Of a DNA stretch of 38,251 bases, positions 1-38,251 are shown in pieces. The stretch is from a virus: positions 1 to 38,251 of the IMG/VR virus record IMGVR_UViG_3300022562_000160. One strand, 5' to 3'. Position 1 is the stretch's first letter, and every line of letters begins with the position of its first letter. The position numbers were made by a program, and so were the translations under genes. The notes beneath the pieces were generated by a model, which saw only the letters and a list, made by a program, of their open reading frames with translations, had not been told where the DNA came from and made no database searches.

Positions 1-395
1 ACCAGCGCATCTCCAGCCGCCGTTGTGTCCTGAATGCTGGTGCGCTCGGCAGTGGCCGTAAATGATGCCTTCCAGAATACGCCGCTTTGTGTGCTGATGC
101 TAATATTGCTGGTCATCAGCACCAAATGCTCCTCAATGCCGTTGCCGCTGTCCAAGTCCATGAGAAATCGGTCAGCGCCGCCACTGATGCGGTTGAGGAA
201 GTTCTGAAACGCCTGTAAGCCAAGCGACGTCATGTCCAGGTTAATACTGATTGGCACTGGCTCGTAGTAGGTATCACGAGCCTGTCGCGGCAATCCGCCT
301 TGAACCTGCGCTCGGAAAATATTACTGCCGCGCACGTAGCCGTATCCAAGGTTTACGATTGGCCTTAGTGTCGCGGGGAATTTGTAATCACTCAT
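1..395 (-). CDS. Minor tail protein, lambda M position (5' part; runs off left edge)
   Basis: The ATG at 395 gives 131 residues before the window ends. The frame continues without a stop into the right edge (38251 to 38200), giving a 148-residue protein. It starts two bases after the tape-measure stop and precedes a DUF1833-like gene, an NlpC/P60-like gene and a J-like gene. That order matches lambda H-M-L-K-J, so a structural role at the distal tail tip is inferred from position. The sequence is beta-rich with no catalytic motif visible. I do not recognise a named family with certainty. Confidence 0.85.
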   Translation of the reverse strand, partial: MSDYKFPATLRPIVNLGYGYVRGSNIFRAQVQGGLPRQARDTYYEPVPISINLDMTSLGLQAFQNFLNRISGGADRFLMDLDSGNGIEEHLVLMTSNISISTQSGVFWKASFTATAERTSIQDTTAAGDAL

Positions 396-396
396 G

Positions 397-2382
397 TTAA
401 ACCCTCAAGGCCTTGGAAAACATCGAATCAGGGTCAAGCGCCTGCTCACTCATAAACTCCTCAATCCGCAGCAGCCAGCTGCCATCACTCTGGCGCTCAG
501 TCGATACGTTATCAATCCTGCCCTGAGTCTGGTTAACGATTGTGAAGTTAGGCGCTTGCTGGCTGCCATTCTGCCCCATTATGTCACGCATCTGAGCAGC
601 AGTGCGAGCCCGTGACGCGCCAGCAGGTACGATAACCTCAGCCTTTCCGCGCTCTGCCATCTGGTAGGCGCTACCGCCAATCATCGAGCCGCCCTGCTCC
701 CTCGCGCCACGAATGGCCGCCACATTCGCAAGACCCGCCACAATTGCAGCGCCCGCAGCCGCAGCACCAAGAATTGGGCCGACATACGGAATTGACGCCA
801 TGGCCGAGTAAGCACCTGTCGCAGCCTTGTAGGTGTCGATTGTGGCCGTTGCGATGGCTGACGCCTTGTAAATTGCCGACTGCTCGCCAAGGCTAGACTT
901 GAGGTTTGCAGTCATATTGCGTTGGGCGTCAATGCCATCATCAAGCGTCTTTTCACGGCGGCGTGCCTCCTCGGCTGCCCTGGCAATGTCGGCGCGGCGC
1001 ATATCGTCTTTAAGTTTTGCCTGCTCATCCAGCAGCCTATTTTCAATCTCTGCGCGAGCCAGTACGGCGTTGGTCTGAATTTCGGTCAGCGCGTCTTGAT
1101 ATTCCTGCTCCTTGAGCAATCCAAGCATCTTGTATTCGTCCAGTTTGGCGACCTTCTCTTGCTGCTGGGCGTCAATCAGTTGCATCTCGCTTAAATTGGC
1201 CTGCCGCAGCTGCTCAAGGTATGCTGCGGCTTGCTTTGCTTGATTCTCGGTGGCGGTATCCCTTGCTGTGTTCGCCACGCCAGCAGTTCCGGCGCCGCCA
1301 GAGATTAGGCCACCGCCTCCGGCAGCAGCATCAGCCAGCTTGTTTTTGTCAATGTCCTTTTGCAGCTCAAGCCGCGCATGGTAAAGCTCGTTAAGCCGCT
1401 CCTCTGTCGCGACAAGCTGCTGGCGTTTGGATATGTCGGCCGGGCTGCCAAAGATATCAGACACGCCGCGAAACGATTCAAGCTCTTTGGCTCGCTGCTG
1501 CAGCGTCTCAATTTGCCTATCCATGTCGGCAATCGACTTGATGTTTTCCGCATCCTGAAAGGTGTTGATGAAGTCGATGACTTTCTGAGTAGCAGTCGGA
1601 ACCACGGCGATTACGCTGTTGAAAAACTCATTCATTGACGGCGCGAGCGTGGCGCTGATGGCCTGCGTGGCATTGCCGACGCTCTTAGTCATCAGGTCGT
1701 AAGATGCTGAAACCTTTTTAAGCTCGCCTGACTGCTCAGTCGTGAGGGTTATCTGGCCGTTAACCTCATTGAATGAGTCCTTGAGCTTTCGCAGCTCGGT
1801 GGAGTTGTTGGCGTATAGCGGAATCAGCTTTGACAGGTCGTTGCCCATGGATTCCAGCACAAAAGTCATCTGGCTTCCGCTGGCTCCAGCCTCCTCCATG
1901 CGCCGCACAAGCTCGCCTACAACTTGGTCACCGGACAGGTGCTGCATCTCTCTCGCCAGCGCCACCCCCTGTTGCTTGGTCATTCCCATTACATCCAAGA
2001 AATCTTGGAATGGGCCAGTGCCAGCCGTGGCGAACTCACCAAGCTTGTCGGCAATGTCCTTGGATATGTCTGCAACCTGCTCGCCAGTAACGCCGTACTG
2101 ATTGGCTGCGAACTCCAGCGCCTTGAATTCTTTAGTGCTGAGTCTCGCCTGCCGCGCCAGGTTGTCAGTTTCTTTGGCGGCCTTGGCGGATGCAAGGACT
2201 ATGGTATTGATAGCACCTGACACCGCAATATAGGCGGCAGCAGCAGACGCAGCTACAGCTGTCATTTTGCTGAAAGAGGCTCCAGCCTTGCCAGATGAAC
2301 CCGTTAAGCGGTCAAGCTCCCTACTCGTCTGGCTTACGCCCTGCGAGCTAACCCTGACAACCAGTGATGCGGTATCAGCCAT
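397..2382 (-). CDS. Tail tape measure protein
   Basis: This 661-residue protein has the typical composition of a siphophage tape measure: Ala/Gln/Lys-rich helices, a hydrophobic Ala-rich stretch near residues 40-65, long coiled coil around 380-480 and a Gly/Ala-rich hydrophobic segment near 515-555. The protein sets tail length during assembly; at about 0.15 nm per residue this would be a tail near 100 nm. It follows the G/GT-like pair with a TAATG overlap and precedes the tail-tip genes, the canonical position. It is shorter than many tape measures but has no sign of truncation. Confidence 0.93.
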   Translation of the reverse strand: MADTASLVVRVSSQGVSQTSRELDRLTGSSGKAGASFSKMTAVAASAAAAYIAVSGAINTIVLASAKAAKETDNLARQARLSTKEFKALEFAANQYGVTGEQVADISKDIADKLGEFATAGTGPFQDFLDVMGMTKQQGVALAREMQHLSGDQVVGELVRRMEEAGASGSQMTFVLESMGNDLSKLIPLYANNSTELRKLKDSFNEVNGQITLTTEQSGELKKVSASYDLMTKSVGNATQAISATLAPSMNEFFNSVIAVVPTATQKVIDFINTFQDAENIKSIADMDRQIETLQQRAKELESFRGVSDIFGSPADISKRQQLVATEERLNELYHARLELQKDIDKNKLADAAAGGGGLISGGAGTAGVANTARDTATENQAKQAAAYLEQLRQANLSEMQLIDAQQQEKVAKLDEYKMLGLLKEQEYQDALTEIQTNAVLARAEIENRLLDEQAKLKDDMRRADIARAAEEARRREKTLDDGIDAQRNMTANLKSSLGEQSAIYKASAIATATIDTYKAATGAYSAMASIPYVGPILGAAAAGAAIVAGLANVAAIRGAREQGGSMIGGSAYQMAERGKAEVIVPAGASRARTAAQMRDIMGQNGSQQAPNFTIVNQTQGRIDNVSTERQSDGSWLLRIEEFMSEQALDPDSMFSKALRV

Positions 2383-2729
2383 TATTTAATCTCCCGCGCC
2401 TCAAAAATTGCGTCAATATCCATCAGGATGCCGACTTCGTTCGGATTTGGCCGCCAGCCGACCAGCCTTGCATAGCTCTCAACATCGCCAAACGTCAGCC
2501 TGTCACGGCCATAAAGCGTGTTATTGTTGATGCCAAATTTAAGCCTGCGATAGCGCCAATACAGGTCATTATCCGGCAGCTCAGGTTCATCGCGCTCTAG
2601 CTCTGGCGCCTTCTCGATTACGCCCATGGCCACCAGCGCCTCATTGTGCTGGTTGCTTATCGCGTCTACCTTTACCAGCTTTTGCTTGTCGCCCCACTCC
2701 CACGCGCAATAGTCGAGCAGGGCTTTCAC
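2382..2729 (-). CDS. Tail assembly chaperone, GT-like (T domain)
   Basis: This 115-residue frame opens at a GTG whose GTGA overlaps the stop of the preceding gene, directly after an A7-G run. In lambda-like phages the second frame of the chaperone pair is made mainly by -1 frameshifting from the first (G to GT). Position, size and the slippery site all fit that model. The GTG may not be used as a separate start. The protein is rich in charged residues and Trp/Tyr, and no enzymatic motif is visible. It abuts the tape measure gene, its expected client. Confidence 0.75.
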   Translation of the reverse strand: MKALLDYCAWEWGDKQKLVKVDAISNQHNEALVAMGVIEKAPELERDEPELPDNDLYWRYRRLKFGINNNTLYGRDRLTFGDVESYARLVGWRPNPNEVGILMDIDAIFEAREIK

Positions 2730-3154
2730 TTTTTTTGGTAGTTGGCCAACTGGGTGATGTAGGCTGCCCAGATTTGGTCGCCAAGACCTTTGAACGCTGC
2801 CAGCACCGCAGTAAGCTCGTCAGGCGAGAATGCGTTATCGAAGTCCCAGCCCTCAACCAGCTCGGCGGCTACGGCGTTTTGTAGCTTCACCAGCTCACGG
2901 CCATGGCGGATATTGTACTCGCCAAAGTCGCCAGCAGCCTCGGACTCGGCCAGCAGTTCGGCATTGGCGGCTTTGAACGAATCGTCAAACTGAGCCAGCA
3001 GGCGGCGATACTTGACCACCGCAATCTCCACATCTTCGGAATCAACTGGTTTCAGCACAATGTGGTGGCCGGACGGCGTGCCATCGCTGCGCAGCACCTC
3101 GAATTGACGGTCTTTGGCTTCTACTTTTGCGGCATATAATTCGTGGATATTCAT
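2726..3154 (-). CDS. Tail assembly chaperone, G-like
   Basis: This 142-residue acidic, helical protein starts at ATG 3154; the open frame extends further upstream, but into the promoter of the divergent operon. It lies between tail tube and tape measure, separated from the tube gene by an inserted opposite-strand cassette. It ends in two lysine codons on the slippery run. Siphophage G proteins of this size bind the tape measure and recruit tube subunits. The family call rests on position, size and the frameshift site rather than sequence motifs. Confidence 0.72.
   Translation of the reverse strand: MNIHELYAAKVEAKDRQFEVLRSDGTPSGHHIVLKPVDSEDVEIAVVKYRRLLAQFDDSFKAANAELLAESEAAGDFGEYNIRHGRELVKLQNAVAAELVEGWDFDNAFSPDELTAVLAAFKGLGDQIWAAYITQLANYQKK
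2729..2735 (-). promoter_or_regulatory. -1 programmed frameshift site (A AAA AAG) linking the chaperone frames
   Basis: In zero frame the upstream gene ends CAA AAA AAG TGA. The heptamer A AAA AAG is the classic slippery sequence read efficiently in bacteria by tRNA-Lys. A one-base slip back continues as AAA GTG AAA GCC into the downstream 115-residue frame, giving a fusion of about 257 residues. No stop intervenes. I did not find a convincing downstream pseudoknot by eye. Confidence 0.75.
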
Positions 3155-3207
3155 TGCGATTCTCGTTGTTTTTCGACTCCTGACATTGTAGCCGTCAATA
3201 AAATGTG

Positions 3208-3236
3208 TTGACAGTAAATAAAGTTGTTTATATGCT
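3208..3236 (+). promoter_or_regulatory. Sigma70-type promoter for the 3268-3916 cassette
   Basis: A perfect TTGACA (3208-3213) is followed by a 17-bp spacer and TATGCT (3231-3236), 31 bp ahead of the first start codon. The same TTGACA/TATGCT pair serves the other opposite-strand cassette at 7719-7746. Confidence 0.85.
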
Positions 3237-3267
3237 TGGCACATATTAACCAAAGAGGGAATGAAAG

Positions 3268-3663
3268 ATGATTGACGCAATCAAGACCAAGAAAAATCTG
3301 CTGCAGCAACTTCTAAAAAATGGCGACATCAGCGACGAAGCTTTCGGCAGGGAAGTTGACAAGCTGCTTGAGCAGCTTCTGTTTGACCCTGCTAGCGTGG
3401 TCGAGAAGTCGCAGGACAATGACCCAAACACCATCACCGTGAACGGTTTTAAAGTGCCGAAGCCGATGAGTGAGAAGCCTGATATTGAAAGCACCTATCA
3501 CACTGCGGACATTTATAACAAACTGCTGTCCAATCAATACATGTGGGGCGATAGTGACTTTGATTTCCTTCTTCTCTCCCGCAACATCTGCCACACCACC
3601 AAAGAAGCTGCCATAGCTCACGCTAAGGCCATGCTTGGCATTGACCCATGGGGTGATAAATGA
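3268..3663 (+). CDS. Hypothetical phage protein, first gene of an opposite-strand cassette
   Basis: This is a 131-residue protein with ribosome site GAGGG just ahead of ATG 3268. The N-terminal half is helical and charged. The C-terminal half contains a stretch ending HTTKEAAIAHAKAMLGIDP, which resembles the tail of many small accessory prophage proteins of unknown role; that resemblance is from memory. It is transcribed against the surrounding tail genes from its own promoter and overlaps the next gene by four bases. Likely an accessory (moron-type) gene expressed apart from the late operon. Function unknown. Confidence 0.8.
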   Translation: MIDAIKTKKNLLQQLLKNGDISDEAFGREVDKLLEQLLFDPASVVEKSQDNDPNTITVNGFKVPKPMSEKPDIESTYHTADIYNKLLSNQYMWGDSDFDFLLLSRNICHTTKEAAIAHAKAMLGIDPWGDK

Positions 3664-3890
3664 GCAACCTAACAATCTACTGCGGCGCACTGGTCGCATA
3701 CGAACAGCCGTCATACGCTGAGCGCAAATCCGGCGCAATGGTGGTCACTGTTACTGATGCAAATATTTTTAAAATTGTCGAGGAGGTTGGGACTGACACT
3801 CTACTTGACCACATCGACAATGAGGTGATTGCCACCTATCTGGAGCAACTTGGCTTGGTGGTGAGTGATGGTGATTTTGAGGAGGCGTAA
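3660..3890 (+). CDS. Hypothetical small acidic protein, second gene of the cassette
   Basis: A 76-residue protein that overlaps the preceding stop as ATGA, so it is translationally coupled. It is acidic in its C-terminal half, ending in two Glu and Ala, with no membrane segment or metal motif. The family is not recognised. It is followed by a possible eight-codon frame and then a strong terminator. Confidence 0.72.
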   Translation: MSNLTIYCGALVAYEQPSYAERKSGAMVVTVTDANIFKIVEEVGTDTLLDHIDNEVIATYLEQLGLVVSDGDFEEA

Positions 3891-3916
3891 TGCGTAACGA
3901 GGAAGATTGGTTCTAA
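3890..3916 (+). CDS. Possible eight-residue micro-ORF (MRNEEDWF)
   Basis: TAATG couples it to the previous gene, with a GGAGG ribosome site ending seven bases before its ATG. It stops immediately before the terminator. The short acidic-aromatic peptide could be chance; only its coupling and strong ribosome site argue for translation. Confidence 0.25.
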   Translation: MRNEEDWF

Positions 3917-3920
3917 ACAA

Positions 3921-3947
3921 AAGCCCCCTTTCGGGGGCTTCTCTTTT
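3921..3947. terminator. Bidirectional intrinsic terminator between cassette and tail tube gene
   Basis: An 8-bp stem AAGCCCCC/GGGGGCTT with a TTTC loop (3921-3940) is followed by CTCTTTTT on the plus strand. The minus strand reads the same hairpin followed by TTGTTT, just past the end of the tail tube gene. Confidence 0.85.
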
Positions 3948-5110
3948 TACGGGTAAACAATCCGCTGAATCGTGATTGACGATTGCATAGCGTTGCCGGT
4001 GGCCTGTCCTTCAATGCTCAGTGTTACAGCCTCTGGGCCGCCAATCTCAGGCGTTGCAGAGGTCATGCGCACACGGTGCAGCGTGAACGACATGGCGCCA
4101 GCCTTGCCAGTGAGCACGCTGGAAAACTCAGTCTCGGTTTCGTCAATAAACTTCTCCACCATAGCCAGGTCGTAAAGCTTGCCAGCCAGCGAGAAAGTAT
4201 TGTTGGCATTGCCGCGCTCAACAAATGCCACAGCCTTGTTACCAAGCTCAAACTGTGCGCTGGTTTCGTTGTCGTTGGTGATGGTAAAGGTGTCCACCAG
4301 CTCAAGCGGCGCGGAACCCTCAAACGCTGTCACATCCACAGATGCGAACGGGTCGGCGGTATAGCTCACGGTAAAGGTCGAGCCAGCAGGCGGCGCAGTC
4401 AGGATTTCTTGGCTAAGGCCGATGAACGGGAATGAGCCGGTCACCATGGCGTTAACTGCCTGCTCGATGGTAAAGCCTGTGAACTCAACACCGCGGGTGA
4501 TGATGTACGCATCTGGATTGCCGCACTTGCCCTTGAACCAGGTCAGGATTGACACCGATTTACACAGGTTTCCGGTTTGCAGCTTGTCTGCACCAAGGAA
4601 GCCGGTTGCAACTCCTGATTCGTCTGTGAGTTCGTGCTGAATTCCTGCGCCGGTGATAACCAGCGGTGTGACTGCGGTCACGATAAAAGGCAGCGCATTG
4701 TCTCCAGTGAGCTGCGGCATGTAGACCAAGTCGCCAACCTCGGCGATAGTGGTGAAGTCGCCAGCGGCGCGGGTGAAGGTTTTGGCGGCTGAGTCAACCG
4801 TTACCGACAAACCAGGCTCGCTGGTGCCAGCAACCCATGCGGATGTCATGGCAGCGGCCAGCAGGTCGTCTTGGCTGGACTGTGACAGCTCAATGGCGTA
4901 TTCGCCGGTAATCTGCTCGTTACCAGTGCGCACGCTGGTCTTTTCTCGGCTGCCGTTAAGCTCAGCCGATACCAGCGCGTCGCGTGTGATTGCAGGGACG
5001 CCGCCAGTATTGCGCAGCGGTGACCACGATGGACTTGCAGGGGTGACACCTGGCGTCAGTTCTGCGACATAAAATTGTGCGGTATTTGCCCCGCGAAATG
5101 GTTGCAACAT
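3947..5110 (-). CDS. Major tail tube protein
   Basis: This 387-residue beta-rich protein lies between the tail terminator and the chaperone pair, the usual place of the tube subunit. It has a GAGGT ribosome site ahead of ATG 5110. The N-terminus around NTAQFYVAELTPGVTP is typical of the larger tail-tube family of HK97-like siphophages; the extra length likely reflects an inserted Ig-like or surface domain. It polymerises into hexameric rings around the tape measure. Start and stop are unambiguous. Confidence 0.85.
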   Translation of the reverse strand: MLQPFRGANTAQFYVAELTPGVTPASPSWSPLRNTGGVPAITRDALVSAELNGSREKTSVRTGNEQITGEYAIELSQSSQDDLLAAAMTSAWVAGTSEPGLSVTVDSAAKTFTRAAGDFTTIAEVGDLVYMPQLTGDNALPFIVTAVTPLVITGAGIQHELTDESGVATGFLGADKLQTGNLCKSVSILTWFKGKCGNPDAYIITRGVEFTGFTIEQAVNAMVTGSFPFIGLSQEILTAPPAGSTFTVSYTADPFASVDVTAFEGSAPLELVDTFTITNDNETSAQFELGNKAVAFVERGNANNTFSLAGKLYDLAMVEKFIDETETEFSSVLTGKAGAMSFTLHRVRMTSATPEIGGPEAVTLSIEGQATGNAMQSSITIQRIVYP

Positions 5111-5112
5111 GG

Positions 5113-5529
5113 TTATAACCTCGCTGTATATGAATCAAATGTGATACTAACGGGCCTCGTTGCCCATCCGTTTTCTACTGTAACACGACCGAATGAAAAA
5201 TTCGTCACCTCTACACAAATCTCGTTACGCGTCAATGTTGTTGACGGCTTAAACGCCACGTTGAGCAAGTCTGTCATCTTGTTCAGTGGAGCGCTGCCAA
5301 GGTGGCTAGCGTAGCGAATATCAATCTGATAAATCCCGCTGCGCCTGTCGGTAAAGTACAGGTCCGCTTGGTCAATCGGAGCAGGCAGGAAAAATCCGGC
5401 CAGATATGGCGTGCTCGTGCTGGTTGGTGCGTTGATGTTTTCCAGCGCTATCACGATGCCGTTGGCCGCGCCGAACTGCTTTAGCGCTATGTCGAAGGCC
5501 TTTTGAATTGACTCTGTGGCGGTTGTCAT
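5113..5529 (-). CDS. Tail terminator / tail completion protein (DUF4128-like)
   Basis: A 138-residue protein coupled by TAATG to the upstream gp10-like gene and ending two bases before the tail tube start. Size, alpha/beta pattern and position between gp10-like and tube genes match tail terminators (lambda U role) that cap the tube at the head-proximal end. No catalytic motif is expected or seen. The DUF4128 assignment is from memory of similar proteins. Confidence 0.72.
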   Translation of the reverse strand: MTTATESIQKAFDIALKQFGAANGIVIALENINAPTSTSTPYLAGFFLPAPIDQADLYFTDRRSGIYQIDIRYASHLGSAPLNKMTDLLNVAFKPSTTLTRNEICVEVTNFSFGRVTVENGWATRPVSITFDSYTARL

Positions 5530-5951
5530 TATCTATTAATCCTCGCCTGCTCATCTAAAATTCGTTGAAACCGCGCCACGTTAATGCGCACCATGCCCTG
5601 CGGCGCTTGCTGTGAATAGCCATACTCAAGCGCATAGGCATATGGCAGGTTGTTTGCCAGCGTGAACTCCAAATTAACGCGCTCGCCGTTGATGTGCGCC
5701 GTCATGGCGTTAACTGCTGCACTGCCGCTTTCATCCTCTGCATCAACCGTCCCGCTCGCAGGACTCGCGCCGGACACCTGCCAGTTTGCGCGGAAGCGGC
5801 CGGTGTCAACTGGTGACGTGCGAATTACGCCGCGAAAGAGAACGATTGCCGAGCCCTTTATTGTTTTGTTAACACTCATATTGGCCTTCTGTGCGAAAGC
5901 CTCGATTTGCTTATTGAGCTTGTCAAATCTTTTGCTGAAATCTTGAGCCAT
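5529..5951 (-). CDS. HK97 gp10-like head-tail / tail completion protein
   Basis: A 140-residue protein with a lysine-rich N-terminal helix, then SPVDTGRFRANWQVSG near residues 49-64. The pattern sPVDTGrlraNW is the hallmark of the HK97 gp10/lambda Z-type family, which joins head and tail. It overlaps a small gene upstream by 29 bp and is coupled to the tail terminator downstream. Confidence 0.88.
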   Translation of the reverse strand: MAQDFSKRFDKLNKQIEAFAQKANMSVNKTIKGSAIVLFRGVIRTSPVDTGRFRANWQVSGASPASGTVDAEDESGSAAVNAMTAHINGERVNLEFTLANNLPYAYALEYGYSQQAPQGMVRINVARFQRILDEQARINR

Positions 5952-6081
5952 AATCCCTCAACTTTTTCACGGCTGCGATGTGGTCAGGATGGTCTTTTGG
6001 TAGCTCCTTGCCGTCAACCTCGACCGTAACGCTTATCACTCTGCCAGTGTCGCTGTGGCGTAGCTTTATTTTCTTCTGCAT
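5923..6081 (-). CDS. Small basic hypothetical protein in the connector operon
   Basis: A 52-residue ORF starting at ATG 6081 with AGGAAG five bases upstream, ending inside the start of the gp10-like gene. The upstream connector gene ends two bases before it, so it fills the only gap in the operon. It begins MQKKIKLRHSDTGRVI and looks like a small beta-hairpin protein. Spacing and ribosome site make it likely to be real; function unknown. Confidence 0.6.
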   Translation of the reverse strand: MQKKIKLRHSDTGRVISVTVEVDGKELPKDHPDHIAAVKKLRDYGSRFQQKI

Positions 6082-6083
6082 AG

Positions 6084-6461
6084 TCACTTCCTACAATGCA
6101 ATTTATGGCAAATCGTAACGCCAGTATAATCCACAAGCGGCTTAGACACTATCGACCATTCAGCACCACCAAATCGCACCTTATCCTGCATGCTGATGCC
6201 GTCATAAATCGGGTCTATGGCCTGCACGATAGCCATTACATCGCCAGCCTGAATTGTGGTGCCGTTCACCAGATTTGCAGAAAACGCCACAGTGACGCCG
6301 ACCAGTGGCACGTCAACAGTCGGCGGAATAACCATCTCGCCAAGCATCTCATCCCAAACAGGCTCGCCGCCCTTCTTTACCAGCACGATGCGCCCGTCAG
6401 ACTCGTCATACTTGCGCAGCAGCTTGTCAGCCACGCCTTTCATGCGATTGGCAAAACTCAT
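6084..6461 (-). CDS. Head closure / head-tail joining protein
   Basis: A 125-residue protein with an N-terminal helix, then beta-rich sequence including GDVMAIVQAIDPIYDGISMQ, resembling SPP1 gp16/HK97 gp7-type stopper proteins that contact the connector. It is ATGA-coupled to the preceding gene and sits between adaptor and gp10-like genes, the normal location of the head-closure gene. Assignment is from position and fold pattern. Confidence 0.65.
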   Translation of the reverse strand: MSFANRMKGVADKLLRKYDESDGRIVLVKKGGEPVWDEMLGEMVIPPTVDVPLVGVTVAFSANLVNGTTIQAGDVMAIVQAIDPIYDGISMQDKVRFGGAEWSIVSKPLVDYTGVTICHKLHCRK

Positions 6462-7144
6462 ACATCGCCCTCGATGCGCGATACGACCAACAGGGCGGTT
6501 GGCGCAAGATTCCAGCCATGACTTGATGTTACCGAATACAGTCCGCCAAAGTTCGCCCCAGCACTATCACGGATGATTTGCAGCGTGACCACGTCGCCAG
6601 CGGTAAGCGGGACAGCAACGCGAGACTCAACGATGTAGATGGCCTCTGCTGATGTCATGCGAGCAGCCGAGCTAATGCCGACTTGCGAGCCGTTTACGAG
6701 GATGCGCGACATAAGGATACTTGTCCCGCTTGCACCTGTGCGGCCTTTTTGTAGCTTAAACCGCATCGCGTAGCTGCCTGTCTCGGTGCAGGTGATAACC
6801 CCAGCCGCACTCAGTGACACACCATCCCCGACTTGCGCAGCCCCAAACTCGATTTGCAGCGGCGTGCCAACTGCCGATGGCGCTTGGTTTGCTGCGGTTG
6901 ATGCAGACCGCAAAACCTCGACTTCTCGCGCGCCTACAATTACGTTTTTACCGCCAGACCTTAGCCCGCCAGTAAAATCAACCTCACCAACAACAACCTG
7001 CGCACCAGTCTCTTGCGTGTTCAGCGCCGAGTCCATCACCTGCGTGGACACTTCGCGGTGCTTCTGCGGCGTAATCAATCCAGTGGTATTATCCGGCAGA
7101 TTGCTGTTAATCAGTGCGGCCAGCGCCGCCTTATCCTGTGCCAT
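6458..7144 (-). CDS. Putative virion fibre or decoration protein (jelly-roll-like)
   Basis: A 228-residue protein. Residues 1-42 (MAQDKAALAALINSNLPDNTTGLITPQ and on) resemble the N-terminal module found on many phage fibre proteins. The rest, from about 95, is beta-rich with the rhythm of C1q/TNF-type trimeric jelly rolls (GDGVSLSAAGVITCTETGSY..., GDVVTLQIIRDS...). It sits between connector genes rather than with tail fibres, so a head fibre, whisker or collar decoration is plausible. It is coupled by TAATG upstream and ATGA downstream. Confidence 0.55.
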   Translation of the reverse strand: MAQDKAALAALINSNLPDNTTGLITPQKHREVSTQVMDSALNTQETGAQVVVGEVDFTGGLRSGGKNVIVGAREVEVLRSASTAANQAPSAVGTPLQIEFGAAQVGDGVSLSAAGVITCTETGSYAMRFKLQKGRTGASGTSILMSRILVNGSQVGISSAARMTSAEAIYIVESRVAVPLTAGDVVTLQIIRDSAGANFGGLYSVTSSHGWNLAPTALLVVSRIEGDV

Positions 7145-7659
7145 TATGCGCGCCCCACTCTAAAGCTGAATCCGTTATTACTGCAGGCCACCAACAGCGG
7201 CTTGAGTGCATCCATTGCCTTGGTGATAACCACTGAGCTGCCAGTCTTGCCGTTGTCGAAATACGACAATTTGACCGCGCCGACAACCTCCTCGCTGGCA
7301 ATGCCTTTGCCGTCATCAGTTGCGCGAACATCGGTGCCAGCGCCATATTCTGCCGCGGCATACACTTGGGCGTATTTCATTGCAGCAGGCACACTGTCGC
7401 TTGCGATTGCGAAGCCATAGGCATTCACAGCACCAACGCGAGGCCATGCCAGCGCCTGAGTTTCGTTTAGCCTGGTTCCGGTGAAGCAGCCTTCTTGCAT
7501 ATCCACATAGCCAGCACCCTGCCTCAGCGCCACTTCCGCGGCGGTATCATCTATAGGCAGCGTCACGCCATAGGCTGCGGCATATGAGCGGGCATCCGCC
7601 AGTGAAATATACGAATCTGAGTCAGGGAGCCCGGTGCCATCTTCCACAATTAAGGCCAT
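7144..7659 (-). CDS. Head-tail adaptor (DnaT-like family annotation)
   Basis: A 171-residue protein beginning MALIVEDGTGLPDSDSYIS, followed by helices with SLADARSYAAAYG. This signature belongs to a phage family often annotated as putative DnaT-like ssDNA binding protein. Its constant place just after the capsid gene indicates a connector/adaptor role as in HK97 gp6-type proteins, so I prefer adaptor over replication factor. It follows the capsid gene pair but is separated from it by an inserted plus-strand cassette. Confidence 0.75.
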   Translation of the reverse strand: MALIVEDGTGLPDSDSYISLADARSYAAAYGVTLPIDDTAAEVALRQGAGYVDMQEGCFTGTRLNETQALAWPRVGAVNAYGFAIASDSVPAAMKYAQVYAAAEYGAGTDVRATDDGKGIASEEVVGAVKLSYFDNGKTGSSVVITKAMDALKPLLVACSNNGFSFRVGRA

Positions 7660-7718
7660 TGCTTAAGTCCTCGTTTGTTAATGGCTAAATAATACAGCGG
7701 TGGTGGATTAAAATCCAG

Positions 7719-7746
7719 TTGACAGTTTCGCGGCGTGGTGTATGCT
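7719..7746 (+). promoter_or_regulatory. Sigma70-type promoter for the 7781-8381 cassette
   Basis: TTGACA (7719-7724), 16-bp spacer, TATGCT (7741-7746); the first ATG is 35 bp downstream with an AGGTAGGA ribosome site. Confidence 0.82.
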
Positions 7747-7780
7747 GGTGGTGTAAATTTAATTGTTTAGTGAGGTAGGA

Positions 7781-7972
7781 ATGAAAAACACTGAAAACGA
7801 ATTTGAGTATAAGGGCAGGATTTATGTGGCGGTTGATAGCGATGGAGTCGGATGTGATGGGTGCGCATTTGCGCGCGACATAGAGGTAGTATGGGGATGC
7901 GGAATGTTTTCATGCCTGGCGAATGACAGGAGCGACCACAGAAGGGTGAAATTTAAGGAGAAATCGCAATGA
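7781..7972 (+). CDS. Hypothetical Cys-rich small protein
   Basis: A 63-residue protein with ATG 7781 directly after AGGTAGGA. It contains GVGCDGCAF near residues 22-30 and two further cysteines near 40-45, so a small metal-binding knot is possible. It overlaps the next gene as ATGA. Transcribed against the surrounding head and connector genes; accessory function unknown. Confidence 0.72.
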   Translation: MKNTENEFEYKGRIYVAVDSDGVGCDGCAFARDIEVVWGCGMFSCLANDRSDHRRVKFKEKSQ

Positions 7973-14062: not shown

Positions 14063-15520
14063 TCATTGCTGCTCTGCTGGCGCTTCCGGTATGTCGCCAA
14101 CTACCTGGGTATTCATCACCGGAGGCGGTGGCGGTGGCACTCGCTCAAGTTCTGTCTCGATTTCTTCATCAGTCCAGTTGGTTACACCTGCGCTACGTGC
14201 TGCGGCATAGTAGGCGCGGGCTGGCAGCAGTCCGGCGTTAATGTCGGCAATCCACTGTGCGCGGTCTTGGGCTGTCATAGGCAGTAAGAAGAACTCCTGA
14301 TTAAGCTCGAACACCGCCTCCCCAGCATCAATGCCCAGCATGTCGCCGCACCACATAATGGCTTTGCGGTATGCCTCGGATACGTTGCCAGCAATGGTTG
14401 CCATGATTGAAGTATCCGCACCGCGCTGAATGCGTGCCGCCTCGGCGGTGATTTGGACGGTTGGCGTGATAAGCTGTGCGCCGACCTTTACCGCCTGCTC
14501 CTCTTTGTCCTTCATCAGCTCCCGCGCCAGATTGCTTGGGTCGGCCTGCAGCAGCTCAGCACCGCCGCCATTACCAAGATTGTGGCCTGTGCGCGAACCA
14601 ATCCGAATGCCGTTAGGGTTTGACTCCTTGAACTGGTTGGCATTCATGTTCTGACCCGGATAAACCATCAGCGTTGGCTGAGAGCAGATAAACGCGCTTT
14701 CCTCAACATCAGCCGAGTTGCGATAATGTCCGATATTGATGTCTGCCAGCGTGTCAAGCGGCGGCGTGTCCACGGTCGAATCGTTGTTGTCGGCACCGAT
14801 GAACGTGAACGGGATGTAATCAATGCGCATGCCACCGATGCGCGGCTCGATAATCTCAATATCGCCAGTTGCAGAACCAGCTGCATCAAACTTAAACAGC
14901 CGCTGGCGGTAGAAGCCTTCAACGATTTCCAGCACGCGATATTGCTTGCCAAGCAGCGTTGCAAACTCATCCTCTGCAACAAGATATTCGTATGGCTCAA
15001 TCAGCACCACCCGGGTAACTACCTGAGTGCTGCCCCTGGTTTCCTTGCGCCAGTTGACGATATTCTCGGCCGCATAAAACACAATGCGCGGGTTAAGTCG
15101 TCCTGCGTTTTGCTCTGCCTTTGTCGCCGCGCTTGTCTCTGGCGCGTCCACCAGCAAGCCGCCGCGGCCTAGTGAATCAATCTCGCCCAGCGTATCCTGT
15201 GCCTGCTGCTCAATACCAATGCCTGCGCCGTCTGCGTTCTCAAGCAGGTATTCAAGCCCCGCGGGCAGCTCAACTTCAACAGGCTTGCGCATCACTGCGC
15301 CAATCATGCCAGCCAGTGTGCGCTTGGTGAAGTTGTAGAAAATCGCGCCGTCCTCGTAGTCTGCTTGGCGCGCAGCGGCATAAGTCGGGTCGGCCTCACT
15401 CATGCCTACGTTGCGCAGGTACGACTTACAGTTTGCGGACAGAACAGCGCGGATTTTCTCCCACTTCGGCAGCATTGCATTGTATTCGCGGTGCGTAGTT
15501 TGTACGCCTGTATTGGCCAT
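14063..15520 (-). CDS. Portal protein (DUF4055-type)
   Basis: A 485-residue protein immediately after the large terminase. Features include an N-terminal helix with YNAMLPKWEKIRAVLSA, a wing/stem region, HYRNSADVEES and the helical crown region containing EEQAVKVGAQLITP, and a Pro-rich C-terminal tail (VPPPPPPVMN). These match the DUF4055 portal group. Portals form the dodecameric DNA channel at the head vertex. It is followed by its own terminator, which is unusual inside a late operon and marks the insertion of the next cassette. Confidence 0.88.
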   Translation of the reverse strand: MANTGVQTTHREYNAMLPKWEKIRAVLSANCKSYLRNVGMSEADPTYAAARQADYEDGAIFYNFTKRTLAGMIGAVMRKPVEVELPAGLEYLLENADGAGIGIEQQAQDTLGEIDSLGRGGLLVDAPETSAATKAEQNAGRLNPRIVFYAAENIVNWRKETRGSTQVVTRVVLIEPYEYLVAEDEFATLLGKQYRVLEIVEGFYRQRLFKFDAAGSATGDIEIIEPRIGGMRIDYIPFTFIGADNNDSTVDTPPLDTLADINIGHYRNSADVEESAFICSQPTLMVYPGQNMNANQFKESNPNGIRIGSRTGHNLGNGGGAELLQADPSNLARELMKDKEEQAVKVGAQLITPTVQITAEAARIQRGADTSIMATIAGNVSEAYRKAIMWCGDMLGIDAGEAVFELNQEFFLLPMTAQDRAQWIADINAGLLPARAYYAAARSAGVTNWTDEEIETELERVPPPPPPVMNTQVVGDIPEAPAEQQ

Positions 15521-15521
15521 C

Positions 15522-16781
15522 TTACCTTCCCCACATTTTGATATTCATGTTTGCAACTGGTTTAACAACTGGCATTTCGTAAACAATCGGGTACGTTGTC
15601 GCATCGTTCTGGTGGTCAACGCCGCCAGACTTATCCGGCTCCCCGTTCTTGTCGTAGGCCTGCTGCTCTAGTCCGCGCGCAGTATTTGGACATAATGCGT
15701 CATTAATCCAGACTTTACCAGATTCCAGCGCCTTATTCATCGATAGCACACGGTCTTTAACTGCTGGGTTGCTGGCGTTAACCCGAACATCGAATCCGGC
15801 CTGCTCCAGCAGAGCGAGGTCTGATGTGCTGGCATCATTCGACTTGCGGTTCTTGCCGCTGGCGTCTGGGTACAGAATAATCCTATGCCCGGTATCCTGC
15901 CAGCGCTCCTTAATCACCCTGATAACGTCCGGCGTATCGAACAGGTCGCAAAGCTCAGCCACGGCGTGCCATCCATTTGGCCGCTGCACATAAACGGTTG
16001 ACGCCATCTTTCCAACGTTGAAATCCTGTCCGATGAAAAGCGGCTCACCCTCCTTGATGGTCTCGCGGCTGCGGCATCGGTTGCGGTCATAGTTGTGATA
16101 GACGGTGCCGGAGGTGAGGTTGACGAATTGGCCGCCTAGATACGCCTCTATAAGCTGCTTTGGATACGTCTCTATCAGCGATGAGATGTAGTCAGGAGGC
16201 AAGAACTCTGCGTTTTCGTAAGTGCTGGCCTGCACCATGGAGTAGCTTGGCGTGGGGTCTTGCTTGAACTTCTCATAGACAAACTTAAACCCTTCTGGCG
16301 TGGTCGTTACCCCTATCGAGTTTATCACCCCTGGTATGACCAAGCGCATGCGCGCTGCAATCTTGTTCCATGCGTTGTTGGCCTTGTCTCTTGATAGTAC
16401 GTCCAGCTCATCGCACAGAGCTCGGGATATTTTGAAACCAACTATCGAGCCCGGGTTATCCATCGAGCGGCATATCACGGTGCCGTAGTACCACTTGTTG
16501 CGGTAAAGGTGGATTTCCTTATTGGTTTCCTTGATGTCAACGGTAAACCCAAGGAGGTGCGCGGCTTCCTCAAATGTTGGATAAAAAATATCCCTGATTG
16601 CTGGATACGTTGGCCCAAAGTAGCCGACCCTGGTTCCCGGGTGCAGAGCCATGAATGATATTAAATCCAGGCAGCCAACGAATGTTTTCCCAGAGCCAAA
16701 CCCGCCAACGTATGCGCGATATTTCGAACTCATGCCATTGAGGTAAATCCCCTGCGGCGCGGATAGCTTAATCTCACTCAA
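15522..16781 (-). CDS. terL: Terminase large subunit
   Basis: A 419-residue packaging motor. Walker A GGFGSGKT at 26-33, Walker B with catalytic acid ALCDELD at 121-127, and a coupling motif near GVTTTPEGF. The nuclease domain has FIGQDFNVG and ILYPDASGK as the first two acidic motifs and HQNDATTYP as the last. Length is typical. It overlaps the small subunit by eight bases and lies one base from the portal start. It cuts concatemers and pumps DNA into the prohead. Confidence 0.95.
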   Translation of the reverse strand: MSEIKLSAPQGIYLNGMSSKYRAYVGGFGSGKTFVGCLDLISFMALHPGTRVGYFGPTYPAIRDIFYPTFEEAAHLLGFTVDIKETNKEIHLYRNKWYYGTVICRSMDNPGSIVGFKISRALCDELDVLSRDKANNAWNKIAARMRLVIPGVINSIGVTTTPEGFKFVYEKFKQDPTPSYSMVQASTYENAEFLPPDYISSLIETYPKQLIEAYLGGQFVNLTSGTVYHNYDRNRCRSRETIKEGEPLFIGQDFNVGKMASTVYVQRPNGWHAVAELCDLFDTPDVIRVIKERWQDTGHRIILYPDASGKNRKSNDASTSDLALLEQAGFDVRVNASNPAVKDRVLSMNKALESGKVWINDALCPNTARGLEQQAYDKNGEPDKSGGVDHQNDATTYPIVYEMPVVKPVANMNIKMWGR

Positions 16782-17235
16782 CGTTCGTCGTCTCTATCTT
16801 GGCTTTGGCTGAGGATATCGTGAACTTAATCTCAAGCGGCTGTGCCTTCTCGCCTTCACCATCATCAATGCCCAGCATGTCGTTCATGGTAGCCACCGCT
16901 GCCCTTGCAGCTGCCAGGTTCTCGCGCCTTGCGTTGCCCTGCTGGTCTGTGTAGCAGCCTATGCCAGCCTCGGTTATCTCCTTGAGCCACCTCAAGCGCT
17001 GCTCAACGGTTATAGCGAACTTTTCTGCAGCCTTTGCCTTAACCTTTCCCCTAAGCTCCTCAATCCTTGCCTTAACCTTTTCTTGGGCAAACATGGTTGA
17101 TGCCTTGGAATGTTGCGTCTCAGGCTTCGCTCTGCTGTTTGGATTGGCTGTGCGCCATGCCTCTGTTTGGTTGCCACCATTCAGCACATACGCCTTGCAA
17201 GCCGCCTCCTCTTTGTCGGTTAGTTTGTCACTCAT
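16774..17235 (-). CDS. terS: Terminase small subunit
   Basis: A 153-residue protein with N-terminal DNA-binding helices in the Terminase_2 style (LTDKEEAACKAYVLNGGNQTEAWRTA near 4-29, then FAQEKVKARIEELRGKV). The C-terminus is mixed and acidic. ATG 17235 preferred, with GGGGGC upstream; an in-frame GTG precedes it. It overlaps the large subunit and should recognise the packaging site, which may lie in or near this gene. Confidence 0.88.
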   Translation of the reverse strand: MSDKLTDKEEAACKAYVLNGGNQTEAWRTANPNSRAKPETQHSKASTMFAQEKVKARIEELRGKVKAKAAEKFAITVEQRLRWLKEITEAGIGCYTDQQGNARRENLAAARAAVATMNDMLGIDDGEGEKAQPLEIKFTISSAKAKIETTNVE

Positions 17236-17271
17236 CACGCCCCCAGCGTATCAACACCCAGTGTTGGCTGT

Positions 17272-17300
17272 AGTGTAACAGCGCTCAATATGAAAGTAAA
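17272..17300 (-). promoter_or_regulatory. Possible late promoter ahead of the terminase genes
   Basis: Minus strand TTTACT (17295-17300), 17-bp spacer, TACACT (17272-17277), located between the terminator at 17296-17319 and the small terminase start. Both boxes match at four of six positions, so activator help is likely if real. Confidence 0.4.
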
Positions 17301-17319
17301 AAGCCCCATGGAGGGGCTT
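17296..17319 (-). terminator. Intrinsic terminator ending the leftward replication operon
   Basis: Minus strand AAGCCCC-TCCAT-GGGGCTT followed by TTTAC, five bases past the stop of the gene at 17325. Confidence 0.82.
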
Positions 17320-17324
17320 TGGTT

Positions 17325-17618
17325 TTACTTTAAGCTAAGCTTTACTTCACCAGCAATTTCGCCTGATTCACCTTCCCTGAATCTAACTGTGTTTTGGTTG
17401 AGTCCGTCATCGACCCACTTGATTGTTGAAGGATACTGAATTACTTCAGATGGATTTACTCCCATGCTCTCTGCGGCAACTCTTATCACATCAACCACCG
17501 CGGCCACCTGAGCCAGAGCAACCTTCATTTCATCAAGGCAATCATTCCAGCGCTCCCTTGGAACCTTATCCATGATGTCTTTGATTGTCTGCGTGCTTAA
17601 CTCGTATTGGTCGCTCAT
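17325..17618 (-). CDS. Hypothetical protein, last gene of the leftward operon
   Basis: A 97-residue protein from ATG 17618, immediately after GGAGGAAGGT. It is helical in its first two thirds (ELSTQTIKDIMDKVPRERW, VALAQVAAVVDVIRVAAESM) and ends with a beta-rich stretch. ATGA coupling to a 16-codon frame upstream. No family recognised. Confidence 0.7.
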   Translation of the reverse strand: MSDQYELSTQTIKDIMDKVPRERWNDCLDEMKVALAQVAAVVDVIRVAAESMGVNPSEVIQYPSTIKWVDDGLNQNTVRFREGESGEIAGEVKLSLK

Positions 17619-17665
17619 ACCTTCCTCCAATTATCATCAAACCACTCATCAAATTCTTTGTTCAT
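17615..17665 (-). CDS. Possible 16-residue micro-ORF
   Basis: MNKEFDEWFDDNWRKV, with GAGGA directly ahead of ATG 17665. It overlaps the end of the zinc-ribbon gene and is ATGA-coupled to the next gene. Possibly a leader that couples translation rather than a functional peptide. Confidence 0.3.
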   Translation of the reverse strand: MNKEFDEWFDDNWRKV

Positions 17666-17906
17666 TCCTCAATTCCTCCCGTGCCATTTTGTACAGCTTG
17701 ATGTATTCCCTGTTGTTCTTGCGCCAGCGCTTGGCTATCGCGTTGCAGTGCCCTGGGTTGGCTTTGTACCTCTCCCTCGACGTCCTGTTATCGCACACAA
17801 CACAGGTTCGATTCGACACATACCGGCTTACTCCGCCGCACTTAGAGCAAGCCCCGCCGTTATAGGTCAGCAGTCCAAGCGAATCTGCCAACATTCTAGG
17901 CGTCAT
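17649..17906 (-). CDS. Small zinc-ribbon protein
   Basis: An 85-residue protein from ATG 17906 (GGGAGGT upstream, ATGA overlap with the preceding gene). CSKCGG and CVVCDN around residues 22-42 give a CxxC...CxxC zinc ribbon. A basic helical C-terminal half (ERYKANPGHCNAIAKRWRKNN) follows. Such proteins are frequent near phage recombination and Holliday-junction functions; the specific role is unknown. Confidence 0.68.
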   Translation of the reverse strand: MTPRMLADSLGLLTYNGGACSKCGGVSRYVSNRTCVVCDNRTSRERYKANPGHCNAIAKRWRKNNREYIKLYKMAREELRNEQRI

Positions 17907-18376
17907 GAGATAACCTCCCATTGCGCCTTGAAGTCGAACGCGCCGCATTTGGTGATGATTGAATCAATAACCGATGGCTCCAGCTCGATGCCAGACGGTA
18001 CACCGATCCATGCCGCGGTAAGCTGGTGCATCTTGTTGAACCCGCCAAGCAGCTCCTTGTGCAGCTCGTTGCAGCTAACAGCAATCTGCCTCTGCATTAG
18101 CGGTTGTGGCGCTGCCAGATACTCAAGCTTCATGTACTGCTGCCCATCCTGCCTGCGACCAGTAACAGCGCAATGAATCATCCACTTGTAGCAGCCGTTC
18201 GACAGCGCATCCGCCATTGCTCGGCTCGCCTTAATCTCTCTGCCAAGCTTCAAGTCCCAGATTTTGTGCAGGCCATTGTTACATCCTGCCACAAACACCA
18301 CTGCCAGGTTCTTCGCCAGCGCTTGCGCTACACGGTTGTAGCGCTTTGCTGCAGTTTTGTTAGGCCTGCTCGCCAT
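17903..18376 (-). CDS. Hypothetical protein in the recombination operon
   Basis: A 157-residue protein from ATG 18376 with GAGGTGATT upstream, overlapping the end of the annealing-protein gene by 17 bp. The N-terminus is basic (MASRPNKTAAKRYNRVAQAL); three cysteines are spread through the middle; no nuclease signature is clear. Its place between the annealing protein and a zinc-ribbon protein suggests a recombination or replication accessory role, by context only. Confidence 0.68.
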   Translation of the reverse strand: MASRPNKTAAKRYNRVAQALAKNLAVVFVAGCNNGLHKIWDLKLGREIKASRAMADALSNGCYKWMIHCAVTGRRQDGQQYMKLEYLAAPQPLMQRQIAVSCNELHKELLGGFNKMHQLTAAWIGVPSGIELEPSVIDSIITKCGAFDFKAQWEVIS

Positions 18377-19148
18377 CAATCACCTCACCAAAATCAACAT
18401 CGATAACATCCAGCGCATTGATGCGTTCTGTATGCTCACGGCGCATCAGCGAAAGGTCGCCTCTTACGGAATCAAACTGGCCGGATGCTCGAAGCTCGTT
18501 TGCAATCGCCTTGCACTCTGCGTCAAGGTCATCCAGTGACGCAAACTGCGCCATGCGGTCGTTTATCGCCTTGAGGTCAACTGCTGGGGCTTGCGGTGTA
18601 ACGTCCTTGATTGGTTGCTGGTTGCCAGTGATGCGGCTGGCTTCGTCATCGTCGACCATCTCGCTAATGCCAAACGCCATGCGCGCAGCCTGAATGTAGG
18701 CCTTGTGACGAAGCATCCGAGCTGGCCATTTCTTCCAGACTGTTGACTTCTCGTCCTTACACTCCGAAAGGTACTCAGTGACAACCACTGGATGCGATCG
18801 GTTCTTGAGGTGCATCTTGCACGTTGTTGACACCAGATTTCCCTTGTCATCAAAGCTGTCAAACAGCTCCACGCCGTCAAACTCTGGCTGGCGATTCACG
18901 ATGCGATACCAGCCATCAATCATCACCACCATTTGCAGCTTGCCACCGCTCACGAATGCGGCGCACTCCTTGACCAGCGGGTTAAGGTCGTACTTGGCGC
19001 AGACGCTTGACACGATTGCCAGCTCTGCATCGGTAGCTACGGAACCATGCTGATTCTTTGCTGACATAATCATGCCTTTCAGTACGTCTGTGATTTGCTC
19101 TACGCTTGCGCCAGTATTGCCTGCGATTACTTGTAATGCGTTGCTCAT
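18360..19148 (-). CDS. bet: Single-strand annealing recombinase (Bet/RecT family)
   Basis: A 262-residue protein with the lambda Bet-like core: YDLNPLVKECAAFVSGGKLQMVVMIDGWYRIVNRQPEFDG spans residues ~53-92, where the NPL...ea..........v.iDGw..i.nr pattern is diagnostic. A second conserved block is WPARMLRHKAYIQAARMAFGI near 139-159. The C-terminal third is variable and acidic. It pairs complementary strands after resection. The neighbouring DUF3799-type nuclease upstream is its likely partner, as in lambda exo-bet or Rac RecE-RecT. Confidence 0.92.
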   Translation of the reverse strand: MSNALQVIAGNTGASVEQITDVLKGMIMSAKNQHGSVATDAELAIVSSVCAKYDLNPLVKECAAFVSGGKLQMVVMIDGWYRIVNRQPEFDGVELFDSFDDKGNLVSTTCKMHLKNRSHPVVVTEYLSECKDEKSTVWKKWPARMLRHKAYIQAARMAFGISEMVDDDEASRITGNQQPIKDVTPQAPAVDLKAINDRMAQFASLDDLDAECKAIANELRASGQFDSVRGDLSLMRREHTERINALDVIDVDFGEVIDGEQA

Positions 19149-19153
19149 TTTGA

Positions 19154-19543
19154 TTACTCCTTAACTGATGACGGAATGACGCCGTAAGCAATGCGCCCAA
19201 ACCTGTGGTCTTTGTCTATGTCGCTTATTTTTGTGACCTCAATCTCGCCAAATATGCTGGTCAATTCAATCTCGCTCTTGAGAAAAGGCACAAGCCAAAG
19301 CGGAATCAGCATAAGCTCAGATTCATCACTCCACGCGCCAAACCCTAAATCGATCATTTGCTCTTTGGTTAGCGTTGACGGGTCAATTGGGCTAAACCAT
19401 TCCTCATCCTTAAATTTACTGCAGTCCTTTATGTTAAAGGATGAAATTTCATCATCCCAATCGTAACTAATAACCTCCCCAGCCCTGGTTAGAATTAACA
19501 TCATGATGTGCTTTGCGATTTCGTGATTTGTGTATTTGCTCAT
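19154..19543 (-). CDS. Hypothetical acidic protein between nuclease and annealase
   Basis: A 129-residue acidic protein with no recognised domain. It has a helical start (YTNHEIAKHIMMLILTRAGEV) and a hydrophobic stretch IPLWLVPFL near residues 80-88. It sits between recE-like and bet-like genes in the same operon, so it may modulate that pair; this is inference from position. Confidence 0.66.
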   Translation of the reverse strand: MSKYTNHEIAKHIMMLILTRAGEVISYDWDDEISSFNIKDCSKFKDEEWFSPIDPSTLTKEQMIDLGFGAWSDESELMLIPLWLVPFLKSEIELTSIFGEIEVTKISDIDKDHRFGRIAYGVIPSSVKE

Positions 19544-19582
19544 TTTAATTGCTCTCCTATAAAACCTGAATCAATAGTAAAT

Positions 19583-20362
19583 TTATTTATTGCGGAATGC
19601 AAGTGTTTCAACCTCCAACCCGCACCCAAACTCCAGGTAATCGCGGTACGCCTCCAAATCTCGCATAAACTCGGCACGTCCTTGGTCTTTCCATTCCTGC
19701 GACAACTCAAACACGCGAACAGGGTGCCGACCAAATACCCGCTTCTTGCCGACAACCACGAAGATAAATCGCGGCCATTCGCCAGTCAGCTGGAAGTAGC
19801 CCTCAGAGTAGGACGCATCCTGCACGTGATAGCGATAGTCGCGCACTGACCAATAGAACTTGTCGATGTCATCCGTGGTCTTGACGTCAACCATGATATG
19901 CCTGTTTGCCACAATCCGGTCTGGCCTGCACTTGCACTTGATGCCGCCAAACTCGAAAAATATCGAGGCCTCACTCTGGCCTTCGCTGGTCAGCAGTTCA
20001 CGCGCAACTGGGTGAGCCAATATGCTGTCGCGCATGGCGAGCGTCATTTCGTAATCATCGGCGCTCAACACAATCTTGTCTTTGCACGACTCAGCAAAAG
20101 CCGCAGCAGCAGCCTTGCCAGCGTTGCTGCGCTTCTCGATTACAGGCTCTTTGACGTAATCCACGGCAAATCTGTCTGTCTCCAGCAGCGCGCAGTGCGT
20201 GGCGGTTCCGACAATCTCGGTTGCATTGCACTCACCACGCGGCGCATTCCTCGACCACTCGAGCAGCGCCGCAGACTTCGCCACCAGGTCAAGGTCTGAT
20301 TTCGATACCGCTGCTACTGAGCGGTATTCTGCGTTGGTTAGGGATGTTGTGATTGTTGCCAT
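19583..20362 (-). CDS. PD-(D/E)XK exonuclease, DUF3799/RecE-like
   Basis: A 259-residue protein, ATG 20362 chosen because GGGGGT lies four bases upstream. N-terminal VSKSDLDLVAKSAALLEWSR and GTATHCALLE correspond to the family's first motifs. The catalytic core is GIKCKCRPDRIV (Asp), then IMVDVKTTDD (D-x-K), and YHVQDASYSEGYFQ (the QxxxY motif of RecB-like nucleases). The expected role is 5'-3' resection of duplex ends to load the Bet-like protein encoded two genes downstream. Confidence 0.9.
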   Translation of the reverse strand: MATITTSLTNAEYRSVAAVSKSDLDLVAKSAALLEWSRNAPRGECNATEIVGTATHCALLETDRFAVDYVKEPVIEKRSNAGKAAAAAFAESCKDKIVLSADDYEMTLAMRDSILAHPVARELLTSEGQSEASIFFEFGGIKCKCRPDRIVANRHIMVDVKTTDDIDKFYWSVRDYRYHVQDASYSEGYFQLTGEWPRFIFVVVGKKRVFGRHPVRVFELSQEWKDQGRAEFMRDLEAYRDYLEFGCGLEVETLAFRNK

Positions 20363-20364
20363 GT

Positions 20365-20544
20365 CTACCCCCATATCCACGCCAGCGCAGATGCAACGCT
20401 AAAGCACAATGCGGCCAGCACTACCGCGCCAGATACACGATAAAACCAAGGTAATGCGTTATCATCGAATACCGCGCCATCAACCAGCCTGAGAACAGCA
20501 ACAATCAGCCACAGGGTTAGTGTTATGTTGTAGATTATTTGCAT
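20365..20544 (-). CDS. Small two-helix membrane protein
   Basis: A 59-residue ORF with hydrophobic stretches at 8-20 (TLTLWLIVAVLRL) and 39-58 (GAVVLAALCFSVASALAWIW), separated by an acidic loop. It overlaps the YopX-like gene end by ten bases and ends two bases before the nuclease start. Contiguity supports translation; function unknown. Confidence 0.55.
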   Translation of the reverse strand: MQIIYNITLTLWLIVAVLRLVDGAVFDDNALPWFYRVSGAVVLAALCFSVASALAWIWG

Positions 20545-20891
20545 GACAGCAGCTCCGGATTCTGGTGAATGTTGCCGATTACCTTGAAATTTTCTGGCCC
20601 ATACTGAATAAAGTCACCGTCATCGCTGTCTGCGCCAGCGGAAAGCCTGAACATTGCCAGCTCATCGTTGTAGTAAACCGATAAATGGCACACAAACAGG
20701 CTGCTTTCAACAATATCCCCCTCAAAAATCTTAACGCCATTGATGTCGCGCAGGCCAGTGTATTGCTCTGCATTAAGATTGCACGGGACGTAATCCTCAA
20801 AATCCCTACCAGACTTAAACACCTCGCCATCGCACAAAATTGGGGTCAGGAATTTCTTCCCATCCCACGCTCTAAACTCAATCTCACGCAT
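20535..20891 (-). CDS. YopX-like protein
   Basis: A 118-residue protein from ATG 20891. It begins MREIEFRAWDGKKF and continues with LNAEQYTGLRDINGVKIFEGDIVE and IGNIHQNPELL. This FRAWD....QyTGLkD.nGkeIyeGDiv pattern is the signature of the YopX family, common in phages of many hosts; the molecular function is undefined. The start is placed at the conserved Met-Arg, overlapping the upstream gene by eight bases. Confidence 0.93.
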   Translation of the reverse strand: MREIEFRAWDGKKFLTPILCDGEVFKSGRDFEDYVPCNLNAEQYTGLRDINGVKIFEGDIVESSLFVCHLSVYYNDELAMFRLSAGADSDDGDFIQYGPENFKVIGNIHQNPELLSCK

Positions 20892-21120
20892 TTTTCTTCT
20901 CCCATTCCTGCCCAGCCAGCCATGCCAGCCTAGAATCCACCATATCGTCCACAATCGCTTGCAACCGCTTCGGCCTTACCTCGGTAGCCAATTCGTAAAA
21001 TAACGCCTCTGAGAGCGATTCAGTGGCATTCTCGATAGCTTCCTTGACCAGCTCTGGGTCATTGATGTGGGCTGGGTAGTGTTTGGCGACATAAGCCGCC
21101 ACAAATTCCGCTCTTTCCAT
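20884..21120 (-). CDS. Hypothetical small helical protein
   Basis: A 78-residue, almost entirely helical acidic protein with repeated Ala/Glu heptads and no recognised family. It lies between the DUF1351-like and YopX-like genes in a tight operon. Confidence 0.68.
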   Translation of the reverse strand: MERAEFVAAYVAKHYPAHINDPELVKEAIENATESLSEALFYELATEVRPKRLQAIVDDMVDSRLAWLAGQEWEKKNA

Positions 21121-21128
21121 GATGCACC

Positions 21129-22115
21129 TCAGTAAAAAATCTTGACGTTTGGCACAAGACCTTTGGCGATTGCTGTGATGACCTTCTTAGCGTCATCCTC
21201 GCTCAAGCCCTCCGCGATAAGCGCAACCAGTGCGGCGCGGTTAATCTTGATGCGGTTTTCCTTATCGGCGGCGCGGGCATCAGCTTGTCGCCTCGCCTCG
21301 GCTTCTTCGGCTTCCATGCGCTCACGCTCTGCCTGTGCCGCGCGCTCTGCTGCCAGCTCCGCATCACGCTTAGCCTTGGCTTCTGCTTCGATGGCGCGAG
21401 CCTCTGCCAGTTCCTTGTCACGCTTCGCCTGCTCCTCGCGCTGCTGGGCTTCCACGATTTGACGCTGTTGCTCTGCGCGGGCGCGCTCCTCAGCTTCCTT
21501 GGCAACGCGCGCATCGTGTGCCGCCTGCTCAAGTCGCGCCTTCTCAGCTTGAAGTGCTGCCAGCTCTGCGACTTGCTTCTCGGCTGCCAGCAGATTGTTC
21601 AGGGTGTTATTCGCCACGGTAAGCGCCGCCTCATGCGCGGTTTTGGCCTTTTTCTTGAGCTCAGGCCAGAGCAGTCCTATATCCACGGCTTCAAGCCTTT
21701 CAATTTGCTCTTGCACTAACTCAGACTTCTGGCAATTCATGCACCAAACTGGCATCTCGGTCATCCATGCCAGCAGCTCGTCCTGTCCAGCCTGCGCGGC
21801 CAACAGCGGTGCCAGCGTCTCATCGCGCAGCGCATCGAAGCGAGCAATGCTTTCACGGGCATTCTTTTCGATTATCTTTGGCAGCTCCTTAATCTCGCGC
21901 AGGTAGTCGCGGATTGGCTTGTCAATTGCGGTCTTGCTGCTTGAGATTTTGGCTGCCACGGATTTGATATGTGCGCGGCCTTCCTGTGTCTCAACGTCAA
22001 AAATCTCACCCTTGACCTGCTCCTCGACCTGCTTGAACAGCGCCTCAAGGTTTGCGGCTTCAAACACGTTTGGCAGGTTGCCGGATTCTTTGATTTCGAT
22101 TGGTAAATTGCTCAT
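21129..22115 (-). CDS. DUF1351-like coiled-coil protein
   Basis: A 328-residue protein from ATG 22115, which overlaps the upstream stop as ATGA. The first 100 residues (SNLPIEIKESGNLPNVFEAANLEAL, then KTAIDKPIRDYLREIKELPKIIEKNARESI) match the DUF1351 pattern. Residues about 185-290 form a long Ala/Glu/Arg coiled coil, and a short globular end follows (LVALIAEGLSEDDAKKVITAIAKG). These proteins are usually encoded beside phage recombinases and nucleases. The C-terminal segment resembles the small domain at the end of similar phage proteins. Confidence 0.8.
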   Translation of the reverse strand: MSNLPIEIKESGNLPNVFEAANLEALFKQVEEQVKGEIFDVETQEGRAHIKSVAAKISSSKTAIDKPIRDYLREIKELPKIIEKNARESIARFDALRDETLAPLLAAQAGQDELLAWMTEMPVWCMNCQKSELVQEQIERLEAVDIGLLWPELKKKAKTAHEAALTVANNTLNNLLAAEKQVAELAALQAEKARLEQAAHDARVAKEAEERARAEQQRQIVEAQQREEQAKRDKELAEARAIEAEAKAKRDAELAAERAAQAERERMEAEEAEARRQADARAADKENRIKINRAALVALIAEGLSEDDAKKVITAIAKGLVPNVKIFY

Positions 22116-22468
22116 TTGCTCACTCTCCATACTCGTTTGTTGTCTTCTGAAACTTCCACCAGCCCATCAGCCACTAGGCTTGCTAGGCATTGCTCGAACC
22201 AGTCTTGTGGCTTGTCCATGTCTGAAACTTTGACCCGCGAGATCATGGTTGCCAGCAGGGTGCTTGCGTACAGAATCCCCTCGGTTGACCCGATTCGCGT
22301 CATCATGCTGACCTTGATAAGCGCCAGGTTGTCGCTCAGGTTGTCGGTCGAGTTGGCCAGCGCCGCATACTGCTCCATGAGCGAAACAACTTGGTCTGGA
22401 TTTTTCGGCATCTTGATTAGCTTGGTTGCTACCAGCCGTGAAAACTGTGCTTGCTGTGGTGTTTGCAT
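22112..22468 (-). CDS. Primase C-domain-like small protein (shorter copy)
   Basis: A 118-residue protein from ATG 22468 after GGGGGCTAAC. Its N-terminal half (LIKMPKNPDQVVSLMEQYAALANSTDN) aligns by eye with the upstream 132-residue protein (IIRIPSSKESLISLLEQFASYGDSTHD). Both end in a winged-helix-like EVS.D.K..R segment. It therefore belongs to a small paralogous family with the primase C-terminus. It probably binds DNA; no experimental role is known to me. Confidence 0.66.
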   Translation of the reverse strand: MQTPQQAQFSRLVATKLIKMPKNPDQVVSLMEQYAALANSTDNLSDNLALIKVSMMTRIGSTEGILYASTLLATMISRVKVSDMDKPQDWFEQCLASLVADGLVEVSEDNKRVWRVSK

Positions 22469-22469
22469 G

Positions 22470-22868
22470 TTAGCCCCCGATAAGCCTGATTTGCTTGCCA
22501 TCGCCAGAAACCTCAATCTTGCCTGCGAGCATTTCAAGCGCCACCTCGAAAGCGTCCAGTCCTTCACGCGAGTATTCAGATTGGATCTTTTGGTAAAACT
22601 TGGTGCGCATTATCTGCCCTTTGATTGCGGCCTTGTACCTCCAGCCACCAAGCGCATCCCTGCTGTTCACTGTTATGCGCTTAAGAATCCAAGCCTTGAT
22701 GTATTCGATGTCTTTTTCAGGCTCAGCTTGTGAGTCATGCGTTGAATCGCCATACGAGGCGAATTGCTCGAGAAGTGAAATCAGCGATTCCTTTGAGCTT
22801 GGGATGCGGATTATGTCTGACTTGATTAGCTCCACGACCTGCTTTTGAGCTTGGTTCAGTTTTGCCAT
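22470..22868 (-). CDS. Primase C-terminal-domain paralogue
   Basis: A 132-residue protein. Residues about 55-130 closely match the last 80 residues of the primase-helicase encoded 640 bp upstream: GGWRYKAAIKGQIMRTKFYQ versus AGWRYKATIKGQIKRTKFYQ, and SGDGKQIRL versus SGDGKQLRL. The N-terminal half is shared with the 118-residue neighbour instead. It looks like a freestanding copy of the primase tail, perhaps binding the same DNA or partner. It starts after the repeat-rich non-coding region. Confidence 0.8.
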   Translation of the reverse strand: MAKLNQAQKQVVELIKSDIIRIPSSKESLISLLEQFASYGDSTHDSQAEPEKDIEYIKAWILKRITVNSRDALGGWRYKAAIKGQIMRTKFYQKIQSEYSREGLDAFEVALEMLAGKIEVSGDGKQIRLIGG

Positions 22869-22887
22869 GGTGTATCTCCAAAAAGTT

Positions 22888-22939
22888 AAACCCCAGTCAG
22901 TTGGAATCGGCCTCAGCTAGCGGCACCTGACTAGGGTTT
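22888..22939. repeat. 13-bp imperfect inverted repeat upstream of the primase-tail paralogue
   Basis: AAACCCCAGTCAG (22888-22900) and CTGACTAGGGTTT (22927-22939) are complementary at 12 of 13 positions with 26 nt between. It lies in the leader of the gene starting at 22868, so an operator or attenuating hairpin is possible. Confidence 0.6.
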
Positions 22940-23010
22940 AAAACTCTTAGCTGATGTCTTGGGCTTCTGGCTTGCAGTTGGTTTGGATTCCACTCCTACG
23001 CAACAAGGAC

Positions 23011-23039
23011 AGTATCGCCATCCGCCCAGGAAATGTCAA
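23011..23039 (-). promoter_or_regulatory. Promoter for the 22868-17325 genes
   Basis: Minus strand TTGACA (23034-23039), 17-bp spacer, GATACT (23011-23016), located after the primase terminator and before the next gene. Confidence 0.6.
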
Positions 23040-23073
23040 CTCCATCCAGCAAAAATACCTCAAATCCTTATAC

Positions 23074-23196
23074 ACATTGCGGCTCGCAATCTCTGCAGTC
23101 CTTGCTGGGCGTGGGTTTCAGGGCTGTCAGTGCTGCGCAAAACCTTTACCATACATTTGCACTCGCAATCCTTGAAACCCTTTCTGGGCGTTGGTT
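23074..23196. repeat. Two degenerate ~44-bp direct repeats in the non-coding region
   Basis: Copy 1 (23074-23117) and copy 2 (23153-23196) share CTCGCAATC, CTGGGCGT and GGGTTT/TGGTTT in the same order, spaced about 79 bp apart. They lie inside the 640-bp gene-free stretch 22869-23508 next to the primase gene, so iteron-like or regulatory repeats are possible. An AT-rich segment with GAATTC and TTAATT repeats follows at 23225-23265. Confidence 0.55.
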
Positions 23197-23454
23197 TGCT
23201 GTTTGTATGCATTTACTGTAAGTAAGTAAAGAAGAATTCTTAATTCTTAATTTATTATAGGGGAAATAAAAGACCCACCTTAGGTGGCAAAAAAAACCAA
23301 TATAGGCAGAAAACAGCTCAACATTAATGCAGATAAGGCTGCAAGCCAGTCGCACCAATGGTTTGGCATTTGTTACACGATGAATGAGTATAACAAGTAC
23401 CGCCATAAATAAATTAGCTGGTTATTTTACCTGCAATGGATGCATACAAACGCA

Positions 23455-23477
23455 AAACCCGCTACTAGAGCGGGTTT
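23455..23477 (-). terminator. Intrinsic terminator after the primase gene
   Basis: A 9-bp stem AAACCCGCT/AGCGGGTTT with a 5-nt loop; the minus strand continues TTTTGCG. It lies 32 bp past the primase stop. Confidence 0.78.
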
Positions 23478-23508
23478 CAGGTTGTATCCTTGCGAATCTT
23501 TGCAAAAA

Positions 23509-26037
23509 CTACCTCAATCTGAGCTGCTTTCCATCGCCAGACGTCTCGACCACGTTACCAATCATCGCCAGTGCGTTTTCAAAGGCGTCCTGCTCGTGCT
23601 TGGCGCACTCCTTTTGAATCTCCTGATAGAACTTGGTTCGCTTAATTTGGCCTTTGATGGTCGCCTTATACCGCCAGCCAGCCATGCTATCCTTGCGGTC
23701 AACCTTAAGTCGTTTCAGTACCCATTCCTTAACTGCCTCCAGCTTCTCCTCCATAGTGTTGCCTGTGCTGCCCTCGTTCACTTTCAGGTTGCTGACCAGG
23801 TGCCCTATACTTTGCAGCGTCAACAGCAGCGCATAGCGCACGTAATCGCGCTCAATGACGGCCTTGCCATTGACGATATTGCCCAGCGCCATAATTGACG
23901 ACAGCGACAGGACGCGCTCCAGCAGTCGCGCATAGATAGCCCCTACCCTGGCATGGTTCCGGTATTCGTATTGGTCATAATGGCGAGCAATGGCGCGCAG
24001 GTCGTCTAGGGCTTCGGGCGTTGGCTGGCATCCATACGATGCGCCGTTGAACTCCAAGTGCGTGACGTCCTCGGCCAGTTGGCATATCAGGCCGACCTGA
24101 GCCTTGAGGTATTCAAGCTGCGGGTCTTTGCCGTTGGTGCGCGTTGGTGTGTCTAGGTCTATAAGGCTCTCGCTACGCTCTACACCACAGTCGCAAATCA
24201 GGGCGCGACCAAGGAAGCCTGACTCGATGCTATCCTCGTCCACGATGGCGGCCAGCTTCTGCGGCGTGGAGTAGGCCAGCAGATGCAGCGCTGGGTTACG
24301 CACTCCGGTTTGCGCGGTATGAATGCGTTTATCCATTTCCACCAGCTTGCGCTTAAGGTGTTCGATGTCCATTTCGATGGCTTTAATTTTGCCTCCGTCA
24401 AGGTCTGGGTTGGTTTCTTTCAGTGAGTCCTCTTTGGCCTGCAGCTTCTTCTCTATCCGCGCCTTGGAGTTTTCGAGCTGCTCAAGGAACTCGTCACGGT
24501 GAAGCTGTGACAGCTTGTAGCAGCTGGTGGTCGCTAGCTCCATCAGCGTTGCCACTACGTTGGTCATGTGCTTGTTTTGGCCGCCGCCAGCAGCAAGGAT
24601 TTTTTGCGCCTCGTCCACCACATAGAAGCAGTGCCCGTTGTCATAGATGGCAGACCGGATAACGTCCTTATCTGAGCGAATGTCGCCGTAAACCGTTTTA
24701 TTGTTGGCATCAAGCAGCTCTTTGACCACGCGCTGCGGCCACTCCTTGCCACCGGCAGACACGCCAAGCGTGAGCGTAATCAGCGACAGCTTGACGTTTT
24801 TGAAGCCAGACAACCCAGCACCAGCCATGGCCATACATTGCAGCGCCATGGAAGCGTAAGCGCCGCCGGTGAGCATGCGGGTTGCGCCAGCTTTGATGTA
24901 ATCCACGATTTCGCCAGCCAGACCGGGCGGCGAATCAATGTCGTAATCATCCAGATTCAGCGGCAGGCCTTTCTTTGGTGGCTTTGGTGGCTCTGGCTTA
25001 GATGGCTCTGGCTTGGGTGGCTCTAGCGGTTTGGCATCCTTACGAATAGCATCTCGCATAGCCTGCTTGCATGGCTCCTCGCCGTGTTTCTGGCGGTAGT
25101 CGTCCCAGTCGCCAAGCTCAGGCGGCAGCGCGACAATGCCGCTTACTGGTACTGAGGCTTCTTCGGCGTACTTCTGGCCTGCGCCGTGCTCGTCATGGTC
25201 AGCAAAGAAAACAATCTTGCTGTCAGGATGCTGCTCGCGCACATACTTGGCCACAGCCGCGAGGTTGCCGGTCTGAAATGCGCAATACGTCATCGCGCCG
25301 GTTAGTTTGTTGACAGTTACGCCAGTGGCATAGCCCTCTACAATGGCAATCATATTGGTCTTGCCATCTATGGGGTGATAAACCCCCTGCATATCGCCAC
25401 CAGTGATTGGCCGCTTCTCGCCATCGACCTTTATTTTTTGCATGTTGATTAGCTCTCCATTTTTATAAGCAGGGACTAAGAGTAGCTCCCCAATCTCGAT
25501 AAAGCCATCACGCGCCGCCATGCGAACACCGTTTACCAGCCAGTCACCTAACAAGCCCTTCTTGTCCATGTATGGGTGAGCCTGCCTGATTGCCGCCGCA
25601 AGCATTGCCGCTGCACCTTTCTTTGCCTGCTCAGTGTTCTTCTGGCGTACATCCGGCGTAAACGTCCGGCGCACTGGCGTAGTCGGCGCATCGTTTACCA
25701 ATTCCTTTGCGGTATCCAGCGTTGACTTTCCGATGTACAGCGACAGCAGCTTGAGGCCACCAGCCGACCCGCAGTGATTACAGAACCAGGTGCCGCGCCC
25801 GTCCTTGTCGTCAAACCGGAATCTGTCCTTGCCGCCACACAGCGGGCATGGGCCATGATTGCGACCTGATGGCAACTGACACCCATAGCCATGCAATATT
25901 TCACGCCAACGACCTTGGCAATCAACCAGTGCGCGGTCGATAGGTGACTCCGTGCTGGCGTAAACCGGCGTCAGTTCGCAGTCGCAAAAAGAAGCGGCAC
26001 TGTGGCCGCAACTTAGAATTAGGGGGAATTTCATCAT
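23509..26037 (-). CDS. Primase-helicase (zinc finger, Toprim, RecA-like ATPase)
   Basis: An 842-residue replication protein. Zinc-binding module C64-x2-C67 ... C86-x2-C89 as in P4/T7 primases; Toprim motifs EGYATG (234-239) and FADHDEHGAG (279-288); Pro/Lys-rich linker at about 336-358; then an ATPase domain in DUF3987 style with a Walker A variant GVSAGGKE (425-432) and Walker B VVDEA (473-477). A charged coiled coil follows near 535-580, and a C-terminal domain (762-842) is repeated in two downstream genes. It should prime and unwind at the phage origin. ATGA-coupled to the small gene upstream. Confidence 0.9.
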   Translation of the reverse strand: MMKFPLILSCGHSAASFCDCELTPVYASTESPIDRALVDCQGRWREILHGYGCQLPSGRNHGPCPLCGGKDRFRFDDKDGRGTWFCNHCGSAGGLKLLSLYIGKSTLDTAKELVNDAPTTPVRRTFTPDVRQKNTEQAKKGAAAMLAAAIRQAHPYMDKKGLLGDWLVNGVRMAARDGFIEIGELLLVPAYKNGELINMQKIKVDGEKRPITGGDMQGVYHPIDGKTNMIAIVEGYATGVTVNKLTGAMTYCAFQTGNLAAVAKYVREQHPDSKIVFFADHDEHGAGQKYAEEASVPVSGIVALPPELGDWDDYRQKHGEEPCKQAMRDAIRKDAKPLEPPKPEPSKPEPPKPPKKGLPLNLDDYDIDSPPGLAGEIVDYIKAGATRMLTGGAYASMALQCMAMAGAGLSGFKNVKLSLITLTLGVSAGGKEWPQRVVKELLDANNKTVYGDIRSDKDVIRSAIYDNGHCFYVVDEAQKILAAGGGQNKHMTNVVATLMELATTSCYKLSQLHRDEFLEQLENSKARIEKKLQAKEDSLKETNPDLDGGKIKAIEMDIEHLKRKLVEMDKRIHTAQTGVRNPALHLLAYSTPQKLAAIVDEDSIESGFLGRALICDCGVERSESLIDLDTPTRTNGKDPQLEYLKAQVGLICQLAEDVTHLEFNGASYGCQPTPEALDDLRAIARHYDQYEYRNHARVGAIYARLLERVLSLSSIMALGNIVNGKAVIERDYVRYALLLTLQSIGHLVSNLKVNEGSTGNTMEEKLEAVKEWVLKRLKVDRKDSMAGWRYKATIKGQIKRTKFYQEIQKECAKHEQDAFENALAMIGNVVETSGDGKQLRLR

Positions 26038-26204
26038 GAAATCTCGTCAATGCTCACACCAATCTCACGCGCCATCTTTATCAACTCAATCTTATTGCGC
26101 GCCGCTGCTCTCGCCTTCGCTTCTTCGCTGACCTTGATTTCAGCCACCGGAATAAACTTGCGGTTGGCATAGTCGCGTTCTCTTGCTGCTCTGTTGCGGT
26201 ACAT
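26034..26204 (-). CDS. Small basic helical protein ahead of primase
   Basis: A 56-residue ORF linked by TAATG to the upstream gene and by ATGA to primase. Highly charged: MYRNRAARERDYANRKF, then a long Lys/Glu/Ala helix with a C-terminal KMAREIGVSIDEIS resembling half of an HTH. Likely a small DNA-binding or adaptor protein; unassigned. Confidence 0.62.
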   Translation of the reverse strand: MYRNRAARERDYANRKFIPVAEIKVSEEAKARAAARNKIELIKMAREIGVSIDEIS

Positions 26205-26419
26205 TATAACGCCCCCTTAAGCGCATCCAGCGCGTTGTTGATTCGTTCGCACTGCTCATCACTGAGCCGGTGCTTTTGGCCGTAGTCCTTCTCAGACGAC
26301 AGCACTTGCAGCTTAATAGTGGAGATTTGGCTGTCTCTCGACAGTCGCTTGATATTTACGCCAGCCAGCTTTGCGGCCTTTAGGCGCTCGATTGTTCGTT
26401 GTTCTAAAGTAGGTTTCAT
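26204..26419 (-). CDS. Small HTH-type regulator candidate
   Basis: A 71-residue protein from ATG 26419 with GGGGAACCG upstream. LAGVNIKRLSRDSQISTIKLQ forms a plausible helix-turn-helix (RLSRDSQISTIKL). The C-terminus is helical. As the first gene leftward of a divergent promoter it could regulate the two early operons. Tentative. Confidence 0.6.
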   Translation of the reverse strand: MKPTLEQRTIERLKAAKLAGVNIKRLSRDSQISTIKLQVLSSEKDYGQKHRLSDEQCERINNALDALKGAL

Positions 26420-26447
26420 TTCGGTTCCCCTTGGTTCAGTTTCGACA

Positions 26448-26475
26448 AGCATAACAAAACCTGTTGCAAAGTAAA
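26448..26475 (-). promoter_or_regulatory. Leftward early promoter (divergent pair)
   Basis: Minus strand TTTACT (26470-26475), 16-bp spacer, TATGCT (26448-26453), 29 bp before ATG 26419. It overlaps the rightward promoter, so the two compete or share a regulator. Confidence 0.6.
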
Positions 26476-26492
26476 ATATTTTTATTTATGCT
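26464..26492 (+). promoter_or_regulatory. Rightward early promoter (divergent pair)
   Basis: TTGCAA (26464-26469), 17-bp AT-rich spacer, TATGCT (26487-26492), 45 bp before ATG 26537. Same -10 as the other promoters in the genome. Confidence 0.68.
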
Positions 26493-26536
26493 TTGTCTCA
26501 CTCGCCAATATCGGCAATAACAACGGAGCAATAACA

Positions 26537-27097
26537 ATGGCATTTTTTACCCAAGCGCCCAGCGCTGATGAATTGGAATTTGATGGTATCTATGATGGCA
26601 GTCAGAAAGTTATCCCAGAAGGCACAGAGCTTAACGTGCTGGTCTATGGCGGTTTCAATGGCATGGAAGAAGGCAAGGCAACCAACACCTGCTTCGTAAA
26701 TGTGATTGTGACAAGCCCTGGCGAGTTCAAAGGCCAGAAGTACAAGTGGAACGCCAAGATTTACGACACCGACGCCGCCAAGCGTGACCAGGCAATGCGC
26801 AACCTGCAGGTGCTGGATGTGCAAGCCGGCCTACCAATGACCAATGCGCGCTGCGACCTTAACGAGCAGACTATCGAAGAGTTTTGGGCGGGCAAGGCTG
26901 AGGCGCGAGCCAAGTTCGGCACCTATATGACTAACACCGACCTGCAAACCGGCGAGATTCAAGACCCAAGCCGCCCGCAGGAAGAAAAAAACTTCATCCG
27001 CGGCTTTGGCTACCTGCGCGAAAAGATGATTAAGCCAGTGCAGCAGGCGGCGCAGCCAGTGCAGCAGGATGATGGCGGGTGTGAAATAGATTTCTAA
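26537..27097 (+). CDS. DUF669-type single-strand DNA-binding protein
   Basis: A 186-residue protein. The beta-rich core (GTELNVLVYGGFNGMEEGKATNTCFVNVIVTSPGEFKGQKYKWNAKIYD) fits phage DUF669 proteins, which act as ssDNA-binding proteins. A Gln-rich linker leads to an acidic tail DDGGCEIDF ending in Phe, as in SSB proteins that recruit partners. It is the first gene of the rightward replication operon, beside helicase and nuclease genes. Its last 14 bp are repeated 23 bp downstream. Confidence 0.8.
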   Translation: MAFFTQAPSADELEFDGIYDGSQKVIPEGTELNVLVYGGFNGMEEGKATNTCFVNVIVTSPGEFKGQKYKWNAKIYDTDAAKRDQAMRNLQVLDVQAGLPMTNARCDLNEQTIEEFWAGKAEARAKFGTYMTNTDLQTGEIQDPSRPQEEKNFIRGFGYLREKMIKPVQQAAQPVQQDDGGCEIDF

Positions 27098-27120
27098 TAT
27101 CCTTGCAAATAGATTTCTAA
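27084..27120 (+). repeat. 14-bp direct repeat at the 3' end of the DNA-binding gene
   Basis: AAATAGATTTCTAA occurs at 27084-27097 (the coding end with stop) and exactly again at 27107-27120, just before the HNH leader. It suggests a footprint of insertion or repair at the gene end. Confidence 0.7.
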
Positions 27121-27158
27121 GTGGTACCATCATCTTAATAACAGGAGGGTGGTACCAT
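27121..27158 (+). promoter_or_regulatory. Hairpin sequestering the ribosome site and start of the HNH gene
   Basis: Bases 27121-27131 pair with 27148-27158 (11 bp including two G-U) around a 16-nt loop. AGGAGGG (27143-27149) lies in the loop and stem, and the A and U of the start codon are paired. GTGGTACCAT is also a 10-bp direct repeat made of palindromic TGGTACCA. Confidence 0.7.
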
Positions 27159-27639
27159 GAAGAAATGCTTTAAGTGCGGGAAAGAGAAGGATATTTCAGA
27201 GTTTTACAAGCATAAAAAAATGGCTGACGGCCATCTTGGAAAGTGCAAGGATTGCACCAAGCTTGACTCTAAAATTAGGTGCGAAAAGGAGGAGAACAAG
27301 CCGATAATAAGGGAGCAAAAAAGACTGTGGGCAAGATCTGCAAAAGGTAAGTCTACGATGGCTGCATATCGAGCTACTGACAAAGCGAAAGGAATAGTGA
27401 TGGTTGCAAATGCAAAGTACAAGGCTCTATATCCAAAAAGAGTCGCAGCAAAAACGATGGTCAATAACGCAGTTAAGTACGGATTTCTTTCCAAACCATC
27501 ATCCTGCAGCGTTTGCAACAAGTTCAGCAAAATAATTCACGGGCATCACTGCGATTATAGCAAGCCACTTGATGTAATTTGGATGTGCCCATCGTGCCAC
27601 AGCGAATGGCATAGGTTTAACGAGCCAATAAATGGATGA
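27157..27639 (+). CDS. HNH / endonuclease VII-like zinc nuclease (freestanding)
   Basis: A 160-residue protein. N-terminal zinc ribbon CFKCGKEKDISEFYKHK with CKDC follows the familiar KkCskCgkekplseFyk pattern of phage homing nucleases. The C-terminal catalytic part has CSVCN, then IIHGHHCDYSKPLDVIWMCPSCH with the HH pair for metal and catalysis. It is inserted between the DNA-binding protein and helicase genes. Its start is masked by a hairpin, as in some T4 homing genes. Probably a selfish mobile gene. Confidence 0.85.
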   Translation: MKKCFKCGKEKDISEFYKHKKMADGHLGKCKDCTKLDSKIRCEKEENKPIIREQKRLWARSAKGKSTMAAYRATDKAKGIVMVANAKYKALYPKRVAAKTMVNNAVKYGFLSKPSSCSVCNKFSKIIHGHHCDYSKPLDVIWMCPSCHSEWHRFNEPING

Positions 27640-27642
27640 GCA

Positions 27643-29550
27643 ATGATTTACAAACCAAGACCATACCAGCAAGCAGCAATTGACGCAGTAATAGGCCACG
27701 TTAAGCGCAAGACGGGCCCATGCCTGATAGCGGCAGCCACCGGCAGCGGCAAGTCTGTTATCGTGTCTGAGCTTGCGCGATTCTTCGCATCGGTAGCGCC
27801 AAAGAAGCGTGTACTTTGCATTCAGCCATCAAAGGAATTGTGCGACCAGAACCTGGAAAAATACCTTTCCTATGGCTATCCGGCCTCCCTGTTTTGCGCC
27901 AGCGCTGGGTCAAAGTGCCTCCGCCATCAGGTGATTTTCGCCTCACCATTGAGCGCAATTAAGCAAATAGACAAAATAGCGAGGCTTGGAATATCTGCCA
28001 TTATACTGGATGAGGCGCACGGCATAAGTCAAACCATCAAGGATATTGTCTCCGGCATCCGTGATTATTCCGAGCGCGGAATTACCCCAAATAAAAACGT
28101 CCGAGTTGTTGGATTGACGGCCACCCCATACCGCATGGGCACCGGCTATATTTATGCGATGGATGCAACCGGCGATGAGGTGATTCACCACGATGAAGAT
28201 AAGGCAATCAACCCTTACTTTGAGCGACTGGTCTACAACATCACGGCATCAGAGCTGCTTGAGCTTGGGTTTTTAACCCGGCCAGAAGTTGGCGAAACGT
28301 CAATAAGCTATGACACCAGCCACCTTGAGGTTGACAAATTCGGCAACTTCTCAAGCAAGTCAGTATCTGCAGCATTTGAGGGTAACACCAAAACAGAGCG
28401 AATCATCAACAAAGTGCTGCACACCACTGCCGAAACAAACCGTAAAGGGGTGATGATTTTCGCCGCCACAATCAGCCACGCAGAGGAAATAACCAAGTAT
28501 CTGCCAGATGGCCAGTGGGCGCTCATCACTGGCAAGACAAAAAAGAAGGAGCGTGAGCAGCTTATTGGCGACTTCAAGGCTAAGCGCGTACTGTTTCTTG
28601 TTAACGTGGCTGTGCTTTGCACTGGCTTCGACTCAAGCCATGTAGATTATTTGGCGATACTCAGGGCAACCGAGAGCGCCAGCCTGTTTCAGCAGATTGT
28701 TGGCCGCTCACTTAGGCTAGACCCAAATAAGGAGTATGCGCTTATCCATGACTTCGCCGAAAACATCGAGCGCCACGGTCTGCAATCCGACATATTCACG
28801 CCGGAAATTAAGACCCGCAAAGCCGCTGGCGAAGGCGAGGAAATCGAAGTAACTTGTCCTTCATGCAATGCGCGGATGATGAAGAAGCGCCGCAACGACC
28901 CGATGTACACTGGCTTGGAGCATGACGAATTTGGCAATTTCCTGATTGCTGGTACGCGAGAGGTGTTAACCATGCGCGTACTCGACCCATCAGTTAAGGA
29001 TGAATTTGGCGTAATGGGATTTAAAGAAATTCCAGTTCCTGCGCATTACAGCCGCCGCTGCTCGAATCCAGAGGCATATGTTATCGAAGGCCGGTCGGTG
29101 CCATGCGGCCACAGGTTTTCGTTCAAGACTTGCCCGCACTGCTTCGAGGATAACGACATTGCGGCGCGGCACTGCACCAAGTGCAAGGAGCGGCTGGTTG
29201 ACCCTAATCAGAAATTGACCGAAACCGCCAGCACAGCCACGGTGATGGCTGAGGGTGAGACTAGGCAGTTAACATGCCTTGGCGCCGAATACAGCATGCA
29301 CATTAGCGCCAATGGCAACCAGACGCTAAAGGTTATCTACAAAACTGAGATTGGCGCTGTCACCGGCTGGCATAGTCAAAAGCAGCATTGGATATTTAAC
29401 CGATTAGCCCGGGCTAACGGTGCTGAACCAGCGCTTATCCGGTCAATCAATGACTGCGAAGGCTGGGACGCGATACCGGCAGCTGTGAAGGTGAAAAAAT
29501 CCATTCGTGACGGGTTCACGAGGTTTGAGGTGAAGGAGGTTATATTTTGA
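27643..29550 (+). CDS. SF2 DEAH-box helicase with zinc ribbons
   Basis: A 635-residue protein with Q-motif region YKPRPYQQAAID, Walker A ATGSGKS (32-38), DEAH (123-126), GLTATPYR (motif III) and motif VI QIVGRSLRLD. After the two helicase lobes come Cys clusters (CPSC near 405, CPHC, CTKC) forming zinc ribbons, then a C-terminal domain. It resembles UvsW/RadD-type phage helicases that remodel branched DNA. It overlaps the following small gene by TTGA. Confidence 0.9.
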   Translation: MIYKPRPYQQAAIDAVIGHVKRKTGPCLIAAATGSGKSVIVSELARFFASVAPKKRVLCIQPSKELCDQNLEKYLSYGYPASLFCASAGSKCLRHQVIFASPLSAIKQIDKIARLGISAIILDEAHGISQTIKDIVSGIRDYSERGITPNKNVRVVGLTATPYRMGTGYIYAMDATGDEVIHHDEDKAINPYFERLVYNITASELLELGFLTRPEVGETSISYDTSHLEVDKFGNFSSKSVSAAFEGNTKTERIINKVLHTTAETNRKGVMIFAATISHAEEITKYLPDGQWALITGKTKKKEREQLIGDFKAKRVLFLVNVAVLCTGFDSSHVDYLAILRATESASLFQQIVGRSLRLDPNKEYALIHDFAENIERHGLQSDIFTPEIKTRKAAGEGEEIEVTCPSCNARMMKKRRNDPMYTGLEHDEFGNFLIAGTREVLTMRVLDPSVKDEFGVMGFKEIPVPAHYSRRCSNPEAYVIEGRSVPCGHRFSFKTCPHCFEDNDIAARHCTKCKERLVDPNQKLTETASTATVMAEGETRQLTCLGAEYSMHISANGNQTLKVIYKTEIGAVTGWHSQKQHWIFNRLARANGAEPALIRSINDCEGWDAIPAAVKVKKSIRDGFTRFEVKEVIF

Positions 29551-29684
29551 AAACCTGGTATCAACAAAAACACGCCGAGGCATTAGCCAAAGCAAAAGCG
29601 GCTGCAGAGCTTGGTGACTATGAGCAGTATGGGCACTGGAGCAAAGAGGCTGAGAATTATAAGCGGATGAGTGGAGGGATGTAA
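29547..29684 (+). CDS. 45-residue helical protein with TTG start
   Basis: The TTG at 29547 overlaps the helicase stop (TTGA) and is preceded by a near-perfect AAGGAGGT ribosome site at six-base spacing. The product (MKTWYQQKHAEALAKAKAAAELGDY...) is one or two amphipathic helices ending SGGM. The stop is two bases before the next ATG. No known family. Confidence 0.62.
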   Translation: MKTWYQQKHAEALAKAKAAAELGDYEQYGHWSKEAENYKRMSGGM

Positions 29685-29685
29685 A

Positions 29686-29988
29686 ATGAGTAACACTATG
29701 ATAGCTGGAAGATTCGTGGTATGCGCTGCTTGCAAGTATGGTGAAGTGATAATCTGTGGGGCAAGGCACTACGACCGAGTTATGCATTCGCAGCTTAGAG
29801 CTTTCGATGAAGAATCAGAAGTCAGAATGATGAGCAGGGGCGAAGTCGTCCAAGGCTTTATTGATCAGTACGGCGTGTTCATGGATAGGGCTGAGGCGCT
29901 TGAGGTTGCCACAGCCGCTGGGCAGATAAATGTTAGGAGAAAAAAGACATTCCCAGATGATGAACTGTTCAGCGAGGACTTGTACTAA
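29686..29988 (+). CDS. Conserved phage hypothetical protein
   Basis: A 100-residue protein from ATG 29686 with GGAGGGATG upstream. Central motif IICGARHYDRVMHSQ and later QGFIDQYGVFMDRAEALEVATAAGQI are shared with small proteins of many enteric and other gammaproteobacterial phages, to my recollection, always without assigned function. It is immediately followed by the VRR-NUC gene. Confidence 0.8.
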   Translation: MSNTMIAGRFVVCAACKYGEVIICGARHYDRVMHSQLRAFDEESEVRMMSRGEVVQGFIDQYGVFMDRAEALEVATAAGQINVRRKKTFPDDELFSEDLY

Positions 29989-30408
29989 ATGAACCTAACC
30001 ACCCTACAACGCCACGGAATACCAGTATTTGGCGACACCAAATATCGCGGCAAGTGCCCCAGCGAGATGGCCGAGCAGGTCAGCTTTCTGGCGCTGCTGC
30101 GGATTGAGTTTCCTGAGTTGGCCGAGATTGCTGTGCATATCGAAAACGAGGGCAAGCGCAAAGACGGCCTGCGCAAGCAGCAACAGGGAATGCAGAAGGG
30201 CGCGAGCGATATTGTTATCCCATGCTCGCCGCCAATCCTGATTGAGCTTAAGGTTGCTGACAACAGTGGCAGAGTTAGCCCTGAGCAGGTCGCATACTTA
30301 GCCAGGTCAATTCGCCTTGGCGCGTTTGGATGCGTTGCGCTTGGCGCAGCGGGAGCAATGGAGGCAGTGAGACACTATGTTGCCACAATATCATCACGAC
30401 CACGATAA
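29989..30408 (+). CDS. VRR-NUC domain nuclease
   Basis: A 139-residue protein of the VRR-NUC family. It contains SEMAEQVSFLALLRIEFPE, IENEGKRKDGLRKQQQGMQKGASDIVIP with the catalytic Glu and Asp, and PILIELKVADNSGRVSPEQVAYL with the E-x-K of the PD-(D/E)XK fold. Freestanding phage members act on branched or flapped DNA such as Holliday junctions. It sits with helicase and ssDNA-binding genes and overlaps the next gene by 32 bp. Confidence 0.92.
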   Translation: MNLTTLQRHGIPVFGDTKYRGKCPSEMAEQVSFLALLRIEFPELAEIAVHIENEGKRKDGLRKQQQGMQKGASDIVIPCSPPILIELKVADNSGRVSPEQVAYLARSIRLGAFGCVALGAAGAMEAVRHYVATISSRPR

Positions 30409-30604
30409 GAAGTGGCTCACAGAAAAGCTCAGCATGTGCCTGTCTCATCTTGAGCGCGAGAAGGTTTGCGAGGCTTACAGCAAGGTGTACATGGAAGCTT
30501 TTGACGCCGAGCCGGTAGAGTATCGCAAGGAAGGCAGGGCACGGTTCGCGGCTAATACCAGGCTGCGGGTTTATTGCGGGAAGAAGTCGCGTGTTTTTAA
30601 TTGA
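30377..30604 (+). CDS. Conserved small phage protein after VRR-NUC
   Basis: A 75-residue protein. HDKKWLTEKLSMCLSHLEREKVCEAYSKVYMEAFDAEPVEYRKEGRAR... matches a small protein pattern (Y..vy..a.daEPvehrke..AR.eaNtRLR) that often follows VRR-NUC or replication genes in phages. Helical, basic at the end. Function unknown. Last gene before a terminator. Confidence 0.78.
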   Translation: MLPQYHHDHDKKWLTEKLSMCLSHLEREKVCEAYSKVYMEAFDAEPVEYRKEGRARFAANTRLRVYCGKKSRVFN

Positions 30605-30660
30605 CACCACCACCAGCCCGCGCAATAATTAAACGGCTGATTGCTCACCAAGACCATTTC

Positions 30661-30685
30661 GCCCGCCGCAAGCGGGCATTTTTTT
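30661..30685 (+). terminator. Intrinsic terminator ending the rightward replication operon
   Basis: GCCCGC/GCGGGC stem with a CGCAA loop (30661-30677), followed by a seven-T run. Confidence 0.85.
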
Positions 30686-30701
30686 AACTGCGAGGTGTTT
30701 T

Positions 30702-30785
30702 ATGTGTGAAGAAAAAGACAAGGAAAAAGAGCCAGTACCAGAGACCCAAGGCGGCGGCGAAAAGCCTCCAAAGAATCAGGCCTAA
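30702..30785 (+). CDS. 27-residue charged micro-protein
   Basis: ATG 30702 with GAGGTG upstream. The product is MCEEKDKEKEPVPETQ plus a Gly/Pro/Lys-rich end, fully disordered. The stop is three bases before the next start, which supports translation as part of the small operon. Unknown role. Confidence 0.45.
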   Translation: MCEEKDKEKEPVPETQGGGEKPPKNQA

Positions 30786-30788
30786 TCC

Positions 30789-31271
30789 ATGTGGCTCACA
30801 TATGCAAATAATGTGGGCTTTGACATATCTCTGGCCGCAGTCTATCTGATGGCGGCCTATTTTTGCATCCAAGATGTGTGGAAATGCCTTCTAGCCAGCC
30901 TGTCCTGTCAGCTTTACTGCCTTAGCCCGCTCTACACCTACACAGTAGACCACGCCCCAGCATTTGCCTTTATCGTCTACGCCTCGATTTACTTCACGGT
31001 AATCAAATCTCTGAAAACCTACAAAGTTATGGTGGCCTGCTTTACAATGGGCACATTCGAGATTTTAATGGCGGGGGCTTATAATGACTGGTTCAGCCCA
31101 CAGGGACTTAATGATTGGCTGTATCAGAATTACGAGGTCATTGTCTCACTTCTGCATGTTTATATTGTGTTTACGATGGTTCAGTGGAGACTTGTTAGAC
31201 GTTTTTTTGGGCTTTTTCGTGACGGTGTGGTGCGGAGCCTCAGCGGCAACTGCCTTCCTTTATATTTTTGA
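30789..31271 (+). CDS. Multi-pass membrane protein
   Basis: A 160-residue protein with about four hydrophobic helices (around residues 10-28, 33-50, 55-72, 78-96) and another near 115-135, plus a basic C-terminus. No enzyme motif. It lies after the terminator, upstream of a coiled-coil membrane protein and convergent with the lysis genes. It could be an antiholin/holin-type or superinfection-exclusion protein; the sequence does not decide. Confidence 0.65.
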   Translation: MWLTYANNVGFDISLAAVYLMAAYFCIQDVWKCLLASLSCQLYCLSPLYTYTVDHAPAFAFIVYASIYFTVIKSLKTYKVMVACFTMGTFEILMAGAYNDWFSPQGLNDWLYQNYEVIVSLLHVYIVFTMVQWRLVRRFFGLFRDGVVRSLSGNCLPLYF

Positions 31272-31332
31272 GGCGAGAAGGGTTATAATGAGGCGTAAGG
31301 AAATTGTGAGGAGTATGAGAGATGGCAAGTGA
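31084..31332 (+). CDS. Overlapping frame with membrane helix (start uncertain)
   Basis: A second open frame inside the end of the membrane-protein gene runs on past it and stops eight bases into the next gene. Its C-terminal part has a hydrophobic helix (VFLGFFVTVWCGASAATAFLYIF) and a basic tail (RRVIMRRKEIVRSMR), like a small holin-type protein. The true start may be well inside the listed frame; no strong ribosome site is evident. Confidence 0.35.
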   Translation: MTGSAHRDLMIGCIRITRSLSHFCMFILCLRWFSGDLLDVFLGFFVTVWCGASAATAFLYIFEARRVIMRRKEIVRSMRDGK

Positions 31333-31705
31333 TACTGAAATCAGGCTCCTTGAACAGCGCGTTGCCAGCATAGAAACCAATATGTCAACCAAGAGTGACA
31401 TTGGAGTGCTAAACGGGAAAATTGACAGCCAGGCCGAAGGGTTTAAGGCCATAAAAGAGCTGGCTGAGAAAATAGACCGACTGGTTACTCAGAATGCCAA
31501 GCGCGAAGAAAATGACCGCCACATTGAGAAGGGCATGGAAAGAATTAACATGCGAATTGAGGCCCTTGAGAAATCAGACCATGAAACCAGGGTTTACATC
31601 GCCGCAGACAAGCCATACAAAGATATGCGCAGCGTAGCCATGAAGGCTGTGATTGGTTTTATTGTGGCAGGCATCCTTGCCGCAGCTTTTACTTTATCCC
31701 GATAA
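31322..31705 (+). CDS. Coiled-coil protein with C-terminal membrane anchor (XhlA-like)
   Basis: A 127-residue protein: coiled coil over residues 5-85 (RLLEQRVASIETNMSTKSDI...), then a single C-terminal transmembrane helix (AVIGFIVAGILAAAFTL). The plan resembles hemolysin XhlA-type phage lysis accessory proteins and small tail-anchored phage proteins. Its 3' end overlaps the convergent spanin gene by 17 bp. Confidence 0.68.
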   Translation: MASDTEIRLLEQRVASIETNMSTKSDIGVLNGKIDSQAEGFKAIKELAEKIDRLVTQNAKREENDRHIEKGMERINMRIEALEKSDHETRVYIAADKPYKDMRSVAMKAVIGFIVAGILAAAFTLSR

Positions 31706-32165
31706 CATAGTCCTGCAGTGCTTTCAGTTTTGCCTCACATCTGTCCGCGTCTCGCCCGATAGCTGCAACGCGCCTTGCAGCCTCTCTTGATAGCTCTGCG
31801 TATTGCTCTGTCCTTCCATCGCCCATTGTGGCGGCTCCGGTATCGCTTGGCACTCTATCGCAGGGCGAACGTTCGATGCGCACCCGCCAAGGGCGCTCAG
31901 CAAGCTCACGATTAAGGCGCTCGTTTTCTTCGTCTGCATGTCGGTATTGCTCCCAGGCTTTTGCCTCGCTTTGTGATAGGTCGCGCTCGGTTTCGTCTCG
32001 CTGCTTCATCAGCAGCTTTAGCGCATCGGCAGTTTTGCTGTTTATCTCGGCTCGCTCCACTTGCCAATCAGCCATGACAGAATCATGCCCGTAGTCGTAA
32101 CAGAGCCAACCAAATACAGCCATAAGTCCAGCGGCAATGGCCGCCTTAATCAGCGCGGGATTCAT
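31689..32165 (-). CDS. Rz: Inner-membrane spanin (Rz-like)
   Basis: A 158-residue protein from ATG 32165. One N-terminal transmembrane helix (LIKAAIAAGLMAVFGWLCY) is followed by a periplasmic coiled coil (ERAEINSKTADALKLLMKQRDETERDLSQSE...), the architecture of i-spanins that bridge to an outer-membrane lipoprotein in the last step of lysis. It overlaps the holin-like gene and carries the o-spanin gene inside it in another frame. Confidence 0.86.
   Translation of the reverse strand: MNPALIKAAIAAGLMAVFGWLCYDYGHDSVMADWQVERAEINSKTADALKLLMKQRDETERDLSQSEAKAWEQYRHADEENERLNRELAERPWRVRIERSPCDRVPSDTGAATMGDGRTEQYAELSREAARRVAAIGRDADRCEAKLKALQDYVIGIK
31724..31939 (-). CDS. Rz1: Outer-membrane spanin lipoprotein (Rz1-like), nested in Rz
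   Basis: A 71-residue frame entirely inside the Rz gene. MQTKKTSALIVSLLSALGGC is a signal sequence ending in a lipobox (A-L-G-G-C, Cys20), and the mature part contains IPEPPQWAM, giving the Pro-rich start typical of Rz1. The nested arrangement is the lambda Rz/Rz1 type. Confidence 0.86.
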   Translation of the reverse strand: MQTKKTSALIVSLLSALGGCASNVRPAIECQAIPEPPQWAMEGQSNTQSYQERLQGALQLSGETRTDVRQN

Positions 32166-32370
32166 ACTTGGCCTGCACAGCTTTGGAGAATCCACCAGCG
32201 CCAATAAGCGCCGTTCCGACAGTCATGGCTGTGTCAGCGTGTGACGCGCCAATAAACATCGCCACAGCGCCGCACACAGCCACCACGGAGCCTACGACCA
32301 TTGACACGGCGAAACCAAGCCGCATCATGGACAGCTTTCCTGTAGCGGTGCATTTTAGGAAGTCACGCAT
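32146..32370 (-). CDS. Holin-like small membrane protein
   Basis: A 74-residue protein from ATG 32370 with GAGGTGATT upstream. One clear transmembrane helix (VSMVVGSVVAVCGAVAMFI) and a second moderately hydrophobic Gly/Ala helix (AMTVGTALIGAGGF) before a charged C-terminus. Position between endolysin and spanins makes holin the best guess; no family signature is decisive. Confidence 0.62.
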   Translation of the reverse strand: MRDFLKCTATGKLSMMRLGFAVSMVVGSVVAVCGAVAMFIGASHADTAMTVGTALIGAGGFSKAVQAKYESRAD

Positions 32371-32372
32371 AA

Positions 32373-32882
32373 TCACCTCAACTCGTAATGATTGCCATCG
32401 TTGAATTTATTTGATTTTGACATATTGTCTGCTGCAGGAAGATACTGAAGGTTTTCTATTACGTGTAAACCACATACCAAAACACCCCTTATTGGAATTA
32501 CATGATCCACATGAAACCCATCTGGCTTTTCATTATAAAACTCTCTTATCAATTCCTTGTCAGCCCATGCTGGCGTAGCCTTCCTTAGCCTTGACCTGTA
32601 TATGCATTTGTCCTTCTTTTTGGTTTTTCTCTTGATTTCACGATTGCACCCATCGCAATATGTGTGACCTTTAGGCTTATCTGCATCGCATACCCTGCAC
32701 TTAGTCAGACCCCTTCTTCTTCTTTGGCTCTCCAGCTCTGAGCTCATGTTTTCATTTCTATGCTCTTTCTTGCACACCTTGCAGAAACTGGAAAGCCACC
32801 CCCTAGCTTTGTTCCTGTAAAAAAAGAACTCACTAGTTTTTGGCTTTTCCTCCCTGCATCTTACGCAAATTTTTGTGTCCAT
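32373..32882 (-). CDS. HNH homing-type endonuclease inserted in the lysis cassette
   Basis: A 169-residue protein. N-terminal zinc ribbon CVRCREEKPKTSEFFFYRN with CKVC, a second Cys cluster (CRVCDADKPKGHTYCDGC), then the catalytic HNH part FHVDHVIPIRGVLVCGLHVIENLQYLPAADNMSKSNK. The last eight residues DGNHYELR nearly repeat the end of the neighbouring endolysin (DGNHYELK). It separates endolysin from holin, which are usually adjacent. Two of the rare GATC sites lie in HNH genes, one here. Confidence 0.88.
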   Translation of the reverse strand: MDTKICVRCREEKPKTSEFFFYRNKARGWLSSFCKVCKKEHRNENMSSELESQRRRRGLTKCRVCDADKPKGHTYCDGCNREIKRKTKKKDKCIYRSRLRKATPAWADKELIREFYNEKPDGFHVDHVIPIRGVLVCGLHVIENLQYLPAADNMSKSNKFNDGNHYELR

Positions 32883-32908
32883 ATAGCCTCCACTTTATGA
32901 TGGAAACC

Positions 32909-32914
32909 ATTATA
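32909..32914 (-). promoter_or_regulatory. Possible local -10 for the HNH gene
   Basis: A perfect TATAAT on the minus strand 27 bp before the HNH start; no good -35 at proper spacing. TCCAT and ATGGA around the GGAGG ribosome site could form a short 5-bp hairpin that includes the start codon. Confidence 0.3.
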
Positions 32915-32922
32915 AACACATG

Positions 32923-33255
32923 TTACTTCAATTCATAGTGATTGCCGTCAGCATTCTTGAACCTGCCACCCCACCTGCACAGTTCGTGCTGCTGCTCCCA
33001 CCACTCACCAAGCTCTCTGTGCGCCTCTGTGTTGGCAAGAAACTGCCCGCCTTTGAACAGATTAAGGTCGATAGCGCATTTCAGCTTGTGATTGGAATTG
33101 GCTGAGCCGTAGCCGACCTTCTGGCCAAGCTCGCCATGAGCCCGTGGGTCACGGAATAAATCGCCTCCCCTTACCTCAAAGCCAAGACTGTGCGCCTTGT
33201 CAATGAGGCGAGGAAGCAGTCTCATAAATAGCTCTTGCTTCTCGCCTAGTTTCAT
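32923..33255 (-). CDS. Endolysin, M15 L-alanyl-D-glutamate peptidase type
   Basis: A 110-residue peptidase of the VanY/M15 family. The zinc motif is NSNHKLKCAIDLNLF (S-x-H-x6-D form) near residues 53-67, and the distal EAHRELGEWWEQ supplies the second His/Glu region. Similar to T5-like lysis peptidases but short. It cleaves peptidoglycan cross-bridges. It is ATGA-coupled to the tail fibre gene; its end DGNHYELK is echoed at the end of the downstream HNH protein. Confidence 0.9.
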   Translation of the reverse strand: MKLGEKQELFMRLLPRLIDKAHSLGFEVRGGDLFRDPRAHGELGQKVGYGSANSNHKLKCAIDLNLFKGGQFLANTEAHRELGEWWEQQHELCRWGGRFKNADGNHYELK

Positions 33256-34802
33256 AAAGACCTACTATCCCAATCAACGGAAAAAGAGAATCTACCCTGC
33301 CCACCGAGCCCGCCGTCATAGGTCAAAGTTAAATCGAGTATACCGCCATTAAGCGACAGGTCTGCATGTAATTGAGGCTCCAAGTTGTCCACGCCGATGA
33401 CCTGCGTGGTTATTGCCGTGCCGTCCGACTGAAAAGCGATGTGTCTGAATCCTGCTGTAGTTGCGCTACCAGAGCCAACTGCCATTAAACGCAATGTGCC
33501 AGCTAAGATCTGGCCGCTGGCCGCCAGTCTAAACACCTGAGAACCAGCAGTCGGTAACGATAGGTTTCTGCTGACTGAGTGATTACCGTTACCGGCCTGA
33601 ATATCTGTTACGTTGGTTGAATATAATTTTCTGCCGCCCCATGTAACACCGTTTGCATCTATTTTGCCAAGCGTGTTACCGGATGCGCTATCAGATATAG
33701 TTACGTCATCAACGTTCGGTGTTAGTCGAAGATATACGTTACCTGTTGACCTCCTCCTTATCTCAACGTATTGATTAAACTGCACAGGCAGCGCCGGGAA
33801 TGTGACTGGGGTATCAGTACGATTTGACGGAATGGACATTGCAGCGTCAAACGCATAAACGTCATCAGCAGGAGACAGACCGCCACCACCTGACCCGTCC
33901 TTCTTTGTGCCGTCATTGCGACTTGGCTTTGTATCAAATAGAAGCTGGAACGCCTCATCTTGATAGACAGACCTTCCGCGCAACAGGAAATAGTCGCTAT
34001 ACAAGTAAGTCCTAAAGTCTATGTCGTTTTCACCGCCGAAAGTCCCCGCCGTACACAAAACAGCGTGACTATCTCGCCGTATGTCCGGTGGTAATTTCAT
34101 GACGTGCGCATCACCACCCTGGGTTCCATCGGCGAAAGAAACTATTTGCAAGTCATCAACCCAGTTATAAATCTGGAGAAAATTGCGACCTCGGATTGAG
34201 TCGTAACCGATACTAAACTTACCCAATTCTGGCTCGATTTGTAACCCGTTATTCAAGTCTATATAGCCATCAGATACAGAGCCAGTGCCACCAGCAACGA
34301 CCCGACCAGTGGCGCCTATCCCGTCAGAAGCGGTGACCTTACCGCGCCACGCCACCCTAGAACCGACTGGCAGAAGCTCTGCACCTAACTTCATCTCATC
34401 AACAGTTGCAAACGTCCTGACATACACTTGATCTAAATCGCTAGGCTCAGCAAGACCACTCAACTGTTGCAGCGAGCCAACATGCACCACCTGATAATCT
34501 GGCGCGCTTGGCACTGTTCCGGCTGACACAACAACGGGGAATGGCGAAGCCCCAACATAAATCCACTGCGTATTGCTGGCATCAATGGCGAAGTCGGTAT
34601 TTTTTGTGAAAGTCACGCCGTCAGCAAATTTGCCGACATATGACCAATCAATATCGTTGATTGTCGCTGGCAGCGTTTTCTGCACTTGGCCGGTCACTGC
34701 GTTGGTGGCGTAGTCACCGGTACGGCCGGTAATCACATCAACGTGGAACTTGTTGTGCTTCTTGGTTTCTTCGAGGTCTGCGACCGTAATAACATCACTC
34801 AT
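33252..34802 (-). CDS. Tail fibre / receptor-binding protein
   Basis: A 516-residue beta-rich protein, ATGA-coupled to the J-like gene. The N-terminal part contains variable repeat-like segments, a Gly-rich hinge near 306-310 (GSGGGG), and the C-terminal 170 residues look like a jelly-roll or trimeric fibre head (ending RFSFSVDWDSRSL). Position between tip protein and endolysin supports a side or central fibre. Two of the few GATC sites in the genome are here, consistent with recent exchange of the gene. Confidence 0.78.
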   Translation of the reverse strand: MSDVITVADLEETKKHNKFHVDVITGRTGDYATNAVTGQVQKTLPATINDIDWSYVGKFADGVTFTKNTDFAIDASNTQWIYVGASPFPVVVSAGTVPSAPDYQVVHVGSLQQLSGLAEPSDLDQVYVRTFATVDEMKLGAELLPVGSRVAWRGKVTASDGIGATGRVVAGGTGSVSDGYIDLNNGLQIEPELGKFSIGYDSIRGRNFLQIYNWVDDLQIVSFADGTQGGDAHVMKLPPDIRRDSHAVLCTAGTFGGENDIDFRTYLYSDYFLLRGRSVYQDEAFQLLFDTKPSRNDGTKKDGSGGGGLSPADDVYAFDAAMSIPSNRTDTPVTFPALPVQFNQYVEIRRRSTGNVYLRLTPNVDDVTISDSASGNTLGKIDANGVTWGGRKLYSTNVTDIQAGNGNHSVSRNLSLPTAGSQVFRLAASGQILAGTLRLMAVGSGSATTAGFRHIAFQSDGTAITTQVIGVDNLEPQLHADLSLNGGILDLTLTYDGGLGGQGRFSFSVDWDSRSL

Positions 34803-37336
34803 GTGGAGTACCCTTCATCGTATCCTGCGCTGTATGCGCCGCCTATGGTTCCGCCATCATATAAGTAGATGTCGGGATGGTAGTTTTTCCCTGTTATCTT
34901 AACACTTTTGTCATTCTGCGGGTCAACCGTTGACGGGATTATCATCTGCGCCAAGTGCCGAGCCTCGTTACCGAATGAAAACTCCGTCTTAAGCTCGCTG
35001 TTACCAGTGTAGACTTCCTCAGCTGGAGCGGATAGCAAAACAACTTTTTTATCGTCAGCCCCTGGCAAGCATCGAATTGCCTCCACTGTGCCATCGCGTC
35101 GCTTGAGTTGGATGTAGTGGTCATCGCCAGCCGTGAACTTAACAGGCTGCGATAACTGCAGCATCATCCCAGCCTTGGCCACAACAAAGCCATCGTAAGA
35201 GGCAATGCGCGAGCCTTTGACCACGCTTATCGGCTCACCAGCCACGGCGTAAATACCTTCCTGCGTGGTCGTGAATGACACGCTTACGCGCTGCAGCTTC
35301 TGCTTTTGCCGGATGCGATGCGCCAGCCAGTAGGCCTGCTGATAGTTGCGAACACCCTTTGACTCGATGCGCTCTGGGTCAATGCCGCCAGTCTCTGGGA
35401 TTCGCAGAGTTTCGCGGATGTTGGTCTGTGGGTCGATGTAACTAAACTCAACCGAATCCTTTTGCTTACTGCCAAAATTGCGCGTCCATTTGTCTTCACC
35501 GATTTTTGAGCGATGCGTAAACATCATGGCGGGGCCGCTGACAGGCTTTTCAAACTTAAACCGTATCTCGGTGCCGTTTTCTCGGTAAACCTCGCAGAAC
35601 ACCGCTCTGGCGATTGTCTGGGCGATTGTCTGGGCGGTTTCTTTCTTGTCGTCAAAGGTGTAGCAGAACTGACCAGCAAGCTCGCTGCTGAAGTAGGTTT
35701 CAATGTCCTCTTGCACTTCCAAAAGCTTGTCCATGCTGTCGGCTGACATATCAAGGTTGCCGACCAAGGGGTCACGCATCAGCCTGATTAGCGATTGCAC
35801 CGCCTGAGTGTTTGGTGTTTTGACGGTATCGAAAACACCATTGCCAAGGTATTTGTAAAGCATCTCTGTGGCAAGCACCTTAAGCTGAGGCTCACGGATT
35901 GCTGTTGCCTGCGGCGTGGCGCGGCGCTTGGTGTGCACCGTGGTGATGTCGCCGTAGTTTGGCGTAGTGTCAATAATTTGACCGTATAGGTCAGCAAAGG
36001 TCAGGTTGTCAGACACGCTCCCGTCAAAATCCTTGTCCAGATTGCTCGACCGGCGCACGCGCACCCGCACCGCCGACTGTGTTGGCAGCTCCACAATCAT
36101 GGACATGCCAACTTGGTCGCGGGTCTTGTCGGTCAGGGTTTTGGTGGCATTGTAAATGGTGCCGTATGGATTCCCGTCATCATCCACAAGCTGCCATTGT
36201 AGCTGAGCCGTTGCAGATGATGAGCTAAGGGCGGACTGCCCACTGCTAACCCGGTACATACCCTGGCGAGCAATCACGTTGGCAACGATGCGCTTTGGCC
36301 GCAGAGTGCTGATAGTCACCCAGTCGGTGTATCCAGCCTCGGCGATATTGTCAGGATAAAGCTTGGCCTCACCGTTTGGATTCATTGGCGCGTTGCCGCC
36401 AGCAATTTTATTCCACTGCACCAGGTTGGCAGACACATCAAAGCTGATGTCAGTCGTTGATACTGTCAGCACCTCATAAGCGCCATCGAGCGTGGCAATG
36501 CCTGAGATTACGTTTTTCAGCCGCACGATTTGACCTACGCTGAACAGGTCATCGAATTTGAGCGAGCCAGTAGCCTCTACCAGTGCGCCAGTATTGCCAA
36601 TGAGCTGGCACGATATGGTGGCGTCAATCAGCGCAAGCTCGTACTCGTTTGGCGCTTTTAGTTCAAGACCGTCAACTGAGTTTGAGCGAATAGTGATAAA
36701 GAGAGGCTCAGTGATTGCGTCGCCAATTTGCAGATATGGAGCGCCGTCATTTGGTGATGTGTATGGTCCATAAAACGCAGCGCTCGAACCTGACACCGTG
36801 CTGTAAAGCGTGTCTCCATCCAGCACCCCGCTCGCTGGTGTGTCAACCTCCCCTCGCGCCACGTAGTAATAGCCAAATTGGAATTGCTTATGGCTCACAT
36901 CGTCATAAATGTTGTATGACTGCATCAAGTCGCTGGGGATGGACTGCACAGTGCCGCACACTTCCCAAACGCGCTGATACGGGCGAGGCTTGTTCTTACG
37001 GTCGCTCAGTGAGTTGTTGGCGCTGGCCGACTGCTGGTTTTGCTCCTCTGGCTCCGGAAGGATTGCGTCACGGATTTTACGGTTGATGCCAAGCGGGTCG
37101 TTGAACGATGAAAACGGGTCGAGCACCGCCTCGCCAGCGCCCTCGATGATGTTGAACTCACCATCACCTAGCATTGCCTCAACGTCTTTTGATATGTCAA
37201 CGCCGTTAACGTAGCAACGGAATGGCACACCATCTGGAATGTTGTCCAAAACGAATTTGGCCGGGCTGTCGGCGTAGCTGACCCTGTTGTCGTACTCGCC
37301 ATTGGCAAGCCGCCTGAAATGATTGATTAACGCCAA
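34799..37336 (-). CDS. Tail tip / host-specificity protein (J-like)
   Basis: An 845-residue protein if it starts at TTG 37336 (GGTGG five bases upstream, ten-base overlap with the previous gene); an in-frame TTG at 37354 is an alternative. It has an N-terminal tip domain (PAKFVLDNIPDGVPFRCYVNG), a central TipJ-like region and C-terminal fibronectin/OB-like beta domains. Its place after the M-L-K set and before the fibre equals lambda J, which forms the tail tip and contacts the receptor. Confidence 0.82.
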   Translation of the reverse strand: MALINHFRRLANGEYDNRVSYADSPAKFVLDNIPDGVPFRCYVNGVDISKDVEAMLGDGEFNIIEGAGEAVLDPFSSFNDPLGINRKIRDAILPEPEEQNQQSASANNSLSDRKNKPRPYQRVWEVCGTVQSIPSDLMQSYNIYDDVSHKQFQFGYYYVARGEVDTPASGVLDGDTLYSTVSGSSAAFYGPYTSPNDGAPYLQIGDAITEPLFITIRSNSVDGLELKAPNEYELALIDATISCQLIGNTGALVEATGSLKFDDLFSVGQIVRLKNVISGIATLDGAYEVLTVSTTDISFDVSANLVQWNKIAGGNAPMNPNGEAKLYPDNIAEAGYTDWVTISTLRPKRIVANVIARQGMYRVSSGQSALSSSSATAQLQWQLVDDDGNPYGTIYNATKTLTDKTRDQVGMSMIVELPTQSAVRVRVRRSSNLDKDFDGSVSDNLTFADLYGQIIDTTPNYGDITTVHTKRRATPQATAIREPQLKVLATEMLYKYLGNGVFDTVKTPNTQAVQSLIRLMRDPLVGNLDMSADSMDKLLEVQEDIETYFSSELAGQFCYTFDDKKETAQTIAQTIARAVFCEVYRENGTEIRFKFEKPVSGPAMMFTHRSKIGEDKWTRNFGSKQKDSVEFSYIDPQTNIRETLRIPETGGIDPERIESKGVRNYQQAYWLAHRIRQKQKLQRVSVSFTTTQEGIYAVAGEPISVVKGSRIASYDGFVVAKAGMMLQLSQPVKFTAGDDHYIQLKRRDGTVEAIRCLPGADDKKVVLLSAPAEEVYTGNSELKTEFSFGNEARHLAQMIIPSTVDPQNDKSVKITGKNYHPDIYLYDGGTIGGAYSAGYDEGYST

Positions 37337-37683
37337 AATTCCACCCTCTCGCAAACCTTTAGCAGAGAGTTTAGCGAATCCATGCGCACTTGTCTTGCGC
37401 TGCGGTCGCAGTGGCTAACCATGCCGTCAAGATAAACCCCAGAGTGCCAGCGGCCAGCTCGTAGCACCAGAACCGCACAGAACGGTTCAGGCTCACTTAT
37501 TTGCTGCAACCCCTTGCTGTCACCGTGCGCCGCCTCAAAAGTGGCGCATGCAAGCCTTGGAGAGGTGCAATCAAAAGGCGGAGTATCCATGCCGTTGTCT
37601 GAGCGTACCCGCATGACATGATGCCAGCAGTTGTAAGCGGCAAAGTCGTAAGCGATGCCAGTATAAGAAGCAAGCGGATTCAT
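37327..37683 (-). CDS. NlpC/P60-like tail tip hydrolase (K position)
   Basis: A 118-residue protein from ATG 37683 (ATGA with previous stop). AAYNCWHHVMRVRSDNG carries the nucleophile-type Cys followed by a helix, and RAGRWHSGVYLDGMVSHCD carries the HxGvyl..g...H pattern of NlpC/P60-like tail proteins. It is short, so probably a tail assembly domain; catalytic activity is not certain. It corresponds to lambda K. Confidence 0.75.
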   Translation of the reverse strand: MNPLASYTGIAYDFAAYNCWHHVMRVRSDNGMDTPPFDCTSPRLACATFEAAHGDSKGLQQISEPEPFCAVLVLRAGRWHSGVYLDGMVSHCDRSARQVRMDSLNSLLKVCERVEFWR

Positions 37684-38198
37684 ATCATAAACCCTCGAAT
37701 CAATGGGCAAATGTCCGGCGTCAATACCAGCCCGGTACCTCTACTATTGAGCTTTGGTGCTGACACCTCGGCGGTGAACGTGCCCTTGCCCTGGTTGATG
37801 TCCTGCGCCTCGTACTCGATTGGTCCGAATGCCGGAAAGCTCAAATCGGTAGGCAGGTACTCACGATAGATGAGGTTCGGCAGTGTGGTGTTATCCAGCG
37901 GGATGCGGTCAAGCTCATCATCCAGCGTGTTGTCCACATCTGCCGCCGTCATCGTGGCCGACTGATTCATGTCGGCGTTGTTGGCTGCTGACTTTGTGGC
38001 GATTTTCGCCGCCTTAAACGTGACTTGCGTCACGCCATCTTCGAGGTATGCCACAAGGTCAACCACATCATCCACCAGAAGATAGCGCTTAGACAGCAGC
38101 GGGTGATAGATTTCCCACGTTTTCAGCGGCTCATCTACGCCCTCTGGGTTCGATGCCAGCTTGCGGCGGTACGCCTCTGCAATTGCTTGTTGAGTCAT
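37680..38198 (-). CDS. DUF1833-type minor tail protein (L position)
   Basis: A 172-residue protein starting one base after the previous gene's stop. It has an N-terminal helix (TQQAIAEAYRRKLASNPEG) and a beta-rich domain with LKTWEIYHPLLSKRYLLVDDV and RGTGLVLTPDICPLIRGFMI. This corresponds to the DUF1833 family, found between tape measure and NlpC/J genes, equivalent in place to lambda L at the tail tip. Confidence 0.82.
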   Translation of the reverse strand: MTQQAIAEAYRRKLASNPEGVDEPLKTWEIYHPLLSKRYLLVDDVVDLVAYLEDGVTQVTFKAAKIATKSAANNADMNQSATMTAADVDNTLDDELDRIPLDNTTLPNLIYREYLPTDLSFPAFGPIEYEAQDINQGKGTFTAEVSAPKLNSRGTGLVLTPDICPLIRGFMI

Positions 38199-38199
38199 A

Positions 38200-38251
38200 T
38201 TAGAGCCCGTTCACAAAATCAGGTGTTGTGCAGTAAATGGCATAGTAATCC
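38200..38251 (-). CDS. Minor tail protein, 3' end (continues from left edge)
   Basis: The last 52 bases encode, after a shared codon, DYYAIYCTTPDFVNGL and a TAA stop one base before ATG 38198. Joined to bases 1-395 the frame gives one 148-residue protein with the codon split GT|G across the junction. Confidence 0.85.
   Translation of the reverse strand, partial: DYYAIYCTTPDFVNGL

Follow-up and report, generated by a model that had tools for sequence, protein, structure and literature searches.

A predicted start-masking hairpin, conserved in the leaders of a family of HNH nuclease genes inserted behind phage ssb-type genes

How might a nuclease gene that sits inside a phage operon be kept from being expressed with that operon? 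The question is raised by a viral locus in which an endonuclease gene lies between ssb and a helicase gene and is preceded by two palindromic copies around its ribosome site. "The window" refers below to the whole stretch of DNA that was analyzed, a virus record of 38,251 bases. The features of the locus are as follows.

26537..27097, + strand: ssb gene, PHROG 9002 (E = 5.5e-46), whose protein ends in CEIDF-stop
27084..27097, + strand: copy 1 of an exact 14-bp direct repeat, AAATAGATTTCTAA, with a spacing of 23; located at the ssb end and possibly part of a homing site
27103..27108, + strand: weak -35-like TTGCAA (4/6), part of the best sigma70-type site of the leader
27107..27120, + strand: copy 2 of AAATAGATTTCTAA, between the -35-like and -10-like boxes; direct repeat, candidate operator
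27111..27118, + strand: 5' arm of the outer stem in the predicted fold, partner 27161-27169
27121..27136, + strand: 5' arm of the masking hairpin in the predicted fold (27121-27131 and 27133-27136), missing in the empty-site contig L364
27122..27130, + strand: putative extended -10-like element TGG-TACCAT (hexamer 27125-27130), weak consensus
27137..27142, + strand: hairpin loop AATAAC, 6 nt, in the predicted fold
27143..27158, + strand: 3' arm in the predicted fold, with the Shine-Dalgarno sequence AGGAGGG (27143-27149) together with the A and T of the ATG
27157..27639, + strand: HNH-type (beta-beta-alpha-metal) endonuclease of 160 aa, free-standing homing-type; PHROG 2340, E = 3e-42
27643..29550, + strand: helicase gene, 3' of the nuclease gene; it directly adjoins ssb in the empty-site sister L364

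The nuclease matched the profiles PHROG 2340 (endonuclease) and PHROG 1035 (endonuclease VII), and its metal/zinc ligand set is intact (invariant C4, C7, C30, C33, C117, C120, H130, H131, C144 and H148). The structure model was confident, with weak fold matches to HNH enzymes (VIA-align, best Z 5.8). Foldseek with this model gave no match at E ≤ 0.001, a sequence search revealed no meaningful relative of solved structure, and no plasmid relatives were found. We regard the gene as a free-standing HNH homing-type gene that presumably homes.

The nuclease gene is inserted 3' of ssb, behind the SSB-type acidic tip of the ssb product. Readings of the insert as an intron or a translational bypass were set aside, as the two flanking reading frames, ssb and helicase, are unbroken around it. 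Contig L364 is collinear with the window, with ~87% identity on both flanks (25061-27066 and 27634-29283), so that presence and absence of the nuclease at a single site could be compared between collinear genomes. In L364, ssb is followed by a 45-nt gap containing the terminator-like AGCCCCAGCAATGGGGCTTTTCTT and then by the helicase gene, with neither the nuclease gene nor the TGGTACCA hairpin. Because both are missing together, the leader belongs to the insertion. In the Vibrio and Aeromonas phages L006, L007 and L008, the same spot between ssb and helicase is occupied by other inserts (a nuclease-associated-domain protein, an unknown gene and a cytosine methylase), preceded by terminator-like hairpins.

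A preliminary description of this DNA had proposed that two palindromic copies flanking AGGAGGG form an 11-bp hairpin that hides the start of the nuclease gene. The copies were confirmed: TGGTACCA, a perfect palindrome, occurs at 27122-27129 and 27150-27157, and AGGAGGG abuts the second copy on its 5' side. In the predicted RNA fold, 27121-27131 pair with 27148-27158 in a main stem of 11 pairs as described (9 Watson-Crick and 2 G-U), and after a 1x1 mismatch, 27133-27136 pair with 27143-27146 in four inner pairs. Two details needed amending. The start codon, described as paired, has its A and T paired and its G unpaired, and the ribosome site, described as partly paired, lies with its Shine-Dalgarno sequence entirely inside the stem. 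The leader fold has a predicted energy of -34.8 kcal/mol over 101 nt (z = -5.8), a stability reached by 0 of 200 shuffles, and the predicted cost of opening the ribosome site, 22.3 kcal/mol, ranks first among the 40 gene starts of the window (median 8.45). The hairpin exceeds chance by all measures applied. On RNA initiated upstream, the ribosome site and start codon are thus sequestered by prediction, in agreement with the earlier proposal of a masked start on read-through RNA. No perfect Watson-Crick stem of at least 10 pairs occurs in the window, and the 11-pair stem relies on its two G-U pairs. An Rfam search of the window returned tRNA only, with no match for the leader, and the loci of five relatives gave no meaningful match; the tRNA-like gene (11388-11482, - strand) spans 95 nt and scores above the Rfam gathering score. 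The only exact pattern match to the hairpin letters elsewhere in viral contigs lies within a glycine-rich coding gene and was rejected as chance.

We propose, with a probability of roughly 0.7, that the hairpin serves a mobile nuclease cassette as its translational lock, bypassed by RNA from an internal promoter. RNA reading through from the ssb operon would contain both arms, fold, and hide the Shine-Dalgarno sequence and start codon, so that little or no nuclease would be made from it. A promoter in the leader would start RNA in the 5' arm or the loop, and this short RNA, having no stem, would be translated. The dose of nuclease would thereby be insulated from the host operon of the insertion.

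The internal promoter of the window consists of TTGCAA, 16 nt and TGG-TACCAT, with 8 of 12 consensus bases plus the TGn extension. It is the best sigma70-type site of the leader and, under an approximate -10 matrix, outscored 100 of 100 shuffles. A stricter scan of the leader reported no site matching at 9 of 12 positions. The predicted RNA start, ~27137, is located inside the hairpin loop; RNA begun there lacks the 5' arm and is predicted to leave the ribosome site free, at an opening cost of 2.6 kcal/mol. A predicted promoter that excludes the 5' arm is strong in relatives, whereas the window has a weak match only, and we consider the internal promoter in this phage plausible yet weak. Among the relatives, predicted internal promoters positioned to free the message are common, in line with the earlier description. 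A late promoter, and with it the early/late timing suggested there, found no support: by reading, 27084-27160 contains no T4-type late box TATAAATA, and the boxes of the relatives are TATAAT-type and host sigma70-like.

It is conceivable that the masking is real and that this phage has no functional internal promoter, the nuclease being produced at a very low level from the long transcript. The weak promoter match favors this explanation, and low expression may be tolerable for a homing enzyme. However, the best site surpasses every shuffle with its start in the loop, and a second HNH gene of the window (32373-32882, - strand), assigned to PHROG 1035, another subfamily, has a leader of like layout. 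Its predicted hairpin (~32874-32920) carries the Shine-Dalgarno sequence GGAGG and the ATG in the 3' arm and, at the corresponding position in the 5' arm, a perfect TATAAT; the predicted opening cost, second highest in the window, falls from 18.5 to 5.0 kcal/mol. We consider the absence of a working promoter unlikely, though it deserves weight. No relatives of the second nuclease were found in viral contigs with the patterns used. A third HNH gene (10286-10879, - strand; PHROG 2118) has a terminator-like stem just 5' of its ribosome site, which is unmasked.

To place the leader in its family, 185 distinct homologs of the nuclease were pooled from viral contigs, reference genomes and phage records. 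In 174 of the 185, the gene directly upstream ends in an SSB-type acidic tip, ..[DE]..[IVL]PF (DDxIPF-like). These upstream genes fall into ~32 sequence clusters and encode PF00436 SSB, T4 gp32-like, Gp2.5-like and other ssDNA-binding proteins, helicase and primase/helicase. Leaders (-70 to +20) were compared with 400 other gene starts from the same loci. The median fold z was -2.11 for the homologs and -0.03 for the controls (p = 6.5e-36), with z < -2 in 54% and 6.5%, respectively; the signal survived collapsing of similar leaders into 61 clusters at 75% identity (p = 3e-20). Exact TATAAT, counted with no preselection for the box, is present in 36% of leaders, compared with 1.75% of controls and 2.8% of shuffles. 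RNA begun at the predicted start lowered the opening cost by a median of 6.2 kcal/mol, versus 0.5 in controls.

The preliminary description had made its reading depend on the presence of the hairpin in homologous insertions. A hairpin does recur in most of the 143 loci with a stop-start gap of at least 30 nt, at the same place and with a different sequence: z < -2 was found in 67% of these loci and a TATAAT-like box in 64%, and about a third of the separated leaders have no unusual stability. Among the 31 loci in which the nuclease gene overlaps or abuts the upstream gene, the corresponding values were 13% and 0% (-10 box). The nearest homolog, L009, gains merely 0.9 kcal/mol from its best-scoring start, and in a class represented by L028 the hairpin lies immediately 5' of the Shine-Dalgarno sequence without covering it.

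Several further structures were observed among the homologs. In the leaders of L028, L035 and L044, three segments could form an alternative-fold switch, as CATACC can pair with either an upstream GGTAT or a downstream GGTATG in the ORF. In L052, L158, L206, L208 and L272, GUCC..GGAC pairing that reaches into a second hairpin's loop may represent a pseudoknot, for which Rfam gave no match. L002, L003, L004 and L011 have a G/C-rich hairpin within nuclease codons ~6-15, followed by T-rich codons; in phage mEp554, a terminator is annotated at such an early-codon hairpin.

Fifty leaders of one class, chosen by a pattern requiring TAT[AG]AT, aligned well and were folded with RNAalifold, which returned an outer stem of 9 pairs and an inner stem of 7 pairs. 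Paired cells made up 97% of the alignment, compared with 75.6% in shuffles; double changes occurred in 12 of the 16 pairs, and the covariation score was 0.657, against 0.227 for shuffled alignments and at most 0.151 with partners slid. The TATAAT box, which faces the start codon from within the interior loop, is invariant at 5 of 6 positions, a conservation that is partly selected because the class pattern demanded it. Arm sequences differ wholly between relatives with pairing retained, including G-U pairs. That the box stays constant while the stems around it exchange letters freely suggests recognition of the box at the DNA level and of the stems at the RNA level. Dozens of related phages retain this fold although its sequence differs, in most cases with a predicted promoter enclosed, so the nuclease is probably expressed from its short internal transcript alone. 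We conclude that the hairpin is genuine and conserved in the family, and that it very probably locks the translation of a mobile nuclease gene.

Translational coupling, in which ribosomes finishing ssb would melt the hairpin and the nuclease would be made whenever ssb is translated, has some support. In the 50-leader class, the outer stem has the upstream stop codon at its foot; in 38% of loci, a ribosome placed at the upstream stop is predicted to release over 4 kcal/mol, and the overlapping loci without a hairpin probably rely on coupling. In the window, however, the stem begins only at 27111-27121, beyond the footprint of a ribosome on the ssb stop, which ends at 27097, and masking the RNA up to stop+11 leaves a predicted cost of 23.0 kcal/mol. 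Across the separated loci, a ribosome at the upstream stop leaves 10.1 kcal/mol, compared with 5.7 for an internal start and 7.7 for control genes, and coupling does not explain the conserved TATAAT box. We therefore consider coupling an improbable explanation.

The palindromes might instead serve as an operator in DNA, bound by the nuclease or by some other repressor, with RNA folding incidental. TGGTACCA is indeed perfectly palindromic, I-TevI has an operator over its own promoter, and a tip-like motif recurs in the leaders; but a sequence-specific DNA site has no need of arms that differ entirely between relatives and still pair, G-U pairs included, which makes this account very improbable. 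A role as intrinsic terminator, or as the 3' end of the message from ssb, is scarcely credible. L364 and the Vibrio and Aeromonas relatives do carry terminator-like hairpins in the gap after ssb, but directly behind the window hairpin lies ATGAAGAAATG, which contains no T run; the terminator scan was empty here on the + strand, and covariation and placement over the start codon favor masking.

Apart from the lock itself, the leader contains sequence resembling the insertion site. The match of copy 2 of AAATAGATTTCTAA to the window's own tip was reached by 0 of 200 shuffles. Among the homologs, 28% of leaders contain the tip-like motif CCNTTYTRR a second time, 3' of the real tip, versus 0.5% of shuffles and 0.75% of controls; it is found 14-17 nt 5' of the -10 box in one subset of relatives and beside the Shine-Dalgarno sequence in another. 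An own-tip copy general to all leaders was rejected (mean match 7.62, compared with 7.37 in shuffles). Since the own-tip match is weak overall, the operator idea is confined to a subset and autorepression is a lead only; in some members, possibly including the window, a copy of the insertion-site sequence across the promoter may allow the nuclease to repress itself, by analogy with I-TevI. Across the 174 loci with an SSB-type tip (e.g. L186, L015, L180, L350 and L003), the nuclease gene follows unrelated replication proteins that have only the DDxIPF tip in common. The data suggest that the tip-coding DNA is the homing site of PHROG 2340 nucleases. A broader picture can be offered tentatively, at somewhat less than even odds: PHROG 2340 nucleases may be widespread mobile cassettes that home into the DDxIPF-stop tip DNA found in ~30 unrelated families of genes. 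Each would carry along a self-insulating leader, with a covarying hairpin around a sigma70 -10 box and, in a subset, an autorepressor copy of tip DNA between -35 and -10.

Start regions are sequestered in I-TevI, I-TevII, I-TevIII, segB and Aeh1 mobE (PMC2988022; PMC3014915). I-TevI has a promoter yielding RNA without the 5' arm and represses itself via a homing-site-like operator over this promoter (PMC2988022); for mobE, a free-standing HNH gene, an RNA hairpin was shown to lower initiation (PMC3014915). As in I-TevI, I-TevII, I-TevIII and segB, the ribosome site and/or start of the gene described here lies in a stable hairpin on long transcripts, in our case by prediction. The T4 cases are GIY-YIG or HNH nucleases of introns or T4 intergenic sites with phage middle or late promoters, whereas PHROG 2340 genes are free-standing HNH genes behind ssb-type genes, with sigma70-like -10 boxes in their leaders. 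Aeh1 mobE shares the free-standing HNH gene and leader hairpin, but lies in a T4-like phage, within its ribonucleotide reductase region; we found no report of family-wide covariation for its hairpin. Aeromonas phage 25 seg43, with a stable hairpin immediately 5' of an uncovered nuclease ribosome site, resembles the L028/L035 class only, and not the window. T4 segG likewise adjoins, and targets, a phage ssb gene (gene 32), but it is a GIY-YIG nuclease with T4-type promoters, and the promoters of gene 32 lie inside it. A literature search covering few subscription journals found no paper on such control of ssb-linked HNH genes. Fold-back inhibition of the IS10 transposase follows the same logic, in that read-through RNA folds and hides the start and the native transcript lacks the 5' arm; IS10 differs in being a transposon that is also controlled by antisense RNA and Hfq. 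By prediction, then, the PHROG 2340 system would work like I-TevI, segB and mobE; it also stands apart in how broadly its fold is conserved.

These results extend hairpin control of homing nucleases beyond the T4 group, and the covariation indicates selection across many phages. A near-invariant promoter box within a freely varying hairpin would be a simple design for insulating a selfish gene from any operon. The link to the SSB tip, a short protein-interaction motif with limited DNA drift, suggests why unrelated replication genes can be invaded.

Follow-up and report, generated by a model that had tools for sequence, protein, structure and literature searches.

We find that an HNH gene in a phage lysis region lies between two versions of the end of the adjacent endolysin gene, and we conclude that it is very probably a free-standing element of homing type, which enters genes at their 3′ ends, rescues its target and leaves the native end downstream. 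In the window, by which we mean the whole 38,251-nt stretch of viral DNA analysed here, the insertion falls within the 3′ coding end of the endolysin gene, with a replacement end upstream of the HNH body, the native end downstream of it and no intron signature. Four further phage cases suggest a recurring route by which selfish genes enter essential genes without breaking them.

An HNH reading frame ends in a second version of the endolysin end

The endolysin of this lysis region (Table 1) meets both marks of a peptidase M15, a PF13539 match above cut-off and an invariant H...D...H site. Residues H56, D63 and H106 are invariant in an alignment with 14 relatives; from knowledge of the family we take them to be the M15 zinc ligands, H106 being the presumed third. 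The downstream holin-like ORF has only a weak, sub-threshold Pfam holin match.

Table 1. Coordinates of the lysis region and of the sequence elements discussed in the text.
Feature	Position in window	Strand	Remarks
Region tabulated	31689-34802	-	All features on the minus strand
Structural gene	33252-34802	-	
M15-family endolysin, target gene	32923-33255	-	110 aa; Pfam PF13539, E=1.5e-6, over cut-off
Gap between endolysin and HNH ORF			40 nt
HNH endonuclease ORF	32373-32882	-	169 aa; in-frame fusion to the displaced native endolysin end
Short holin-like ORF	32146-32376	-	GTG start overlapping the HNH stop codon (ORF table)
Rz-like spanin	31689-32204	-	Lysis cassette context; Pfam PF03245, E=3.5e-6
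Captured C-terminal HNH tail, FNDGNHYELR and stop	32373-32405	-	Relatives end soon after NKF
Replacement endolysin end, codons 105-110 and stop (NHYELK)	32923-32943	-	Minimum extent; recoded relative to the uninterrupted allele
L007-identical stretch (23/23), CATTACGAGTTGAGGTGATTATG	32368-32390	-	Includes stop codon, GAGG Shine-Dalgarno-like stretch and the next gene's start
Inferred inserted unit: replacement end, spacer and HNH body	32391-32943	-	~553 nt; by analogy with the 568-nt insert of L125

The HNH protein belongs by sequence match (PHROG 1035, 'endonuclease VII', E=5e-15) and by its conserved D-H...N...N/K core to the PHROG 1035 group; it also matches PHROG 26577 (E=2e-15), and its Pfam HNH match is below threshold. 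The VDH...N..N core is invariant in 34 relatives (D126, H127, N144, N153, K156). An AlphaFold model of the protein (mean pLDDT 80.7, pTM 0.47) found no structural counterpart in the PDB at E<=0.001, with HNH/bba-Me nucleases such as Hpy99I among the weak matches, and a PDB sequence search returned no match for either the endolysin or the HNH protein.

The endolysin gene terminates in RFKNADGNHYELK (TTC AAG AAT GCT GAC GGC AAT CAC TAT GAA TTG AAG TAA) and the HNH ORF in NKFNDGNHYELR (TTC AAC GAT GGC AAT CAT TAC GAG TTG AGG TGA). A sequence-only reading of this DNA had noted that the proteins end DGNHYELK and DGNHYELR, respectively, and that about half of the shared codons differ, mostly synonymously. 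Both statements hold: 6 of the 9 shared codons differ (endolysin/HNH: GAC/GAT, GGC/GGC, AAT/AAT, CAC/CAT, TAT/TAC, GAA/GAG, TTG/TTG, AAG/AGG, TAA/TGA), and K/R is the sole amino-acid change.

HNH relatives usually stop 0-5 residues past the N-K-F motif without a fused tail, and the DGNHYELR tail is not a trait of the HNH family. The same tail on HNH genes away from any endolysin would have refuted the proposed origin; the degenerate pattern KxNKFxDGNH(Y/F) had no match among 2.9 million viral contigs. With disorder predicted for it (pLDDT < 50 at residues 164-169), the tail is probably tolerated rather than needed. At window positions 32391-32405, and in five cases altogether, the NK(F/Y) motif at the HNH end, or what corresponds to it, tends to fall opposite a target codon for an aromatic residue (RF, IF, LY, EQF), possibly reflecting microhomology or the original point of capture.

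The HNH tail matches the end of an uninterrupted endolysin gene

Endolysin relatives are encoded at 80 loci. The closest, L007, is a 38,243-nt contig whose endolysin is 96% identical to that of the window and which has no HNH gene. Its endolysin gene ends AACCATTACGAGTTGAGGTGATTATG (AAC CAT TAC GAG TTG AGG TGA TT ATG), and the last 23 bases of this end match 23 nt of the HNH tail and following bases with 0 mismatches, whereas the window endolysin end, CACTATGAATTGAAGTAA, is unlike it. Between the window endolysin and L007 there are 26 mismatches over codons 1-91 and none over codons 92-104, and the final 7 codons hold 6; the departure is thus abrupt from codon 105, the change falling between N105 and H106. 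On these alignments, the match of L007 to the HNH tail and the departure of the endolysin at codon 105 identify the HNH tail as the native end, displaced, and show that the end now borne by the endolysin came with the insert. Counting against this, the bases directly before the 23-nt match differ, being TTCAACGATGGCAAT in the HNH tail and TTCAAGAATGCTGACGGCAAC in L007. Because L007 is only ~90% identical and has different downstream genes, the boundaries of the window insert are approximate by some nucleotides.

The comparison called for by the sequence-only reading, that of an uninterrupted endolysin-holin junction in a relative, is available in L007, and the displaced end does match the intact gene, as that reading had anticipated. 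The holin-like ORF of the window retains its translation start, which in the normal arrangement overlaps the end of the endolysin gene, and the junction, GAGGTGATTATG, is identical in L007. The replacement end restores the invariant His106, the presumed third zinc ligand. Because H106 lies beyond the point of change, we infer that an insertion lacking a replacement end should kill the enzyme.

As a control, the tail-to-tail comparison was extended to 783 pairs of ordinary neighbours at the same loci. Three reached a score of 44: L148, which is itself an HNH case, and two with other likely causes, L019, set aside as paralogous neighbours judging by their matching ends, and L267, set aside for a repeat-like HPERP stretch. 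The shared tail in the window is not due to chance, because HNH relatives normally lack it, the search of 2.9 million contigs found it nowhere else, 23 nt of it and the following bases match L007, and so few (3/783) control pairs scored as high.

A near-identical empty allele reveals a clean insertion

When every HNH ORF was compared, end against end, with the gene upstream of it, L125 emerged, in which the HNH ORF ends YQVQEGADYLNYLRSKK and the upstream phosphoesterase-like gene ends WEVESGADYLNYLRSKK. Aligned with L171, a near-identical empty allele, L125 has 1 mismatch in the 1,031-nt gene body, 14 mismatches in the last 49 nt of the phosphoesterase-like gene, and 0 mismatches in the 688 nt that comprise the HNH tail and downstream DNA. 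The insert is clean, with no target duplication and a 1-nt ambiguity, and its 568 nt hold the replacement end, an ATGA start overlap and the HNH body. Among 80 relatives of the phosphoesterase-like gene the recovered ends are uninterrupted, except for L170, which is the L125 contig itself.

Over the last 12 codons, the replacement and native ends of L125 differ at 8 of 36 nt and at 0 of 12 residues. By contrast, distinct natural ends that differ by at least 8 nt also differ by 2-4 residues in every instance (7/7), a pattern that, in this small sample, favours selection keeping the protein while changing the DNA.

Two other contigs, L173 and L174, carry a different gene past the phosphoesterase-like gene, starting (MIPFPNKKYNIIYAD...) at the junction of the L125 insert; this start presumably resembles that of an MT-A70-type methyltransferase. 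Because a different gene occupies the same junction, the site may be an insertion hotspot.

Further targets include a terminase, a head gene and a large predicted gene

In L124, the target is a terminase with the replacement end EVRLSGGGSSGQSAVTGY followed by a stop, inside which the HNH ORF begins. The displaced end after the HNH gene, IRESGYGKSGVSSVTGY and stop, overlaps the start of the portal gene; the uninterrupted terminase of L269 ends LRESGYGRSGVSTTTGY and stop and overlaps the portal start likewise. Because this end codes for the portal N-terminus, the native end must remain.

The cultured Aeromonas phage 62AhydR11PP (MH179474) has a head gene followed by an HNH gene and then by the native end, SKSVLPF and stop, with the native terminator. 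Relative to vB_AsaM-56, which has no insert there, its head gene is ~90% identical over the first 420 nt and ~60% over the last 357, and the displaced end and terminator are 95% identical over 60 nt. With ~357 nt replaced and only ~70% protein identity to Aeromonas relatives, the tract is long and divergent in amino acids, and to judge by this it looks like the contribution of a divergent donor rather than purposeful recoding.

In L148, an HNH gene of another subfamily ends HTTLDPYQSEVDPG behind a large predicted gene of 705 aa that ends YATIDVYQSGDDPG; no uninterrupted relative was compared. Two HNH genes converge in this contig, 2729-3208 (+) and 3184-3906 (-); their overlap coincides exactly with the displaced gene end, and the tail of the plus-strand gene is the antisense of SEVDPG.

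Presence or absence at a fixed site, the mark of a homing gene, is seen in the pairs window/L007, L125/L171, L124/L269 and 62AhydR11PP/vB_AsaM-56. The same pairs bear out the central suggestion of the earlier reading, that the element inserted in the last codons of its target, brought its own replacement end and captured the native one.

Duplicated ends are found at a minority of HNH loci

Clear duplicated ends occur at a few per cent of the ~100 distinct HNH loci surveyed. With ~100 other HNH loci of the family lacking such a duplication, the arrangement is not universal; old cases may have decayed. At the nucleotide level the survey was clear only for L125 and the window, and the translated survey added L124. 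The signal in L144 was an overlap artefact, and L097, although above background, has GC-rich hairpin/poly-T (terminator-like) sequence on both sides. N-terminal captures were sought and none was convincing. A scan of genome contigs yielded only 10 distant HNH loci, whose gene ends gave no match in the survey.

Two other arrangements were seen among the related contigs. In L082, L083, L085 and L086 (positions 3001-3066), the endolysin is reduced to its first 22 codons (MKLGEKQELFMRLLPRLIDKAH), followed by GVIKS and a stop, which from its sequence may be a truncated remnant or a recombination junction. L082 has an intact DNA polymerase gene of 688 aa; in L085 (3106-5642, minus strand) this gene is interrupted by an HNH-type ORF (3641-4210), and no Rfam intron was detected.

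A proposed mechanism and its alternatives

We propose that the HNH nuclease would cut an endolysin allele that lacks the HNH gene, close to the conserved codons for DGNHY, an inference for which there are no cleavage data, and that the break would be repaired from an HNH-carrying genome, inferred likewise without mobility data. With the left exchange point inside the target gene, the donor-coded, recoded end would enter; this exchange appears short in the window, L125 and L124, and would have reached ~357 nt in 62AhydR11PP. With the right exchange point inside the captured end, the recipient's own sequence would be kept there, so that the upstream end would be donor-like and the downstream end recipient-like. 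In the window the HNH reading frame runs into the displaced end, giving DGNHYELR. The native end stays useful, because it holds the start signals of the following gene in the window, L125 and L124, and a terminator in 62AhydR11PP. The duplicated ends, the identity of the native copy and the clean L125 insertion are observed, while cleavage, its site and homing are inferred from sequence comparison. A search of viral contigs by exact 8-mers found no close relative and no second copy of the window HNH gene, and mobility of this lineage is therefore not seen directly.

One alternative keeps both the insertion and the displaced end and departs from this proposal only on selected recoding: the recoded end would be a mere co-converted flank from a divergent donor, and the fusion of the HNH frame to the displaced end incidental. 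The long, divergent tract of 62AhydR11PP is what such a process would leave, and coconversion of flanks is standard in T4 homing (PMC2988022). The L125 replacement weighs on the other side, with 8 changed nucleotides and no changed residue where the seven natural ends at least as distant differ by 2-4 residues. We regard co-conversion as a serious contender, only slightly short of an even chance. It is improbable, on the other hand, that the HNH gene is an ordinary intergenic moron beside a tandem duplication of the endolysin end that later drifted, with no mobility by cutting. Most members of the HNH family are indeed intergenic and without a duplicated end, but in L125 the differing copy is the upstream one and its surroundings are near-identical to the empty allele; the difference was therefore brought by the insert rather than built up on the spot. 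Drift after duplication would also have to account for five different target genes, always affected at the 3′ end and always beside an HNH gene.

We give very little credence to a self-splicing intron or intein, with the endolysin completed by splicing to the displaced end. HNH genes are often found in introns and inteins, but this endolysin is complete and closes with a stop codon of its own ahead of the insert, and splicing would duplicate or truncate its end. No match to Rfam group I or II introns, or to any other known structured RNA, was found in window positions 31500-34000 or in L125 and L124; with no such match and a target ORF complete before the insert, classification as a group I intron with a homing endonuclease was rejected. 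An assembly chimera of two related phages has to be considered, given the metagenomic origin of the window contig and of most related loci, but the same structure, with clean in-frame junctions, recurs in unrelated contigs and in a deposited cultured-phage genome, leaving hardly any room for this explanation.

Discussion

The invasion of 3′ gene ends that we propose has its counterpart in fungal mitochondria, where mobile endonuclease ORFs (mORFs) are known from Allomyces atp6 and from Glomus atp6, atp9, cox2 and nad3, and where endonuclease-driven mobility has been demonstrated (PMC3630166). The defining arrangement, a replacement 3′ end upstream of the nuclease ORF and a displaced native end that matches uninterrupted relatives, is met here. 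In both systems an endonuclease ORF lies at the 3′ end of an essential gene completed by an inserted foreign C-terminus, the displaced native C-terminus downstream matches an uninterrupted relative, and nucleotide divergence far exceeds protein divergence (PMC3630166). The mitochondrial elements encode LAGLIDADG or GIY-YIG nucleases, with replacement ends of 51-238 nt in the Glomus-type cases (PMC3630166), whereas the phage cases involve HNH nucleases in tailed phages, replacement ends that range from ~20 to ~357 nt and, in three of them (window, L125, L148), a nuclease frame that continues into the displaced end.

Free-standing HNH homing genes are represented by the T4 mob genes (PMC2988022), and precise HNH insertions between genes, near lysin genes, are reported in Cluster J mycobacteriophages (PMC3706429). 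As far as the accessible portions of these two reports go, both share with our cases a stand-alone HNH gene by an essential gene and clean presence or absence between relatives, but their HNH genes are intergenic, and no replacement end or captured native end is described. A further parallel is HomeR, an engineered home-and-rescue gene drive that uses Cas9 in flies; it targets an essential gene for cutting at its 3′ coding end and supplies a re-coded version of that end as rescue (PMC7968924). HomeR is man-made, whereas the phage element is natural and selected recoding in it is undemonstrated. We can offer only tentatively, as somewhat doubtful on present evidence, the broader idea that natural home-and-rescue drives are widespread among phage HNH genes, invading the conserved catalytic 3′ ends of essential genes with a synonymously recoded end selected both to complete the target protein and to escape the nuclease. 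The architecture is thus known from fungal mitochondria, and the phage HNH version is without precedent in the open literature searched; subscription papers and preprints were outside that search, and a precedent is not excluded.

The usual view is that a stand-alone phage homing gene requires either a harmless intergenic site or the shelter of an intron or intein. Bringing along a replacement gene end is a third way into a conserved coding site. It leaves a simple mark that can be searched for, a second copy of the upstream gene's end located at or past the nuclease gene's end, and through this mark HNH genes not otherwise assigned can be traced to their target and approximate site of insertion. 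It explains, in addition, some of the mosaicism of phage gene ends, such as that of the 62AhydR11PP head gene. The element is also a natural counterpart of engineered home-and-rescue drives, and selected recoding thereby becomes directly testable.
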